A DNA stretch of 64,000 bases, taken from contig JAIEMA010000022.1 of the NCBI GenBank assembly GCA_019752535.1, forward strand, positions 1-64,000. Reading direction: 5' to 3'. Shown piece by piece: positions 1 through 64,000 of the stretch. The notes below the pieces were generated by a model that saw only the letters and a program-made list of their open reading frames with translations, was not told where the DNA came from and ran no database searches. Within the stretch, counting starts at the first letter, position 1; the number at the start of each line of letters is the position of its first letter. A program made the position numbers and the translations under genes. The DNA comes from Bacteriovoracaceae bacterium. GTDB lineage: Bacteria; Bdellovibrionota; Bacteriovoracia; Bacteriovoracales; Bacteriovoracaceae.

Positions 1-4
1 CGAT

Positions 5-706
5 TTGTTTCCCATTCTGCTTACTGGACTTATTTGCTTAGCTGGCTGTGCAACTAAATTGCGTGCACCAATCAATCGCATGGTCTCACCAGAGACTGTG
101 GGTGGAGCTTTTAATACTGAATTAGAGCTTTCATCTCTCAATCAAGTAGAGGGAAAAGTTGATGTTTCACAATCAACTCCTTATCCCATTCAATTTTCAC
201 CAGTTTCCTCAATGGGCTACTTTGCTGCTCTCTCAATGGCCGACTCCTTTGACATAACCTGGCAACACACGGCCAGTGCTCCCTCAATGTTAGGAATTAA
301 ATGGCAATTTTTGGGAGGCTCTCTTCAGTCGGCAGGAGCAGGCCATTCGATGGCGCTCACAGCTGCAATTGGTGGAAATGAACACGAAATTGATGGAAAT
401 CCCAAAATTACTTTTAAAGTTGGGGCCACAGATTACGCTCTCATTCATGGCTTCTGGTTGGCTCCGTTTTGGCAGATTTTTGAATCCGTAGGGTACTCGC
501 ATTACACCTACGATGGGGAGTTGAGTGGATCACCTTCAGGGGATTTTTCAGAGAGTGGAAAATTACTCTCTTTGGCTGCAGGAACAGCCATCCTCTTTAA
601 GCCATTCAGGATTAAAACAGAAATTTCAAGCGTCCAAGCAGATTGGTCAGGAATGGGGAAGAAGAGTTATCTTTCCTGGGCTTTTGGATTGGCCTATTTT
701 TTCTAA
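5..706 (+). CDS. putative outer-membrane lipoprotein, 5' end probably outside window
   Basis: The frame opens at the window edge with a TTG. It shows a hydrophobic stretch ending in the lipobox LAGC (Cys at about residue 15), so the product is probably a lipoprotein. The usual basic N-terminus is missing, so the true start is likely just upstream of the window. The rest alternates polar and hydrophobic residues, is rich in Gly, Ser and Phe, and ends in YFF, which resembles a small outer-membrane beta-barrel. No family was recognised. The next gene, another outer-membrane barrel, follows after about 85 bases in the same direction, so the two may be co-transcribed. Confidence 0.6.
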   Translation: MFPILLTGLICLAGCATKLRAPINRMVSPETVGGAFNTELELSSLNQVEGKVDVSQSTPYPIQFSPVSSMGYFAALSMADSFDITWQHTASAPSMLGIKWQFLGGSLQSAGAGHSMALTAAIGGNEHEIDGNPKITFKVGATDYALIHGFWLAPFWQIFESVGYSHYTYDGELSGSPSGDFSESGKLLSLAAGTAILFKPFRIKTEISSVQADWSGMGKKSYLSWAFGLAYFF

Positions 707-792
707 TTTGCAATCTTAAAAATGGCCTATGTTGCCGAGGTTGAGCGCTACGCTTCAAGTCTCTAAAATGGAGAGTGAGGAGTGTTGCTCAC

Positions 793-1902
793 GTGTCAAT
801 AAAGTTTGTTTTATTATTCGTCTTTCTCGCCTTAACCTATGCTCCTGCATGGGCGGCGCTTGATTTTGAAGATGCTGCCTTTCCAGAATTTATTACTTCT
901 GCACGAGCCCTTGCGATGGGTAACGCCTACATTTGCAAATCTGATGATGCATGGTCTGCCTTTTATAATCCAGCGGGATTAGGAACAGTGAGAAAACCCC
1001 AGTTGCATTTATTCAATGTGCATCTTGAATCAAGCAATGCGTACATGGATGCAGTTGGTGGAGGTCCGATGACGGATCTTCCTGCCAATATTTCAAACTC
1101 ACTTGATACTCAAAAAATGCGAGAGATGCTGGTAGGTAACGAAGGAAAGCTCTCTCACATGAGAGCAAATTTCTTTCCAAATTTTACTGTTCGAGGAATG
1201 ACGTTTGGTTATCTTTTGAGTCAGAGAAATCGCGCCATCATTGATAAGCCAGTTGGCACTGGGAATTATGAGATTGCTGAAAGAAGAGATCATGGGCCAG
1301 TCTTTGCACTAAACATGCCTCTCTTTGGTGGAATCGTAAAACTGGGTGCTACAGGTGTTTATCTATTTAGAAGAGAGCTCTACAAGAGCTATGGACCGGC
1401 TCAAGTAGCCGCAGTGAATCCTGGGCAGGATTATCAATCGGGTAGAGGATTGCAGCTCACGGCAGGAGCTCGGGTGACATTACCTTATACATTTCTTCCA
1501 ACATTCTCTGCTGTTCTTAGAAATGCCACTAATAATTATTGGGAAGGCATTAAAGATGCAGGAGCACCTAATAAAATAAGGCAAACAGCGGATCTAGGAT
1601 TTTCACTCACGCCTCAAATTAGCAAGCAAAGCCGCATTCACATAGAAATCAATTGGAAAGATTTTAACGACTCCTATGTCACTTCAATTAAGCGCAGGAT
1701 TGGAGCGGGGATAGAGCTTGATTTCAGCCGCAGGCTCTTCCTGAGAGCAGGTTATGGAGACGGTTGGGGCTCTGGTGGGTTAGGAGTAAGAACTCGTACC
1801 TTTATCATGGATTTGACCACTTACGCCGTTGATCGCAGCCTTGATGGATTTAGAGTTGAAGAAGATCGTCGATTTGTGCTTTCCCTCTCATCTGGTATCT
1901 AG
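793..1902 (+). CDS. outer-membrane beta-barrel protein (OmpP1/FadL or PorV-like)
   Basis: An exported protein of about 369 residues. It has a signal peptide (hydrophobic core FVLLFVFLALTYAP, cleavage near AWA). The mature start contains RALAMGNAY and, shortly after, AFYNPAGLG. That pattern is typical of the N-terminus of OmpP1/FadL/PorV-type outer-membrane barrels. The remainder alternates in beta-strand fashion. I chose GTG 793 because GAGGAG lies 10 bases upstream and it gives a normal signal peptide with Lys near the N-terminus. An in-frame GTG at 775 would add six residues but has no usable ribosome-binding site. Substrate and role cannot be told from sequence. Confidence 0.7.
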   Translation: MSIKFVLLFVFLALTYAPAWAALDFEDAAFPEFITSARALAMGNAYICKSDDAWSAFYNPAGLGTVRKPQLHLFNVHLESSNAYMDAVGGGPMTDLPANISNSLDTQKMREMLVGNEGKLSHMRANFFPNFTVRGMTFGYLLSQRNRAIIDKPVGTGNYEIAERRDHGPVFALNMPLFGGIVKLGATGVYLFRRELYKSYGPAQVAAVNPGQDYQSGRGLQLTAGARVTLPYTFLPTFSAVLRNATNNYWEGIKDAGAPNKIRQTADLGFSLTPQISKQSRIHIEINWKDFNDSYVTSIKRRIGAGIELDFSRRLFLRAGYGDGWGSGGLGVRTRTFIMDLTTYAVDRSLDGFRVEEDRRFVLSLSSGI

Positions 1903-1925
1903 TAAAACCCCCCTACATTTAATTT

Positions 1926-1950
1926 GAGGGTTCGACTCCCTCCTCTAACA
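1926..1950 (+). other. tRNA 3'-end-like fragment (T-arm plus acceptor-like strand)
   Basis: GAGGG-TTCGACT-CCCTC forms a 5-bp stem with a 7-base loop matching the tRNA T-loop consensus TTCRANY, including the flanking G-C closing pair. It is followed by CTCTAACA, which could be a 7-base acceptor strand plus discriminator. No D-arm or anticodon arm precedes it, so this is not a complete tRNA. CTCTAA-CAC-TTAGAG forms a second small hairpin immediately after it (1943-1957). It may be a tRNA remnant, an old attachment site or chance. It lies between the stop of the barrel gene and the ribosome-binding site of the radical SAM gene. Confidence 0.35.
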
Positions 1951-1978
1951 CTTAGAGACACAAATCTTGGAGCTCAGC

Positions 1979-4711
1979 ATGTCTGCAGTTAAAAACCCCT
2001 ATGCCGCATTTTTAGATACTCTCGAAAAACCAGCTCGCTATATTGGCGGGGAACATTTCATTGCTCGAAAAAATTGGGATACAGCTCTAGGTAAGATTGC
2101 TTTGTGCTTTCCAGATACCTACGAGATTGGCATGTCCCATTTGGGAATGAAAATTTTGTATGAGGAAGTGAATCAACGTTCGAATTTAATCGCTGAACGC
2201 TGTTTTTGTCCCTGGGTCGATTTAGAAAAAGAACTTCGCGCTCGTGAACTTCCGCTTGTGACTCTTGAAAATTTTAGACCCTTAAAAGATTTTGATATCG
2301 TGGGCTTTAGTCTTCAGTATGAAATGAGCTACACCAATATTCTCAATATGCTCGATCTTGGTGGCATTGAGATTTGGACTAAAGACCGTAAAGAAGAAGA
2401 TCCTTTTGTGACTTGTGGCGGACCGTGTGCCACTCACCCAGAGCCACTGGCTCCATTTATGGATTTTGTCGTGATTGGCGATGGAGAGAAGCTCATCGGA
2501 GAGATCGTGAGCTTTATTGGGCAGTCACGTGCGGAAGGAAAAAAGCGCGACACGATTTTGTTTGAGCTGGCTCAGTGGCCAGGAATTTATGTTCCAAAGT
2601 TTTATGACACTGCTATTGACCCGATGACTCGTATGGAAGTGGTAACTGGACCGAAGCCAGAATTTGATGGAGTTCTCCCACAAAGAGTTAAAAGATTTAT
2701 TATCGAGTCCCTAAAAGATTATCCATTTCCCACAAAATCACCGATTCCTCATTTAACGGCCATCTTTGATCGCTTCTCAGTTGAACTCTCTAGAGGCTGC
2801 ACAGAAGGATGTCGTTTTTGTCAGGCGGGGATGATCTATCGTCCCGTGAGAGAGAGATCACCAGAAAGTGTGGTTGAGATGGTGATGAGTGGATTAAAGA
2901 ATGGAGGCTTTGATGAAGCCTCGCTCACTTGTTTATCGACTGCTGATTACTCTGCGGTTACTCCTCTCGTATTAGAGCTTCTCGATAAACTCCAAAAAGA
3001 AAATGCCACTTTAGGTATTTCCTCTCTAAGAGCTTATGGCTTGGATGAAAGAATTTTCGATAAGCTGGCCGAAGTTAAAAACTCATCTCTCACTTTTGCT
3101 CCCGAAGCTGGAAGTCAGCGCATGAGAGATGTAATTAATAAAAATATTTCTGAAGAAGATATGATGAAAACAGCTTCAGATGTCTTCTCTCGTGGATGGA
3201 GTAAGATGAAGCTTTACTTCATGATTGGTCTTCCCACGGAGGAAGATGAAGATGTACAAGCCATTATGGAGACCGGTCGAAAGGCTCGCTATGTCGCTAA
3301 GCAATCGGGTTGTCAAAATCCAACGGTGACTATTTCTGTTTCCTCGTTTGTTCCTAAGCCTCATACACCATTTCAGTGGGCGGCCATGATTACTCATCCT
3401 GAGATCGTGAGAAAGCAGGAATGGCTCAATCATTTAGCTAAAGACTATAAACTTAATTTCAGAAAACACGTCTCTCGCATCTCTCACCTTGAGGGAATTG
3501 TTTCTCGAGGTGATAGACGAGTCGCGAATATTATTTACTCGGCTTGGAAAGGTGGAGCGCGTTTTGATGGATGGGATGATCAGTTTAAGTATGGTCTCTG
3601 GCTTGAATGTGTTGAGGCTTCTGGTTTGAATCCTGATATTTTCCTTGGAACTATTCCGATGGAAGGAAAGCTTTCATGGAGCCATATCGATGTGGGATTA
3701 ACGGATCGATTCTTGGAGCTTGAGTGGAAGAAAGCATTAAAGAATCGTCTCGCTCCACCATGCGGAAAAGTCGCAGGCATGATTGTGCATCATTCAGATT
3801 TAGAATCATTAGAAAAAACTTTTAGTGTCGATAAGAAAAAACTGGTTTGTTATCACTGCGGAGTCGCTTGTGATCTAAAACAGATGGTCGAGGAGAGACG
3901 AGAGTTTCTTGCTGAGATGGATGCGACCACCTATGAGCCGTATGTCGCTCCAGAGAATCTTAAGAAATCGATTCTCGATTTTAGAGAAAAGCGAGGCCAC
4001 AATCCAGGGATGAAATATCGTGTGAGTTTTGCAAAAGTGGGACCGATCACTTTCATCTCGCATTTAGATCTTCAAAAAGTGATGGCCCGCGTATTTAAAC
4101 GTGCTGGCATAGAAACACTTATTTCTGAAGGTTATAACATTCGTCCCTTGCTCTCTTTTGGCCCAGCTCTTGCTCTTGGAATTAGTTCAATGTGCGAAGC
4201 ATTCGACGTGAGAGTTCCAGAAGAGTGGGAAGACTTTGATCAAATTTTAAGTCTCTTAAGAGAGCATGCTGAGCCTGGTTTATTGTTTCAAAAGATTGAG
4301 CCTATCACCAACAAAGCCCCTTCGATTCAGGATCAGGCTTCATCTTTCACTTATTTCTTACCAGTCCGTAACGATGAGTTGCTCAAATCTACAGTTGAAA
4401 AATTGAAGTCTCTTGAAACTTTAACGATTAGCTCATACTCAAAAAAAGAGCAAAGAGATGTCGAGAAAGATGTGAAGCCGCTTCTTTTGCAGATAGAAGC
4501 TTCGACTTTAGATTTGCCGAGTGATGTTTTGAATCTTATTGATGAGGTCTCCCCATGCAAGATGCCTGGAATCCGAGTCAAGACGGCCATTCAATCTGGT
4601 TCAGGGATTCGTCCTTCTGAATTGATTGATATCTTTAAAGCTCAAGGTTTAGAGGTAGAAAGGCCGATTAAGGTCGATGCAGAGCTTAAAAATATTCAAG
4701 CCCCAGTGTAA
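1979..4711 (+). CDS. TIGR03960-type B12-binding/radical SAM protein fused to DUF2344
   Basis: A cytoplasmic protein of 910 residues. Residues about 1-250 resemble the B12-binding-like domain of this family (FPDTYEIGMSHLGMKILY, then VTCGGPCATHPEP). A radical SAM core follows with the Fe-S motif at C274, C278 and C281 (RGCTEGCRFCQAG). From about residue 678 (MKYRVSFAKVGPITFISHLD) the C-terminal part matches DUF2344/TIGR03936, which in some bacteria is a separate protein. The fused form is common, and the reaction is not known. ATG 1979 is the start because GGAG lies 6 bases upstream. An in-frame TTG 12 bases earlier overlaps that ribosome-binding site. Confidence 0.9.
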   Translation: MSAVKNPYAAFLDTLEKPARYIGGEHFIARKNWDTALGKIALCFPDTYEIGMSHLGMKILYEEVNQRSNLIAERCFCPWVDLEKELRARELPLVTLENFRPLKDFDIVGFSLQYEMSYTNILNMLDLGGIEIWTKDRKEEDPFVTCGGPCATHPEPLAPFMDFVVIGDGEKLIGEIVSFIGQSRAEGKKRDTILFELAQWPGIYVPKFYDTAIDPMTRMEVVTGPKPEFDGVLPQRVKRFIIESLKDYPFPTKSPIPHLTAIFDRFSVELSRGCTEGCRFCQAGMIYRPVRERSPESVVEMVMSGLKNGGFDEASLTCLSTADYSAVTPLVLELLDKLQKENATLGISSLRAYGLDERIFDKLAEVKNSSLTFAPEAGSQRMRDVINKNISEEDMMKTASDVFSRGWSKMKLYFMIGLPTEEDEDVQAIMETGRKARYVAKQSGCQNPTVTISVSSFVPKPHTPFQWAAMITHPEIVRKQEWLNHLAKDYKLNFRKHVSRISHLEGIVSRGDRRVANIIYSAWKGGARFDGWDDQFKYGLWLECVEASGLNPDIFLGTIPMEGKLSWSHIDVGLTDRFLELEWKKALKNRLAPPCGKVAGMIVHHSDLESLEKTFSVDKKKLVCYHCGVACDLKQMVEERREFLAEMDATTYEPYVAPENLKKSILDFREKRGHNPGMKYRVSFAKVGPITFISHLDLQKVMARVFKRAGIETLISEGYNIRPLLSFGPALALGISSMCEAFDVRVPEEWEDFDQILSLLREHAEPGLLFQKIEPITNKAPSIQDQASSFTYFLPVRNDELLKSTVEKLKSLETLTISSYSKKEQRDVEKDVKPLLLQIEASTLDLPSDVLNLIDEVSPCKMPGIRVKTAIQSGSGIRPSELIDIFKAQGLEVERPIKVDAELKNIQAPV

Positions 4712-4736
4712 AAATGACACCATTTGAGCTGATTAG

Positions 4737-4768
4737 CCCCCTTGTGACTGAAAAATACTCACAGGGGG
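4737..4768. terminator. GC-rich hairpin between radical SAM gene and protease gene
   Basis: CCCCCTTGTGA (4737-4747) pairs with TCACAGGGGG (4759-4768) across one bulged base, with an 11-base loop. It lies 25 bases after the radical SAM stop and 75 bases before the protease start. No T-run follows directly, so it could be a weak terminator, an RNA-stabilising 3' structure or an attenuator. Confidence 0.45.
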
Positions 4769-4843
4769 AGTAATCGCTTTGCAATTTTTCCCATATAGGG
4801 CGAAAGTGGGTCAAATTTGTTCATTCCACCCAAAGGGGACCTT

Positions 4844-6577
4844 ATGAAAAAGGCTTTTTTACCACTCTCGCTTATGGTTTTTGCAACCACGACATTTGCG
4901 AGCGTTCAATCTATTCCTAAAGCTTTGAGAGACCTTGAAGCGATTAAATCTCAACAACAAGGTCGATACGTCCTTAAGTCTTCTAAAGGCTTAATGGAGA
5001 CGGCTCCAGCGAACTGGTTCAATCTTTCACCCATTCAAGGTGTTGAAGGCGTAGGAACAGAGGAAGTTTACAAGAACTTTGGGATGCCTACTTCAAAAGA
5101 TATTATCGTCGCCGTGATTGACTCAGGTGTGGATGTTAACCACGAAGATCTTCAGGGCAAAATCTGGATTAATACAGCCGAAATTCCAAATAACGGAATT
5201 GATGATGATAACAATGGTTTTACCGATGATGTGTTCGGCTGGAATTTTATTGGTGGATCAAAGGGCATGGGAACAATTGCTGTCGATACCACACTAGCGA
5301 ACGGAATTCGCTTAATTAAGGGTGATCCTGCTGCCCAGGTCTCATCTGACAATTTAGAAGTGACTCGCGAATTGGTTCGCATGAGAAAGGTGAAGGCCAC
5401 ATTAGAATCGATTGGCGAATCATTATCTCCTGAGAAGCAAGCTTACTTAGATAAGATTGAGAAAGAAGTGACGGATGGTAAAGTCACAGCTGACTCTACT
5501 CTTGCACGCTTTAAGCCGATGTTAGAGAAGATGCAGAAAGGTGTCGCTGTTCTTAAGGCGGCAGGATTAACTGAAATTACTGAAGGAAGTGTTCGTGATC
5601 TAGAAAGCACTGATCCAGCTGTGATCCAGGCCAAAAAAGATGTCTTAGGACTTTTGGCTTCTGGTTATAGTGAAGCAAGACTTATTCGTATTGTGGATTA
5701 CTATGGCTCACAGGCTGATTTTTACTACAACACTGATTTCAATGCTCGTGCTGTTGTAGGTGATAATTATTCAAATCCTCGCGAAAGCGTTTATGGAAAC
5801 AATGATGTCATCGGCCCTGATTCCTCTCACGGGACACACGTTTCAGGGATCATCGCTGCTAATCGCGATAATGCTCTTGGTATCAAGGGAGTCGCTCAGA
5901 ATGTAAAAATCATGGCCGTGAGAGTTGTTCCAGATGGTGATGAGCGCGATAAGGATGTTGCCAATGGCATTCGCTACGCAGTTGATAATGGCGCAAAAAT
6001 CATCAATATGAGTTTTGGTAAAGCTTTCTCTCCTTATAAGAAAGTCGTTGATGAAGCCATCGCCTATGCAGAAAGCAAAGGTGTGTTGATGGTTCATGCG
6101 GCCGGAAACTCAAATCAAAACAATGACTCTGAACCAAATTTTCCAAACAGAAAATTAAGTGTTGAATCTCGCCAAGCTATTAACTGGCTTGAGATCGGCG
6201 CTTCATCATTTCAAAAAGGTGAAGAGCTTCCAGCTGACTTCTCTAACTTTGGTAAATTCTCGGTTGATATCTTTGCTCCAGGTGTAGATATCCTTTCAAC
6301 AACTCCAGACAATAAGTATGACACTTATAGTGGTACATCGATGGCTTCTCCGGCTGCCGCTGGTGTAGCCGCATTGGTTTTAAGCTATAACGAATCGATG
6401 AGCCTCGCTGATCTTCGTGCTTTGATTGTGGACACCTCTCGCCGCTTTCCAAAGCTTTATGTGAGAAAGCCAGGTACCGCTGAACAGGTGCTGTTCTCTG
6501 ATCTCTCGATCAATGGCTCAATCACGGATGCTTATGAAGCCGTGACATCGGTTGTTGAACAAAAGAAGCGTAAGTAG
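4844..6577 (+). CDS. exported S8 family serine protease (subtilase) with large insert
   Basis: A protein of 577 residues with a Sec signal peptide (MKKAFLPLSLMVFATTTFA). The subtilisin triad is complete: Asp93 in AVIDSGVD, His329 in SSHGTHVSG and Ser499 in GTSMASP. About 235 residues separate Asp and His, where typical subtilases have about 30-40. The insert (about residues 155-300) is charged and helix-like (TLESIGESLSPEKQAYLDKIE). ATG 4844 follows AAAGGGGA at normal spacing. The product is likely periplasmic or secreted. Insert-bearing subtilases are compatible with a predatory or proteolytic lifestyle, but the target is unknown. It is followed directly by an intrinsic terminator. Confidence 0.92.
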   Translation: MKKAFLPLSLMVFATTTFASVQSIPKALRDLEAIKSQQQGRYVLKSSKGLMETAPANWFNLSPIQGVEGVGTEEVYKNFGMPTSKDIIVAVIDSGVDVNHEDLQGKIWINTAEIPNNGIDDDNNGFTDDVFGWNFIGGSKGMGTIAVDTTLANGIRLIKGDPAAQVSSDNLEVTRELVRMRKVKATLESIGESLSPEKQAYLDKIEKEVTDGKVTADSTLARFKPMLEKMQKGVAVLKAAGLTEITEGSVRDLESTDPAVIQAKKDVLGLLASGYSEARLIRIVDYYGSQADFYYNTDFNARAVVGDNYSNPRESVYGNNDVIGPDSSHGTHVSGIIAANRDNALGIKGVAQNVKIMAVRVVPDGDERDKDVANGIRYAVDNGAKIINMSFGKAFSPYKKVVDEAIAYAESKGVLMVHAAGNSNQNNDSEPNFPNRKLSVESRQAINWLEIGASSFQKGEELPADFSNFGKFSVDIFAPGVDILSTTPDNKYDTYSGTSMASPAAAGVAALVLSYNESMSLADLRALIVDTSRRFPKLYVRKPGTAEQVLFSDLSINGSITDAYEAVTSVVEQKKRK

Positions 6578-6616
6578 AAGATTTTTAAGGGATATTTAGC
6601 TCAACTCTTCATTTAA

Positions 6617-6660
6617 AGCCCGACTATACCGATAAGATAATGGTATGGTTGGGCTTTTTC
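6617..6660 (+). terminator. intrinsic terminator overlapping the next gene's start
   Basis: AGCCCGACTATACC (6617-6630) pairs with GGTATGGTTGGGCT (6642-6655), giving 14 pairs with two G-U, an 11-base loop and then a TTTTT run. It sits 40 bases after the protease stop. The right arm contains the ATG at 6645 used by the following lipoprotein gene. Confidence 0.85.
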
Positions 6661-7694
6661 AATTAAGTCTCTTCGTGTTTGGTCTTCTCTTGATAGAGGG
6701 CTGCGCTCAAATTGAGGCCGATCCCCACTTCTGGCCTGGAGCGCGCCATCGACTCTTGAAAGTCGCACCCACCGAAGTCACTTTAAACACACTTTCTAAA
6801 CCCACGCTCTATCCTCATCCGCCTAGTCTTACGAAATCTGAATGGTTCCTCATTAAGAAAAGTAGCTTTGCTGAGAGAACCTATCTTCTTGTGCTTAAAG
6901 ATCAAGAGGGTAAGCCAATGGATAATCAAGTGGCTCCTGAAATGATTTTAAACGGAGATGCAAATTTGCTCTCTGTGGTTAAGGTCGCTCCTGCCTCTTG
7001 GAATGTGAAGCTTGAGTTTCCCATAGAGCAATCCATTACGAAAATTGGATTTAAATTTGGGGGACACAGAGTTGAAAATTTTAGACAAATTAATTTTCAA
7101 ACTCATGAATTGGATCTCATTCAGTCGATGGCTTACAGTAACAAATCAAGAGTGAGATCGGATGGTAAAGATGCCTGGATCATTTATGTCGATCTTAAAG
7201 ACGTGAAGGGATATTCAATCTATTCGACTGATGAATTCAAAATCACTCTTCATGTGAATGATCCGGACGCAATTGTCGAGGGACCAATCTCTGGTGCGAC
7301 TGGCCCTTTTTTTCGTGTCAAAAGTTTAAAGGCTAAAAAATTGAAATATTTTGTGACTGCCGATAGTGAAATTATTGCGGGGACTGAATCTGCAGAATTT
7401 TTTGATCCTCCCTCAAGGCTTCCGGCCGAAGAAAATGAGAAGTGCTTGAGTGAACTCTCACAGGCCTCTGGAATGAAAATTCCGAGCCATCTTGAACTCG
7501 AAGAGACTTATTCTGTGTTGGCAGAAGAGCTTTTAAGACGCTATGAGGAAAAAAGAGATCTTTCGCCAAGTCATCTCAAGAGAAACCTAGACCTCCTTTC
7601 CTCAGAGGCTTGTAGCTCGAAAAGCGTATGGGATTTGGCCCGAGAGGAAGCTGGACGTAAATTACGTAATATACACCGTCGTTTAAGCCGTTAA
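6645..7694 (+). CDS. lipoprotein of unknown function
   Basis: A protein of 349 residues starting with a hydrophobic segment and the lipobox LIEGC (Cys20), so it is probably lipidated and envelope-anchored. The body has beta-rich stretches (residues about 50-250) and a charged helical C-terminal third with SLSEL..YSVLAEELLRRYEEKR. No family was recognised. ATG 6645 lies inside the right arm of the protease terminator and lacks a clear ribosome-binding site, so either expression is coupled to read-through or the true start is slightly downstream. The N-terminus lacks the usual Lys/Arg before the hydrophobic core, which keeps the start uncertain. Confidence 0.65.
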   Translation: MVGLFQLSLFVFGLLLIEGCAQIEADPHFWPGARHRLLKVAPTEVTLNTLSKPTLYPHPPSLTKSEWFLIKKSSFAERTYLLVLKDQEGKPMDNQVAPEMILNGDANLLSVVKVAPASWNVKLEFPIEQSITKIGFKFGGHRVENFRQINFQTHELDLIQSMAYSNKSRVRSDGKDAWIIYVDLKDVKGYSIYSTDEFKITLHVNDPDAIVEGPISGATGPFFRVKSLKAKKLKYFVTADSEIIAGTESAEFFDPPSRLPAEENEKCLSELSQASGMKIPSHLELEETYSVLAEELLRRYEEKRDLSPSHLKRNLDLLSSEACSSKSVWDLAREEAGRKLRNIHRRLSR

Positions 7695-7700
7695 TGCACT

Positions 7701-7718
7701 CAAAAAATAGATTTTTTG
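7701..7718 (+). terminator. A/T-rich hairpin after lipoprotein gene
   Basis: CAAAAAAT (7701-7708) and ATTTTTTG (7711-7718) are perfectly complementary with a 2-base centre, 7 bases after the lipoprotein stop. It resembles a weak A/T-stem terminator, but the stem has no GC core, so the call is tentative. Confidence 0.25.
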
Positions 7719-7763
7719 CTCTGGATTTTATAGGATGAGGCGCAACCAACCAGAGGAATGCCG

Positions 7764-9938
7764 ATGCGCACAACAACGAATGAAAAAAATTCTAATTCTG
7801 CTTCTCAAAAAGGGAACCCGGTGTTTGATAGAAAATTAGAAATCATCAAAAAACAAAAACTCACTAAAGCTGATTTGCGCTGGTTCTTGAAAAATATTTA
7901 TCTTTCAAGAAAGACTGATGACACTGAAATCACCATGAAGAAGCAGAACAAGGCTTTCTTCCAAATTTCAGGTGCGGGTCATGAGGGAATTCTCTCGGCC
8001 ACGGCTAAGGTCTTAAAGCCCGCTCATGATTGGTTTATTGGATATTACCGCGACCGCGCTCTTTGTTTGGGTCTGGGCATGACTCCCTATGAAATGCTCT
8101 GCCAAGCCAATGGCAACACTGGTGATGTGGCTTCTCATGGAAGACAGATGCCGGCCCACTGGGGATGCAAGCGTTTAAACATTGTTTCTAAATCCTCTTG
8201 TACGGGAACTCAGTTTCTTCAGGCCGTGGGTCTTGCTGAAGCGGGATTGCATTTAAAGAAATCAAAGCTAAAAGATTCTCCGGCTTATGAAGCCAATGAA
8301 ATCATTTATGTTTCAACGGGAGATGGCACAACTTCTCAAGGGGAATTCTGGGAAGGACTCACAACGGCATGTGTGAATAAGTATCCAGTGCTCTTTATGG
8401 TGGAAGATAACGGTTATGCGATTTCTGTTCCAGTGAGAGTGCAAACTCCTGGGGCTTCAATCTCAGTGGCTTTGGAAAATTTCCCAGGACTAAAAATCTT
8501 TAAGTGTGACGGCAACTGTCCGGTAGAATCATATGAAACGATGGTGGAAGCGGAAAAATATCTGCGCTCTGGCAAAGGGCCAGCTTTAGTTCATGCCACT
8601 GTGACTCGTCCTTACTCACACTCACTCTCTGATGACCATGGCTACTATCGCACTAAAGAAGATCTCGCCGATGAAGCTTCTCGTGATGTGTTTAATTCCT
8701 ATCCAAAGTTTTTAACGAGCGCTGGATTATTCAGCCAAGCTGAAGTGGATGAAGTTTTAGATGAAGCTTCAAAAGAAGTGCGTGAGGCGATGACTCAAGC
8801 TCTCGCCACTCCATGGCCTGAAAAGTCGACTTATATGGATCATTTGTATTCTCATGAGGTGGATCCAACATCTTCAGATTTTGATACAGAAGCGAAGATG
8901 ACGGGGAAGGAAGATATACCTCTCGCGACTGCGATCAACATGACTCTTAAGAGTGAAATTAAGCGCAACCCACTCATGATGGTGTTTGGTGAAGATGTCG
9001 CTGACTTTACTGAAGTTGAAAAATACGACAACCCAGATCTTAAAGGTAAGGGGGGAGTTTTCAAAGTCACTCACGGAGTTCAGAAAGCCGGAAAACCGGG
9101 CCAGGTATTCAATTCACCTCTAGCTGAAGCCAATATTATTGGACGCGCGATTGGAATGGCGATGAGAGGCTTAAAGCCTGTGGTTGAGATCCAATTCTTT
9201 GATTACATCTGGACTGCTTATATGCAGCTTAAAAATGAAATGGCGACCACACGTTATCGCTCTGGCGGGGATTTTAAATGCCCGATGGTCGTACGCGTGC
9301 CGATTGGAGGGTACCTGCGCGGAGGAGCGATGTATCACTCACAATCTGGAGAGTCACTCTTCACACACGTTCCTGGTATTCGCGTAGTCTTCCCTTCAAA
9401 CGCTCAAGATGCGATTGGACTTTTAAGAACAGCGATCAGAAGTGATGATCCAGTCCTCTTCTTGGAGCACAAGCATCTTTATTATCAAGGCTACAATCGT
9501 TCGGCGGACCCAGGTGAGGATTATATGATCCCGTTTGGTAAAGCCCGTGTGGCCCGTGCAGGAACTGATGCCACTATCGTATGTTGGGGAGCACTCGTTC
9601 AAAAATCTATTGAAGCGGCTAAAGAGCTCGCGCTTGAAGGCTTTGAAGTTGAAGTCATTGACGCTCGCACAGTCGCTCCATTTGATATGGAAGCTGTGAA
9701 GACATCTCTCGCAAAAACGAATCGTCTCCTGATTGCTCATGAAGAACATAAGACATCTGGTTATGCTGGGGAAATTTGTGCTCGTGTGAATGAAGAGTGC
9801 TTTGAACTTTTAGATGCACCAATTTTGAGAGTAGCTTCTAAAGACGTTCACGTAGCTTACTGTCCAGATCTGGAAGAGGTGATCCTTCCTCAAGTCAGTG
9901 ATGTGACAGAAGCTCTTAGAAGATTATTAAAGTACTAG
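7764..9938 (+). CDS. 2-oxoacid dehydrogenase E1 component, alpha and beta domains fused
   Basis: A protein of 724 residues joining an E1-alpha domain (about 1-365) to an E1-beta domain (about 370-724). The alpha part has the thiamine pyrophosphate motif starting GDGTTSQGEF near residue 186 and ending VEDNGYA. The beta part has VFGEDV, NSPLAEANIIG and FEVEVIDARTVAPFD, as in pyruvate or branched-chain 2-oxoacid dehydrogenases. It decarboxylates a 2-oxoacid and passes the acyl group to a lipoyl E2. Neither E2 nor E3 is nearby, so the substrate cannot be assigned. ATG 7764 is preferred to ATG 7758 because AGAGG sits 7 bases before it. A bidirectional terminator follows. Confidence 0.9.
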   Translation: MRTTTNEKNSNSASQKGNPVFDRKLEIIKKQKLTKADLRWFLKNIYLSRKTDDTEITMKKQNKAFFQISGAGHEGILSATAKVLKPAHDWFIGYYRDRALCLGLGMTPYEMLCQANGNTGDVASHGRQMPAHWGCKRLNIVSKSSCTGTQFLQAVGLAEAGLHLKKSKLKDSPAYEANEIIYVSTGDGTTSQGEFWEGLTTACVNKYPVLFMVEDNGYAISVPVRVQTPGASISVALENFPGLKIFKCDGNCPVESYETMVEAEKYLRSGKGPALVHATVTRPYSHSLSDDHGYYRTKEDLADEASRDVFNSYPKFLTSAGLFSQAEVDEVLDEASKEVREAMTQALATPWPEKSTYMDHLYSHEVDPTSSDFDTEAKMTGKEDIPLATAINMTLKSEIKRNPLMMVFGEDVADFTEVEKYDNPDLKGKGGVFKVTHGVQKAGKPGQVFNSPLAEANIIGRAIGMAMRGLKPVVEIQFFDYIWTAYMQLKNEMATTRYRSGGDFKCPMVVRVPIGGYLRGGAMYHSQSGESLFTHVPGIRVVFPSNAQDAIGLLRTAIRSDDPVLFLEHKHLYYQGYNRSADPGEDYMIPFGKARVARAGTDATIVCWGALVQKSIEAAKELALEGFEVEVIDARTVAPFDMEAVKTSLAKTNRLLIAHEEHKTSGYAGEICARVNEECFELLDAPILRVASKDVHVAYCPDLEEVILPQVSDVTEALRRLLKY

Positions 9939-9943
9939 TAAAA

Positions 9944-9971
9944 AGCCCCTCTTGAAGAGGGGCTTTTTTTT
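9944..9971. terminator. bidirectional intrinsic terminator
   Basis: AGCCCCTC (9944-9951) and GAGGGGCT (9957-9964) pair across a 5-base loop. A T-run lies on the + side and an A-run on the other, so it can end both the E1 gene (+) and the converging small exported gene (-). It overlaps the minus-strand stop codon at 9970-9972. Confidence 0.92.
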
Positions 9972-10386
9972 AGAGAAGTTGAATTGTTAGGGCAATCATC
10001 ACTTTATCAACGATCGTCCCAGCTGGAATCTTAGAATCAATTTCTTTGACCATTTCAGGATTTTCTAAAATCTCAAGAACAAGCTCTTTAAGAGCTGGCT
10101 GCTTAATATCAGAAACCTTATGAACTAGGCCTTGAGTGACATCGCGATCATAAGCCACGAGTTCATCTCGAATTTGCTCTTGGCCAGCCACACCGCGGGC
10201 CTCAAGTGATTGAGTGACAGAAGTGACCATAAAAGGGGCAATGGTAACGGCCGAGGTACCTCTTAATAAATCAGCGGTAATCTTTGTAGGAGAAAGTGTG
10301 ATATCGGCTGAGATATACATTCCATCCACTTGCGCGAAAGAAGAAAGAGAGAGGAGAGTCAACGCGAGTAATAATAGTTTTTTCAT
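9970..10386 (-). CDS. small exported protein, ARGVAG family, paralogue A
   Basis: A protein of 138 residues with a signal peptide (MKKLLLLALTLLSLSSFAQ). The core from residue 62 (EARGVAGQEQIRDELVAYD, then KQPALKELVLEIL) is shared with the neighbours at 10394-10825 and 12780-13157. After it comes an IPAGT turn and a hydrophobic strand ending LTIQLL. It is the last gene of the minus-strand group and follows paralogue B by 7 bases. There is no cysteine, metal motif or recognised domain. A structural or periplasmic binding role is possible, but nothing in the sequence fixes it. Confidence 0.85.
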   Translation of the reverse strand: MKKLLLLALTLLSLSSFAQVDGMYISADITLSPTKITADLLRGTSAVTIAPFMVTSVTQSLEARGVAGQEQIRDELVAYDRDVTQGLVHKVSDIKQPALKELVLEILENPEMVKEIDSKIPAGTIVDKVMIALTIQLL

Positions 10387-10393
10387 AAATTTC

Positions 10394-10825
10394 CTAATAG
10401 AAAAGTTTTAAAGTTACGACTGTAGCAATGCGGTGAACTTCAGTACCTGTTGGAACCAATTCATTAATTTTTTCGATTTCATTTTCATCAGAAGCGATTT
10501 CTGAGAAGATTTCTTTCAAGCTAGGTTGGCGAACATCATCAATTGATTTTACTAAGCCTGCTTGCATATCACGATCAAGAGCGATGAGTTCATCTTTGAG
10601 CTGCTCTTTTCCAGCCACTCCTCGAGCTTCAATACTCGCTGACGTCGTAGCAAATGGAGCCAGAGCTGTTTGTAGGCCTGCTGTGATTGTGGCAAAACCC
10701 GATTCAATTACACGTGTGGCCGTTGCAAACGGTGAAAGAGTCAGAGCGATTGTTCCGGCCCCTCCGTCTTGAGCAAAAGAAGAAAGAGAAAGGAGAAGAG
10801 AGAGTGTTAAAACGAAGTATTTCAT
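10394..10825 (-). CDS. small exported protein, ARGVAG family, paralogue B
   Basis: A protein of 143 residues with a signal peptide (MKYFVLTLSLLLSLSSFAQ). After a Gly/Ala/Thr-rich stretch it carries the shared core from residue 66 (EARGVAGKEQLKDELIALD) followed by VRQPSLKEIFSEIA, then a turn LVPTGTE and a terminal strand VTLKLFY. Its start overlaps the stop of the DUF4105 gene by 4 bases, so the two are translationally coupled and probably work in the same place. The signal peptide is nearly identical in its last residues to that of paralogue A, which points to recent tandem duplication. Confidence 0.87.
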   Translation of the reverse strand: MKYFVLTLSLLLSLSSFAQDGGAGTIALTLSPFATATRVIESGFATITAGLQTALAPFATTSASIEARGVAGKEQLKDELIALDRDMQAGLVKSIDDVRQPSLKEIFSEIASDENEIEKINELVPTGTEVHRIATVVTLKLFY

Positions 10826-12672
10826 AATTGGCCTCCTAAGCCAGAGTTTTTTATAAGTAGATCTGCAATCAGTGTTCCGATTCCTCTCATTGCATTAGCT
10901 TCTGCAGCTTCTTTTTCAAAGAGGGGATGAGCTAAAAGAATATCTAAGGGGTTTACTTTATTTTGAGCGGCTATTTTTTTTCTAAAGACAAGGTATTCAG
11001 AAAATTTACCCTCAAATCCATTTATAGAGGGAACGCCATAACCGTCTGCGGCCACGTCCCATGGTCTTTTAATGAGAGCGATAAAGGATTGAAACTGCTC
11101 ATTGAGCATGGCCTTAAGTTCTGCATCCTTCTCCACACGCTTTGAGATATTCTTCATGAGATTCATATTAAAGAGCATGGCCATGTAGCGCTCAATGTAT
11201 TGAATATTAAGAAGTGCAGTTCTGTTTTCAGTATTTGAAAATGAATTCCAATCTCTCTGTTTATAAATCTCTAAGCGATCTTCAGGGGACGATTTCAAAA
11301 ATTCTTTTAATTTTGTGGTCGAGGAGAGTTGAGATTCAGCCAGGACAGTGATCGCATTCTCGATTTCCTTTCTTTGAGAAGGGAAATAGAGACCCATACT
11401 TCTTAAATGATCCTTGTCATCAGTGAGGTCTTCAAAACCATCTAAGCGAGAGAGACCTCTGAAGAGTTGGAGAGGAGTAAAATCACCGATATCATCAAAG
11501 AGTTTGTCGTCAACGGCTAGAAGGTGTCTTAAAGATTCAGTCCCACAGTTATTGCTTAAGAAAAGATATTTTCCTTGATAAGACCAATATCTCTCTAGAG
11601 TGACCTTCGTAAAGAATTCAATCTTCTCACGGCTTAACGGAAGCGGAATGCTCCAGAGCTCTCTGAGTTCTTGTTTTCCATATTCTTGTAGGATTTCATG
11701 GAAGCGATAAACGAACATTAATGAAGGATATTTACCTGTGAATCCATCAATGTAATTTATCTGTGGATTCTCGATTGAAGCACGGTAACTTAAAATCAAA
11801 TGATGTGAAACGTCCTGCATGCATTCTGGGCCCACTGTCTTGCGGTGAGGCGCGCATACGACAAGTCTTAGCATGGCATGACCCCAGCGGCTCATAAGAG
11901 CGTCACCACGACCAGCAAAGAAATAGTGCACTTGAAATATTCTTTCAGGGTTAATTTCGAAACTTCTTGTGAAATGATCTTCTGGATACGCCGACTGAGT
12001 CATCACTTTCCAGTTTTGCTCACAGTTGGTTTGGTGAGGTCTAAAGCCCAAGGCTTCGCTCATTAATTGATAGGTCGCCGGTTTTCTGCACTCAAAATCA
12101 GAATCGAGTAGAAACCACTCAAGATTAACTGCGAAAGATTCTTTTAAATTTTTAAATTCATAAGCATCGGGAGAGGCACTGGCCGCACGATTACCTGTCG
12201 CTTTAAAAGCAGATCCCCCACCCATGAGAGCCGAGTAGGCCCCTGTGGTGCTAAATTTATTTTGATTGTCCCAGACATGACCTAATTCATGCCAAAGACT
12301 GGCTTTCAAAAAGTTTTTAAAAGTACCATGCTTACAAGGAAAAACGGTATCGACTGCATAAGCAAGATTAATAAGCTTTTCATTAATTTCAATTTTAGAT
12401 TTTTTTGATGTGTGCTTTACTCGAGCATAAATTTTATCAAGAGAGTCATCGCAAAGGTTATCGTTAAGAAGTCCGTCTTTTTTGAATTTCTCGACATGAA
12501 TCTCAACACTCTTTTCTGGATTCGCTAAGACTGATCCCCCAAGCCCTTCAAGCTCAATTAAGTCCAATTCTATCAGGAGGGCCACATCGGGAGAGACAAG
12601 TAGCTGCGGTCTCTCACCCGCGAGAGCGAATGAAGAGAGAAAGACAAAGCTCAATAGAATGAGGTGGCGCAT
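10822..12672 (-). CDS. exported DUF4105 protein with an N-terminal HEXXH metallopeptidase-like region
   Basis: A protein of 616 residues with a signal peptide (MRHLILLSFVFLSSFALAG). The N-terminal region carries a zinc-protease signature, H128-ELG-H132 in SLWHELGHVWD, with a plausible third ligand at Glu178 (NLKESFAVNLEWF). Residues about 240-400 match DUF4105 (Lnb-type periplasmic domain): SRWGHAMLRL, then SNNCGTESLRHLL. DUF4105 proteins are periplasmic and mostly uncharacterised. The combination suggests an envelope hydrolase. ATG 12672 has AAGGG 5 bases upstream. The gene is coupled by a 4-base overlap to paralogue B, and paralogue C lies upstream beyond a strong hairpin. Confidence 0.87.
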   Translation of the reverse strand: MRHLILLSFVFLSSFALAGERPQLLVSPDVALLIELDLIELEGLGGSVLANPEKSVEIHVEKFKKDGLLNDNLCDDSLDKIYARVKHTSKKSKIEINEKLINLAYAVDTVFPCKHGTFKNFLKASLWHELGHVWDNQNKFSTTGAYSALMGGGSAFKATGNRAASASPDAYEFKNLKESFAVNLEWFLLDSDFECRKPATYQLMSEALGFRPHQTNCEQNWKVMTQSAYPEDHFTRSFEINPERIFQVHYFFAGRGDALMSRWGHAMLRLVVCAPHRKTVGPECMQDVSHHLILSYRASIENPQINYIDGFTGKYPSLMFVYRFHEILQEYGKQELRELWSIPLPLSREKIEFFTKVTLERYWSYQGKYLFLSNNCGTESLRHLLAVDDKLFDDIGDFTPLQLFRGLSRLDGFEDLTDDKDHLRSMGLYFPSQRKEIENAITVLAESQLSSTTKLKEFLKSSPEDRLEIYKQRDWNSFSNTENRTALLNIQYIERYMAMLFNMNLMKNISKRVEKDAELKAMLNEQFQSFIALIKRPWDVAADGYGVPSINGFEGKFSEYLVFRKKIAAQNKVNPLDILLAHPLFEKEAAEANAMRGIGTLIADLLIKNSGLGGQL

Positions 12673-12743
12673 GAGTACCCTTAAGTTATTTAAAAAATTT
12701 TAAGGGAAAACGAGGTTCTAAGGGGGCAAGTGAGTAGGAATTA

Positions 12744-12772
12744 CAGGGGGGAGGAGAGGCTCCTTCCCCCTG
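12744..12772 (-). terminator. strong GC hairpin between paralogue C and DUF4105 gene
   Basis: CAGGGGGGAGGAG (12744-12756) pairs with CTCCTTCCCCCTG (12760-12772), giving 13 pairs with one G-U and a 3-base loop, 8 bases after the stop of paralogue C. There is no T-run on either side. It may stabilise or process the mRNA and set different levels of paralogue C and the genes after it, or act as a partial terminator. Confidence 0.55.
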
Positions 12773-12779
12773 GGATAAA

Positions 12780-13157
12780 CTATTGAATTAATTCAGATGT
12801 AATCTTAAGGGTCAGTGCGGCCAATAGAGTTCTGCCAGGATAGGCCTTTTTAAGATTTACGATATTATCATCATTTCTCGCGATATCCTCAAAGAGCTCT
12901 TTAATGGCCGGTTGGCGAACATCATCAATTTCTTTGATCGCTCCAGCTAATAAATCTGCATGTAAAGCTGGGAGCTCATCTCTTAATTGTTCAATTCCAG
13001 CGACTCCACGGTCCTGGTAGCCTGATAAAACAGAACTCACAAGGCTGAATGCCGTTGGCGAAGAAATAAGTTCAGAAGAAGCATTTAAAGGATTGTCTTG
13101 GGCATTAGCACAGACTGCAAAGAGTAGTGACGCCAAAAAAAGAATATTTCTCATCAT
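12780..13157 (-). CDS. small exported protein, ARGVAG family, paralogue C
   Basis: A protein of 125 residues with a signal peptide (MMRNILFLASLLFAVCANAQ). The family core runs from residue 47 (YQDRGVAGIEQLRDELPAL, then VRQPAIKELFEDIARND) to a YPGRT turn and the strand LLAALTLKI. ATG 13157 is chosen because GGAGG precedes it by 5 bases; an upstream TTG overlaps that site. It heads the minus-strand group. Its stretch SLVSSVLSGY before the core can also be aligned with the transglutaminase-like protein at 18016-18864. Function unknown. Confidence 0.85.
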   Translation of the reverse strand: MMRNILFLASLLFAVCANAQDNPLNASSELISSPTAFSLVSSVLSGYQDRGVAGIEQLRDELPALHADLLAGAIKEIDDVRQPAIKELFEDIARNDDNIVNLKKAYPGRTLLAALTLKITSELIQ

Positions 13158-13240
13158 ATAAGCCTCCAAATAATAGTGAGAGGCTTATAGCATGTATATT
13201 GAGGGGATAAATAAGGCGGATAAAAATTACCCGCCCAATC

Positions 13241-15121
13241 TTAAAGTTTGAACTTTTTAAGTAACTTTTTGCCTTCTTCTTTCAGGTTAGAAGTTCCACC
13301 TTTCTTTAGATTCTCAATTTCGGCTTTAATTTTATCCTCATTATCCTTGTAGAGCTTATCAAGATTTTTAACTTTAGAGAGGATGTCTCCGTTACCGCCA
13401 AGGCTCGACATCAATTGTGTTTGAGGCCCTTTGATTTTTTCATCAATCATGCTTTGGATTTTACCTTCAGCTTCTGCAATTTTTTTACCGACCTGCGCTT
13501 TCATCCCATTGGCAATCTCTTCACCAAGATTAGAGTTGATATTCATTTTAAGCTGTTTCCATTTTCCTTCGACAGTGCCGTTAATATAAACAACAGGGAT
13601 GCCATCAGTGATTCCTGTGAGTAACTCTTGAGCAAGCTTTGATTTCGCCTCAACAAACCAAACAGGTTTTGAAATAGTGCCGTTCCAGCTCATTTTGACT
13701 TCACCAGACTCCATGGTTGCAGTGAGTGCCGTAGAGCCAGTGGCTTTAGTGAATCCAAATTTTAATTGCTCACTCTTTGAAAACATTTTTTCTGGTATAT
13801 CAAATGCGTTCACTTTCATATCAAGCATCTGTCTTGGCGTTGAACGTGTAAAGTCAGCAGTCATCACAGCTTTCATTCCATGAACACCCACTGCAGGAAA
13901 ATCACCTCTAACATCAAGAACAATAGGTTTTTTGACCCATTTAGGAGATGTAGTCACGTTGGTGAGTTCTCCACTAACATTCCCAGAATAGCTGTCTTTC
14001 GTTCCTTTTGAGCTAATCGCTGCACGCTTAAGCCAAAAGAGTGGATAGCTTTTTGTGATCGGAAACTCATATGTTTTCCCTGTGGCTCTCTTTTGCGGTA
14101 AAACTTCTTCACGCTCTTTCTTTTCAGGTAAGTACTGTTTGGCCAGTGCCTGATACTTTCTGGCTTTGGCGATGTATTGACCAAATTCTTTTGAGAAAAG
14201 GGCCATCGCCATATCTTTTACATCTATTTGCGGAATCTTAAAGTGACCTTTAAGGTTTGCAATATCATCTTTAACAAGATTCTGTACTTCTTTAGGGTAG
14301 GCAGCGATTGATTGAACTTCACCCTCAAGTTTCTTGCCCGCAGTTTGTACTTCTTGCGCTTGCTTTTGAACTTGCTTTAAAAGATCAGCTAGATCTTTTG
14401 CTCCCTGAGCTTGTTTCAAAATATTCTTCTCTGCCTTAATACTTTGAACTTGCTTCTCAATCGACTTAAGCTTTGTTGTGTCTGAGAGTCTTGTCACTTC
14501 TGACTTCCAAGCTGATTGCTTCGAATTAACATCTGCAATCATCTCTTTGATTCGGGCCTCAGACTTCAATTCACCTCTTAGCTTTTCTAATTGATCCTTT
14601 GGATCTGCTCCTTCAAGAAGAGATGCCAAATCACCAAGCATATTTTGAGCGTATTCATTTTTGACTTGATCTAGGACTTCTTTTTGATACTCATCAAGCT
14701 TTGAAGGGCTGGCCGGCTCTGGTGGTAAGACTCGTCCGGGTGTCTTTCTTGGAGAATAAACTTGAATCTGATTAATGCTGGCATCATCGACTACAAATTT
14801 CATTCTTAAAAGTGCATCCCACATGTATTGGAAATGAACATTATCAAGAGAGACGAGGTTTCTTGAAGGCTGCTCTTTATCCGTCACTTCAAATCCATTC
14901 AAATCAAAGCTTCCCTTAAGAAAACTTGTCTTCACTGAAGCGACGTTGACTTCTGCGCCATTGGCCTGAGTCGCTACATACTCGATAGCAGACTTGAGGT
15001 GTTGATCAAAAAACCAACTGAAATATCCCATTGTCGCTAACATAATGACCGTTACAGGAATGACAGCTTCAAAGCGAATGGGGCCTTTCTTCTTTACCGG
15101 TTTTTTTTCTTGAGCATTCAT
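13241..15121 (-). CDS. TIGR03545 family membrane-anchored protein
   Basis: A protein of 626 residues. A basic cytoplasmic tail (EKKPVKKK) precedes one N-terminal membrane segment (about residues 20-40, VIPVTVIMLATMGYFSWFF). A large, presumably periplasmic, region follows. It begins with an AsmA-like beta stretch (VNVASVKTSFLKGSFDLNGFEV). A long coiled-coil region occupies about residues 140-320 (SIEKQVQSIKAEKNILKQAQ), and a beta-rich part comes next. This matches the TIGR03545 family, usually encoded next to TIGR03546, as here (8-base gap). Function is not established; an envelope or lipid-transport-like role is only a guess from the AsmA-like look. SD AGGAAA precedes ATG 15121. Confidence 0.85.
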   Translation of the reverse strand: MNAQEKKPVKKKGPIRFEAVIPVTVIMLATMGYFSWFFDQHLKSAIEYVATQANGAEVNVASVKTSFLKGSFDLNGFEVTDKEQPSRNLVSLDNVHFQYMWDALLRMKFVVDDASINQIQVYSPRKTPGRVLPPEPASPSKLDEYQKEVLDQVKNEYAQNMLGDLASLLEGADPKDQLEKLRGELKSEARIKEMIADVNSKQSAWKSEVTRLSDTTKLKSIEKQVQSIKAEKNILKQAQGAKDLADLLKQVQKQAQEVQTAGKKLEGEVQSIAAYPKEVQNLVKDDIANLKGHFKIPQIDVKDMAMALFSKEFGQYIAKARKYQALAKQYLPEKKEREEVLPQKRATGKTYEFPITKSYPLFWLKRAAISSKGTKDSYSGNVSGELTNVTTSPKWVKKPIVLDVRGDFPAVGVHGMKAVMTADFTRSTPRQMLDMKVNAFDIPEKMFSKSEQLKFGFTKATGSTALTATMESGEVKMSWNGTISKPVWFVEAKSKLAQELLTGITDGIPVVYINGTVEGKWKQLKMNINSNLGEEIANGMKAQVGKKIAEAEGKIQSMIDEKIKGPQTQLMSSLGGNGDILSKVKNLDKLYKDNEDKIKAEIENLKKGGTSNLKEEGKKLLKKFKL

Positions 15122-15129
15122 ATGATTTC

Positions 15130-15657
15130 CTAATTACCGAAGTAAGAGTCGTACTTGTAGTACCACTGATAAAGTGAAGTCTTGGTCCAAATTTTGAAAA
15201 TTTTTGTCTCTCTAAATTTCTCCACGACACTTATTCTGTATTTAACAATGGCCCACTTTGCTCCAGCAAATATAAAGGGAACGAGAATGATCGCAACAAC
15301 GCCGGAGCCCATGACGATTGAATTGTTGAAGCGTGTGAACGGGATAATGGGCATATTGTAGAGATCAGTGAATAGTCCTTGAAGCGCTGGGAGATCTAAC
15401 ACTTTTTGCCCAACCACATCAAAGACGGGGTCAAGAAGGTAGGCGATGAATTTAAAAAAGAAGGCAGCCAGAAAAGCCGCTCCAATTTGAATTCTAAAAA
15501 AGAAGAGGCAGAAAAAAACTAATAGTGTTTGCAGAGAGAGTGCTGGAGTCATCCCAAGAATAAATCCAAGGGCCACTCCCCAAGCGAGTTGATTGTTTCC
15601 CGTTTCGGAGTGGAGCAATTTAAAAAAACCAAAAAGTTGCTTCAAGAGCAATGTCAT
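15130..15657 (-). CDS. TIGR03546 family (DUF2062-like) membrane protein
   Basis: A protein of 175 residues with about four hydrophobic segments (WGVALGFILGMTPALSLQTL; LLVFFCLFFFRIQIGAAFLA; a further pair near 110-135). LGFILGMTPA is the kind of Gly-rich loop found in DUF2062 proteins. TIGR03546 proteins occur beside TIGR03545, and the order here (03546 first, 8 bases before 03545) supports a two-gene operon acting together in the inner membrane. ATG 15657 follows AAAGGATG. It starts 163 bases from the divergent exported-protein gene at 15821. That gap contains a short ACAGT-TT-ACTGT dyad but no clear promoter. Confidence 0.85.
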   Translation of the reverse strand: MTLLLKQLFGFFKLLHSETGNNQLAWGVALGFILGMTPALSLQTLLVFFCLFFFRIQIGAAFLAAFFFKFIAYLLDPVFDVVGQKVLDLPALQGLFTDLYNMPIIPFTRFNNSIVMGSGVVAIILVPFIFAGAKWAIVKYRISVVEKFRETKIFKIWTKTSLYQWYYKYDSYFGN

Positions 15658-15820
15658 ATTTCATCCTTTGTATAAGCCTCAACAGTTTACTGTCGGTGAC
15701 AACTCCCTACAAGAAGAAGAACTCTTTCGCATTGTTTCCTGAGTGGGTTGCTTGCGATGTTGGCAGTGTGCGCCATCTAAAAAATCCACATGTTTTGCAG
15801 CTTCATGTTGTAATAGAGTG

Positions 15821-18019
15821 ATGCGTTTCATTTTTATTGTTTGTCTTATTTCATTCAGTGCTTGGGGACAGGAGCCAGAGGCATGGCCAGGTTCTACTTC
15901 TCGCACTTTATGGGATCAAGTCTCAAAGTTAGGTGATTCACTTTCTCAAGCCATTTTTGATCAATTTGAAGACATCAATCTCTACTCACATAATTTCGGC
16001 CAATCAAATGTCGACGTCTCAATTGGACGAAGGCTTTTTGATAATCAAGATCTACTAAACACTTATACAGTCACAGATCATATTAAGATCAAGCTCGATC
16101 AAACACTTTGGTCGCCAACACTCCCTAATGGATTTGGTTTTCAAATCGGTGTCGGTGGAGAGCTTAACATAACCAATGCCCGCCAAGTGGCTGCCTCTAG
16201 GGCCGCAGAACTGCCAAGAGCTGATGAGTTGAGAGAAGAGATAACGGGTGGGATTATAATCCCGCGCGATCCAAGCCACTCTTGGTACAGAAGAAATCCA
16301 CAACTGCGCCCAGCTTTTAGTCAAATATGGAATATGGCGACTCAGCCTTTAAAGATTCCTCTTAAGCGTGAGCATCTTTCAAGATTAAAAGATGGAGAGC
16401 TCATCTCTTGGAGTGTCTCGGGGTATGTTTCTGCGGGGCCTTCTTGGAATCTTGTCCCAATCTCTCAAATCCCGACACAGATTGGAGTCGGGGCCGAAGT
16501 TTTTTTAAAAGGTGAATACCGAATCACCATTTTAAAAGAGAGCGAGAAATTTGTACGTTTAAAACTCACAAGAGTTCGTGCTCAAGGGACTTCGGTGGGA
16601 GCAGGAGCAGAGGTCAATGCTGAAGTTCTCGAAGGTATGGTTGTGTTTGGTCGCACCATGCCAGGTATACCGATAAAAGTTGTGCCTTTTAAATTCAAAT
16701 GGACATGGCAGACAACCAAACAGCAAGACATGGCTTTTCGCTATGATTTAGAAGATCCAGAAGCAGCTGGTGCATTTGAGAAAGCTGTTCTGGGCCAATT
16801 TTCACAAAGTAGTGAAGACACTAGCGGAGTAACTAGAATTCTCACACGCTCTTCCATAGAGAGGCAAATGTTGAGAGAGAGGGGTTATGGTCTCTCGCTC
16901 ATCATTAAAGGATCTCATTCTCGTGATGTGAGAAGTCTTACGGCTTGGGTGAGAACTCAAGAGGGTGATTACCAAGTCTTTAAAGAAAGTGTTCAACTCT
17001 CAAATGAGTGGAGTTCTTTTTGGAGTGCCAAAGAGAAAATAAATCACACTTTCACTGTCGCCTTGGCCAAAAAAATATCGAAAGAAGCTCCTCGATTTAT
17101 TTTAAGTGCCGAATCAAATATTGAAGACAAATTTACAAATGCTAAAGAATTGTTCGGGTATGTCTCTCAAGTCGAAGCCGTTGTGGGCGATCCTGATGCA
17201 ATACCAGAAATTCCTTTTGCAGTTCCAAGACCGGATGGGAGTTTTTCAACAGCAAGATTCGGCATGGCGACTTTTTACTATGGAAAAAATTTCGATGCCG
17301 ATCAGGTTGAAAGATTAATTTTAACACCCATGAATGTCGTTAAGTCTTTAGTGGATAAGGCATTTGCAAAGCCGAATGTAGGTCAATCATTCAAAAAAAT
17401 ATCATTTCTAAGAAGATTTAAAAAAACACAAAGGATTTTTAAGAGCAAGACGGATCCTGTTGTTAAAATGCGTGCTTTAAGAAAACTTTTTGAATTTAAT
17501 GGCATGGGTGATGGGATCATGCGCTTTCTGGGTTTGGCCCTTGCCAATGAAGAAACCGAATATTTTGTGACCGCTACGAATCGAAGTTTTGGACGCGTTC
17601 AAGCACGTGGAAAGAAGACGACTGATGTAGATAGAATTCTTGAACTCGCAGACTCCCAAATTGCTTTTGAGAGACTTGTAGGCAGCTATCATCCAGTTCC
17701 AGAATATTCATTATCAGATATCAGCTTCACTCGCTTAGAGAGCAAAAAAGCGATCTTGAAATTTAATGCTCCATTATTGGCACATTCTTTTTTCATTAGA
17801 ATTGTTCGAGTCACTCCCTTCAGAAAACGTCTCGTGATGGGGGAGCTAGTCTTTAGAAATAAAGATGAGTTCAATGCGGGAAATAATGCCTTATTAGTTT
17901 CTGAGGACTCACCTAGTGAGTTAGGTCGCTATCTCTCCAAGTATCTGTTGGAAGACGAGGATATTCAGATATCACTAGCGATGAGTGGCGATGGCCTCGG
18001 CTGGGGACCTATTCATTAG
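15821..18019 (+). CDS. large exported protein of unknown function
   Basis: A protein of 732 residues with a clear signal peptide (MRFIFIVCLISFSAWG, then QEPEAWPG). The body is soluble-looking: beta-rich with Gly-rich amphipathic strands in residues about 90-260 (PNGFGFQIGVGGELN; QIGVGAEVFLKGEYRI) and charged helices near 510-580. No catalytic motif or family was recognised. ATG 15821 is chosen because the frame upstream is Cys-rich and lacks a signal-like start. Its stop overlaps the stop of the converging transglutaminase-like gene by 3 bases. It could be an outer-membrane or surface protein. Confidence 0.75.
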   Translation: MRFIFIVCLISFSAWGQEPEAWPGSTSRTLWDQVSKLGDSLSQAIFDQFEDINLYSHNFGQSNVDVSIGRRLFDNQDLLNTYTVTDHIKIKLDQTLWSPTLPNGFGFQIGVGGELNITNARQVAASRAAELPRADELREEITGGIIIPRDPSHSWYRRNPQLRPAFSQIWNMATQPLKIPLKREHLSRLKDGELISWSVSGYVSAGPSWNLVPISQIPTQIGVGAEVFLKGEYRITILKESEKFVRLKLTRVRAQGTSVGAGAEVNAEVLEGMVVFGRTMPGIPIKVVPFKFKWTWQTTKQQDMAFRYDLEDPEAAGAFEKAVLGQFSQSSEDTSGVTRILTRSSIERQMLRERGYGLSLIIKGSHSRDVRSLTAWVRTQEGDYQVFKESVQLSNEWSSFWSAKEKINHTFTVALAKKISKEAPRFILSAESNIEDKFTNAKELFGYVSQVEAVVGDPDAIPEIPFAVPRPDGSFSTARFGMATFYYGKNFDADQVERLILTPMNVVKSLVDKAFAKPNVGQSFKKISFLRRFKKTQRIFKSKTDPVVKMRALRKLFEFNGMGDGIMRFLGLALANEETEYFVTATNRSFGRVQARGKKTTDVDRILELADSQIAFERLVGSYHPVPEYSLSDISFTRLESKKAILKFNAPLLAHSFFIRIVRVTPFRKRLVMGELVFRNKDEFNAGNNALLVSEDSPSELGRYLSKYLLEDEDIQISLAMSGDGLGWGPIH

Positions 18020-18864
18020 TGAGATGAATTGACCTTGTTCACACACTCGATAGCTTTAAGGCATCGGCGACTTTTTTCTGCTATCTCCCATCTCTCTTCA
18101 CCAGTTCTCCTTGGATTGAGAGGAGCAAACACGTCATGCCAAGTGGTATCTAAGTCAAAGGTTTGAAGACCTACACGTTTTCCGTTTTCAAATTTATCCA
18201 TATTCACTCGCACCCAAGCATGTCTCATGCTGTAGCGAATTGTGGCATTGAAGGCATAAGGGCCCAGGCCTCCAAACTGAGGGGCCTCTACTCCGTAAGG
18301 ACGAGCCACCCATCTAAGACTGAATGCTAAAAGTAGAGCGAACTCTCGACAGATTCCGCCTCTCTTGCCTTCTGCTGCTGCATCAATAATTTGCCCAGGA
18401 TTTCTAAGTAGATTCACAATTGGGCCATATTCCCCTTGATGAGATTTTGCCAAATTCCATGTACGGATGAGGCGCTCATGAGGATCTTTGATTCTTTTAA
18501 TCATTTCTAAATGGGCCCGGTATTCTCTTTGGGCTGGACTTCCGGTCAGGTTTTCAGCGAGAGCAGCGATTCCTTCTTTGTAAAATCCAGCAATGACGGA
18601 ACTCACAACAGAGACGCCCTGATCATAGATGGGATCAATTTGAGCAAACCCAGCGGATTCGTTTTTTGTGGGATCATCAAGTTCATCACATGCTGTAAAG
18701 AGGGCCATATCCAAATCTCTTTTAGGCATCGATACTTTGCTGAGTATTTTTAGTGGAGTGAGGTTCGCTCTCTCAAGGCACACACGAACTTTGTCTACTC
18801 TTTGAGTTTGAGCAAAAGTCGTGGTGGTCAATAGTGCCAGGGCAATTAGAGTTAGTCTTTTCAT
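18016..18864 (-). CDS. exported transglutaminase-like protein
   Basis: A protein of 282 residues with a signal peptide (MKRLTLIALALLTTTTFAQ). The C-terminal half has the order of a transglutaminase-like Cys-His-Asp triad: Cys172 in RGGICREFALLL, His215 in MRHAWVRV, and Asp237 or Asp239 in TFDLDTTW. Such folds act as proteases, transglutaminases or amidases. Residues 85-155 align by eye, with few gaps, to the small ARGVAG family at 10-13 kb (SVVSSVIAGFYKEGIAAL, then MIKRI, then IVNL). I prefer ATG 18864 to an upstream GTG because it gives a standard signal peptide. No strong ribosome-binding site is seen. Confidence 0.72.
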   Translation of the reverse strand: MKRLTLIALALLTTTTFAQTQRVDKVRVCLERANLTPLKILSKVSMPKRDLDMALFTACDELDDPTKNESAGFAQIDPIYDQGVSVVSSVIAGFYKEGIAALAENLTGSPAQREYRAHLEMIKRIKDPHERLIRTWNLAKSHQGEYGPIVNLLRNPGQIIDAAAEGKRGGICREFALLLAFSLRWVARPYGVEAPQFGGLGPYAFNATIRYSMRHAWVRVNMDKFENGKRVGLQTFDLDTTWHDVFAPLNPRRTGEERWEIAEKSRRCLKAIECVNKVNSSH

Positions 18865-18922
18865 AATGAGGGATTGTGCCACTCAATTGAGCTTGATTTC
18901 TAAGGGATGTAAAACTTACTGA

Positions 18923-19555
18923 TTATTTTTGAATTTGAGTCTTCATTAGACGCTCGAGCTCAAAGACTGAGTCGGTTTTAAACCAGTCATTTCCAGCACC
19001 TCGGCCAACCGGTTGAAACAGTTGGGTTTGAATCTTGCCTTCTTTCATAATACTGGGGTCGACATGGATCTTAACGACTTCACCGGTAATCAGCGAGCCT
19101 GAACCTGGAGTTGTTCCGTAACAGAGCATATCTCTAAATTTACACTCAAAGTGAACGGGGGATTGGGCTAAACGCTTGGCCTTAACGAGTAGGCTATCGA
19201 TGGGCGTAAGACCTGCAAAATCAAACTCGTCTTCCCCATAGGGAAGCTCTGTTGAGGCTTGATTTACTTTTTCAAAATTCTGAATAGTACAAAAATTTAC
19301 AACGAACTCTTTTTCGCGCTCAATGTTTATGACGGTGTCCTTTCTTGAACCATCTTTTGAGCGAATCATAGGAGCGAAAGCCACAATCATCGGCTTGGCT
19401 GAAATAGCAGTAAAGAAAGAGAAGGGAGCGAGGTTATTTGAGCCATCAATATTTCGTGTGCTGATGACAGCAATGGGCCTAGGCAAAATACTACCAATCA
19501 GAAATTTGTAGTTTTCAGCAAACGCACCATTTGTATCGAAAGACTGATAGCTCAT
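18923..19555 (-). CDS. flavin reductase-like FMN-binding protein
   Basis: A cytoplasmic protein of 210 residues. LPRPIAVISTRNIDGSNNLA and PFSFFTAISAKPMIVAF are characteristic of the flavin reductase-like, split-barrel FMN-binding family (DUF447/FlaRed-type). KDTVINIEREKEFVVNF continues the flavin-binding barrel, and LITGEVVKIHVD near residue 155 is the usual late strand. These proteins bind FMN and often reduce flavin or another acceptor with NAD(P)H. The physiological partner is unknown. It follows the barrel gene at 19567 by 11 bases on the same strand and may be co-transcribed with it. Confidence 0.85.
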   Translation of the reverse strand: MSYQSFDTNGAFAENYKFLIGSILPRPIAVISTRNIDGSNNLAPFSFFTAISAKPMIVAFAPMIRSKDGSRKDTVINIEREKEFVVNFCTIQNFEKVNQASTELPYGEDEFDFAGLTPIDSLLVKAKRLAQSPVHFECKFRDMLCYGTTPGSGSLITGEVVKIHVDPSIMKEGKIQTQLFQPVGRGAGNDWFKTDSVFELERLMKTQIQK

Positions 19556-19566
19556 TTAACAAATCC

Positions 19567-20346
19567 TTAAAATGCGAGAGAAAGCTTTCCTGAAACCCTT
19601 CCGACTTCTGCTGCACGAGAGGCCTCAAAGCCTAAACGGATTGCAAGAAGTTGAACGTTCACACCCACGGCTCCAAAACCACCAGATGAGCTGACAGTTT
19701 CTTTTTGGCTAGTCGTGTAGGCAAAGATTGTGCTTGAGCCGTCGACTTTTACATCTGTATCAGACTTGAAAGTTCCAAGCTTTACATATGGAGTGAAGAT
19801 AAAGAATTCCTTACTTGCACCAATCCAAAGTGAAGAAGTGCTAGGTTCAAACGTGACAGTAGAAGCGACTGAAGAGACGACTTGATCGTACTGAAGTTTT
19901 GAAGAAGAGATTTGACCGCCAATCGCAACATCAAGAGGCCATTGGAAGAAACTTCCTGCATTCCATCCGAGAGCGAATGTCTTATTGGATAGCTCTAACC
20001 CAGAAGCTTTTGTCGTTGGAATGAAACTCATTTCGGCAAAGATATCACCGGGAACATGAACACGGGCCATAAGTCCGGCATGAGGAAGACGCTTAAATTT
20101 ACTGCCATCCTCTCCAGCATTATCAACTAGGTCCTTAAGTTTTGGAGAGCCAGTCACACCGGCTACTAAGCCCACTTCAATTCCCCATATGCCTTTGGTC
20201 TCAGGAGCTGCAACGGCAGTGTGAGAAAAGTTTACCGCAATCTCATTAGAGACTTTTTCTAAATCACTTTTAGAAAGATTTGTAAGTGCTGGTGAACCGG
20301 CCAATGCTGAAAAAGAGAAGAGAGCAAGTAAGATAAATAATTTCAT
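19567..20346 (-). CDS. outer-membrane beta-barrel protein, DUF6588-like
   Basis: A protein of 259 residues with a signal peptide (MKLFILLALFSFSALA). The mature protein alternates polar and hydrophobic residues in strand-like runs (GIWGIEVGLVAGVTG; DIFAEMSFIP; LWIGASKEFFIFTPYVKLG) and ends in Phe (LSLAF), as outer-membrane barrels do. It resembles DUF6588-type barrels, a call made with moderate confidence. ATG 20346 has AAGGAG upstream. The 39-base gap to the TauE-like gene leaves open whether it belongs to the operon above. Confidence 0.7.
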   Translation of the reverse strand: MKLFILLALFSFSALAGSPALTNLSKSDLEKVSNEIAVNFSHTAVAAPETKGIWGIEVGLVAGVTGSPKLKDLVDNAGEDGSKFKRLPHAGLMARVHVPGDIFAEMSFIPTTKASGLELSNKTFALGWNAGSFFQWPLDVAIGGQISSSKLQYDQVVSSVASTVTFEPSTSSLWIGASKEFFIFTPYVKLGTFKSDTDVKVDGSSTIFAYTTSQKETVSSSGGFGAVGVNVQLLAIRLGFEASRAAEVGRVSGKLSLAF

Positions 20347-20385
20347 GAATAACTCCTTAGTCCATCCATTGTCCTCTAGAAGTGC

Positions 20386-21168
20386 CTACGGTTGTACCTG
20401 CACTACGTCATGGATAAAACGGTAAATGTAGAATGAACTAATAAAAAGTAGGGCAATAGAAAAAGAGACTTTTAGTAGGTTTTTAGGCAAACGCGGCCCT
20501 AGACGTGCGCCAAGCTGCGCTCCAAGGATCACTCCCGTTCCACTAAATAAAAGAATACTGAGATTGATGTTGCCCATCTGAAGATTAAAGAGAGTGATAA
20601 CCCAATCCGCAATGGACTCTAGAAAAATGGCCGTGGCATTGGCCCTCAGAGTGGAAAGGCGACCTTTCTGCTCTAGTGTTGGTTGAGAGATTTCAGCAAC
20701 ACCCGTCCCCGTGCAGGCGGAAAAAAATCCAGCGATTGAAAACAGAAATCCCCAACGATGAGTAAAATGTGGAGGTAGATCCTGATGATTCCCAAACTTT
20801 TTTGTGAATGCGAGCTTAAGTTGCATGGTAGCTATGACGAATACGACCAACCCCACTAGCAGGCGTAAGTAATCTTGAGAAATATTTTTAAATAATAATA
20901 AGCCAAACAACACACCAATAATCGTGAACAGGGCAAGCCAGGGGAGTTGGCTTTTAATGATGAGCTTTTGTCTCGCGTAACTAAATGTTCCACTCGACAT
21001 GCCTAGAGTTTCAGTGGCAATTCCCGTCGCTATGGAATTAGCGAAGGGAATTTTTAAAACGAAATAGAAAAAAGGTTGAAAAAGAACTGAACCGGAAAAA
21101 CCCGATGCATTGGCGACCGTGGCGACACAAACGGCAAAAGGAAAGACATACCAGTACTCAAAATTCAC
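20386..21168 (-). CDS. TauE/SafE (TSUP) family membrane permease
   Basis: A protein of 260 residues with about eight hydrophobic segments in two similar halves, as in the TSUP family. ASGFSGSVLFQPFFYF in the first half and SACTGTGVAEISQPTLE in the second are the expected paired Gly/Pro-rich loops. TSUP proteins export small anions such as sulfite, sulfoacetate or other organic acids. The gene starts with GTG overlapping the hmgA stop by 4 bases (GTGA), so it is coupled to the aromatic degradation operon and may move a pathway substrate or product. That role is inferred from position only. Confidence 0.85.
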   Translation of the reverse strand: MNFEYWYVFPFAVCVATVANASGFSGSVLFQPFFYFVLKIPFANSIATGIATETLGMSSGTFSYARQKLIIKSQLPWLALFTIIGVLFGLLLFKNISQDYLRLLVGLVVFVIATMQLKLAFTKKFGNHQDLPPHFTHRWGFLFSIAGFFSACTGTGVAEISQPTLEQKGRLSTLRANATAIFLESIADWVITLFNLQMGNINLSILLFSGTGVILGAQLGARLGPRLPKNLLKVSFSIALLFISSFYIYRFIHDVVQVQP

Positions 21169-22259
21169 TTAGTCATCCATGATTTCCAGTAGTCTTTGTT
21201 TTCTAGGCGAGAAAACTCTTCTGTCATCTGTAATGGATTTCTTGTATCCACCATAACCGCATACTCATCCGTAAATTCTCTTTTGGCCCCTCTCTCAAAC
21301 GCTTTCGGGTGCGGGCCATGATGAACGCCCTGAGGATGGAAAGTAATCGCACCGGCATCAATATTATCACGGCTAAAGAAATCACCAGCGTGATAGAAAA
21401 GCACTTCATCATAATCAATATTCGCGTGGAAAAACGGTACTTTTAAAACGCCCTCTGACTCATGTTCCAGTGGACGGGCGACGAATGAGCAGATCACAAA
21501 GTTTTTACACACAAACGTCGTATGCCCTGAAGGTGGAATGTGGTATTTGTGAGAATTAATCGGACAGTAATCATAAATAGAAAGTTTCCATGGATAGACA
21601 GAGCCCTTCCAGCCTGAAGCATCAAGTGGATTAAAAGGATAAGTCACAGTGGTGATTTTACTTAAACGTTTCACCTCAATAGTGTATTCTTTCAAATTTT
21701 GCTCACTCCCTAGAGCCGCTTCAGGAGTCGTGATTGCCGTTTGGTCATACAGAGCATTGGGACCTAAAATTCCGCGGGTGGGTTGTTCAAACTCACTCGC
21801 ACTTTCAACTTTTAAAATTTTAGTCGCAGACTTGAGATACATTTTATAAGTCGTCCCTCTTGGGATCATGACGTAGTCACCTTTCGTGTATTCAAGAGGG
21901 CCGTAGATTGTTTCAAATTTTCCGCTGCCCTCATGGATAAAAAACATTTCATCAAAATCAGCATTCCTAAAAAAATGTTTAAATGATTGATCCCAATGAC
22001 CAAGAGAGATTTCGACATCATTGTTGAATAGGATTTTATTAAATGTGTTTTTTAATTTTTTATCATCAAAGACAGGAGGAAGGTTGCGTGGAAGAAGATC
22101 ACCATCGATCTTCGTCCATCCAGTCGGCATGTGTTTATGATAAAGGTGAGAGACTCGGCCAAAAAATCCTTTTCTTCCATGCTCTTCTTCATAATGCCCT
22201 TCAGGAATTTTTACGTGCGCTTGTTTAGTAAATAATCCAGAAGCTTTAAAGTTTTCCAT
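21165..22259 (-). CDS. hmgA: homogentisate 1,2-dioxygenase family protein
   Basis: A protein of 364 residues, somewhat shorter than the usual 430. It has the cupin-type barrel of homogentisate dioxygenase. The C-terminal part HANIDYDEVLFYHAGDF and AITFHPQGVHHGPHP holds the expected iron ligands (candidates His278, Glu285, His314). The enzyme opens the ring of homogentisate to maleylacetoacetate in tyrosine and phenylalanine breakdown. It follows the fumarylacetoacetase-family gene by 12 bases and overlaps the TauE-like gene by 4. Short bacterial homologues of this type occur, and activity on homogentisate itself is likely but not proven. Confidence 0.85.
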   Translation of the reverse strand: MENFKASGLFTKQAHVKIPEGHYEEEHGRKGFFGRVSHLYHKHMPTGWTKIDGDLLPRNLPPVFDDKKLKNTFNKILFNNDVEISLGHWDQSFKHFFRNADFDEMFFIHEGSGKFETIYGPLEYTKGDYVMIPRGTTYKMYLKSATKILKVESASEFEQPTRGILGPNALYDQTAITTPEAALGSEQNLKEYTIEVKRLSKITTVTYPFNPLDASGWKGSVYPWKLSIYDYCPINSHKYHIPPSGHTTFVCKNFVICSFVARPLEHESEGVLKVPFFHANIDYDEVLFYHAGDFFSRDNIDAGAITFHPQGVHHGPHPKAFERGAKREFTDEYAVMVDTRNPLQMTEEFSRLENKDYWKSWMTK

Positions 22260-22271
22260 AAAATGTCCCTA

Positions 22272-23279
22272 TCAATTTGTAGGAGTGCCAATTAAGTTTT
22301 TAATTTTTCCTATTCTCTCAATCTCGAGTTCAACCACATCACCTGGCTGGATCCATTTATCCAGTTCAAGGCCGCAGCCAGTGCCAACAGTTCCAGAACC
22401 TAGAAGATCAGTTGCGCGTATCCACTCATCTTGGGTTAAATGTTCAATCATCTCTCCCCAGCTCCATTTGGCTTCTCCTGAGCGACCACGCGACCATTCG
22501 ACTCCATTCACTGCAGCGGTCATTAAGAGATCAGGATCCTTCATCCCAAACTCATCAGCCGTCACAATGACAGGGCCGATGACTGAACACCAGTCTTTGC
22601 CTTTGGCAGGTCCCAAGCGGGCGGCCATCTCTTTTCTTTGGATATCTCTGGCCGAGACATCATTTAAAATAGTGAAGCCAAAAATATGCTTATAAGCATC
22701 TTTAGCTTTAATGTTCTTCCCATCTCTTCCAATCACTACTGCGAGCTCTAATTCATAATCAAGTTGTTTAGAAAATGAGGGCCAGGGGATTTGGGCTTCG
22801 GTTCCAATAAATCCAGTCGTCGCTCCTTTATAGTAAACAGGCATTTCATACCAAGCCGGAGGAACTGGTTCATTACGTTTAGCAAATCCAATTTTGACAT
22901 GTTTTTCATGAACAAAAAAATCACGATAGGTTGCAATGTCATCAATGGGAGCAGAGAGAGCAAAGCTTTTAGAGTCTCTTGTATCAAAGGCGAGATCAGC
23001 GCCATTTTGAGTTTTTAGGATTCCTTCTTTGGTCAGTTGAAAATAAATTCCCACGACAGCTTGAAGTTGAGCGATGGGATTATCGGCAATCTTTAAAAAC
23101 GCAGAAAGGGAAGGGGGGACATGGTGAGTCGCTCTCTCTAAAGTATTTCGAAATCCTTCTTTCTCAAAAAAAGCCTGCATGACAAAATTGGGATCAACGA
23201 TGAGTTGCTCATTGGCGAAAATGCCAAGACGTTTTGTTGATCCCTGAGAAGTGGATCTCTCGTACGTGCAAATTCTCAT
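22272..23279 (-). CDS. fumarylacetoacetate hydrolase family protein
   Basis: A protein of 335 residues with the FAH fold. YELELAVVIGRDGKNIKA and FGFTILNDVSARDIQ hold the metal-binding acidic residues and the typical NDVSARD motif. DLLGSGTVGTGCGLEL and PGDVVELEIERIGKIKN are the usual C-terminal blocks. In the homogentisate pathway this enzyme splits fumarylacetoacetate to fumarate and acetoacetate. It overlaps the upstream hisC-like gene by 4 bases and precedes hmgA by 12 bases, which supports that role. No maleylacetoacetate isomerase gene is present in the window. Confidence 0.88.
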   Translation of the reverse strand: MRICTYERSTSQGSTKRLGIFANEQLIVDPNFVMQAFFEKEGFRNTLERATHHVPPSLSAFLKIADNPIAQLQAVVGIYFQLTKEGILKTQNGADLAFDTRDSKSFALSAPIDDIATYRDFFVHEKHVKIGFAKRNEPVPPAWYEMPVYYKGATTGFIGTEAQIPWPSFSKQLDYELELAVVIGRDGKNIKAKDAYKHIFGFTILNDVSARDIQRKEMAARLGPAKGKDWCSVIGPVIVTADEFGMKDPDLLMTAAVNGVEWSRGRSGEAKWSWGEMIEHLTQDEWIRATDLLGSGTVGTGCGLELDKWIQPGDVVELEIERIGKIKNLIGTPTN

Positions 23280-24406
23280 TGTTTTGCTCTCCCAAATTTT
23301 TGAGTATAGGCCGGAAGTATTTCTTCCATGACTTGAAAGAAATGATCCATTTCATTTTTAGTCCCAAGACTCACGCGCACATGGTCTGGCATCAGATTCG
23401 CTTTGAGCGGGCGAATAATCACACCATGATCAAGGAGTGCATTAAAAAGGGCGAGGCTTGCTTCTTCGCTTCCCGTCTTGAAAGTAATAAAATTAGTCAC
23501 AGAAGGAACTGGTTTGAAGCCATGCTTTTCAAGGAAATCTTTTGTTTCTTGAAAACGTTCTTGGTTGTTTTGAAGAGTGCGATCCAAATGAGGACGATCC
23601 GAAAGTGCTCCGTAAGCTCCTTTTTGTGCCACTAAACTTGGCTCGAAAGGAAGCTTCACTTTGTGAAGAGCTCCGATCAAGTAATCATGACCAAATCCAT
23701 AGCCGACCCTCACTCCCGAGAGGCCATAGGCTTTGGAAAAGGTTCTTAACGTCACGACGTTGTCATAGCGATAATCCATCGAATCTGGATAATCAGGCCA
23801 CTGTTTAGCAAATTCAAAATAGGCTTCATCTAAAATTACAATCGTGTGAGGAGAGACATGCTTCATTAAAAAATCAAACTCTGATTTTGTGAGATAGGTT
23901 CCCGTTGGATTATCCGGATTTGCGATATAGACAATTTTCGTATTGGGAGTAATTTTTTTTGCCATCTCTTCGACGTCATATTTGTAATCTGAACGACGAG
24001 GGACTTGTATCAAATTCGCACCCACTGAGCGGGCTAAAATAAGAAAGCCAATAAAAGTGTTGGCGGCCGTGACGACTTCATCGCCTTCTTGCAAGAAAGC
24101 GCGACAGATATAGCCCATGATCCCTTCTGAGCCATTTCCAAGAACAATATTGTTTGGCTTCAAACGATAGAGATCGCATAAAGATTGCTTGAGTTGAAAG
24201 GCATGCATGTCTGGGTAGCGATGAACGTCCCAAAGGACATTTGTCATTTCACGAATGGCCATGGGAGAGGGACCTAAAGGGTTCTCGTTACTCGCAATTT
24301 TTGAGATGCGCGTAAGATTTTTTTCCCGAGCGAGCTCATCAATGGGTTTTCCGGCCTGATAGGTTTCAAGTCGTTCAATATAATCCGGAACTAGCTTTTT
24401 CTGCAT
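23276..24406 (-). CDS. hisC: HisC-like class I/II aminotransferase
   Basis: A protein of 376 residues with the PLP fold of histidinol-phosphate aminotransferases. Visible motifs are ASNENPLGPSP, NGSEGIMGYI, YIANPDNPTGTYL, DEAYFEFA and the PLP lysine Lys225 in RTFSKAYGLSG, followed by RVGYG. By sequence it is HisC-like. Some HisC homologues act on tyrosine and phenylalanine, and here the gene opens an operon with fumarylacetoacetase and homogentisate dioxygenase, overlapping the former by 4 bases. An aromatic aminotransferase role is therefore more likely than histidine synthesis. The gene is divergent from fabI across an 80-base gap. Confidence 0.82.
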   Translation of the reverse strand: MQKKLVPDYIERLETYQAGKPIDELAREKNLTRISKIASNENPLGPSPMAIREMTNVLWDVHRYPDMHAFQLKQSLCDLYRLKPNNIVLGNGSEGIMGYICRAFLQEGDEVVTAANTFIGFLILARSVGANLIQVPRRSDYKYDVEEMAKKITPNTKIVYIANPDNPTGTYLTKSEFDFLMKHVSPHTIVILDEAYFEFAKQWPDYPDSMDYRYDNVVTLRTFSKAYGLSGVRVGYGFGHDYLIGALHKVKLPFEPSLVAQKGAYGALSDRPHLDRTLQNNQERFQETKDFLEKHGFKPVPSVTNFITFKTGSEEASLALFNALLDHGVIIRPLKANLMPDHVRVSLGTKNEMDHFFQVMEEILPAYTQKFGRAKQ

Positions 24407-24486
24407 GGTGTCCTCGCGTCCAGTCTTTGCTCTTTCGTGAAGGAAAAACTACCATACCGAAGCCAACCGAACAAATGAGGAAGATC

Positions 24487-25257
24487 ATGGGATTACTGAC
24501 TGGAAAAAAAGCTCTTATTTTAGGTGTCGCTAATGAGCGCTCAATAGCCTGGGGCATTGCGAAAGCTTTGAAGGCGCAAGGCGCATCACTGGCCTTAACC
24601 TATATGAACGATGCGATTCATAAGCGTGTAGAGCCCTTGGCCCAAGAAATTGGAGCTGATTTTATCGCTCTCATGGACGTCTCCCAAGATGATCACTATC
24701 CAGCCTTGAAAAAAACTGTTGAAGAGAAGTGGGGGAAGTTCGATATCTTGATTCACTCTCTGGCATTTGCCGATAAAGATGATCTCTCAAAACCTTTCCT
24801 TCAAACAAGTCGCAAGGGCTTTTTGATGGCTTGTGATATTTCTGCTTACTCACTTGTGGGTCTCTGTCAGCACCTTGAACCCATCATGAATGATGGCGGA
24901 TCTGTGGTAGCAATGACCTATTATGGCTCACAAAAAGTGGTGAAAAACTATAACGTCATGGGAGTGGCCAAGGCAGCTCTTGAAGCTTCTACTCGCTACC
25001 TCGCCTATGATTTGGGTCCAAGAAAAATTAAAGTGAATTGTATCTCGGCGGGCCCGATTAAAACTCTCGCCGCTTCTGGAATTTCTGGATTCCGCTCTCT
25101 GCTCTCTCAAGTTGAAGAGATCGCTCCCATGAAAGAAGGCGTCTCTCAAGATGATGTCGCAGGCACTGCTGTTTATCTCACAACGTCATTGTCTGGCGGA
25201 GTGACTGGTCAGATTCTTTATGTCGATTCTGGATTGTCTATTCTTGGTGGCTTCTAA
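24487..25257 (+). CDS. fabI: enoyl-[acyl-carrier-protein] reductase (NADH)
   Basis: A protein of 256 residues with the atypical SDR fold of FabI: nucleotide motif GVANERSIAWGIAKAL, then IHSLAFADK, and catalytic Tyr145, Tyr155 and Lys162 (MTYYGSQKVVKNYNVMGVAK), spaced as in E. coli FabI. It reduces the enoyl-ACP double bond in the last step of each fatty acid elongation cycle. ATG 24487 has GAGGAAG just upstream and gives the usual MGLLTGKKALILG start, so the longer upstream frame is rejected. Its stop overlaps the start of the DUF309 gene by one base (TAATG). Confidence 0.95.
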   Translation: MGLLTGKKALILGVANERSIAWGIAKALKAQGASLALTYMNDAIHKRVEPLAQEIGADFIALMDVSQDDHYPALKKTVEEKWGKFDILIHSLAFADKDDLSKPFLQTSRKGFLMACDISAYSLVGLCQHLEPIMNDGGSVVAMTYYGSQKVVKNYNVMGVAKAALEASTRYLAYDLGPRKIKVNCISAGPIKTLAASGISGFRSLLSQVEEIAPMKEGVSQDDVAGTAVYLTTSLSGGVTGQILYVDSGLSILGGF

Positions 25258-25649
25258 TGGCTTTTGATGCCGAACATCTTCAAAAGATGGAATCAGGCAT
25301 CAGATGCTTTAACCAGCAGCAATACTGGGAATGCCATGAAGAGTTAGAACATGTATGGCTTGAAGATCGCCAAGATCCTCATCGCTATGTTTATTGGGCC
25401 GTGATTCAAGTTGCCGCTTCAATGATTCATTATCGTGATGATAAATTTATTGGTGCTGTGGGGATGATGAATAAGGCCCGTGAAAAATTTAAAAAATGCA
25501 GAGAACTTCATGTTCTCTCTCCTCTTTTGGAAGAAAAACTTCAGTGGAGCAAGCTTGAGGCGATGGTAATGGCCATTCCTGAAAAACCAGAAGATTTAAA
25601 GTTATTTGAAGTCATTTGGAATTTTAGATTTAAGTGTTTTGAGGATTGA
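25257..25649 (+). CDS. DUF309 domain protein
   Basis: A protein of 130 residues matching DUF309: a small all-helical protein with the family signature FNQQQYWECHEELEHVW near residue 20 and YWAVIQVAASMIHY near residue 55. Function is unknown. Its ATG overlaps the fabI stop by one base and the next gene follows after 2 bases, so it is translated as part of the fabI operon. No signal peptide or membrane segment is seen. Confidence 0.88.
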   Translation: MAFDAEHLQKMESGIRCFNQQQYWECHEELEHVWLEDRQDPHRYVYWAVIQVAASMIHYRDDKFIGAVGMMNKAREKFKKCRELHVLSPLLEEKLQWSKLEAMVMAIPEKPEDLKLFEVIWNFRFKCFED

Positions 25650-25651
25650 AG

Positions 25652-26377
25652 ATGAAAAATGTATTTTCCACATGGCCAGAAGCTCTACGGCATATATTTA
25701 AAGATCCGATCAATCTTTTCTTATTTCTTGCGCCTGCTTTAGTCTCACTCTCTTTGTATGCGCTTATGGGTGGCTATGTTCTGACTAAAGGGATGAGCAC
25801 GGCTGAAATGCTCATTATGAAATATGTCATCAGCAAAAGTGCTGGCTTATTTCTCTATTATCTCATTTCTGGCTTGTTGATGTTTCTCTTTTTTCTTCTC
25901 GTCAATTGGACGTTTGTGCTTTGTGTGGGAATCATTGCTTCTCCCTTTAATGATATGCTGAGTTCAAGAATTGAGAAAAAAATGCGTGGAGGATTTGTTG
26001 AAAAAAATAGATCTGTCGCGATCAAGGATATTTTTTCTCATATCGGAAAGACTTTAAAAAATGAACTCAAAAAAATTGCCGTGATTGTAGTGTTTACTTT
26101 GTTCGCCACAATACTCAATTTCTTTCCTATCTTTTATCCCATAGCTATATTGCTTCTCTCGTTACTGATGTCGGCTCAATATTTAGATTATTCTTGGTCT
26201 AGAAATGACTGGGAGGCTGGAAAATGTTTTAAAGACATTTTTACGCATATGCCTTCTAATATAGTAAGTGGATTAATGTTCCTGGCCCTCATTGCTGTCC
26301 CTTTTATTAATGCACTTGTGCCGGCCGTGGCGACAAGTTACTACACGGTTTTATGGATCAAACGCCAGAGCGTATAA
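25652..26377 (+). CDS. EI24/CysZ-like integral membrane protein
   Basis: A protein of 241 residues with four to six membrane segments (LFLFLAPALVSLSLYAL; YYLISGLLMFLFFLLVNWTF; IAVIVVFTLFATILNFFPI; LMFLALIAVPFINALVPAVA). The layout and the stretch CVGIIASPFNDMLSSRIEKK are typical of EI24 domain (CysZ-like) proteins, some of which transport sulfate. The substrate here is unknown. ATG 25652 follows GAGG by 7 bases and is preferred to TTG 25646. It overlaps the next gene by 25 bases. Confidence 0.8.
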   Translation: MKNVFSTWPEALRHIFKDPINLFLFLAPALVSLSLYALMGGYVLTKGMSTAEMLIMKYVISKSAGLFLYYLISGLLMFLFFLLVNWTFVLCVGIIASPFNDMLSSRIEKKMRGGFVEKNRSVAIKDIFSHIGKTLKNELKKIAVIVVFTLFATILNFFPIFYPIAILLLSLLMSAQYLDYSWSRNDWEAGKCFKDIFTHMPSNIVSGLMFLALIAVPFINALVPAVATSYYTVLWIKRQSV

Positions 26378-27354
26378 ATATAGCGGTCAAGATGCCAGCT
26401 TCCCTACAGGAGCGTATCCTTGCGTTTCCTATGCTTCATCTCTTACGAGAAGCTTATCCGGATGCTGATATCCATTTCATCTGTCCCGAACACAAAATTG
26501 AAGTACTCTACGCCCTTCCTTTTGATGGTTTTTGGCATCCTTGGAAAGAAGATGAGATCCAAACTATCTTTGATGTTCATCGGTTTGCTGTTCATTTGAA
26601 TATTTCTAAAGTGGATATCTATATTTCTCTTGGAGAAAACATAAATGAGTTAGCACTCGGACGCTTTATCGGAGCTAAAAAGCGAATTGGATTCTCTGAT
26701 GGCTGGAAGAATTGGTTTCTCACCACACCTGTCAAGAGACCGATCGGGCATCATGTGAGTGAAGATTTTTACGCGCTCTTTAAGCAATTCACCAACCGTA
26801 GAATTCCAGAAAAGATGCAGGTCAAAGGGAAAGAAATGATTCCCTTTTATACTGATGATGAGACTCCTTATCTTGCTGTGGATTTATGGCCTTTTAGTCC
26901 AGGTAAATTAGATAATTTTTGGCTTCAATACATTTCAATGCATGAAGGGAAGAAATTTGTTTTCTTCTTCTCTGAAGAGGAAGCCAAGGGTGCACTGCTG
27001 GCCGAAAGATTTGTGGCAAAGCTTCCTTCGACAAACAAGTATGAACTTTTTCTGAGTCCCGATTGGATTGAACTCGGTAAAATGCTTACTCATGCAAAGG
27101 GGCTAGTGGCCAGAGGTGGAGCGAGTGTTTCTTATGCTACTTATTTAGGTACTGATGCCCTGGCCATTTATGAAACAGGTGAGCCAAGAAAAGATGCGCC
27201 TATTCCCTTTTATGCCAATTGGCAGTTAATGGATTTACGAGATCCCACTGTTACTCAAGCCCAACCTAAAGTGGAAGGTGCATCGATTAAGCCTAAACCA
27301 CAAGTGGATCCGATTGAGCTTTATAAGAAAACTTCGGAGATGTTTTTCTTTTAG
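26353..27354 (+). CDS. glycosyltransferase family 9 (heptosyltransferase-like)
   Basis: A protein of 333 residues with two Rossmann-like halves of the GT9 type. Residues 15-55 (ASLQERILAFPMLHLLREAYPDADIHFICP) match the N-terminal block, and LVARGGASVSYATYLGTDAL matches the donor-binding C-terminal block (usually xGxDTG-like, here RGGAS). Members add heptose or related sugars to the lipopolysaccharide core. The first 25 bases overlap the EI24-like gene, so the two are translationally coupled. The replacement of the usual acidic residue in the donor motif leaves donor specificity open. Confidence 0.8.
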   Translation: MDQTPERINIAVKMPASLQERILAFPMLHLLREAYPDADIHFICPEHKIEVLYALPFDGFWHPWKEDEIQTIFDVHRFAVHLNISKVDIYISLGENINELALGRFIGAKKRIGFSDGWKNWFLTTPVKRPIGHHVSEDFYALFKQFTNRRIPEKMQVKGKEMIPFYTDDETPYLAVDLWPFSPGKLDNFWLQYISMHEGKKFVFFFSEEEAKGALLAERFVAKLPSTNKYELFLSPDWIELGKMLTHAKGLVARGGASVSYATYLGTDALAIYETGEPRKDAPIPFYANWQLMDLRDPTVTQAQPKVEGASIKPKPQVDPIELYKKTSEMFFF

Positions 27355-27368
27355 TGATACATTAGATC

Positions 27369-29009
27369 ATGTTAAGAAAAAATCTGCCTGCTGTATTAAT
27401 AATAATTAATGCGGTAATTCTCTATTCATTCACTGTTCCGTGGCATGCCATTAATGATGCCTATCTTTTTCTCAATTCATACAAAATGTTTACAAGTACC
27501 AATTGGGAATATCTTTTGGGTGTTTTCACTTCTAATAACCATGGTGATCAGTACAGACCGCTCAGCTTTGCCACTTATTTTGTTTTAGGTGGAAAAATCT
27601 GGGGCACACATTCTGCGGGATGGGAGTTATTTTCAATTTCATGCTTTGTAATGATGCTGTGGCAATGTTACAAGTTTTTCTGTGCACTATCGCCTGAAAA
27701 AAAATTACCAGTATTATATCTTTTGGTTTTTAGTCTTCATCCTTTCTTATGGGGTGTAAGAGATTGGTCATTTACCTTAAAATATTTTTTTACTCTCGGC
27801 GTTTTTTTGCATCTCTGTCGACTCGTCATACTAGAGGAATATTGGTCAACGAAATATTTCATTCGATTTAATGTTTTAACTTTCTTGGCCATCCTTTGCC
27901 AGGAAGCCGCAATAACTTGGGGAATTCAATTCCTTTGTATTCAATATTTCAAAAGCTCCAAATTAAGAATCAAAGATTTTACTGTTTTTATTTGGTTGAT
28001 TGTTTATATCGTGGCTAGAAAGACATTTTTGTTCAAAGAAAATTACAGTGCAATGACGTTTGATTTTTTGAACTTGCCCAATGGAGCCGTCCACTATCTC
28101 TCTTCGATATTGATTCCGGTACTTAGTTTTAATGAAACTGATTTCAGCAATTCCCCAATCAATTTTAATATCCTGATATTGTTGCTTCTTAGTATTGTTT
28201 TTATATACAAATTTTTCCATTTCAAGGACAAAGTCTCCTTACTCCTTTTTGTCCTTTCATTGTGTAATATTCTTCCCTATGCTGGTCTTGCCAATCATAT
28301 CGTTCCTGAGCATGCCATATGGAGTATTCCCTTTTTAACGATTGCATTTATTCATCTGTTTTCCAATTGGCCTGTTGTTAGAAACGTAGTGCTAACTTTA
28401 TTTCTTGTTATATTTATTAAATCAAATTTGGATTTAAGGAATAGATACTTTTCTTCTATTGATAAAATAAAAAATTATGAATCAATCGCACTTAGATTAA
28501 ACACTGAAATACAAAAGGTTCAAGGAGATGATTTATCAGTGGGTTTAGGTCAATACAATTATGATTATGTCGATCACGATTGGATTTATAAGCCTGTCTA
28601 TCCTGTTGGCGTGAACTCTCTTTTCATACTTAAGCCGATGATAAGAGAAATGCTCTCCCTAACTGATTTCTCTTACGGATACGATTCGAAGTTGATTTTA
28701 TTAAGAGCTGACCCTTCAAAATATTACCATCATAATTTTTTTGAATTTCGTCATGTCTTAGCTGCTTTGGCTAGAGTCGTCCCTGATGGAGTTGAGCTTT
28801 TAATTATTCCTGGGATGGGTCAACCAAGATATATTCAAGACTGGGAACCACAGCCCTCTTTTGTGATTAAGAATGGAAACTTCTTTTATTCGTCTGCCTG
28901 GACAATTTTTAATCAAGATTATTTTGAAACTTGGTCTTCAGATAGCTTTTCACAGCTAAACTTTTCCAATCCAAAAAAATTCAAAGAAATAATCAGACTA
29001 AAAATTTAG
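27369..29009 (+). CDS. multi-spanning membrane protein, GT-C glycosyltransferase-like
   Basis: A protein of 546 residues with about ten to eleven membrane segments in residues 1-360 and a soluble C-terminal part. The first lumenal-type loop has NDAYLFL and, later, DQYRPLSFATYFVL. This resembles GT-C enzymes of the PMT/TMTC type, which use lipid-linked sugars and have an acidic residue plus a YRP motif in this loop. No family is certain. It starts 14 bases after the GT9 gene, which fits envelope glycan work. Base composition is visibly more A/T-rich than its neighbours, as is common for glycan genes gained by transfer. The stop overlaps that of the next gene. Confidence 0.6.
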   Translation: MLRKNLPAVLIIINAVILYSFTVPWHAINDAYLFLNSYKMFTSTNWEYLLGVFTSNNHGDQYRPLSFATYFVLGGKIWGTHSAGWELFSISCFVMMLWQCYKFFCALSPEKKLPVLYLLVFSLHPFLWGVRDWSFTLKYFFTLGVFLHLCRLVILEEYWSTKYFIRFNVLTFLAILCQEAAITWGIQFLCIQYFKSSKLRIKDFTVFIWLIVYIVARKTFLFKENYSAMTFDFLNLPNGAVHYLSSILIPVLSFNETDFSNSPINFNILILLLLSIVFIYKFFHFKDKVSLLLFVLSLCNILPYAGLANHIVPEHAIWSIPFLTIAFIHLFSNWPVVRNVVLTLFLVIFIKSNLDLRNRYFSSIDKIKNYESIALRLNTEIQKVQGDDLSVGLGQYNYDYVDHDWIYKPVYPVGVNSLFILKPMIREMLSLTDFSYGYDSKLILLRADPSKYYHHNFFEFRHVLAALARVVPDGVELLIIPGMGQPRYIQDWEPQPSFVIKNGNFFYSSAWTIFNQDYFETWSSDSFSQLNFSNPKKFKEIIRLKI

Positions 29010-29386
29010 AATACGCGTTTGGTTTTATTGAAAATGATATTGGCGTTCTTTTCACTGTCTTGAGTGATGATGAAATAGCCAAGTGTAGAGTAGTAGTAGC
29101 ATGTGTTTGAGCCGGGGATAGTGACATCGACAGGTCCGCAAGTGGGAGCAGCTGGAAAATCAATTTCATTTGAGCGGCAAAGTAATTTGCTAAAAACGAG
29201 TGTGCTTACCGCTCGCTTGGCTTCATCTGGACCCATGACATCTTCTTGTCCAGCACGCCACTCGGCCGCAGTGACTTGATGAGCCGCTGAAGGACGTGGA
29301 ATGGGCAACAACTTATCAATACAGCGCAATTGAGCAAACGCTGAGTTCGTTGCGGCCAGGATGAAGAAAAACAAAAACTTTTTCAT
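29006..29386 (-). CDS. small exported protein of unknown function
   Basis: A protein of 126 residues with a signal peptide (MKKFLFFFILAATNSAFA). The mature part has four cysteines (LRCIDK, LLCRSN, PTCGPV, NTCYYY), which could form two disulfides, and a terminal strand NIIFNKTKRVF. No family was recognised. It overlaps the converging membrane-protein gene by 4 bases. It lies beyond the valS terminator, so it is probably expressed separately. Confidence 0.75.
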   Translation of the reverse strand: MKKFLFFFILAATNSAFAQLRCIDKLLPIPRPSAAHQVTAAEWRAGQEDVMGPDEAKRAVSTLVFSKLLCRSNEIDFPAAPTCGPVDVTIPGSNTCYYYSTLGYFIITQDSEKNANIIFNKTKRVF

Positions 29387-29408
29387 TATTTAACGCTAAC
29401 ACGGGTAG

Positions 29409-29438
29409 AAAAAAAGACCAGGGGGCAAATGCCCCCTG
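29409..29438 (-). terminator. intrinsic terminator after valS
   Basis: CAGGGGGC (29419-29426) and GCCCCCTG (29431-29438) pair across a 4-base loop. On the minus strand this is followed by GGTC and a seven-T run (29409-29415). It lies 12 bases after the valS stop. Confidence 0.92.
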
Positions 29439-29450
29439 AAAGCAAAATTC

Positions 29451-32102
29451 TTATTGAAATTGGCCCAAGATCGTCTCGAGTGAAGCGAGCTTCTCCTGGA
29501 ATTGACGGGCCTTCTCTTTGACTTCTAGGACCACATCCTCAGGTGCATTATCTACAAACGTAGAGTTAGAGAGCTTAGCTTCAATTCTGGAGTAATCACC
29601 CTTGGTTTTTTCGATGTCTTTTTGAACTTTTTTGACCTGTTCTTCAATATCCACTAGTCCTTCAAGCGGGATCCATATTTCGGTGTGCGTTAAAGCCGTT
29701 GAAACTGAGCGTTTTGGTCGCTCGGCTTTTTTCCCTAAAATAGTGCCAGATTTCACAGCGGCGAGATCGCCCAAGAAATGGCGGGATTCATAAAGAAATT
29801 TGGCAAATTTCGCATCGTCAGTGAACAGGCGAATATCCACCTGATCTTTGGGCTTAATGTTTACACTTTGGCGAATATTACGAATGCCAGTAACGACTTC
29901 AATGAATCTGTTCATCAGATCGGCGACACGCTCATCACTGAGATTCTTATCAAACTCAACATACTCTTCAGTGGCGAGCATGGTTTTTTGACCCATGTGA
30001 GACCAAAGATCTTCTGTGATGTAAGGAGTAATTGGGTGAAGAAGTTTAACAATTTGGCGGAAACCGAATTTTAAAACTGTCGCACGCTGACGCTTAGCCT
30101 TCTCATCAGTGCCATTCAATATATTTTTTGAAAGTTCGATGTACCATGAGCAAAACTTTTCATAAACGAACTGATAAATGGCCGAACAAGCATCATCAAA
30201 GCGGTACTCATCAAGCGCTTCATTCATTCTTTGGGCCACAGTATTGAGCTCTGATAGAATCCAGCGGTCATGCAAATGCCACTGATCCTTGGCAGGTAAT
30301 TCTTCAGCTGCAAGGTCAAGATGAGGTTGAATAAAGCGGAAAGCATTCCAGAGTTTATTCATGAAATTGCGATAACCTTCAATGCGTTCAGGATCAAGAT
30401 TAAGATTGCGATTGTAGCCAGAGCCAGCGGCGAGAGTGAATCTCATCGCGTCTGCACCGTACTGAGCAATCATATCAAGTGGGTCAATGCCGTTGCCTAA
30501 AGACTTCGACATCTTTTTTCCCTGCTTATCGCGAACGATAGCGTGTATATAAACATGCTTGAATGGAGCTTGCTGAGTCATCTCGGTACACATCATCATC
30601 ATGCGTGCGACCCAGAAGAAAATAATATCAAAACCCGTCACCAAAGTAGCAGTCGGATAAAAATCATGAAAGCGCTTCTGTTTCATCGCGGCTTCATCTG
30701 GCCAGCCAAGAGTCGACAGTGGCCACAGTCCTGAGCTGAACCAGGTATCAAGAACATCAGGATCTTGTTTGAAAGTTTCTGAGCGACACTGAGGACAGCT
30801 TAAAGGATCCGTCTCAGAAGCCCATTGATGACCGCAACCTAGGCAATTATAAACCGGGATTTGATGGCCCCACCAAAGTTGGCGAGAGATACACCAGTCC
30901 TTGGGATCACGCAGCCAAGAGAAGTAAGTGTTCTCCCAACCTTTGGGATAAAAAGTCATGCCGCCATTTTCAACTTCGGCAACTGCGACTTCGGCCATTT
31001 TGCGAACATTCAAAAACCACTGTTTAGAAACCAGAGGCTCAATCACAGCATCACTGCGCTCTCCGTGACCTACTTGATGAACGTGAGGCTTTTTCTCTTT
31101 GAGGATTTCAAGCTCATTAAGAATGGCTTCGACCTTCTCTCTAGCATCTTTAACTTTAAGACCCTCAACTTCTGGAGCATTGGTGTTAAATGTTCCATCA
31201 GTGTTGAGAATATTAATAATCGGAAGCCCGTGACGTTTTCCAATCTCAAAATCATTAAAATCATGACCTGGTGTCACCTTGAGGCATCCTGTGCCTTTTT
31301 CAATGTCGACATGCTCATCGCCAATAATAGGAACTTCACGATTACATATCGGAATGATCGCTGTTTTTCCGATGAGATGTTTGAAGCGCTCATCATCTGG
31401 ATGAACAGCAACAGCAGTGTCAGCAAACATTGTTTCTGGGCGAGTGGTAGCAATTTCTAAAATTACATCAGAATCTTTAACTTTATACAGTACGTGGTAG
31501 AAGAAGCCTTTCACTTCTTTATGCTCAACTTCAGCGTCTGAAATGGCAGACTGTAGTTTGGTATCCCAATTCACAATATAGTCGGACTGATAGATCAGGC
31601 CCTCGTTAAACATATGAACAAAGAATTTACGGACGGCTTTGTTAGGAACTTCATCCATAGTGAAAGTGGAATAGTTCCAGTCACAAGAGACACCCATCTT
31701 CTTTTGTTGATTCACGATCTCTGTGCCGTACTGCTCTTTCCATTCCCAAATGCGCTTGAGGAATTCCTCACGACCAATATCATGGCGATTTTTCTTCTCT
31801 TCTTTCATGATCAGTTTTTCCACCACTGATTGAGTGGCGATGCCTGCATGATCCGTTCCAGGAATCCAGAGCGTTTCAAACCCTTTCATGCGCTTAAAGC
31901 GAATGAGAGCATCTTGAGTGGTCGCATCAAGGGCATGACCCATGTGAAGTTTTCCAGTCACATTGGGAGGTGGCATGATGAGACTGAAAGTTTTATTGGC
32001 TTTGCCCTTTTTTGGTTTGAAGCATCCCGCTTTCTCCCAAGCAGGATACCACTTCTCTTCAGCTGCTTTAGGGTCATAGGTTTTATCAATTAAATTATCC
32101 AT
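29451..32102 (-). CDS. valS: valine--tRNA ligase
   Basis: A protein of 883 residues and a class I synthetase. The HIGH motif is HMGH at residues 53-56 (TGKLHMGHALDATT), and KMSKS at residues 530-534 (GKKMSKSLGNGIDPLD). The editing domain lies between them (EIATTRPETMFADTAVAVHP). CLGCGHQ and CPQC form a zinc-type knuckle. The C-terminal coiled coil (about 815-883) is typical of bacterial ValS. Length matches the family. It follows hisS by 3 bases, forming a two-gene synthetase operon that ends in a clear terminator. Confidence 0.98.
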   Translation of the reverse strand: MDNLIDKTYDPKAAEEKWYPAWEKAGCFKPKKGKANKTFSLIMPPPNVTGKLHMGHALDATTQDALIRFKRMKGFETLWIPGTDHAGIATQSVVEKLIMKEEKKNRHDIGREEFLKRIWEWKEQYGTEIVNQQKKMGVSCDWNYSTFTMDEVPNKAVRKFFVHMFNEGLIYQSDYIVNWDTKLQSAISDAEVEHKEVKGFFYHVLYKVKDSDVILEIATTRPETMFADTAVAVHPDDERFKHLIGKTAIIPICNREVPIIGDEHVDIEKGTGCLKVTPGHDFNDFEIGKRHGLPIINILNTDGTFNTNAPEVEGLKVKDAREKVEAILNELEILKEKKPHVHQVGHGERSDAVIEPLVSKQWFLNVRKMAEVAVAEVENGGMTFYPKGWENTYFSWLRDPKDWCISRQLWWGHQIPVYNCLGCGHQWASETDPLSCPQCRSETFKQDPDVLDTWFSSGLWPLSTLGWPDEAAMKQKRFHDFYPTATLVTGFDIIFFWVARMMMMCTEMTQQAPFKHVYIHAIVRDKQGKKMSKSLGNGIDPLDMIAQYGADAMRFTLAAGSGYNRNLNLDPERIEGYRNFMNKLWNAFRFIQPHLDLAAEELPAKDQWHLHDRWILSELNTVAQRMNEALDEYRFDDACSAIYQFVYEKFCSWYIELSKNILNGTDEKAKRQRATVLKFGFRQIVKLLHPITPYITEDLWSHMGQKTMLATEEYVEFDKNLSDERVADLMNRFIEVVTGIRNIRQSVNIKPKDQVDIRLFTDDAKFAKFLYESRHFLGDLAAVKSGTILGKKAERPKRSVSTALTHTEIWIPLEGLVDIEEQVKKVQKDIEKTKGDYSRIEAKLSNSTFVDNAPEDVVLEVKEKARQFQEKLASLETILGQFQ

Positions 32103-32105
32103 TCA

Positions 32106-33413
32106 TTACTCCAAAAACTTTTTAATTAATTCAGGACTCTCAATCTTCAAGCGAGCTTTCTCTTGATCAGTTAAACGCTTGATTTCCACTTCACCTGTTT
32201 GGACTTCGTTTGAGCCAATCATGATGACACCTTTATGGCCGCGCTTGTCTGTGTGAGAAAATATTTTCTTCGGCTTGGCTTCACCAAGATATAGCTCTGT
32301 ATTAAGTCCCAAAGATCTCAATTTGCGTGAAAGTTCCATCGCCACTGCTTCTGAACTGGCATCGAGGTAAGCGACCAAAACGCCAATATCTGGCTTCTCA
32401 AATTCTTTGAGCAGACCATGCGTTTTTAAGAAGTCAGCCAGTGTGACATCACCTAATCCAAACCCCACACCTGGAAGTGGGTCTTCGTTAAAAATTTGTA
32501 AAAGATTCGCGTAGGCTCCACCACCACAAATAGCGCGTCGGTTATCGGGAGATTTATCAAAAATCTCAAAGACGATACCAGTATAATAATCAAGGCCTCT
32601 TACGATTGTGGGATCGTAGATGACAAACTTTGATAATCCAGACGATTGAAGGCGATCGCTAAAGGCGATAAATCCTGCAGCACTATCTTTCAGCGCATGA
32701 CGCTCAAGAAATGAAATGACTGAGGCGACAGAATCAAGTTTCAAATATTCTTTGAAATGATTTTTTGTGAGATCATTAGAAATGATTTCAGAGATCATTT
32801 TATCAAGGGCTTCTGGACTCACTTTCTTAGACTTATCAATGATTTTATAAAGCTTATGAGATTGTTCAGCGCTGAGTTTTAAAAGATTATTAAAAATCGC
32901 ATCTACGATTCTTCTATCATTGATGAGAATCTCAAAATGCTCTTCTGTCGCTCCAAAGCTTTTAAGCAATCCTGAAGCCACTTGAAGAATTTCAATTTCT
33001 CCCAAACCTTCTGGCGCGCCAAAAATATCGCAATTAAATTGCCAGTGTTCGCGCAAGCGACCCTTTTGAGGTTTTTCATAGCGCATGAGATTCGGAATGG
33101 CGTACCAACGCAGAGGTTTACTTTGCTCTTTATGGATTTGGGCCACCATGCGAGCCACGGTTGGAGTCATCTCAGGACGAATGGCGACTTTTCTCTCTCC
33201 ACGATCAATAAATGAATAGATCTGCTCGTTGATAAGCTCTTCACCAGATTTTGCTAAATAGAGATCAACTTCCTCAAGAAGAGGTCCGTCATAAGGTTCA
33301 TAACTATGAAGCTCAGCGATCTCGCGCATTTTTTGAAAAAGAAAATCTCTCTGTCTCATTTGAGGAGGGAAAAAATCGCGAGTTCCCTTATAAGGAAGTT
33401 TTGAGAGGGCCAT
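32106..33413 (-). CDS. hisS: histidine--tRNA ligase
   Basis: A protein of 435 residues and a class II synthetase. Motif 1 region KLPYKGTRDFFPPQM, motif 2 region RYEKPQKGRLREHWQFNCD, the histidine motif RGLDYYTGIVFEIF and motif 3 region GVGFGLGDVTL are all present, with the C-terminal anticodon-binding domain from about 345 (DIGVLVAYLD). ATG 33413 follows AAAGG. It is the first gene of the hisS-valS pair. An 81-base gap without visible structure separates it from the exported-protein operon upstream. Confidence 0.97.
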   Translation of the reverse strand: MALSKLPYKGTRDFFPPQMRQRDFLFQKMREIAELHSYEPYDGPLLEEVDLYLAKSGEELINEQIYSFIDRGERKVAIRPEMTPTVARMVAQIHKEQSKPLRWYAIPNLMRYEKPQKGRLREHWQFNCDIFGAPEGLGEIEILQVASGLLKSFGATEEHFEILINDRRIVDAIFNNLLKLSAEQSHKLYKIIDKSKKVSPEALDKMISEIISNDLTKNHFKEYLKLDSVASVISFLERHALKDSAAGFIAFSDRLQSSGLSKFVIYDPTIVRGLDYYTGIVFEIFDKSPDNRRAICGGGAYANLLQIFNEDPLPGVGFGLGDVTLADFLKTHGLLKEFEKPDIGVLVAYLDASSEAVAMELSRKLRSLGLNTELYLGEAKPKKIFSHTDKRGHKGVIMIGSNEVQTGEVEIKRLTDQEKARLKIESPELIKKFLE

Positions 33414-33494
33414 AATTTACCTTTGAACCGGTGTACAAGAATCGTGAGTATATTAACCTGAAGCTCTCGAATGTGCTAGAAATGGTGCGCGTTG

Positions 33495-34460
33495 TTACTC
33501 AAGCTCTTCTACAACTGGCGCAGGGCGCGACATCCCATCGATGCTTCCGGGGGCCGGTTTAGTTGGTTTTTGCCCTTGAGCAGTTCCACCGGGCTGAGAG
33601 TCCTCTTCAATTTGATCAATGGCACTAGAGAGTTCATCAGCAGGAATGGCAGCAGAATTCACATTCATTTTATCGACCGCTTCTTGGGCATCTACTTTTT
33701 CTTCAGCGGCTTTATCTGCGAGTCCCTTCTCACTTGTCTCCACTTTAACTGGGGCAGGCCCTGCCTTAGGAAGTTGAGGCATCCCATTTTCGGGAATATT
33801 GAAAGTATTGACTTGAGTGTCTTGGATCGCTTTGGATGAAAATCTTCTAAAAAGGGCAGCCTTCTCTTTCACACGCTCAAGCGTTCTCCAAGCGAGCTGT
33901 TCAGTGAGACCATTAAAATCTTTGGCCGACAGTGTGTCTGCTTGCTCAAGCCAGCCTCGAGTATGTTTTAACACTCTTTGCATCTTTGAATATTGAAGAG
34001 TCTTTTCAGAATTAAGATTCGCCCTTTGATTAGAAGTCATGTCGAGAATTCCTTCTTTTTGAAAGTTTTCCAGATCGGCCACCAACGCTTCGAGAACCCA
34101 TTTTGAGTAAGGGGTATAGATCGCTTTATTAGTGACGAGGTTTGATTTCATTCTCTCAAGTGTGTGGCTTCCGACTTGAAACTGAGAAGGAGGATGTGGC
34201 CACTCAAGGAGAGTTTTATAGACCTCAGACTTTAAAAGAAAGAAGGATTGATCTTTCGCCAAGGGCCCAAGACCCTTATTAATATGTTGAGCGAGAACTA
34301 TAAGACGAATCTGCTCACTGGCATCTTTGAGAGTATATTTCATACTTTCAAACATCAGCTTAAATTCCAGAGGGGCTCGATCATTAACGAGATTAAAGTC
34401 CTTATTAAAGGCAAAACTAGAATTTGAAGCGAAGAGGAGAATAAAAAATAAAATCTTCAT
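33495..34460 (-). CDS. exported protein with acidic low-complexity tail
   Basis: A protein of 321 residues with a signal peptide (MKILFFILLFASNSSFA). Residues 20-210 are mostly helical and charged. Residues 220-321 are Pro, Ala, Glu and Asp-rich and probably disordered (AIDQIEEDSQPGG, PVVEELE). No family was recognised. Its start overlaps the stop of the upstream gene by 4 bases, which ties it to a three-gene group of exported proteins downstream of the Fe-S oxidoreductase. A structural or interaction role is possible. Confidence 0.75.
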   Translation of the reverse strand: MKILFFILLFASNSSFAFNKDFNLVNDRAPLEFKLMFESMKYTLKDASEQIRLIVLAQHINKGLGPLAKDQSFFLLKSEVYKTLLEWPHPPSQFQVGSHTLERMKSNLVTNKAIYTPYSKWVLEALVADLENFQKEGILDMTSNQRANLNSEKTLQYSKMQRVLKHTRGWLEQADTLSAKDFNGLTEQLAWRTLERVKEKAALFRRFSSKAIQDTQVNTFNIPENGMPQLPKAGPAPVKVETSEKGLADKAAEEKVDAQEAVDKMNVNSAAIPADELSSAIDQIEEDSQPGGTAQGQKPTKPAPGSIDGMSRPAPVVEELE

Positions 34461-35533
34461 TTTTTAATCCTGCGACCAGGTTGCTTCTCTGGATCCTTAA
34501 GGACATCGTTATTCGCTCCAGCGGGGCCTTCTAAAACAAAAATATCTTCTCTGAACGGAAGCAAAATTCTGCCATCCATTTCAATAATATTTGTCACTCT
34601 CTCAAGCTCACTTCGCATCGTGATTTTGCTTGTATTAATCTCAAGACTAACGGCTTCTGTTTGTCGAATATTGAGCTTTCTATCTTCTGACATGGTTTTT
34701 ACAAACCAGACATTATCTTTGCCGCAAACCATGTTCCCAATATCGTTATCAGACACTCTGTAGAGATTCGTAAAGCCGGCGAGATTGGGTTTATCTTTCC
34801 AGGCCAGAACTTGAATGCTGCTTCCGCGATTGGCATCATCAAAGGAGAATTCACCCATAGCAATATAATTACCAAAACGGCAGAGCTCCATGCGTGTGCC
34901 TGAGACTTCTGACTTTTTAATGACTGTTAGTTTTTGGGAAATGATATTGTAAGATAATAGGGCCGCAAAACCTTTATCATTGATGTCGGTATACATAATG
35001 GTTTCAGGATTAAGCATGACAACTTCTGGAATGTAGAAATTGTTAAGTTTTGGATTCAGTTTAATAACATAATGCCTGTCTTTGACTCTCAAAAAATGGA
35101 CATGAATGACTTTCTCTTTGGCATCAAACCAGGTGATCCAGTCATCATCAAGGTGTAAGCGCGGAGCTCTTCCGGCCCCAATTGGAAGAAATTGAGTTCC
35201 TGCAAAGGTTCCAATGAGAAGTTCATTATTTTTTGTAAGATCTAGATTACGATGCCATTCTTTTTCAACCTCAATAACCATCTTCTTTCGATAAGAAGAG
35301 GCAGTAATATAATAATTCGTTCCTTGAGGGTTTTCTAAAATATCAATCGTTCTAAAACTAGTCGCAAAGGCGAGAGCACCCGATCGCTTTTGATTGTAAG
35401 TAATTCTTCCATCAACTGTCATAAAGCGGATGTTTTCAAGCGCTTGTTTGGCAGCAAAACGAGGCAGTTCAATGCGTGCCCATGCACTTGTGGAAAAAAT
35501 AAAAATGAAAGCTAAGCTCTTAGAAAAGTCCAT
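34457..35533 (-). CDS. exported beta-rich protein, possible beta-propeller
   Basis: A protein of 358 residues with a signal peptide (MDFSKSLAFIFIFSTSAWA). The mature part is a series of short beta stretches about 40-45 residues apart (DDWITWFDAKEKVIHVHFL; PETIMYTDINDKGFAALLSY; GNYIAMGEFSFDD; DNVWFVKTMSEDRKL; RILLPFREDIFVLEG). This would suit a beta-propeller, but no known repeat was identified. The C-terminus is short and basic (GRRIKK). It overlaps both neighbours, by 14 and 4 bases. Confidence 0.7.
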   Translation of the reverse strand: MDFSKSLAFIFIFSTSAWARIELPRFAAKQALENIRFMTVDGRITYNQKRSGALAFATSFRTIDILENPQGTNYYITASSYRKKMVIEVEKEWHRNLDLTKNNELLIGTFAGTQFLPIGAGRAPRLHLDDDWITWFDAKEKVIHVHFLRVKDRHYVIKLNPKLNNFYIPEVVMLNPETIMYTDINDKGFAALLSYNIISQKLTVIKKSEVSGTRMELCRFGNYIAMGEFSFDDANRGSSIQVLAWKDKPNLAGFTNLYRVSDNDIGNMVCGKDNVWFVKTMSEDRKLNIRQTEAVSLEINTSKITMRSELERVTNIIEMDGRILLPFREDIFVLEGPAGANNDVLKDPEKQPGRRIKK

Positions 35534-37472
35534 AGAGCGTCCATTGTTTAGCAGGGTGGTAATGCTGGTAAGTCTTTACAGCAGAATAAATAAGACTCCA
35601 TGAAATCAATCTAGGTGCATGGATATTATCTGCTGCGGATCGAGTGACTAAAACAATCCGATCTCCTTCGGTGATGACACCATCGATAATAAACGGAAGA
35701 GGAGTGCATTGATTGAAAGCATATTTTTTAAAAAAACTAGGGAGTAGATCTTCTGCACAGCCAATTCCATGGAGGATGCCTGTCGGATTCTCTTTGAAGA
35801 AATCTTTAAGAGAGGTGACAGTTGAAATACTCTTGGTTTTCTTTTTTGCATCTTTTTGAAGGATATAGCTTTGGCTATATTTCTCGCTCATGAGATCTGT
35901 AGGAAAATAATCAATCGGTAACGTCGGAAGCTCTTTGATATCTTTAATTTCTTTCTCATTGAAAATGATTCGATGAGAACAGTTACTTATCCCGCAATTA
36001 TTCTCATCAATTACGATAAAGCAGCCATAGCGAAATTTCAGCTGAGAGGGCGAGTAGTCTGACTTTCGAATCAACTCGCACTTCACCTCTTTGCCGGCTC
36101 CTTTCGTTCTGAAAAGAATCTCGGTCATGACTGAAGTGACAGAAGCTGACGACGTGCCATAATCACCGAAAAACATAGGAAGACAAACTTCTTTTTGCTC
36201 AATGCGATCCATGTAACATGCAGAAGCCTTCCAAATATCTTCATTTCCGTAGCGCTTATTGAATTCGTAAACCGTTCCGGCAGAGAGAGTGGAGCAAAAA
36301 CCTCCCACAGGCATGACAGGGGGCTTCTCAATATGACGAATAACACGCGACATATTGGTCACTGCTTGTTGGTCACTGTAGCGAGGACAATCATCATAGG
36401 AGGAATTCAGAGATGAGTAATTGAGGGCCAGCGAAAGATGATCGCATCGAGGACGAGGAGAGAGTCCTGAATTTTCAAAGTCTCCCCAAAAACATGATTC
36501 TTGTTCTGATTTTAATTTTCTGACACATTCCTTGAGAACTCCATTTGACCAGGCCGTTTTTCCAAGAGTGTTTTGACAAATGTCTTTGATGTAGATGTCA
36601 GGTTTTGAGCCATCTAGGATTTTCGCAAAAAAGTTTGTGGAGAAGAACTCATCACAAAAAAGTTTTGAATTATCAGCATGGGTACAAAAATTCTCTAGGA
36701 AATCTTGTTGATTGTCAGAGAGTTTTCCACGAAGAATTTTTCCGATAGCATATTTTGTGTCTAACTCTTTTTTTAGCCTAAAGTCTTGAGTGGACGGCGG
36801 TGGTTTAACTGTATCTTTTAAAAGATCGTAAACCTGGCACCAGTAAGGAGTCTTTGGATTTTCAAGCCAACTGTTATAAATGAAATCACATTGCTCCCTA
36901 TTGCTGGGAAGATCAAATTCTGTTTCCTTAATTGTGGCATCCATCGCCTTAATTTGAAACTTAGCGACTGTTTCTTTGGTTTTTGGACAAGCGAGAAATA
37001 CCACCTTATCTAAAAAATCCTGCTTACTCATCACAGAGCTGATGTTTTGCGCATTTTTGTCTTGGTACTGAATGAATACCTTTTCGATCTTTCCTTCTTT
37101 CGTTCTTAAGAGATCGGCCAGCATGGCATCATAAAAAGCACAGCGATTTTTTTCTGCAATTTTTAAATAACCTGAAGATGAATTCAAAATGATTGAATTC
37201 ATGAAATCAGGATCAATGTCGACCGTATTAACATCAGTAAGATCTTTAAGAGTTCTGGTGACTTTTAATTCTTTGGCCTTGGCATCATATCGTTCTTCAT
37301 CAAACTTAATCAGTTTCTCAAAGCTTTCATAAACGCCTGGATAATTAATTGAGCTTGGAGCTTGAAGCGGAGTGGAAACGGATTGAGCTGACAATAGGGA
37401 TGGTGCAAGGAGCACCACCCCTATGAAAAATTTAGAGAACTGATTTCGCGAGCAATGAGGCCACATCTTCAA
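35520..37472 (-). CDS. large exported cysteine-rich protein
   Basis: A protein of about 650 residues with an N-terminal signal-like segment (FFIGVVLLAPSLLSAQ) preceded by a basic region. It has around twenty cysteines through the mature chain (FCTHADNSKLFC, ESCFWGD, GCFIVIDENNCGISNCSH, IGCAEDL), which suggests many disulfides and export to the periplasm or surface. No family or catalytic motif was recognised. The start is uncertain (TTG 37472 or ATG 37466). Either overlaps the end of the Fe-S oxidoreductase gene by 35-41 bases, a long overlap that implies coupling. The next gene overlaps its end by 14 bases. Confidence 0.72.
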   Translation of the reverse strand: MKMWPHCSRNQFSKFFIGVVLLAPSLLSAQSVSTPLQAPSSINYPGVYESFEKLIKFDEERYDAKAKELKVTRTLKDLTDVNTVDIDPDFMNSIILNSSSGYLKIAEKNRCAFYDAMLADLLRTKEGKIEKVFIQYQDKNAQNISSVMSKQDFLDKVVFLACPKTKETVAKFQIKAMDATIKETEFDLPSNREQCDFIYNSWLENPKTPYWCQVYDLLKDTVKPPPSTQDFRLKKELDTKYAIGKILRGKLSDNQQDFLENFCTHADNSKLFCDEFFSTNFFAKILDGSKPDIYIKDICQNTLGKTAWSNGVLKECVRKLKSEQESCFWGDFENSGLSPRPRCDHLSLALNYSSLNSSYDDCPRYSDQQAVTNMSRVIRHIEKPPVMPVGGFCSTLSAGTVYEFNKRYGNEDIWKASACYMDRIEQKEVCLPMFFGDYGTSSASVTSVMTEILFRTKGAGKEVKCELIRKSDYSPSQLKFRYGCFIVIDENNCGISNCSHRIIFNEKEIKDIKELPTLPIDYFPTDLMSEKYSQSYILQKDAKKKTKSISTVTSLKDFFKENPTGILHGIGCAEDLLPSFFKKYAFNQCTPLPFIIDGVITEGDRIVLVTRSAADNIHAPRLISWSLIYSAVKTYQHYHPAKQWTLYGLF

Positions 37473-39432
37473 CTTGTAAATTCTCCGTCGTTTTAACTGT
37501 GCCCTTAGACGAGTTGAAGTTAATCATACAATACGAGCATGAAGTGGCAAGTTTCGTGGAGCTCACTTCACCGATTTGCTCTAGGCGATTTTCGGCCATG
37601 TGATGTCCTTCTGGGAGCTCATACCACATGTTTCCTCCGCCCATGCCGCAACACTGAGCTTTATCTTTGTTCTTCTCCATTTCAGTGACTTTTAAGCCTG
37701 GAATGCTAGCTAATACGTCACGAGGAGCGTCGTATTCTCCATGATGGCGGCCAAGATAACATGGATCATGGAATGTGAGTTCTTCATTGACTTGCTTCTC
37801 TGGCTTAAGTTTTCCTGATCGAAGAAGTTCCGCTAAAAGTTCAGTGTGATGAACCGTTTCAAAGGCTCCGTCATCAAACTTGGCGTACTCTTTGCCAATT
37901 GTATGCAAGCAATGAGGGCAATGAGTGACGACCTTTCCAAACTCATACTGGCGCATATTGGCTATATTCTCGATCGCAATTTCGTAGAAAGAGTATTCAT
38001 CACCAAAGCGGCGAACGGGATCACCATTACATTTCTCAGTCTTACCCATGACGGCAAAACTGACGCCGGCTTTTTTAAGAAGAGCTACTGTATCTTTGAC
38101 GACTTTCTGGTTCGAGCCATCATAAGAACCTGCACAGCCAACGTAATAGAGGAAATCCACTTTTTTACCAGCTTCAATGACAGGAACATCTAAACCTTCG
38201 GCCCAATTGAATCGATCTTCTTGAGCAATTCCCCAAGGATTCCCGTTCTTTTTTACTTTGTTCGTTGCATCGGCAGCCGCTGGGGGAAGATCGCCAAGAG
38301 TCAGGGCCTTATAGCGTTTGAGGTCCATGATGATTTGAACGTGCTCAATGTTAGAGGGACACTCTTCCATACAGGCACCACATGTGGTGCATGAATCAAG
38401 TTCATTTGAAGCGTAAAGAGGATTTTCCCACAAATTGACATCTTGGCCAGGATTGGCAAGAAGTGTATCGCGCATTTTTGTCACGATAGTCTTTGGATTG
38501 AGTGGCTTGTCTGCAAGATTAGCCGGACAGACTTGCGTACAGCGCCCACATTCAACACAAGCCAGAGTATCAAAGCGCTCTTTAATAGAAAGCTCACTCG
38601 TTTTCCCGAGACCAAATGTTTCAGCATTTTCGTTATTAAAATCCATGGGATTTAACACCGCCCCTCTTCTGGCCGGAGTGATGAGAGCAGAGATTGGAAT
38701 CGCAATGATGTGAATGAATTTTGAATAAGGAATGGTCGCTACAAAGGCCATGGTGTTGAGCATGTGAGTAAACCAAAGGCCGCGATAAAGTGTGGCCCAA
38801 GTTTCTTCAGCAAGACCCATTTTTCCAAAAAAGCTAGCGATCATCCAACCAACGGGTGACCAAACTTGCTCTTCTGCTGGCATGAAGGTTCCATGAAGAC
38901 GAATACCTTCAAGCACGTAACCCAAAACCACAAGAGCGATAAGCATGCTATACATGTAAAGTTCTTGCTTAGGTTTTGAAGCACTCAAATAATCTGGTTT
39001 TTTGATATAGCGTCGCCAAAAAGCCACGCCAAGACCTAAGAGGACAGCAAGACCTCCGATATCAGCAGTGAGCGAGATAATTTGGTAGATAGGACCTTTA
39101 AAAATTTTAAAAGGGGTATCGGCATGAACGGCTACAAATTCTGTGGCAATCCATAAAGTGATAAAGCCCCAAAAAATGAGTGTGTGATAAATGGCCACTA
39201 AAGGTGAGCGAGTGACTTTGCCTTGAAAGAAGATAGTACGCAAAAGAGCTGAAAAATTTAATTTTTTGGGAATTAAATCTTTAACTGGTTTGCCTGCAGT
39301 GACATAAAGATATTTTTCATGCAGACCTTTAAAGAAAATCCCTGTCGCAACGATTAAGAATCCATACATGGAAATCTTCATCCAAACGGGAATATTCCAC
39401 ATAATTTCGCGACTTAGTTCCACTGTGTCCAT
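37432..39432 (-). CDS. membrane Fe-S oxidoreductase, FadF/HdrD-like
   Basis: A protein of 666 residues. The N-terminal part has about six membrane segments (residues 18-255) with His residues in NarI-like positions. Two 4Fe-4S sites follow: C292, C295, C298, C302 and C348, C351, C354, C358. Two CCG domains come after (about 430-530 and 570-655; FHDPCYLGRHHGEYDAPRD and KAQCCGMGGGNMW). This is the layout of FadF-type electron-transfer-flavoprotein:quinone oxidoreductases, often tied to fatty acid oxidation. AGGAGG precedes ATG 39432. A perfect inverted repeat (39451-39470) lies just upstream and may control it. No ETF or acyl-CoA dehydrogenase gene is nearby. Confidence 0.88.
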   Translation of the reverse strand: MDTVELSREIMWNIPVWMKISMYGFLIVATGIFFKGLHEKYLYVTAGKPVKDLIPKKLNFSALLRTIFFQGKVTRSPLVAIYHTLIFWGFITLWIATEFVAVHADTPFKIFKGPIYQIISLTADIGGLAVLLGLGVAFWRRYIKKPDYLSASKPKQELYMYSMLIALVVLGYVLEGIRLHGTFMPAEEQVWSPVGWMIASFFGKMGLAEETWATLYRGLWFTHMLNTMAFVATIPYSKFIHIIAIPISALITPARRGAVLNPMDFNNENAETFGLGKTSELSIKERFDTLACVECGRCTQVCPANLADKPLNPKTIVTKMRDTLLANPGQDVNLWENPLYASNELDSCTTCGACMEECPSNIEHVQIIMDLKRYKALTLGDLPPAAADATNKVKKNGNPWGIAQEDRFNWAEGLDVPVIEAGKKVDFLYYVGCAGSYDGSNQKVVKDTVALLKKAGVSFAVMGKTEKCNGDPVRRFGDEYSFYEIAIENIANMRQYEFGKVVTHCPHCLHTIGKEYAKFDDGAFETVHHTELLAELLRSGKLKPEKQVNEELTFHDPCYLGRHHGEYDAPRDVLASIPGLKVTEMEKNKDKAQCCGMGGGNMWYELPEGHHMAENRLEQIGEVSSTKLATSCSYCMINFNSSKGTVKTTENLQVEDVASLLAKSVL

Positions 39433-39450
39433 CTGGCCTCCTGCAAGGTC

Positions 39451-39470
39451 TTTGCCCTTATAGGGGCAAA
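39451..39470. promoter_or_regulatory. perfect dyad upstream of Fe-S oxidoreductase
   Basis: TTTGCCC (39451-39457) and GGGCAAA (39464-39470) are exact reverse complements around TTATAG. Outside them, GTC and GAC also pair with one bulged base (39448-39474). It lies 18 bases upstream of the Fe-S oxidoreductase start and about 64 bases from the divergent membrane-protein start. It could be a repressor operator or an mRNA hairpin next to the ribosome-binding site. Confidence 0.5.
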
Positions 39471-39533
39471 AGACTGTAAGACATCTGCTAAAAAGTATTT
39501 ATAATTACCATATTACTATATTTTTTAGGCAGC

Positions 39534-40160
39534 ATGATGAATAGCTCTTTCCTCTATATTGGCCAAACTTGTCTCTCGCTTTTAACCCTCTCGCTGTCAG
39601 GGCTATTGATTCGTCAGTTTGGTTTTCCAAGAGATACGGTGAGATTTTTGGGATTTCTTTTTATTTTCACTCTCGCCTTGATGCTCGTGACTGATGCAGC
39701 CGTCTGGTGGGGCCAGTATTTCGTTTTCATCTATCCAGAAATTTATGCAGTTTACCTAGGAGTTATGGGACTCACATGGCCCGCTTTTATTCTTTTAGGT
39801 GTTCTTGATCATCCTAGTCAGCTACAAAAGAAAATTATGTGGCGCCTTCCCATTCTGGGTGGAATTGCCGGCCATGCCTTAGGGGCCAGCTTCACCGTCT
39901 ATTTATTTGGCATGGGGTGGTTGATTGCATTGGGCATTGTGTTGTTTTTTCATCAAACGCAGAGATACACACTTCGAATTCTCATTCAGCAAATTTTTAT
40001 TTCCGCTTTCTATTTTTGGTTTTTAACAAATGGGACATTTTGGGCGGCCCAGATATGCTTTGCATTGTGGATACTTTTTACCCACAGAATTATAAATGCC
40101 TATATGATTAAAAATAAAATTCGTGAATTCAATTTACCAAGCCCAAAGGTGAATGTTTGA
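39534..40160 (+). CDS. multi-spanning membrane protein of unknown function
   Basis: A protein of 208 residues made almost wholly of six to seven hydrophobic segments (LSLLTLSLSGLLI; FLFIFTLALMLVTDAAVWW; GIAGHALGASFTVYLF; LIALGIVLFFHQTQ; FWAAQICFALWILFTH) with a basic tail. No family was recognised. Two adjacent ATGs (39534, 39537) are possible. The upstream region is very A/T-rich, suitable for a promoter. Its stop overlaps the TTG start of the lipoprotein gene by 3 bases. Confidence 0.7.
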   Translation: MMNSSFLYIGQTCLSLLTLSLSGLLIRQFGFPRDTVRFLGFLFIFTLALMLVTDAAVWWGQYFVFIYPEIYAVYLGVMGLTWPAFILLGVLDHPSQLQKKIMWRLPILGGIAGHALGASFTVYLFGMGWLIALGIVLFFHQTQRYTLRILIQQIFISAFYFWFLTNGTFWAAQICFALWILFTHRIINAYMIKNKIREFNLPSPKVNV

Positions 40161-41179
40161 AAAATTTGCTCCTCGTTTTTGTCCTATTTGGTTGTGCCCA
40201 AGTGACTTCTCTAAATATGAGTCGCCATCAATTTGGAAGATTGCCGACTAAGATTATTTGGCTTCAAGTCGCAGGCCTTGAAAGTGAGCAGTTGGCCATG
40301 CTCCGTTTTGCTTATCCCGATGCAAGAGAAACAACCGCCATGGAATCGTCCATGTGTACGGGATTAGCTTGGAGCTACAACCTTTACCAATTAAGACCGA
40401 GTGCCAATCTCTCCATGCTCTCTCAGGTGACGGGAAAAAAAGACTTTTCTAATAAATGCGAAGACTGGAATCAAAAACCGGTTTGGAATTATTTAGCCAA
40501 TAATGGCTATAAAGCTGGTGTTGTTGAAGTTGATGCAAGAAGTAGTGAAAGTCTTCTCCAGGCCATCAGCTGTGCGGGAGCTACAAATAAATATACTGAT
40601 GGAGCTATTGTTTGGGCGATGACAGAAAAGGCACCACCGGGATCAATACCTTATCTTCCCTCAGTCGCTCAAAGCTATGCACCGGGATCCATCTACTGGG
40701 ATAAGACTTGTAACAAGTCGGAGTGTGGAACATCTTTGAGACCTGCAGTGGCTAGCCTGTATTCACAATTTTCTAAAAATTCAGCGAAGCATATTTTTGT
40801 GATAAGAGATTTCACACTTCTTCATGCTCTCGAAAAGAAAAGCATGACTCAAACCAGAGAGGCTTTGAGGGAAATAGACAGAACTGTTGATATGTTTTAC
40901 GAGCTTAGTGAAGACCAATCAGATATTTTAGTTTTAGTCACTGGTGCCGGATCTGTGGATATTGATTTTCCTGCGGAAGGAAAAGATTGGCAGAATTTTG
41001 ATCTCAAAGGGGAGAACGCCCTGGTCAGAAAAGGTGAACTCTTAAGTCCGGTGTTTGCGAAAGGAGCAAGATCAGAAAACTTTTGTGGATTCTATGATGA
41101 CTCACAAATTTTCGTTAGACTTCTGAGTGGACCAAAACAGCAGGGATTGGAAATGAAAATTATCAATCCGTTTAATTAA
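40157..41179 (+). CDS. lipoprotein, possibly alkaline-phosphatase-superfamily-like
   Basis: A protein of 340 residues. TTG 40157 is the start because AGGTGA precedes it and it yields a signal with lipobox VLFGC (Cys13); a start at a later ATG would lose it. The order of elements (KIIWLQVAGLESEQLAMLRF, then WNYLANNGYKAGVVEV, then DILVLVTGAGSVDIDFP) recalls sulfatase/alkaline-phosphatase folds, but the metal ligands cannot be made out, so it may be a non-catalytic relative. It overlaps the upstream membrane protein by 4 bases and the converging hslO by 8 bases. Confidence 0.6.
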   Translation: MKNLLLVFVLFGCAQVTSLNMSRHQFGRLPTKIIWLQVAGLESEQLAMLRFAYPDARETTAMESSMCTGLAWSYNLYQLRPSANLSMLSQVTGKKDFSNKCEDWNQKPVWNYLANNGYKAGVVEVDARSSESLLQAISCAGATNKYTDGAIVWAMTEKAPPGSIPYLPSVAQSYAPGSIYWDKTCNKSECGTSLRPAVASLYSQFSKNSAKHIFVIRDFTLLHALEKKSMTQTREALREIDRTVDMFYELSEDQSDILVLVTGAGSVDIDFPAEGKDWQNFDLKGENALVRKGELLSPVFAKGARSENFCGFYDDSQIFVRLLSGPKQQGLEMKIINPFN

Positions 41180-42026
41180 GAGGGCCGCTCGTAATTGGTT
41201 TCTCTAAATCAGTGCGTGTGATGTCATAAGTTTTTTTGCAGTAATCACACTTCGCTTCAAGATTAGGTTTTCCATCAAAGAGTGCTTCAGGATCTTTAAG
41301 ATACATCATTCGCAAATTATCAATCATTCTCTCTTTGGAGCACGGACAGAAAAGTTCGACTTGTCTGCTCGAGAGATAAGCAAAACTCGACTGCTCAAAG
41401 GATTTAACAATTTTTTCAACGTCATTATGGTGATCATCAAAAATTTGATGAAACATATTTTTATTTTTTTTGAAAAAACTCTCTAAGCTCGGTGTCTCGT
41501 CTTTGAATTGTGAATCGACATTAATGGGTGGCAATTTCAAAAGCAGCAAACTTTGATCGGCAACCTCTGAGACGTAAACTTCTGCATTCGCCTGATAGGA
41601 AGTTTTAATAATTTCATTTACGACTTGCTTACTTTCCATGTCTTGAAAGTGAACGACAGATGTATAGGGAGCATGTCCCCCTTGAAACAATTTAGTGATG
41701 CGAGTTTCCCCTGTAATTTTGAGGGGAAACAGATTGAAATCTTCAGGAAGTAAAAGCATGCGCGTACTTCCACTGTGATTGGTTTCAATTTTTAAGCGAA
41801 AAAAGGGATTTTCACTATCGATGTAAATCCCAAGACTCTCACCAGGCTTAAGAAAACTGATCAGAGGCAAAGTGCTTAAAACACAGTCTCTAAAATACGC
41901 AAAACCTTGTCCTTGAATATGGTGGATAATCGCCAAATCATGAATAAGCTTTTGTCCCTCTAGGAAATGAAGGGAAAAACCATTTTTCATATCAAGAAAG
42001 CTATATAAACGGCTCGCATTCAACAT
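41172..42026 (-). CDS. hslO: Hsp33 family redox-regulated chaperone
   Basis: A protein of 284 residues. The C-terminal zinc redox switch is intact: Cys227 and Cys229 (CPCSKERM) and Cys260 and Cys263 (CDYCKK), giving the CxC...CxxC pattern of Hsp33. The N-terminal domain has the expected GHAPYTSVVHFQ stretch. Hsp33 is activated by oxidative unfolding and prevents aggregation in the cytoplasm. ATG 42026 is divergent from the addB-like gene at 42099. The last 8 bases overlap the converging lipoprotein gene. Confidence 0.9.
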   Translation of the reverse strand: MLNASRLYSFLDMKNGFSLHFLEGQKLIHDLAIIHHIQGQGFAYFRDCVLSTLPLISFLKPGESLGIYIDSENPFFRLKIETNHSGSTRMLLLPEDFNLFPLKITGETRITKLFQGGHAPYTSVVHFQDMESKQVVNEIIKTSYQANAEVYVSEVADQSLLLLKLPPINVDSQFKDETPSLESFFKKNKNMFHQIFDDHHNDVEKIVKSFEQSSFAYLSSRQVELFCPCSKERMIDNLRMMYLKDPEALFDGKPNLEAKCDYCKKTYDITRTDLEKPITSGPLN

Positions 42027-42098
42027 GTTGCCAAAAATACGATATTGACGGGTGTTTGTCAGTACAATCTGGGAATGTTCAAGCTAAGATAATGAACA

Positions 42099-44516
42099 AT
42101 GTTGACCCTACTTACTTATGCGTCAAAAAATGGCCTTCGGCAGCAAATTGAAGACCTAGTTGGCCAAGACAAAAGTTTAAAATTAGTTACGCCATTTCCG
42201 GCGAAAGCAGATGCCTTAAGACATAACTGGTCTGATAGAAAAAATGTCGATGTCATTACGCTTTCTCGTTTCATGCAGGATTTTTTTAGCTTAATCGAAG
42301 ATAAGATTGAGGCACCTTTAAGAAAATCAAGACTCCTCTTAAAACTTAATAGTTTTAGATTTTTCCTCCCTGGCTTTGAAGATATTGATTACGGAACATT
42401 CAAAACGGCTTATCAGATTTTTTCTGATTTAAGAGCTTACACTGATGCAGCTGAGTTTCCAGATGAAATTCTAGAATCATTTGATGAAAATGTGGCCACT
42501 CTCGCACAGCTATTTCACCAAGCCTGCAAACGAAACGGAGTTCTCGATGAACATGCTGGCGTTTTTGAACTCAATGCCCGTCTAAGATCTCCAGAGGGCG
42601 AAAAGCTTAAAATCAATACTGTAATTATATTTGAAGGCTTTACCTTTATTACACCCGCACAGCTTTCCCTGTTTGAAGCCTTGGCCATCAGGCATGAAGT
42701 CCTCGTCCCGATTCCGGAATCTGTCTTTAATTCCTCTCATGCCTTCGATTGGACGAAGTCACTAGAGCTCTCTTGTCATGAAGTGATTCGAGCGCAAGAG
42801 ACGCCGAAGAAAGAAATTCAACTTGCGGGTCATCTCTATCCTCAAGGCTGCTTAAGTGAAGCGATGAGAAAGTGGGAGAGTGAACATCAAGGTGCAAAAT
42901 CAATTATTCTTGGAACAAAAAATATAACTGAAGAGATGTATCAAGTTATCCCCTTTGCCGATGTCTCAGTAAAGAAGCCAATTGATATTACCTTTGAGGC
43001 TCGAGATAAAATTTTTGATTTGTGGGAAAAGAGAATTCGAAGATCAAAGGTGACTCTCTCTGGTCCCACTATTCTTGAATGGATAGAGCAGGGGAAAAAA
43101 GAGATAATTGAAAAGAAAGATCTCAGTTTGATGAAAGATCTTTCGATCTACCTCGTATTAGAGAGAGCTCTAACTGAATCAGAGAAATGTCTGGATCAGC
43201 AGCCTTGTGATTTATTTCTACTCTCTCTGCTGAAGGAAGTGTGTTCATTAGATGCTCCACGTAATAGTCAAATCTCTATTCTGAAAAATGAAAGCGATAC
43301 AAAAATTTTAAGTTTAAAGAATTTAACTAATCTCGATTTTAATGTACCAACACTTATTTGCTTAGATTCAAGCTTCGGTTCCATCAAAAGTGATCATCGC
43401 CCTTTTTCTCCTGAGATGGAGAGAAACCTCGCAAAACTTGGTCCCGTAAGAAGACCAGAGCTTGAATTTAATTTTCTTCTCTCTGAACTCAACGAGCTCT
43501 GGGGACATGAGAATTTGAGTATCTATATTGAAAATGAACTTCTTACACACGATCTAGGGTGGAAAAGAGTTTTTGAAGATGTTCATTTAAATCTTGAATC
43601 CATAAGGATGAATACGTCTTATCTGAGTTCTAATTATAATTTTTTTCAAGTTCAATTATCAGCTCCCCCTAAAACAGGAATTATTTCAGCTTCTAAGCTT
43701 CAAGACTATCTTGATTGCCCAAGAAGATATTATGCCCAGAGAGTTGAGAGGATTGTTCCAAGAATAGAAACGACACTCGAAATAGATCCCATGATGATAG
43801 GAACTGTTGAACATAATCTTGTGCGTTGGGCTTGGGAAAATAAGATTCCTTACACAGACAGTAAGAGTCTTACTTTAGAGGCCACAAAACAAATTGACTT
43901 AAAAAATTCCACAGGACGTCTGACGGCAAGTTTGCGCTCAAGTGCAATCAATGAAGCCGTACTCTATGCCACCAATGGCTTAAAAAGATTAGTGAGTCTT
44001 GAAAAGACTATAAAAGGAATTCAATTCATTTTTGAGCGTGAAATAACAAGTGACTCAAAAACAGGTTTCATTGATTGCCTAGGACTAAGCGATGAAGCCT
44101 TAGTGTTATTAGATTTTAAACGGTCAAAAGGCCAGAACCCATCCCTTGGTAAATGGGAGGAGTTCTCAAAAATTCAGCTATGGTTTTATCTCAAGGCTTT
44201 GAAAGATGAAGGACTAATCAGTCACAAAACAAAATTGGCCGTTGGTTATTTGTTCTTCAAAGATATTGAAGATTCTTGGCTTGCTTGCGAGCCATCACTT
44301 CAAAGTCAAATTGAGATAGATTGTCCTGGATGGGCCAAAGAATGGATTGATTTTGATACTTCATTACAAAGGTACGAATTGTTTGAATCTGAAACAATAA
44401 ATAAATTAGCAAATGATACGACTTTTATTCCTTCACCAAGTAAACCTGATATTTGCACGATGTGCTCTCTGAGACCCATTTGTCCTCGTTTAGTTGAAGA
44501 GGAGGAGAGCGAATGA
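42099..44516 (+). CDS. addB: AddB-like PD-(D/E)XK nuclease subunit with Fe-S cysteines
   Basis: A protein of 805 residues. There is no Walker A motif near the start, so the helicase-like half is inactive or structural. The C-terminal nuclease has Asp659 (TGFIDCLG), Asp672-x-Lys674 (LLDFKRSKG) and a downstream QLWFYLKAL block. Four cysteines (Cys540 in LDCPRRYY; Cys786, Cys789 and Cys795 in CTMCSLRPIC) match the 4Fe-4S staple of AddB nucleases. With the next gene, which overlaps by 4 bases, it should form an AddAB/RecBCD-type enzyme that resects double-strand breaks for recombination. The gene name is given by analogy; it is shorter than Bacillus AddB. Confidence 0.8.
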   Translation: MLTLLTYASKNGLRQQIEDLVGQDKSLKLVTPFPAKADALRHNWSDRKNVDVITLSRFMQDFFSLIEDKIEAPLRKSRLLLKLNSFRFFLPGFEDIDYGTFKTAYQIFSDLRAYTDAAEFPDEILESFDENVATLAQLFHQACKRNGVLDEHAGVFELNARLRSPEGEKLKINTVIIFEGFTFITPAQLSLFEALAIRHEVLVPIPESVFNSSHAFDWTKSLELSCHEVIRAQETPKKEIQLAGHLYPQGCLSEAMRKWESEHQGAKSIILGTKNITEEMYQVIPFADVSVKKPIDITFEARDKIFDLWEKRIRRSKVTLSGPTILEWIEQGKKEIIEKKDLSLMKDLSIYLVLERALTESEKCLDQQPCDLFLLSLLKEVCSLDAPRNSQISILKNESDTKILSLKNLTNLDFNVPTLICLDSSFGSIKSDHRPFSPEMERNLAKLGPVRRPELEFNFLLSELNELWGHENLSIYIENELLTHDLGWKRVFEDVHLNLESIRMNTSYLSSNYNFFQVQLSAPPKTGIISASKLQDYLDCPRRYYAQRVERIVPRIETTLEIDPMMIGTVEHNLVRWAWENKIPYTDSKSLTLEATKQIDLKNSTGRLTASLRSSAINEAVLYATNGLKRLVSLEKTIKGIQFIFEREITSDSKTGFIDCLGLSDEALVLLDFKRSKGQNPSLGKWEEFSKIQLWFYLKALKDEGLISHKTKLAVGYLFFKDIEDSWLACEPSLQSQIEIDCPGWAKEWIDFDTSLQRYELFESETINKLANDTTFIPSPSKPDICTMCSLRPICPRLVEEEESE

Positions 44517-47500
44517 ATACTCCAAATCAAGAACAGATCCAGGCCATTCAGCATCAAGGTGGAGTACTGCTTAAAGCTGGGGCTGGATCTGGAAAAACAT
44601 TCGTTCTTGTTGAGCATGTAATCGATTTGACCAGAGGATGGAGAAAAATTTGGGAAAGTAAGAGAGATGGATCTTTCAGTGAATACATAGCGACGCAATT
44701 CTCATCAACAGTCTTGATGACGTTCACTAAACTTGCCGCGGGAGAAATCCTGGTGAGATTAACTAATCGATTCCAGCAAGAGATAAAAAAATGTGATGAA
44801 ACTGAAAAGGCTTGGTGGAAGGAATCTCTCTCTCAGATTGATCGCCTGAGTGTCACCACCATTGATGGATTTTTTTATAAATTAGTGAGAAGAGGTTATT
44901 TTCCCTCTCTTCCAAGTGAACTTGAAATCATCATGTCAGGTCCTCGAAAAAAGAGAATTGTTTCTCTTTTTGATATGTGGTGGGAGAAAAATTCTTCCTC
45001 CATGGATCTTGAATCTCTTAGAGATACGGCCATGTATCGCTCTGCCTTGTGTGAGACCTTGTTGGCCATTTTCAATGATCCCTCTCTTCGTGACTCTTGG
45101 ATGCAGTTTTCCATTGAAGATGCCTACCCTGCTAAGCTTGATTGGCTGGCCCTGGAGCTCCCGGCCCTAGAGGGATGGAATGATTTCCTTAAGCTGGAAA
45201 GCGTAGAGGTTCCACCTTCCGCGCGAGCTAAAGCCAATAAATGGGTTGAACTCGCTGATGCGCTTAATTCAAAAATTGTTAAAAACATTCAGACTTGGGA
45301 TGATATTTTAGATTGGGCACAATTTGCTGAATCTGAAGTCGGGAAAACAAGATTAGTCCTTGGTGGTTCAAAAGAGCTTGTGGGCTACTATTTCGAGGAA
45401 TGGAAAATTTTTAAGGATTCAGTCAAGCAGTGGGGACAAGTCTTTAGTCTCTATCAAGCGAATTTCGAAAAGAGAATTTTACCATGGCTTAAAACACTGA
45501 CTCATCTCGTGACTTCAATTAATAAGCAGCTCAATCCCAATGATGGGATTACTTATGGCGATCTAGAATACTACGTACTCAAAGGGGTGAGAGATCCTAA
45601 AATTTCTCAGAAAATCAGAAATGATTTTAAATACTTTGTTGTCGATGAATTTCAAGACACATCACGAGTCCAGTATGAAATTCTCAGTCTGCTTGTTGGT
45701 AGTGATTCGAATCGTTTGTTTTGTGTTGGAGACGCCAAGCAAGCGATTTATGGATTTAGAGGAGGAGAGCTTCAGGTTTTTAATGATGTCCAAAATAGTG
45801 CAGGCATCAGAACCCTTATGCTTTCAGCAAACTATCGCTCCTTACCTAAAGTCGTTGAATTCAATAATAGCTTCTTTAATGTTCTGTTTCCAATAGGCCT
45901 CTCATGGAAAGGCCAAGATTCCCATGCCGTCGAGATGGAGCCTCAGACAATAAGTGATAGTGGTCGAGGTGCTGGCTCTGTTGAACTGCTCGAGGTTAGC
46001 CTTCCATCCGTATTAGAGGTTGATCCTTCTCAGATAAATAAGAAAACCCCTAAATGGAAAACGACTTCTCTTCATCTCGCAGAAGCGGTTGTCATTTCTC
46101 AGAGTATTGAGAGAAAACTCATTGAAAATCCAAACGTAAATGTGGCGATCCTTTACAAGAAGCTAGCTCCGGCAAAATTTTTGATGAATGAATTGATGAG
46201 TAAAGGGATTGGATTTACCGCCCAAGCTAAAATTCCTTTTAAGGAAGATCCTGTGGCCGGAATCTTACTGGCCTTAATTGAGGACATGCTGGGTAAAAAA
46301 GAGCAGAACTGGTGTCAGTTCATGATTGCGGGGTATTTGGATCTATTAAGAATTAAGTCTAATTCTCTCGTAGCAAGCTGTACTCAGTTCAAGCTCGACC
46401 TCGATCTTTATGGTCCTCTTGAGGCTTTTGAATTATTTCTTTGGCGCTTAAATGTTTCTTTAAGTCTCTCGCAGAATATGGTGGAGATTAGAGAAATTCT
46501 CTCTCTCGGTTCAGGAGATCTTGAAGCCATTGCCATTAAGCTTAAATCAAAAGGTGAGGAGAGTTGGTCGGCTGATTTTAGATTTGGCGACAACTCCCAC
46601 CGAGTGATTATTCAAACATCGCATGGGTCCAAAGGATTGCAATACGATATTGTGTATGTTGGGGGATTAGCGACGAATGGAAAAGCTCGAAGTAAGCAAG
46701 ATTGGATTGGTTCACTACCCGGGGCTGCTTTATGGGTAGAGGATCCTAGTTCTCGCAAAAGGACTCAGACGCCACAACTTCTTTTCGAGAAATCACTCAA
46801 GACTCAGAAAGATTTTGCTGAATCAAAGAGGTTGTTTTATGTGGCATGTACTCGTGCTATTTATGAACTTGTTATGATTCGTTTTGTGAGCGCTCCTGGA
46901 GAATTGACTCTGGATAAATCAAGCTGGGCGATGGGGCTTGAGAGCTATTTAGAAAAAGCTGGCGATTCCTTATTGAATCGTATTCCAATTCAATTAAAAA
47001 AAGAGTCTTTCAAAGAGTCTGATTCAAGTAAGCCATTCTTTCATATCAATCCACTTGGTATTACATTAAAAAGTAATATAGACGACTCTACACATTTTGG
47101 AGTCACATCAGAGCTCTCTGTGACAGGACTCAATTCATTGCTCGAATGTCCGCGTAAGTTTTATTTTAAAAATATTTTAAAAATCCATGAGGATGAATTC
47201 GAAAATGAGGCTTCAATGGAAGCATGGGGCGGGGAGCGGGAAGTAAGGCCGATTTCTTCATCTGCTCGCGGAAGTGATATTCACTTGGCCCTCTCACAGG
47301 CCGTCTCTCAAAATTTTGTCCTTCCACTCAAATGGCTCAATCACAAAGATAAAGTTCATATGGATTGGGCCCTCAATGAATTAAAGCAAATTTGTCCGGA
47401 TCCAAGCCAGCTAGTCAGTGAAGCTCAAATGAAGTTTCCGTTTTTTGGTTTTATGTTAACCGGCATTCCTGACCTAGTTGTTCATTCAAAGTCCGTTGAG

Positions 47501-47788
47501 ATTTGGGATTACAAAACGGGAAGAAGAAATCACACGTCTGAACTCAAGTACTGGCAGCAGCTCATGATTTATGCCTATGCTCATTGGTCGACAGGATTAG
47601 TTTCTCTTGATTCCACGCTAGTTTTACGACTTTGTTATGTTGATTCCCACGAACTTCCGACTAAAGAAGTTTGCTTCAACGAAGTCCAAGAAGCCCTTTT
47701 CCCCATTTGGTCGAAGCTTTCAAATTTAGCAGAAATTGAAACGTCTCATTGTTCATCTTGCCCCTATACATCCGTGTGTCCACTCTAG
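44513..47788 (+). CDS. addA: AddA-like UvrD-family helicase with C-terminal nuclease
   Basis: A protein of 1091 residues and an SF1 helicase. Walker A is at 22-29 (KAGAGSGKT), Walker B VVDEFQD at about 376-382, then GDAKQAIYGFRGG, SANYRSLP, TSHGSKGLQYDIVYV and YVACTRA. The C-terminal nuclease has GIPDLVV and Asp999-x-Lys1001 (WDYKTGRR) with a following QQLMIYAY block. It also has Cys879 (ECPRKFYF) and Cys1080, Cys1083, Cys1089 (CSSCPYTSVC), the pattern of an Fe-S staple that in Bacillus is found only in AddB. It is coupled to the addB-like gene by a 4-base overlap. Loss of either nuclease would be visible here, but both look intact. Confidence 0.87.
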   Translation: MNTPNQEQIQAIQHQGGVLLKAGAGSGKTFVLVEHVIDLTRGWRKIWESKRDGSFSEYIATQFSSTVLMTFTKLAAGEILVRLTNRFQQEIKKCDETEKAWWKESLSQIDRLSVTTIDGFFYKLVRRGYFPSLPSELEIIMSGPRKKRIVSLFDMWWEKNSSSMDLESLRDTAMYRSALCETLLAIFNDPSLRDSWMQFSIEDAYPAKLDWLALELPALEGWNDFLKLESVEVPPSARAKANKWVELADALNSKIVKNIQTWDDILDWAQFAESEVGKTRLVLGGSKELVGYYFEEWKIFKDSVKQWGQVFSLYQANFEKRILPWLKTLTHLVTSINKQLNPNDGITYGDLEYYVLKGVRDPKISQKIRNDFKYFVVDEFQDTSRVQYEILSLLVGSDSNRLFCVGDAKQAIYGFRGGELQVFNDVQNSAGIRTLMLSANYRSLPKVVEFNNSFFNVLFPIGLSWKGQDSHAVEMEPQTISDSGRGAGSVELLEVSLPSVLEVDPSQINKKTPKWKTTSLHLAEAVVISQSIERKLIENPNVNVAILYKKLAPAKFLMNELMSKGIGFTAQAKIPFKEDPVAGILLALIEDMLGKKEQNWCQFMIAGYLDLLRIKSNSLVASCTQFKLDLDLYGPLEAFELFLWRLNVSLSLSQNMVEIREILSLGSGDLEAIAIKLKSKGEESWSADFRFGDNSHRVIIQTSHGSKGLQYDIVYVGGLATNGKARSKQDWIGSLPGAALWVEDPSSRKRTQTPQLLFEKSLKTQKDFAESKRLFYVACTRAIYELVMIRFVSAPGELTLDKSSWAMGLESYLEKAGDSLLNRIPIQLKKESFKESDSSKPFFHINPLGITLKSNIDDSTHFGVTSELSVTGLNSLLECPRKFYFKNILKIHEDEFENEASMEAWGGEREVRPISSSARGSDIHLALSQAVSQNFVLPLKWLNHKDKVHMDWALNELKQICPDPSQLVSEAQMKFPFFGFMLTGIPDLVVHSKSVEIWDYKTGRRNHTSELKYWQQLMIYAYAHWSTGLVSLDSTLVLRLCYVDSHELPTKEVCFNEVQEALFPIWSKLSNLAEIETSHCSSCPYTSVCPL

Positions 47789-47858
47789 CTTGCACCTAGT
47801 TCATCGCGTGTTATCATAAACATAGAAGCGTATTACCCCTGATTCTTAGGATGAGAAC

Positions 47859-48551
47859 ATGAAGAAATTGCTTGGTTTGTTTTTAGGTTTTCTGTTTGCG
47901 TTGTCGGCTTGGGCCAGTGAAAAGTCGGTCTACGATTTCTCTTGGCTTGATAAAGACAAAGAAATCTATGTTTTACAAAACCGAAAATACAGAAAAGAAG
48001 GCAAGCTCTATGTGGGCGTGGGAGGAATTAAAACTCTCTCGGGAGCCTTCGTTGATAGTTATGGAGCGAATGCGAGAGTAGGTTATTTCTTTAAAGAAGA
48101 TTGGGGTGTTGAATTTCTTTATGGGAAATACACTGGCAATGAAAATGATACGGCCAAAGGTGTTAAGGAGCAGGGAACTGTTCCGTTTTATCGCAAGTTC
48201 GACACTGTCATGGGGGGAATCCTTTGGTGGTCTCCATTCTACGCTAAGATCAACACCTTCAATCAGATCTTTTATTTTGATTGGATGTTTGGTTTAGGGG
48301 CAACTCAAATTAAAACGATGGATAATCGAAATAAATTTCTTCCGGGTGCACCGAGTACATTAACAAGTGAAAATACAACTGGTGGCTTGTGGTCGACGGC
48401 TCTTCGCTTTCATATCAACCAAGCTTGGAGCTTAAGACTTGATTTCACAGGCATGCATTATACAGCTGAACGCAAAACGTCTAATACCGCTGGCAAGAGT
48501 CAGATGTTTTCAAACTATGACTTCGGCATGGGGCTGATGTTTGCTTTCTAA
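47859..48551 (+). CDS. outer-membrane beta-barrel protein of Glt/Nfs-like cluster
   Basis: A protein of 230 residues with a signal peptide (MKKLLGLFLGFLFALSAWA). After a short linker (WLDKDKEIYVLQNRKYRKEG) it forms amphipathic strands (KLYVGVGGIKTLSGAF; ANARVGYFFKEDWGVEFLYG; FGMGLMFAF) ending in Phe. This layout, with the VLQNR-type linker, resembles the TIGR04565 barrels found with myxobacterial gliding and spore-coat clusters. It opens the cluster, starts 70 bases after the addA-like gene, and is followed by the TPR genes. It is probably the outer-membrane anchor of the complex. Confidence 0.78.
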   Translation: MKKLLGLFLGFLFALSAWASEKSVYDFSWLDKDKEIYVLQNRKYRKEGKLYVGVGGIKTLSGAFVDSYGANARVGYFFKEDWGVEFLYGKYTGNENDTAKGVKEQGTVPFYRKFDTVMGGILWWSPFYAKINTFNQIFYFDWMFGLGATQIKTMDNRNKFLPGAPSTLTSENTTGGLWSTALRFHINQAWSLRLDFTGMHYTAERKTSNTAGKSQMFSNYDFGMGLMFAF

Positions 48552-48567
48552 GTCAGGGGAGAACAGG

Positions 48568-49980
48568 ATGTTCAACCGTTTAATTATTTTTATTTTTCTT
48601 TTATCGCTTTCAATCACTTCAGCGATGGCCAGCTTGAGTTCGGCTCAAAAAACCTGGGAGACGACTTCGGGGGCAAGTTCTTGGAGAAAAATTGTCATCC
48701 AACTTGTCGATGCAGGCTATCCCTATTCTGCAGTGCCATTTATGAAAGAGTATTTGGTTCAAAACCGTGCTTCACTTGATGAAGACCTAGATGAAGCCTT
48801 TGATAAGCTTATTGCTTATACCGGTGTTCGTCCGTTTGAAACTCTACCCGATAATATTCTTGGCCAATCTCGCTCTTCCGTTGTGCGCTACATCCTCGCT
48901 AAAAAACATTTCAGGAAAGGTCGCTGGTCTGAGTCACTCACTGAATTGCAAAGAGTCAATGCCAACCATCCTGTTTATCCATTTGCTGTTCACTTAAAAG
49001 CAGCAATTCATAGTATTCAGGGAAAAATAGCAGAATCAGAATCTGACTATAAGGACTGTGTTTCGTTTTCTCGTTCACGCTATAACGACGAATCCAATCC
49101 CGTTAAGCTTCGCCAATTATTGATCAATCGTGACTCTTGTATTGCCGGGATAGCCCGCGCTGCATTCACGCGTGGTGATTATAAAAAAGCGGACTTTCTC
49201 TATCTTGATATTGAGAAGTCTTCTTATATTTGGCCTGAGATCCTTTTTGAGGAAGCTTGGTCGAGTTACTACCTTCAAAATTTCAATAGGACATTAGGGA
49301 AGTTGGTTTCTTACAAAGCCCCAGTCTTTGATTTTATTTTTAATCCTGAAATAGATGTTCTAAAGGCTTTGGCCTATATGCGTCTTTGTCTCTATGAAGA
49401 TGTAAATTCGATTGTAGAGAACTTCTATTCTCAATGGATGGAGCCTTCAAAAAATCTAAGGGGCTTCATTGTTTCACATGGAAGAGATTACAACTATTAC
49501 TTCCGTCTCGTGACGACGTTTGAGCAAGATAAAGTCGCTCGTGACTTCTTAATGCAACAGATGCTTCTGAATATATCTAAAGATCCAGCTTGGCAGGAAA
49601 TGAAGCAAGCCTATATTGATTCAATCTTAGAGTTTAATAAATTAAAGAGTTCTGGAAACTCACGATTTAATGTTGAGCTCATGAAAAACGTGAAAGAAGT
49701 TGTGGGTGAATACCAAGACTTGATGGGCAGTTATGCGCGGGCCCAGTTCAACGAAAAATATAATGCCCTTTCAAAAACTTTTCAGGACATGAGTTTTATT
49801 AAGCTTGAGGTCTTGGCCCGTAAGAAACAGTCACTTTACCAAGATGTGGGTGAAGGTAAAAAACGTGGCGATATTAAATATATAGATAGAAATGATAAGC
49901 AATACTTCTGGGATTTTAACGGTGAGTTTTGGGCCGATGAACTCGGAGATTATGTATTTGCCCTGGGGTCAGAATGCTAA
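48568..49980 (+). CDS. periplasmic TPR-like protein (GltC-like)
   Basis: A protein of 470 residues with a signal peptide (MFNRLIIFIFLLSLSITSAMA). Residues about 130-320 contain helical repeat pairs (YILAKKHFRKGRWSESLTEL; FAVHLKAAIHSIQGKIAESE; GIARAAFTRGDYKKADFLYL; ILFEEAWSSYYLQNFNRTLG) of TPR or Sel1-like type. ATG 48568 has GGGGAG about 7 bases before it. Position and content fit the GltC-like periplasmic protein of Glt-type clusters, an assignment made by layout. It overlaps the next TPR gene by 7 bases. Confidence 0.75.
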   Translation: MFNRLIIFIFLLSLSITSAMASLSSAQKTWETTSGASSWRKIVIQLVDAGYPYSAVPFMKEYLVQNRASLDEDLDEAFDKLIAYTGVRPFETLPDNILGQSRSSVVRYILAKKHFRKGRWSESLTELQRVNANHPVYPFAVHLKAAIHSIQGKIAESESDYKDCVSFSRSRYNDESNPVKLRQLLINRDSCIAGIARAAFTRGDYKKADFLYLDIEKSSYIWPEILFEEAWSSYYLQNFNRTLGKLVSYKAPVFDFIFNPEIDVLKALAYMRLCLYEDVNSIVENFYSQWMEPSKNLRGFIVSHGRDYNYYFRLVTTFEQDKVARDFLMQQMLLNISKDPAWQEMKQAYIDSILEFNKLKSSGNSRFNVELMKNVKEVVGEYQDLMGSYARAQFNEKYNALSKTFQDMSFIKLEVLARKKQSLYQDVGEGKKRGDIKYIDRNDKQYFWDFNGEFWADELGDYVFALGSEC

Positions 49981-52856
49981 GTAAAACTCTCAGTCTCCTT
50001 TTTATTATATCCTCTCTTGCTGCATTCGCTGCTGGAAGTGGCGATGACAAGAGGAGAGATCGCATTCTGGGCATTATCGATGAAGAACTTCAGGAAGTGA
50101 CTCGCCTATCAAAGCAGAGAAACAATAGTGATGCAGAGCTTTTATTGAGGGCCGCCGAGCTTCATCTTGAGAAGGCCCGCCTTCAAAGAGAATCTGAAAA
50201 TGAAAAGTTTCTTGCGATTCCTGCAGAAAAAAGGCGTGAAGAGGACCAAGATAAGTTTTATGCTCAATCTAATAGAAGCTTTAATAATGCGAATCAATAC
50301 GCTCTAGCTGTAACTAAAAAATTTCCGAATTATAAAGACATTGCCGATGTCTATTATATCCTGGCCTTTAATGCACGAGAGCTCAAACAATATGATCAAT
50401 CGCAAAAATATCTCAAGGTCGCAAGCACTAAGGCGCGCAGTGGTTCCGGCACATACTACAAGTCACAGCTAGCCCTTGCTGATTCCTATTACAACAAGCA
50501 GAAGTATTCAAAAGCAATCCCTCTCTATGAATCTTCACTCTCAAAACTAGATGAGACGTGGTGGACAAAAGATGCTTTCAATTTGGCTTGGTGTTATTAC
50601 AGAGAGAGAAAGTACGACAAAGCCATCAACTTAATGAAGGATATTCATAAGAAGTCAGCAAATCAGAAATATATTAATATGCAGTATTTCGTTGAGCGCG
50701 ATCTTGGTATCTTCTATGTAGATGCCAAACGAAATGATGAAGCGATCGCGTGGTATAAATCTCAGGGAATTGATTTCTCTGGGCATTTAATAAAAATAGC
50801 AAAAGTTCTTGTCCCTCAAGGCAAATTCACTCAAGCAGAGCAATTAGTAAATGAAGCCGCACGGATGCAAAAAAATCCACAACAGAGAGCTGAAATTCTT
50901 CTTTTACAGATGGATCTCTTTGACAAGTATGAGAAAGTTGGACCGCATCTCAAAGCTTCTAAAGAGCTAGTCACAATGGCCGAAGCCAAGAGTCTGGATG
51001 AAACACAGCTCAAGGTATTGGATTACCAAGTCGCTAAGAAAGCAGCTGAACTTCAAAAAGCAGCGAGCTCAGAAACCTATAAAAATGTGAAGAAGACAAG
51101 AGAGAAAAGATCCAAGCAAGCGGAGTCATACTTTGATTTGTTGGCACGTCTTAGACCTGGAAAAGTAGCAGAGCCTCTCTTCTTTAAGGGTGAAACAGCT
51201 TTTGCGGCTCAAAATTACGAATTAGCGCTCGCATCTTATCAATCCGCCTATGGTGCTTCTCAAAATGAAGGGAATAAAAAAATAGCCACTCAATCGATGG
51301 AAGGGATGTTGGCCACTCTCGGGCAACCCACTCTAAATGTAGGAGTCGCCGAGAAATACTATATCCCCGTCTATACAGCTTATCTCAAACAAGACTCTAA
51401 ATCAGATCGTTCTAAAGTTATTCGCCAGAAACTCTACAAGGTTTATATTGATAAAAAAGATCTCGTAAATGCTGAAGCTGTACTTAAGGATTATGCCCAG
51501 GTCTATCCCGATGATTTTAAAACTCAGGAATCAATGCTTGCGGGTCTGATGGAAGATGCTCGAAAGAAAAAAGATTTTGAAAGAGTGAAGTCGTTTGTGG
51601 GTCAAATTAATGAAGGAACATATAAGGTCTCTAAAAAGTATGGAGATGCCCTTCGCCAATTAATGACGAAAATTCAAATCGAAGATGCTCAGACTGCGCT
51701 GGATAAAGGTGATAAATTAGGTGCGCTCAAAAATTACATTCGTGTCTACAATAGTGCTGATAGTACTCCTAGGGCCAAATCGAATGCAGCTTACAACCTT
51801 GCAGCACTTTATTATGAAGCTGGCGACTTAAATGAGAGTTATCAATGGTCAGTCGTTGCTTTGAAAGACATGGAAAATAAAGAAGCCAAGCAATTTGCGG
51901 AATCATTTTTAACGATTTCAACCAATCTTTTTTTGCGCCAAAAATTTGCCCAATCAGCTGACTTGAGTCTTAGAATTGTGGCCAAACTTTGTGGTGAAGG
52001 TCTTAATGCAAAAAATACTTCTTTTAAAAATGCTGCTTTCCTATGGCTTGCAGAAGGCGAAGTTTCTAAAGCAGAAGAAGTGCTGGCCCTTGGTCCTCGT
52101 TGCGGCATTGATGAAGTGACGCAAAATGAAGTCAGGATCGAGCTCTCTAAAGAGTATTCACGATTAAAAAGATGGGATAGTTTAGAGAGATCTATTGATC
52201 CAGTCGCCAAGAGTAAAACTCAGGCCCCACAGGCGATTCCATTTCTTGAAAGTCTTCGCCAGTCATATCTCTCGATAGGTGATTCTGGTAAGGCTCAGTC
52301 TATTGGTAACGAAATTGTTTCGATCTATAAAACTGCTAAATCTACAAATCTTGATATACCTGTTGAGGGTCTCGATATCATTGCATTCGGGCTGATGCCA
52401 CGTCTTGAGCATAAATGTAATTTGCTGTCGAAAATGAAATTAGAATTTCCAGAACAAAAATTCAACCAAATGGTTAAACAGAAACTTGCTGGACTTGATT
52501 CCTTAACTGCTGAAGTCAATGATATTCAATCGACAGGTTCAGGTAAGGGAATAGTAAGAGCTTATAAACTGCTTATTAATGCCTATGAAGATTTTGCCGT
52601 AGAACTCAAAGATTTCACTCCGTCTGAAAAACCACCTGAATATATTGAAAGTTTTAAAAAGGCGATGGCCAGTGTTTGGACTCCGATCCTCGGTACAGCT
52701 CAAAAGAGAAGACAGGAAGTGGTGGGCTTAATAGAAAAGAACGTTATTCTTTCAGAAGATAATTTTGAAATGCTTGCCCCTCAAGGCATGAGACCAGCCC
52801 CTTATTATCATTCTTCTGAGACGATGGTGCTCATGGACCGTGGAGGTGTGCAATGA
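49974..52856 (+). CDS. large periplasmic TPR protein (GltD/AgmU or NfsD-like)
   Basis: A protein of 960 residues with a signal peptide (MLSKTLSLLFIISSLAAFAA). At least eight TPR-like helix pairs are spread over residues 100-720, for example YKDIADVYYILAFNARELK, YKSQLALADSYYNKQKYSKA, AFNLAWCYYRERKYDKAINL and AKSNAAYNLAALYYEAGDLN. Large periplasmic TPR proteins of this kind (GltD/AgmU, NfsD) are core parts of the Myxococcus envelope machinery, where they bridge inner and outer membrane. The start overlaps the previous gene, and the stop overlaps the next start by 4 bases (ATGA). Confidence 0.8.
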   Translation: MLSKTLSLLFIISSLAAFAAGSGDDKRRDRILGIIDEELQEVTRLSKQRNNSDAELLLRAAELHLEKARLQRESENEKFLAIPAEKRREEDQDKFYAQSNRSFNNANQYALAVTKKFPNYKDIADVYYILAFNARELKQYDQSQKYLKVASTKARSGSGTYYKSQLALADSYYNKQKYSKAIPLYESSLSKLDETWWTKDAFNLAWCYYRERKYDKAINLMKDIHKKSANQKYINMQYFVERDLGIFYVDAKRNDEAIAWYKSQGIDFSGHLIKIAKVLVPQGKFTQAEQLVNEAARMQKNPQQRAEILLLQMDLFDKYEKVGPHLKASKELVTMAEAKSLDETQLKVLDYQVAKKAAELQKAASSETYKNVKKTREKRSKQAESYFDLLARLRPGKVAEPLFFKGETAFAAQNYELALASYQSAYGASQNEGNKKIATQSMEGMLATLGQPTLNVGVAEKYYIPVYTAYLKQDSKSDRSKVIRQKLYKVYIDKKDLVNAEAVLKDYAQVYPDDFKTQESMLAGLMEDARKKKDFERVKSFVGQINEGTYKVSKKYGDALRQLMTKIQIEDAQTALDKGDKLGALKNYIRVYNSADSTPRAKSNAAYNLAALYYEAGDLNESYQWSVVALKDMENKEAKQFAESFLTISTNLFLRQKFAQSADLSLRIVAKLCGEGLNAKNTSFKNAAFLWLAEGEVSKAEEVLALGPRCGIDEVTQNEVRIELSKEYSRLKRWDSLERSIDPVAKSKTQAPQAIPFLESLRQSYLSIGDSGKAQSIGNEIVSIYKTAKSTNLDIPVEGLDIIAFGLMPRLEHKCNLLSKMKLEFPEQKFNQMVKQKLAGLDSLTAEVNDIQSTGSGKGIVRAYKLLINAYEDFAVELKDFTPSEKPPEYIESFKKAMASVWTPILGTAQKRRQEVVGLIEKNVILSEDNFEMLAPQGMRPAPYYHSSETMVLMDRGGVQ

Positions 52857-53752
52857 AGAGCAGCCTAATCATGTTAATGGTGTTTATTTCTGCTTGTTCT
52901 TCTACTTCGGAGAAGAAAAAAAACATAGATCCGGCTCAATCGGTTTCAGTCAAAACAGCTGACTTCAAAAAAAACAAACCGCTCTCCTACAATGCGAGTG
53001 AGGATTATTATCAAGCTCCTAAGGGTGCCACTCAATCGAATGCACTCTATCAAGAATCAGCGGGCAAATCGAATAATACGGAATTGCAACAAATCACCAA
53101 TGGAAAGGATCAATTGGCATCAATGATGGTCCTCTGTTATAAAAAATCTTTTGCTGAAGCTTTCTCAATCGCAGATCAACTATTTGCCTCTCATGCAAAA
53201 ATTCCCACTTACTGGAATCAAGTGGCGACCTGTCACCTTCTTCAAGGCAATGAGAGGAAAGCGCTCTTGTTCTACAATAAAGCACTGGAAGTGACACCAA
53301 AGTACGTTCCGGCACTTAATAATATTGGTGTGATTTATAATAAAAATTCCCAAGATCAAAAAGCTCAAGTCGCTCTTCAGCGTGCTTTCGAGCAAGGAAA
53401 GTTTGCAAAAACGCCGAGATTTAATCTTGCTAATCTTTTGCTTAATTATGGACTTGGTGAAAAAGCTCTCCGCTTATTTAAAGGTCTCTCAGATGAATCC
53501 CCAGGAGATGCTGAAGTAAGGGCGGGGCTTGCTACAAGTTATGTCTTTCTTTCGCGTTGGGATGAGGCTTGGGAGCAATTTAATGCCATTCCTGATTCTA
53601 AAAGAAAAGAATCGAGAATTGGTTTAAATATGGCGCTAACGGCGCATCAGTTAGGAAAAAGTGAATTAGCGAAAGATATTCTTGGAAGAACCAATGTTGA
53701 GTCTTCTGACAAATCCTATGCGGCAAGTTTGCGCCGAATAATTGGAGAATGA
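52853..53752 (+). CDS. TPR lipoprotein (GltE/AglT or NfsE-like)
   Basis: A protein of 299 residues with lipobox FISAC (Cys15), followed by Ser, which favours outer-membrane sorting. After a disordered linker, TPR repeats occupy residues about 85-290 (IPTYWNQVATCHLLQGNERK; VPALNNIGVIYNKNSQDQKA; TPRFNLANLLLNYGLGEKAL; RIGLNMALTAHQLGKSELAK). A TPR lipoprotein at this place corresponds to GltE/AglT or NfsE. It is coupled to the large TPR gene by a 4-base overlap and is followed after one base by the small periplasmic gene. Confidence 0.8.
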   Translation: MKSSLIMLMVFISACSSTSEKKKNIDPAQSVSVKTADFKKNKPLSYNASEDYYQAPKGATQSNALYQESAGKSNNTELQQITNGKDQLASMMVLCYKKSFAEAFSIADQLFASHAKIPTYWNQVATCHLLQGNERKALLFYNKALEVTPKYVPALNNIGVIYNKNSQDQKAQVALQRAFEQGKFAKTPRFNLANLLLNYGLGEKALRLFKGLSDESPGDAEVRAGLATSYVFLSRWDEAWEQFNAIPDSKRKESRIGLNMALTAHQLGKSELAKDILGRTNVESSDKSYAASLRRIIGE

Positions 53753-53753
53753 G

Positions 53754-54005
53754 ATGAAATACTTTTTGTTTTTATCATTCATGTTTTCATTCAACTCTTT
53801 TGCGGCAAAGCCAGCGAAGAAAGTTGTTTATGAATATAAAAAGTATGAAAAGTTTGATTTTGAAGAGATTGGCGTAGAGGGACAATCTGGCGCACCGGGA
53901 GATCTCTCGGTTGCTCCAACGCCCAAGAAAGACTATGCGAATCGATTACCAGAAAGAAAAGATTTTTTAAATCAGATGCGTAAAGCTGCAAGCGGTATTC
54001 GCTAA
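53754..54005 (+). CDS. small periplasmic protein of Glt/Agl-like cluster
   Basis: A protein of 83 residues with a signal peptide (MKYFLFLSFMFSFNSFA). The mature part is about 66 residues with a charged stretch YEYKKYEKFDFEEIGVEGQ, then APGDLSVAPTP and a basic helix RKDFLNQMRKAASGIR. The FDFE..x..EG pattern recalls short proteins found with AglRQS/ExbD-type motors (possibly GltF or CglF-like), but I am not certain. ATG 53754 has GGAG 6 bases upstream. Position between the TPR lipoprotein and the FHA protein indicates a part of the same complex. Confidence 0.72.
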   Translation: MKYFLFLSFMFSFNSFAAKPAKKVVYEYKKYEKFDFEEIGVEGQSGAPGDLSVAPTPKKDYANRLPERKDFLNQMRKAASGIR

Positions 54006-54019
54006 GAAAAGGATATATT

Positions 54020-56050
54020 GTGGAAACACAAAAGCAGAAGAGCCAATTACTTTATAGAATCAAATCCAAGGATCAACGAATCAAAGTTGATGGAGATGTG
54101 GTTTCTAAAGGAAGACTTTTAATTGGAAGATCAGAATCCTGTGATGTGATTATAGACAGTGATTCGATCTCAGCTATTCATGCAGTCCTTGAAGTGAATG
54201 GGGATAGCGCCAAAATTTATGACATGAATTCGACCAATGGCACCTGGATTGGCGGAAAGAAAATTGTGGTGGGTGATTTAGGCCCCGGAGATACGTTCTC
54301 TCTTGCAGATATAGATCTCTCCTTTATTGCATATCGCCCCGAGGAGAATTTGCCACCAGTTCTCGATTCTCTTGAGCCACAATTTGGTTCAGCATCTACT
54401 AAATCAGCACCTGAATTGCCGGCCTTGCCAGAGACGAAGAAGCTACCTGATGCGCCTGAAGTCGCAGCGACTGATATGCCTTATGTCGTCTTTCCCTTGG
54501 CCCGTGATCCTAAGGCTGAGCAAAGTGAGTATATCTTTGAGGATTCTGCTGAAATTTATCCTATTTTTAAATACGACACGACTCGACAAGCGGTTGAGAT
54601 CATCATTCTCTTCCAGGATCGAGTTTACAGTGTCGACTATTTACCTGATACAGACGGAACTTACTTCATGTCTGGATTCAAGCCTAATGTCACAGATCTC
54701 GAGTTCCCCTATTTAGGTAAAACAGAGAGAGTCCCGTTTGTTGAAATAGTTGGCGGAAAAGTTTCCGTTCACAAAATGCCTGGCTATGAGGTTCTTCATT
54801 TAAGTGAGCATCAGTCCAAAGCTGTGAATCAGGGAATTGGTACTGTGGAGCTAAGAGCTCAAGACATCATGAGGCAGCAGAAGGGTGATCTTCAGATTTT
54901 CGTCAGACAAGTGGATGCTCCTCCAAAAATTGCAACGGCCCCACTGTTTAGGCGTGATCCTGTTTTAAGACGCCTGATGATGCTCTTTTTAATGTTTACG
55001 TTCGCATTCAGTATTGGAATTCAATTTATTCAAAGAAACGAAGAAGAAAAAGAAGAAGAGAAGAAAGAGTTGGCACCCGAGCGAGTGGCCACCATTTTAT
55101 ATAAGCAAAAACTAGTCGTTTCGAAAGAGAAGGCTGTCGTTAAAACAGAAGAAGCTCCTAAAAAAATACAGACGGCACCTCCAACTCCAAAGCCAATTGA
55201 GAAACCTGAGCCACAAAAGCCTCAAGAGAAGCCTGTTGTAAAAAATAGCACTCAAGACAACAAAAAAACTCAGGGTAGTAAGACGGCTACAGAGACCAGA
55301 CCCGTAAGAAAAGGCAATCCAAGTTCAAAGGTGACTGCAGAAGCTCGTTCGGGCGGTCCAGCGTCTGGCCCTCCTAAAGCTCAAATCACTGTGGGAAGTA
55401 GTAAGTCTGCCTTTCCTGGAATAAAGCAGTCGGGCCCAGTAGAAGTCTACAAGAGTGCCGATTTCTCAAGCAGTGTGAACACTCTTTTAGCAAAAGGTGG
55501 AACTCTCTCAAATGTTCAGGGGGTTAAATCAGCAGCTGGATCTGGTGGAAGTAATCCATTTGGTGAAGGTGTCGCCACTGGAGTTGGCTCAGGCTCTGGT
55601 GTTCAAACCGCAACAGTGAATAACAGCATGGGATCTCTTACGGGTGTGGCCAATGGTGTGATTGGTTCAACATCAAAGGGTGCTGAAGGTTTATCAAATA
55701 AAACGACAGTCTTCACGGCCGGTATTCCAGCTGAGACTGTGGTTCTCGGTTCTATGGATCCTGATATCATCCGCAGAATTTTAATGGATAATCTTCCAAA
55801 GTTTAGATTTTGTTATCAGTCTGAACTCGAGCGTGTGGGATCAGAGGTTCAAGGTGTGATTAAACTGAATTTTGTAATCGGAGCTTCTGGTCACGTTTCA
55901 CAAGCAGGAGTGGATAACAGCAGTAATCTTCCTGGCCAAGTGAAAAGATGTGTCGTGGATGTTCTTAGAGGGATTCAATTCCCAGAACCATTAGGCGGCG
56001 GAACTGTCGAAGTGAAGCAGCCAATGAATTTCTATCCAAAGAGAATCTAG
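54020..56050 (+). CDS. FHA-TM-AgmX/PglI_C protein (GltG-like)
   Basis: A protein of 676 residues. An N-terminal cytoplasmic FHA domain (about 28-105; GRSES, SAIHAVLEV, NSTNGTWIGG) should bind phosphothreonine. One membrane segment (about 318-338) follows. Next comes a Lys/Pro/Glu-rich periplasmic linker (345-430), a Gly/Ser-rich region, and a C-terminal AgmX/PglI_C (TonB-like) domain (about 575-676; LPKFRFCYQSELER, VQGVIKLNFVIGASGHVSQA). This is the layout of GltG/NfsG, which links the motor to periplasmic parts. GTG 54020 follows AAGGA. It ends at a terminator shared with the converging motor genes. Confidence 0.88.
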   Translation: METQKQKSQLLYRIKSKDQRIKVDGDVVSKGRLLIGRSESCDVIIDSDSISAIHAVLEVNGDSAKIYDMNSTNGTWIGGKKIVVGDLGPGDTFSLADIDLSFIAYRPEENLPPVLDSLEPQFGSASTKSAPELPALPETKKLPDAPEVAATDMPYVVFPLARDPKAEQSEYIFEDSAEIYPIFKYDTTRQAVEIIILFQDRVYSVDYLPDTDGTYFMSGFKPNVTDLEFPYLGKTERVPFVEIVGGKVSVHKMPGYEVLHLSEHQSKAVNQGIGTVELRAQDIMRQQKGDLQIFVRQVDAPPKIATAPLFRRDPVLRRLMMLFLMFTFAFSIGIQFIQRNEEEKEEEKKELAPERVATILYKQKLVVSKEKAVVKTEEAPKKIQTAPPTPKPIEKPEPQKPQEKPVVKNSTQDNKKTQGSKTATETRPVRKGNPSSKVTAEARSGGPASGPPKAQITVGSSKSAFPGIKQSGPVEVYKSADFSSSVNTLLAKGGTLSNVQGVKSAAGSGGSNPFGEGVATGVGSGSGVQTATVNNSMGSLTGVANGVIGSTSKGAEGLSNKTTVFTAGIPAETVVLGSMDPDIIRRILMDNLPKFRFCYQSELERVGSEVQGVIKLNFVIGASGHVSQAGVDNSSNLPGQVKRCVVDVLRGIQFPEPLGGGTVEVKQPMNFYPKRI

Positions 56051-56146
56051 TTCATAATGGGCACACATAAAGGTGTGCCTATTTCTTTCTTTTGATTGTG
56101 TGTGATGAGATTAAGATTGATTTGAAAGCGAGTAAATCTAAAAATC

Positions 56147-56170
56147 AAAGGGGCTCAGTGGCCCCTTTTT
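56147..56170. terminator. intrinsic terminator between converging Glt-like and AglRQS-like genes
   Basis: AAAGGGGC (56147-56154) pairs with GCCCCTTT (56161-56168) over a 6-base loop and runs into a T-stretch on the + strand. The A-stretch on the left makes weaker use on the - strand possible. It overlaps the stop of the minus-strand ExbD gene. Confidence 0.88.
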
Positions 56171-56685
56171 TATTGCTCTAAATTTCTGACGACAAATTTA
56201 TATTCTTTAAATCCGGCTTCAGCACAGGTAAACATAATCTTTCTGATATAGGAGTATTTTAAACTCTTATCTAGGACAAGATTAGCAATTCCGGAGAATT
56301 TCACAGCATCGGGAGAGATCTTTTCAGTCTGCTTGATAGATTCCTTGATGCTTACGAGTTCATTAAAGAGACTTACGATTCTTCTACCATCCATATCGTA
56401 CATCTTGTCTGGCATCGTTTCACTGTTAAGTACTTCTTTGTTCTCGACCCAGATTTTATCCGCTGAAACTTGAATACTCACCCCGTTAGTATTTACGCTC
56501 TGTGAGTGGGAGTCCGGTAGAGAGATCCCGGCAGGAACGTGAATTCGTACACCGGTTGCGTCGAAATTGTTGATCAAAAATGCCAGAAGGATCGTGAGGA
56601 TATCTAGAAGTGATGTAACATCGACTTCAAGCACACTCGGCTTTCTTCTTCTGCTCATGAATCTAGCGCTTCCACGACGAGACAT
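56170..56685 (-). CDS. ExbD/TolR-like protein (AglS-like)
   Basis: A protein of 171 residues. A basic cytoplasmic tail (MSRRGSARFMSRRRKPS) leads to one membrane helix with the proton-path Asp (VDVTSLLDILTILLAFLINN; Asp28), and then a periplasmic domain. ExbD/TolR proteins use the proton gradient with a TolQ-type partner. It is the third gene of the motor set, 2 bases after the other ExbD-like gene. The order TolQ-like, ExbD, ExbD equals aglR, aglQ, aglS. Confidence 0.88.
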   Translation of the reverse strand: MSRRGSARFMSRRRKPSVLEVDVTSLLDILTILLAFLINNFDATGVRIHVPAGISLPDSHSQSVNTNGVSIQVSADKIWVENKEVLNSETMPDKMYDMDGRRIVSLFNELVSIKESIKQTEKISPDAVKFSGIANLVLDKSLKYSYIRKIMFTCAEAGFKEYKFVVRNLEQ

Positions 56686-56687
56686 AA

Positions 56688-57221
56688 TTAACTCATTAAG
56701 TTAGAGAAAACGATTTTTGAAAACAAAGTCGGAATCTTTTCATCAAGACCTTCTTTGGTTTTTCTAAAAATAGCGTCATCAGTTTTTTCTAATAAACGAA
56801 CTGTATCCATCACACGGATTAGTTCCTCATATCCAATTTCCCATTCAGGAGAGAATATAATGCTCTCTTCTGAGGATTTTGTTTTCTTGAATTCAACCAG
56901 CTTGGCATGCAAGTTGGCTAAATCGTATTTTCCATCACCCAAACGTTGGAATTTCGCCACAAGTTGTGGAGTTGTCCCTCTCATCAATTCAATCTCGTTC
57001 TCTTTGATAATTAACTGAAGGGCCAATGGATTCTTATCTTGAGGAGGTGGATCGTTTTCTGAAACGATCGGCACATCCGATCCGATTTCCATGATCTTGA
57101 TAAAGTTAGCCGACATAAGAAGAAAGAAAATAAAGATGAATACCGCATCCATAATGGGCGTTAAATTCAGCTTTTGCTCGGGCTTCCTGCGACGGCGCGC
57201 TGTGGGTACACGAATCATCAA
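56688..57221 (-). CDS. ExbD/TolR-like protein (AglQ-like)
   Basis: A protein of 177 residues. A basic tail (RVPTARRRRKPEQK) precedes a membrane helix with the conserved Asp (LNLTPIMDAVFIFIFFLLM; Asp25). The periplasmic domain is about 125 residues long. It lies 6 bases after the TolQ-like gene and 2 before the second ExbD. Two different ExbD-like partners for one TolQ-like channel is the arrangement of the AglRQS motor that powers gliding in Myxococcus. Confidence 0.88.
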   Translation of the reverse strand: MMIRVPTARRRRKPEQKLNLTPIMDAVFIFIFFLLMSANFIKIMEIGSDVPIVSENDPPPQDKNPLALQLIIKENEIELMRGTTPQLVAKFQRLGDGKYDLANLHAKLVEFKKTKSSEESIIFSPEWEIGYEELIRVMDTVRLLEKTDDAIFRKTKEGLDEKIPTLFSKIVFSNLMS

Positions 57222-57227
57222 TGATCC

Positions 57228-57860
57228 TTAGTCAGCTTTTTTTGTTCCGAGTAAGTCAGAGAGCTTCACGGAAAACTCATCAATTTCACCCACGATCTTT
57301 TCTGCTTTGGCAGCTAAGAAAGCGTGGAAAACCATAATGACAATCGCAGAAGCAAGACCTAAGGCAGTTGTATACATTGCAACAGCTAGACCAGATGAAA
57401 GAATTTCTGCTTTCTGAGTGGGATCAGCAGCTGCTAAACCTGCGAATGATTGAATCAAACCTTGAATTGTTCCAAGAAGTCCAAAGAGGGTAGAAAGGTT
57501 TGCGCAAAGAGAAAGATAAGGAAGTCGTTGCTCAAGCTTTGGAATCACTTCAAGTGCAGTGGCATCGATTGCATTTTGAATTTGTTCAGGTGATTGATTG
57601 GCCCTCTTGAGACCACTTTTTAATACTCTCGGAAGAGCTCCATTCGATCCTGAGCAAACTCTAATGGCGCCCTGTATATCGTTAGAAAGGATGTAGCGTT
57701 GCAATTCATTCATGAACGATGGGCCATCTATGTCCATCGAGCTGAGTTTTTTTGCACGTTCCACAAGTACTGCGCACGCAATGGCGAATACTCCGAGAAT
57801 GACGTACATAAAAAATCCGCCACCTACAATAAAATCAATGCCGCTTTGAATGAATGACAT
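57228..57860 (-). CDS. MotA/TolQ/ExbB-like proton channel (AglR-like)
   Basis: A protein of 210 residues with three membrane segments: GGFFMYVILGVFAIACAVLV near the N-terminus, and two in the second half (YLSLCANLSTLFGLLGTIQG and SSGLAVAMYTTALGLASAIV) holding the TolQ motifs LFGLLGTIQGL and AVAMYTTALGL. With the two ExbD-like proteins it should form a proton-driven motor. ATG 57860 follows AAGGGG at 8 bases. It is the first gene of the three, with its own promoter probably in the 124-base gap after the hairpin at 57945. Confidence 0.9.
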   Translation of the reverse strand: MSFIQSGIDFIVGGGFFMYVILGVFAIACAVLVERAKKLSSMDIDGPSFMNELQRYILSNDIQGAIRVCSGSNGALPRVLKSGLKRANQSPEQIQNAIDATALEVIPKLEQRLPYLSLCANLSTLFGLLGTIQGLIQSFAGLAAADPTQKAEILSSGLAVAMYTTALGLASAIVIMVFHAFLAAKAEKIVGEIDEFSVKLSDLLGTKKAD

Positions 57861-57944
57861 ATTTCGATCCCCTTCCATGGAAAGATAAAATGCTTAGTAT
57901 CTTATGATTATTATAGCGGCTCCTGCTCAGGAACCAAGAGATAA

Positions 57945-57977
57945 GTGAAGTGATCAAATCTTAGGTGACCACTTCAC
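57945..57977. terminator. hairpin after small exported-protein gene
   Basis: GTGAAGTGATCA (57945-57956) and TGACCACTTCAC (57966-57977) pair with one mismatch over a 9-base loop, 7 bases after the stop of the minus-strand gene at 57985. On the minus strand the right side continues TTATCTCTT, a poor T-run, so it is a weak terminator or an operator for the TolQ-like gene. Confidence 0.5.
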
Positions 57978-57984
57978 TCGAGAA

Positions 57985-58410
57985 TTAGAAATTACAGCGA
58001 ACGAGTTTTGCCCCGACAGGAAATTCCGCAGACGTGATGCGACCTTTTTCATTGATCATTAAAGTGGACCTACTATTGTCCTCGGACACATATTTGAAAT
58101 CATCGACTTGAGTGCCCTCGGCAGTTTTGTGTAGGTTAGTAAATCTCACTGAATTACTCTGATCAATTTTGACCGTTCTATCACTATTTGATCCAGAAAC
58201 CTCGATTTTAGTCCAAACACGATAAGCCGGATTACCAAAACTATCCTCAGTCATAGTGTTTTTCACTTCATCAACTTTAACTGAACATTTTGCCTCAATT
58301 CCATTGATGATAATTTTTGTTTTCGCTGTTCCCTTAAGCATCATGGTGCCTTGGATTTCATTGGCAAAACAAAGCACGGGAGTAAAAGCTAAGATTAATA
58401 AATACTTCAT
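57985..58410 (-). CDS. small exported protein of unknown function
   Basis: A protein of 141 residues with a signal peptide (MKYLLILAFTPVLCFA). The mature chain is beta-rich, with a single short turn-rich domain (GTAKTKIIINGIEAKCSVKV; YRVWTKIEVSGSN) and two cysteines (AKCSVK, LVRCNF) that may form one disulfide. No family was recognised. It starts 11 bases after the protein-glutaminase-like gene on the same strand and may be its partner, for example an inhibitor or binding protein. That is only an inference from position. Confidence 0.75.
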   Translation of the reverse strand: MKYLLILAFTPVLCFANEIQGTMMLKGTAKTKIIINGIEAKCSVKVDEVKNTMTEDSFGNPAYRVWTKIEVSGSNSDRTVKIDQSNSVRFTNLHKTAEGTQVDDFKYVSEDNSRSTLMINEKGRITSAEFPVGAKLVRCNF

Positions 58411-58421
58411 AAAAATCCTTA

Positions 58422-59294
58422 TCAGTGATTAATTGTTCTGCTGCCAGTATCAAGGGCTTCAAAATTATCTTCCCAGCCTTTAAATGCACGGCGAGCATCT
58501 TGAAGTTCCATAAGATCCCAACCATTTTTAATTTCGCCCTTCTCATCTCTGTTGCGGATATCAAGTGGTCTAAAAATCCACATTGGAGTTTTCATGAGGA
58601 AGCAAAGGCGATTCCAAGGTTGTGATTCGTATTGATTATAGTTTTCAATAATTGGACAAGTGATTCCCTCTTTCATGAATTTCTTTTTCCATTCAGCCAC
58701 AGTTACTGGCTTCTTTAAGAAGGTTTTATCCATCACGTATTCAACTCCACCAGCAGTGACCACTGGAGCGACATGGAACCACCAATCAAACTCTTCAAGT
58801 TGAATGTATCTCTTAGAGTAAAAGATAAAGACTTTTTGGCCCACGATTGCTTCACGTGACCACATTTCAAACGCCCACATGTGCGCACGCTTAAAACATT
58901 GTGAGCGAGACTTATCCCCATCATTTTGAAGGGCGAAGAGGCGAGTAACTTCTGCTTCAGATCCAACATCAGTGATCTCAGTGCTACGGTTGGGATCAGA
59001 TTCAAAGAAATTGATTGCTTGTGAAGAGCGAGTGACTTCAACACCAGTCACCACTAAATCCTTACCCTCTTCTGTCCACTTAAGAACCACACTTTGACCC
59101 TTTAGTGACTCGAGATATTTTTTCATCTCATCACTTTGGGCCGTCTTATAAACTCTTCCATCACTCGATGAAAGAATCAAAAGACTCTTTGTTTTAAGAG
59201 AATCTACAACCGTAGCAATTGTAGTAATCGTTTCACCTGCCAGGGCTTGAAAAGCACAAAGCATGAAAACCATAGCGATTAGACCGCGTAACAT
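58422..59294 (-). CDS. exported protein-glutaminase-like deamidase
   Basis: A protein of 290 residues with a signal peptide (MLRGLIAMVFMLCAFQALA). After a beta-rich pro-like region (20-115), the C-terminal domain has the layout of protein-glutamine glutaminases: Cys133 (SQCFKRAHMWAF), His174 (WWFHVAPVV) and Asp189 (YVMDKTFLKKPVTVAEW), a Cys-His-Asp triad. Known members of this family deamidate glutamine in proteins. Here the N-terminal region would be the pro-part, and the substrate is unknown. The gene is followed after 11 bases by a small exported protein. Confidence 0.7.
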   Translation of the reverse strand: MLRGLIAMVFMLCAFQALAGETITTIATVVDSLKTKSLLILSSSDGRVYKTAQSDEMKKYLESLKGQSVVLKWTEEGKDLVVTGVEVTRSSQAINFFESDPNRSTEITDVGSEAEVTRLFALQNDGDKSRSQCFKRAHMWAFEMWSREAIVGQKVFIFYSKRYIQLEEFDWWFHVAPVVTAGGVEYVMDKTFLKKPVTVAEWKKKFMKEGITCPIIENYNQYESQPWNRLCFLMKTPMWIFRPLDIRNRDEKGEIKNGWDLMELQDARRAFKGWEDNFEALDTGSRTINH

Positions 59295-59369
59295 AAGTAC
59301 CTCACTTTTAATAAGCGAGGGATAACTAGCACAAGTTAGGATTTAGCGGTTTAAAGTATGTAAGATTTA

Positions 59370-59951
59370 CTAGCGATAGTTCTCTGGGAACAGCTCTCTT
59401 TCAATACCTTCGATAAAGATATGAATGAGCTTAATATGAACCTCTTGAATTCGATCAGTTATCTGACAAGGTATGATTATAGGAACATCAACCATCGATT
59501 TAAGCTTACCGCCATCTTTACCCAAAAGAGCGATAACTTTCATTCCATGGGCCTTAGCCGCCTCAGTGGCTTTGATAATATTAGCCGAATTTCCACTCGT
59601 AGAGATGGCGAGAAGCACATCTTTACTGCAGCCCCAGGCTTCGACATAGCGAGAGAAGATATGATCGAATCCAAAGTCATTAGCTATGCAAGTGATGTGG
59701 CCAGCTTCGCTGATACCAGTAGCAGGAAGGGGCTTGCGGTCTTTTCTGTAGCGTCCAGTGAGCTCTTCAGCAAAATGCAAAGAATCACACATTGAGCCGC
59801 CATTACCACAACTGAATACGTGTCCACCGCTCTTGAAGCTAGTGACAAAAGTCTCAATACTCTTGCGTACCAATGCCACTTGCGCTGGGTCTTCGAAAAA
59901 TCTATCGAGAGTTGTGCGCGCTTCTTGGTACGCTTGTGTAATGAAATCCAT
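59370..59951 (-). CDS. gmhA: SIS-domain phosphoheptose isomerase
   Basis: A protein of 193 residues with one SIS domain. FSCGNGGSMCDSLHFAEELTGRY is the substrate-binding block, and LLAISTSGNSANIIKA is the SIS phosphosugar loop. QEVHIKLIHIFIEGIER near the end is typical of GmhA. The enzyme turns sedoheptulose 7-phosphate into heptose 7-phosphate for the lipopolysaccharide core, and fits the GT9 enzyme elsewhere in the window. Its ATG overlaps the trxA stop by one base (TAATG). Confidence 0.92.
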   Translation of the reverse strand: MDFITQAYQEARTTLDRFFEDPAQVALVRKSIETFVTSFKSGGHVFSCGNGGSMCDSLHFAEELTGRYRKDRKPLPATGISEAGHITCIANDFGFDHIFSRYVEAWGCSKDVLLAISTSGNSANIIKATEAAKAHGMKVIALLGKDGGKLKSMVDVPIIIPCQITDRIQEVHIKLIHIFIEGIERELFPENYR

Positions 59952-60274
59952 TAGGCAATTGAGTTAATTTGTTTAACGATTTCAGCTTTAGGTTGATTGC
60001 CCATAAGAGTGCTTTTCACTTCGCCGCCCTTAAAGAGAATCATAGTAGGAATTCCACGAATGCCAAAACGATTGGCGAGCTCTGGAGCTTCATCAACGTT
60101 TACTTTGACGATTTGAACTTTTCCGTCATTCTCAGCAGCCACTTCTTCAAGAACTGGACCTAAAGCGCGGCAAGGACCACACCATTCTGCCCAGAAATCA
60201 ACCAAAACAGCTGTAGAAGCGTTCATTACGTCTTGTTCAAAACTATCAGTTGTTACACTTTTTAAATTGGCCAT
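59951..60274 (-). CDS. trxA: thioredoxin
   Basis: A protein of 107 residues with the active site WCGPC (Cys32, Cys35) in DFWAEWCGPCRALGP, the cis-Pro stretch RGIPTMILFKGG, and the typical length. It reduces disulfides in the cytoplasm with thioredoxin reductase. There is no signal peptide. It heads a two-gene unit with gmhA. A perfect ATTGTG-N5-CACAAT dyad lies 27 bases upstream of its start, in the shared region with the divergent RDD gene. Confidence 0.97.
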   Translation of the reverse strand: MANLKSVTTDSFEQDVMNASTAVLVDFWAEWCGPCRALGPVLEEVAAENDGKVQIVKVNVDEAPELANRFGIRGIPTMILFKGGEVKSTLMGNQPKAEIVKQINSIA

Positions 60275-60300
60275 GGTGCTCTCCTCGTAGGGCGTGCTTT

Positions 60301-60317
60301 ATTGTGCATGCCACAAT
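60301..60317. promoter_or_regulatory. perfect dyad in trxA/RDD divergent promoter region
   Basis: ATTGTG (60301-60306) and CACAAT (60312-60317) are exact reverse complements around CATGC. It lies 27 bases upstream of trxA and 76 upstream of the RDD gene. A dimeric regulator site is plausible, and the protein is unknown. Confidence 0.42.
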
Positions 60318-60392
60318 TAATACCTTCTCACTCTAGCTGAAAGTGATGTTTCAGGCAAGGCAAGCACTTGGAAAACACTGCTCCTGGCCGCT

Positions 60393-60902
60393 ATGATGTG
60401 TGCCATGGATAGAAAATATCTATTGGCCATTGGTCCAAAGCGGGCAAGACTCGCTAGGCTATTGGCAAAAAGCATCGATCTCGGCCTCGTCGTGGTCTTG
60501 GCTTTTATAGCTTACCCTTGGGGTTTGGCCCTCGCTATTGGCTATTTAGCTGTTTCAGATTCCCTCTTTGATGGGCAATCTATCGGCAAGCGAATGATTG
60601 GATTTCGTGTCGTCTCACTAGAAGATGGCCATCCTTGCAGTATGAGGCAGTCTTTAATCAGAAACCTTCCCATTCTGCTCCCTTTGGGATTTGCCCTTGT
60701 CCCTTTTTGGGGATGGATATTGTGTGTGATTTTATCTGTTCCTCTCATTTTTTTAGAACTCTATTTCTTGTTCAAGCTTGATTCCGCCCATCGCTTGGGT
60801 GATGTGATGGCCGACACCACTGTTGTTGGTAATGACCCTCAAAGCTTATCTGTTCGCCGTCGTGGAGCGTGGTTAGAAAATCGCAAACCGATGGCTCCAT
60901 AA
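60393..60902 (+). CDS. RDD family membrane protein
   Basis: A protein of up to 169 residues. RLARLLAKSIDLGLVVVLAFIA is the RDD-type start (Arg, then Asp in the first helix), and LFDGQSIGKRMIGFRVVSLEDG is the family's second block; LIRNLPILLPLGFAL is the third. There are three to four membrane segments. RDD proteins are proposed transporters or membrane adaptors with no settled role. The start is uncertain among ATG 60393, 60396 and 60405, none with a clear ribosome-binding site. It is followed after 12 bases by polA. Confidence 0.85.
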   Translation: MMCAMDRKYLLAIGPKRARLARLLAKSIDLGLVVVLAFIAYPWGLALAIGYLAVSDSLFDGQSIGKRMIGFRVVSLEDGHPCSMRQSLIRNLPILLPLGFALVPFWGWILCVILSVPLIFLELYFLFKLDSAHRLGDVMADTTVVGNDPQSLSVRRRGAWLENRKPMAP

Positions 60903-60914
60903 TCCGGAGACAAA

Positions 60915-63536
60915 ATGCGCCGTTTGATTGTTATCGATGTGAGTAATTTTATATTCAGGGCTTTCTTTGCCATTCGACCGCTGAATGCGCCCGATGGCAC
61001 ACCCGTGAATGCTGTCTACGGAGTGATGAACATGTTTCATCGACTCATCACAGACATGAAGCCGACTCATGTGATCTGCGCACGTGACACAAAAGGCCCT
61101 TCTTTTCGAAATGAAATTTACACTGATTATAAAGCCAATCGCACAGATCCGCCTGATGACTTGATTCCACAGTTTGGACTAATAGATGAGCTTTTAGAGA
61201 AATTGCATTTTAAAACTCTGGCTCTTCAAGAGTATGAAGCCGATGACATTATTGGTTCAGTCGTCACTCAATATCAAAAAGACTTTGACGAAATCCTGAT
61301 TGCCTCTGGGGATAAAGACCTCATGCAGTTTGTGAATGATAAAGTCAAAATGCTCGACACCATGAAAGAGAAAACCTATGGGCCGGCCGATGTTGAAGAT
61401 AAAATGGGAGTTCCTCCTCATCAAATCGTCGATTACCTCTCTCTCATCGGAGATTCATCAGATAATATCCCAGGTATTCCTGGAATAGGACCCAAAGGAG
61501 CTGCAGCACTTTTAAAAGAGTATGGAACTCTTGAAGAATGTTTGGCACATGCTGATGATGTGAAAGGAAAAAAAACTCAAAGTGCTCTTAAGGAGCATGC
61601 AGAGCTTGCCCGCATATCAAAAAAACTCGCTACGATTAAATGTGATCTTAATTTACCGTTTAAACCCAATGATCTGGCTTTTGAGTTTAAAGCCGACTCA
61701 GAACTTGCGACCTACCTAGATCGCTTGGGCTTTAGAAGCTTTCTGGCAAAGATTGGCCCGGTTTTACCTGTGAGTGATGAAAAACCAGCAGAAGAGAAGA
61801 AAGTTTCAAAGAAAAAACTTTTGAATCTCAATTCACTTAAAGATCTTGAAGGTTTTTTGAATCAAAGTTCTGAGAATTTAAATTTGTTTCCAGTTTTTAG
61901 AGATGAAGGGGACCCATTCTCGGATCTTTTGGCGATTGCACTTGGAGATGAAAAAACTCAAGCCATTTGGCAAAATCCAAATGAGAAAGAACTCTGGGGA
62001 TCAATCTCAAAAGCTAGGAAAAGTATTCGAACTTGGGAACTTAAAAGTATCTGGCATCGGATGCTGAGGTATGATTTTGATCTTTGTGATGGTGAAGATC
62101 TTGCTCAGATGTGCTTCGTTCTCTCACCAGAAGGACGTCATGATTTAGATACTCTCTCTCGCGAGCATTTTCATTCAGGACTCTCTGACTTAGTTTCAAA
62201 TGCTCAGGGCGATTTACTGAATACTTCAATCGATACAGAAGCACTGACTACTCGACTCAATGTCATTGAGGTCGCCGCAAAGGATTTGCTAAGTAAAATT
62301 AAAGAGAGCGATGTTGAAAAGCCTTATCGAGAACTAGATCTTCCTTTGATAAAAGTTCTCGCCCGCATGGAATTGAAGGGGATTAGCCTTGATGTGAAGT
62401 TTTATTCTGAGCTTGAAAAAGAATTTGAAGGACTAACAACACAAATTGTGAGCGAAGTGGAGGCACTTGCGGGTCACCCAGTGAATCTTAAGTCACCGAA
62501 ACAAATTGCGACGCTCCTGTTTGAAGAGCAGTCACTTCCAGTTATTAAGAAGACGAAGACTGGCTACTCGACTGATGCGGATGTGCTTGAAGAACTCGCG
62601 GCCATGGGGACAAATCCTATTCCAGAGATGCTTTTGCATTTTAGAGAATTAGAAAAGCTCAATTCAACTTATGTTAAAGTGCTTCCACGTTTAGTCGCCA
62701 AGGATGGAAGACTGCATACGCATTTTCGTCCTGGCAATGCGGCAACAGGAAGATTGTCATCAGATAATCCCAATCTACAAAATATTCCAGTGAGAACTGA
62801 GAATGGGAGAAGGCTGAGACGGGGATTCGTCGCTTCGCCTGGAAAAATTTTACTCTCTGCCGATTATTCACAAGTCGAGCTTAGAATTTTAGCACACTAC
62901 ACAGAAGATCCAGTCATGCTGGATGCATTTAATAATGACAAAGATATTCACGTACAAACAGCAGCGGAAGTTTTTGGTATTCCATTAGAGAAGGTAACCA
63001 AAGAGCAGCGAAATAGTGCCAAAGCGATCAACTTTGGTTTGATGTATGGACAAGGGGCCTTCGGTCTCTCACAAACATTGAAAATCTCTCAAACCGATGC
63101 ACGCGATTACATAAAACTTTATTTTCAACGCTTTGGTCGAGTGAAAGGTTATCTCGACTCACTTAAAGAGCAAGCTGAAGCCACAGGCTTTGCTGAAACT
63201 TTGTTTGGCAGAAAAAGATTTATTCCCGAAATTCATTCTCAAAACAGACAAGTCAAATCCATGGCCGAAAGAATCGCAATCAATAGTCCTATTCAAGGAA
63301 CTGCTGCCGATATCATTAAGCTTGCGATGATCAATCTCCAAAAAGATCTCTTAGAGAAAAAATTCAAGGCTACTTTGCTTCTGCAAGTGCACGATGAATT
63401 GATCCTAGAGCTTCCGCCTGAGGAAAAGGATGAGATAGAGAAGCTTGTGCGCTTGCGTATGGAGACGGCCGTGAAGCTTAAAACTCATCTAAAAGTGGAC
63501 ATTGGTACCGGACTAAACTGGTATGAGTTAAAGTAG
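60915..63536 (+). CDS. polA: DNA polymerase I
   Basis: A protein of 873 residues. The 5' nuclease domain (1-290) is complete: VIDVSNFIFRAFFAI, EADDIIGSV, ASGDKDLMQF, GDSSDNIPGIPGIGPKGA. The polymerase domain has motif A LSADYSQVELRILAHY, motif B RNSAKAINFGLMYGQGAFG and motif C LLQVHDELILELP. The middle domain (about 300-480) is shorter than in E. coli and lacks the FDTETD and NLKYD exonuclease motifs, so 3'-5' proofreading is probably absent. The enzyme removes RNA primers and fills gaps. CGGAGA precedes ATG 60915. Confidence 0.97.
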   Translation: MRRLIVIDVSNFIFRAFFAIRPLNAPDGTPVNAVYGVMNMFHRLITDMKPTHVICARDTKGPSFRNEIYTDYKANRTDPPDDLIPQFGLIDELLEKLHFKTLALQEYEADDIIGSVVTQYQKDFDEILIASGDKDLMQFVNDKVKMLDTMKEKTYGPADVEDKMGVPPHQIVDYLSLIGDSSDNIPGIPGIGPKGAAALLKEYGTLEECLAHADDVKGKKTQSALKEHAELARISKKLATIKCDLNLPFKPNDLAFEFKADSELATYLDRLGFRSFLAKIGPVLPVSDEKPAEEKKVSKKKLLNLNSLKDLEGFLNQSSENLNLFPVFRDEGDPFSDLLAIALGDEKTQAIWQNPNEKELWGSISKARKSIRTWELKSIWHRMLRYDFDLCDGEDLAQMCFVLSPEGRHDLDTLSREHFHSGLSDLVSNAQGDLLNTSIDTEALTTRLNVIEVAAKDLLSKIKESDVEKPYRELDLPLIKVLARMELKGISLDVKFYSELEKEFEGLTTQIVSEVEALAGHPVNLKSPKQIATLLFEEQSLPVIKKTKTGYSTDADVLEELAAMGTNPIPEMLLHFRELEKLNSTYVKVLPRLVAKDGRLHTHFRPGNAATGRLSSDNPNLQNIPVRTENGRRLRRGFVASPGKILLSADYSQVELRILAHYTEDPVMLDAFNNDKDIHVQTAAEVFGIPLEKVTKEQRNSAKAINFGLMYGQGAFGLSQTLKISQTDARDYIKLYFQRFGRVKGYLDSLKEQAEATGFAETLFGRKRFIPEIHSQNRQVKSMAERIAINSPIQGTAADIIKLAMINLQKDLLEKKFKATLLLQVHDELILELPPEEKDEIEKLVRLRMETAVKLKTHLKVDIGTGLNWYELK

Positions 63537-63562
63537 CCAATTGAATTTCCGATAGGTCTCTC

Positions 63563-63973
63563 ATGAGATACCTGTCAGTGCTTTTACTTATGTTCAGCTT
63601 GAATTCATGGGCAAATTATTGTCGTTGTGAAGTTTTTGCTATTGCTCCACTTGCCAGTTCTTCCAACTTAGGTCCGTTTCCTCTTGGTGAATTTAAAACA
63701 AGTTATTATGGATCTCTTGATGCTGAATCTCAGACCGCTTGTAGAGCTGAATGTCAGCAAGTGGCCATGAAAGATTATGATGCAAAATTTCTGAGAGAAC
63801 TTTTAGATCCCATTGCTCAAAGTTTAATTCTTGATAAGAGAGTGGGCTATAACTGCACTGGTTTAACGGATTTCAAATTTCCCATTAGAGTAAGAGCAAG
63901 AATTGGTGACACCTCTCTTGGCTTAGCTCACCAATCTATGCTCTTTTTACATCACAAGAAAAACTGCTTTTAG
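63563..63973 (+). CDS. small exported cysteine-containing protein
   Basis: A protein of 136 residues with a signal peptide (MRYLSVLLLMFSLNSWA). Six cysteines in the mature chain (YCRCEV, TACRAECQQ, YNCTG, KKNCF) suggest three disulfides. No family was recognised. It follows polA by 26 bases on the same strand and could be co-transcribed, though there is no functional link. The window ends 27 bases after its stop. Confidence 0.75.
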   Translation: MRYLSVLLLMFSLNSWANYCRCEVFAIAPLASSSNLGPFPLGEFKTSYYGSLDAESQTACRAECQQVAMKDYDAKFLRELLDPIAQSLILDKRVGYNCTGLTDFKFPIRVRARIGDTSLGLAHQSMLFLHHKKNCF

Positions 63974-64000
63974 CTATTTCACTAGGGGATAGCCAGAGTT

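Follow-up and report, generated by a model that had tools for sequence, protein, structure and literature searches.

The Agl motor is driven by the proton motive force (PMF), and its AglR protein binds GltG in two-hybrid assays (PMC3169522, PMC3858216). Luciano 2011 defined the core complex as gltC, gltD, gltE and gltG together with aglR, aglQ and aglS, described the class in Bdellovibrio, placed the Bd0828 type nearest to AglRQS and argued that these genes by themselves do not suffice for motility (PMC3169522). Four such clusters have been reported in B. bacteriovorus HD100, namely Bd0411-0421, Bd0828-0838, Bd1473-1483 and Bd2368-2377 (PMC2797640, PMC12546842), of which Bd0411-0421 increases at an early bdelloplast stage and Bd2368-2377 increases on exit (PMC12546842). 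A 2026 review of gliding lists the motor and the force path of predatory Bdellovibrionota as unidentified (PMC13104615), and our literature search found no paper on Bacteriovorax or Halobacteriovorax that deals with gliding or with Agl/Glt genes.

Here we describe a cluster of this kind from a member of the Bacteriovoracaceae. We are highly confident that it encodes a PMF-driven machine of the Agl-Glt type, and we think it quite probable that this is a complete trans-envelope machine of the Agl-Glt/Nfs kind on a branch of its own, with surface contact as the most likely setting of its use. The class was already known from Bdellovibrio; what is new is the variant found here and the exchange of its motor in a related genus.

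Results

Organization of the gene cluster

The window (the whole stretch of 64,000 nucleotides that we analyzed) corresponds to contig C14 of a 3.49-Mb genome that is 97.5% complete, and when one genome from each species was scanned, its closest relatives were MAGs of Bacteriovoracaceae. The gene cluster spans positions 47859-57878 and consists of a forward-strand operon, barrel-GltC-GltD-GltE-GltF-GltG, that converges on a reverse-strand motor operon, AglR-AglQ-AglS (Table 1). The barrel, the two TPR proteins, the TPR lipoprotein, the small protein, the FHA-TM-AgmX/PglI_C protein and the TolQ/ExbD/ExbD genes listed in the original prediction are all present, every one of them intact, and neighbors overlap or abut inside each operon.

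Table 1. Features of the Agl-Glt-type cluster, in window coordinates
Feature	Position	Strand	Basis or remark
Outer-membrane beta-barrel, GltA/GltB-like	47859..48551	+	sole barrel of the cluster
GltC-like periplasmic TPR protein, 479 aa	48541..49980	+	NF033756 match
GltD-like large periplasmic TPR protein, 960 aa	49974..52856	+	TPR families and orthologue HMM
GltE-like TPR lipoprotein, 299 aa	52853..53752	+	TPR families, lipobox ...FISAC
GltF-like small secreted protein, 83 aa	53754..54005	+	place between GltE and GltG, signal peptide
GltG-like FHA-TM-AgmX/PglI_C transducer	54020..56050	+	FHA, GltG and tail models
Terminator-like hairpin of the glt operon	56056..56083	+	11-pair stem and T-run
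Second terminator-like hairpin, bidirectional	56147..56168	.	between the convergent operons
AglS-like ExbD/TolR protein	56170..56685	-	PF02472, E 8.7e-13; proton-site Asp28
AglQ-like ExbD/TolR protein	56688..57221	-	PF02472, E 2e-15; proton-site Asp25
AglR-like TolQ-family protein	57228..57878	-	PF01618, E 3.3e-27; channel Thr137 and Thr171

The barrel carries the signal peptide MKKLLGLFLGFLFALSAWASE and scores 96 bits with TIGR04565 (OMP_myx_plus; cut-off 60); its best matches in HD100 are the barrels beside GltC in Bd1473-1483 (75 bits) and in Bd0828-0838 (62 bits). The prediction had been made to depend on the TPR and FHA proteins matching Glt families, and such matches were found. GltC, whose real start is probably the ATG at 48568, matches NF033756 (gliding_GltC) with an E of 3.7e-34, a model that gave zero matches across 14 control genomes; a structure search with the GltC homologue returned no clear solved relative. 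GltG is recognized by the GltG model (E 2.4e-36), by FHA (E 6.8e-15) and by the AgmX/PglI tail (E 1.8e-17), and has a single transmembrane helix at approximately residues 316-340, followed by a linker and the tail. GltD and GltE were assigned by orthologue HMM and position and not by Myxococcus model: a search with the NCBIfam GltD model gave no match and NF033758 (GltE) scored only 23 bits, and HMMs recovered the GltD of HD100 Bd0828-0838 (orthologue-built model, E 4.6e-40) and the GltE position of the same cluster (E 2.3e-16). The GltF-like gene is kept in complete relatives and has a weak HMM match to its HD100 equivalent (E 1.8e-4). By general models, the homology of GltD, GltE and GltF is weak.

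The motor genes exceeded the cut-offs of the ExbD and MotA_ExbB models. AglR starts at 57878 or at 57860, the latter being the second in-frame ATG, where the alignments of many relatives start and where the original prediction had placed the end of the cluster. The two ExbD genes are provisionally named AglQ and AglS from gene order; the proposed succession aglR, aglQ, aglS agrees in this positional sense with the published HD100 names, in which Bd1480 is aglQ, in the middle, and Bd0838 is aglS, the last.

The 120-base gap between the convergent operons contains two terminator-like hairpins, and the intergenic stretch folds better than 200 of 200 shuffles (z -3.7). From the convergent arrangement and these hairpins we therefore infer that the glt and agl operons are two separate transcription units ending towards each other.

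The predicted model of the GltG tail (pLDDT 81.5) has the TonB CTD and TolA domain III as its closest solved folds, the best Z of 7.1 being modest; among the best 21 matches listed, most were TonB, TonB homologues or TolA.

Conservation in relatives

The window genome holds three Agl-Glt-like systems: that of the window (D1); a sister system on C61 (D2), which is complete, has the order barrel-C-F-R-Q-S-D-E-G and encodes an AglR 54% identical to that of the window; and a system of type B split across C58 and C59. Each cluster has one TIGR04565 barrel, making three in the genome. At the level of the phylum, matches to the GltG model were present in 291 of 291 sampled genomes, none above the equivalog cut-off, and these are model matches, not whole machines.

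The scan of one genome per species yielded 80 related loci, many of them from MAGs. GltG was visible on the retrieved piece in 57 of the 80, and the motor lies on the opposite strand in 51 of these, as had been claimed for the window, and in the same orientation in 6. Five of the colinear cases are D1 loci (L060, L074, L076, L081 and L085) and the sixth, L088, is a paralogous second system; the convergent layout is found also in L089 and L093, which the motor tree places outside the set of Bacteriovoracaceae. The D1 neighborhood runs polA-rdd-trx-gmhA-aglRQS and meets gltG-F-E-D-C-barrel-addA, the conserved neighbors of the convergent cluster being polA, trx and addA. We conclude that the window cluster represents its own branch, which we call type D, kept in a group of predatory bacteria, throughout the Bacteriovoracaceae and several related families, and that the window set is a lineage-specific branch of the Agl-Glt family, duplicated within its genome. 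The suggestion that a reduced set may approach the ancestral form found no support; other types are also single-barrelled and the barrel count is therefore no guide to ancestry.

Instead of moving the cell, the cluster could carry polymers of the surface or cargo of the outer membrane around it, in coat or cyst work of the Nfs kind: spores use the same motor for Nfs polymer transport (PMC3858216), HD100 employs its four clusters at different stages of predation (PMC12546842, PMC2797640) and the window genome has three systems of the kind. However, there are no polysaccharide genes beside the cluster in the window nor among its conserved neighbors, and we regard cargo transport as a possible but rather unlikely function. 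The reading we prefer is a machine working at surface contacts.

Comparison with the Bdellovibrio and Myxococcus systems

Genome G073, which we take to be B. bacteriovorus HD100, has its motor loci at the places expected from the Bd numbers of these published clusters, four in all. We labeled the types A (Bd0828), B (Bd0411 and Bd2368), C (Bd1473-1483) and D (the window with its relatives in Bacteriovoracia). In the concatenated tree of AglR, AglQ and AglS, type D groups with type C and apart from A and B (100/100), and forcing D and A together was rejected in a constraint test (p-AU 2.6e-85); in the GltC and GltG trees, D is a clade of its own whose sister group is not firm. The trees cover Bdellovibrionota-type sequences and none from Myxococcus, the scan having yielded records of that type only and the 59 genomes of relatives all belonging to the same phylum; the motor trees, like those of the motor exchange below, contain long branches, with main splits that are stable from tree to tree.

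The seven core genes of Luciano 2011 (C, D, E and G with R, Q and S) are all linked in the window and have the same domains, but the motor lies on the other strand, the cluster also has GltF and one barrel, and the set forms its own clade. Bd0828-0838 (type A) shares with the window the order barrel-C-D-E-F-G and an FHA-bearing GltG, but differs in having two barrels and in its motor, which is colinear and belongs to another clade. Bd1473-1483 (type C) has the motor type closest to the window and the most similar barrel among the HD100 clusters, but differs in gene order, in a GltG without FHA and in a large TPR protein (1246 aa) that replaces GltD and GltE; the Asp is missing from half of the AglQ proteins of this type. 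FHA in GltG is thus common to A and D and absent from the HD100 proteins of types B and C (Bd0411, Bd1473 and Bd2368 types). In comparison with the Glt/Nfs proteins of M. xanthus and their AglRQS, the GltC and GltG family models match the window significantly, but the scores of 118 bits for GltC (cut-off 450) and 125 bits for GltG (cut-off 650) lie far below the equivalog cut-offs, HD100 Bd0828-0838 reaching 188 and 234 bits, respectively; GltJ had no match above cut-off in the window genome and 58 relatives, and a single barrel stands against GltA and GltB.

The shared gene order and FHA-bearing GltG, together with the inability of Bd0838 mutants to attach to prey (PMC6561027), could mean that the cluster corresponds directly to Bd0828-0838 and to the gliding machine of Myxococcus and drives gliding as such. 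With the motors of the window and Bd0828 types fully separated in the tree and under the constraint test, lower Myxococcus-model scores, one barrel against two and GltJ below cut-off in all 59 genomes, we hold this to be improbable. The original prediction had seen in the cluster the core of the Myxococcus machinery, which stands for the class and the seven core genes but not for closeness to Myxococcus Glt/Nfs; the comparison it proposed with Bdellovibrio clusters likewise gave a match of class, with a motor that joins Bd1473-1483 (100/100) and not Bd0828-0838. The window set is better read as a separate branch of the same family.

Identity of the motor

For comparison with the motor, we took TolQ and ExbB-like proteins encoded in the same genomes. 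All 49 Agl-type motors, that of the window included, form one clade apart from TolQ/ExbB (support 99/97), so the clustering with plain TolQR that would have spoken against the prediction was not seen. A TolQ proper is encoded at C7:92863 of the window genome and scores 221 bits with TIGR02796, at the cut-off, whereas the window AglR-like protein scores 58 bits and lies outside the TolQ equivalog; an ExbBD pair and MotA-type genes are also encoded in the genome. AglR has both channel Thr in 74 of 74 orthologues, and the proton-site Asp is present in 72 of 74 for AglQ and 73 of 74 for AglS. A search of PDB sequences for an AglRQS structure found none, and plasmid searches with two GltG proteins gave no relevant match.

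A Tol-Pal or TonB system mistaken for Agl-Glt, as the cluster's matches to the TolQ, ExbD and TonB_C families could suggest, is scarcely credible given the separate motor clade, the dedicated TolQ elsewhere in the genome, the two ExbD genes, the GltC and GltG model matches and the lack of TolB or Pal genes beside the cluster within the window, and this identity is refuted by the trees, outgroup choice aside. The motor is taken as Agl-type below.

Motor exchange in a related genus

The genus g6, of the same family, was sampled with nine genomes, in all of which AglR relatives are missing or weak and GltC relatives occur twice. At the polA locus, barrel-C-D-E-F is kept in 9/9, GltG and AglRQS are gone, and a gene for a 150-aa membrane protein comes after GltF. 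At the D2 locus, a TolQ-like gene and one ExbD gene replace AglRQS in 9/9, with a GltG of 344-372 aa after them in all eight readable cases, and an extra TolQ-ExbD-GltG cassette is located elsewhere in seven of the nine genomes. The swapped motors fall on the TolQ/ExbB side of the tree (100/98), beside a Halobacteriovorax-like TolQ homologue (100/99; genome G008 is presumably Halobacteriovorax), and grouping them with Agl was rejected (p-AU 0.0008).

The exchange is mirrored in GltG. With the membrane helix defined as the most hydrophobic 19-residue stretch, and not by a trained predictor, approximately 25-50 residues precede the helix in g6 GltG, which therefore has no room for FHA, and Ser-x3-His is found in the helix of 15/15 g6 GltG proteins vs. 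0/72 of those linked to AglRQS. TonB and TolA bind their motors through the Ser and His of an SHLS motif (PMC12204202). The window GltG resembles these transducers in its tail fold, and g6 also in the Ser-x3-His helix and the TolQ+ExbD motor, but the window protein has FHA, lacks Ser-x3-His and is served by a three-gene motor. The tails of the swapped D2 GltG proteins cluster with other D2 tails (98/100 in one tree and 95/92 in another), meaning that the tail was retained together with its machine; the GltG tails of the orphan cassettes are of type D, with AU p of about 0.4 both ways for placement in D1 or D2.

The simplest reading of these sequences is that GltG may act as a transducer whose helix goes with the motor and whose tail goes with the machine, and the swap supports GltG as a motor-specific force transducer. 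We consider it likely, on the whole, that the Agl-Glt class is motor-exchangeable: g6 would have swapped AglRQS for TolQ+ExbD and rebuilt GltG, with the tail kept, FHA lost and a TonB/TolA-type helix gained, and the polA-locus machine, devoid of local GltG and AglRQS, would probably be served by the unlinked TolQ-ExbD-GltG cassette, GltG being the clutch. The survival of g6 without AglRQS means that this motor is not indispensable.

Discussion

AglR, AglQ and AglS form an inner-membrane proton channel like that of TolQR, and the window proteins are expected to do the same. Proton flow through it would move the membrane helix of GltG, whose linker and TonB-like tail may relay the force through the periplasm to GltC, GltD, GltE, GltF and the barrel. 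The outer-membrane complex would then be dragged or tensioned and the outer membrane moved or strained at contacts.

Contact-dependent surface work, either slow gliding or work on prey and surfaces, appears the most likely use, because the closest B. bacteriovorus motors, those of Bd1473-1483, are surface-induced: bd1480 is induced on surfaces (PMC9140294), and genes of the cluster were recovered in a biofilm-predation screen (PMC2797640). To movement over surfaces as such we would give a little less than an even chance.

The comparison divides the phylum's Agl-Glt-like clusters into types and shows which type the Bacteriovoracaceae carry. The exchange in g6 shows how motor and machine are coupled, and it makes the passage of force from AglRQS to Glt testable in that a swap of the GltG helix should shift motor specificity.

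Genes Adjoining the Machine Loci

Two genes for secreted proteins lie beside the window motor operon (see table). One product, of 141 aa, belongs to an unknown family, and the other, of 290 aa, carries a Gln_deamidase_2 (protein glutaminase) domain; both genes keep their position in close relatives and are missing from more distant ones.

Secreted-protein genes beside the window motor operon
Feature	Position (window)	Strand	Location
Two secreted-protein genes	57985-59294	-	Same strand as aglR, immediately upstream

In the related locus L073, two very long reading frames, L073:16144 (1293 aa) and L073:17027 (1198 aa), match GltE and GltC, respectively; fusion to the GltD gene or an error in the frame may account for their length.

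Loss and Change of the Motor

Among the loci covered in nine genomes of genus g6 (L156, L157, L159-L166, L168-L170, L172-L183), the polA locus, the site of the window-type machine, has lost GltG and AglRQS. At the second cluster of this genus, a TolQ and ExbD pair has replaced AglRQS and GltG bears the Ser-x3-His motif. Seven of the nine genomes have an additional, unlinked TolQ-ExbD-GltG cassette. Bdellovibrio bacteriovorus HD100 contains a fifth barrel-GltC-GltF set (L158, at about 3.49 Mb in the genome), without an adjoining motor gene.

The 1.6-Mb genome G193 (genus g29), from the same family as the window genome and 91% complete, yielded no relatives of AglR at 1e-25 or of GltC at 1e-10; judged from these searches, the D machines (D1 and D2) have possibly been lost there.

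In type C motors, those of the Bd1473-1483 type, the proton-site Asp of AglQ is retained in only three of six (L108, L116, L137, L143, L129, L139), and one ExbD subunit may therefore be proton-dead where AglQ lacks this residue.
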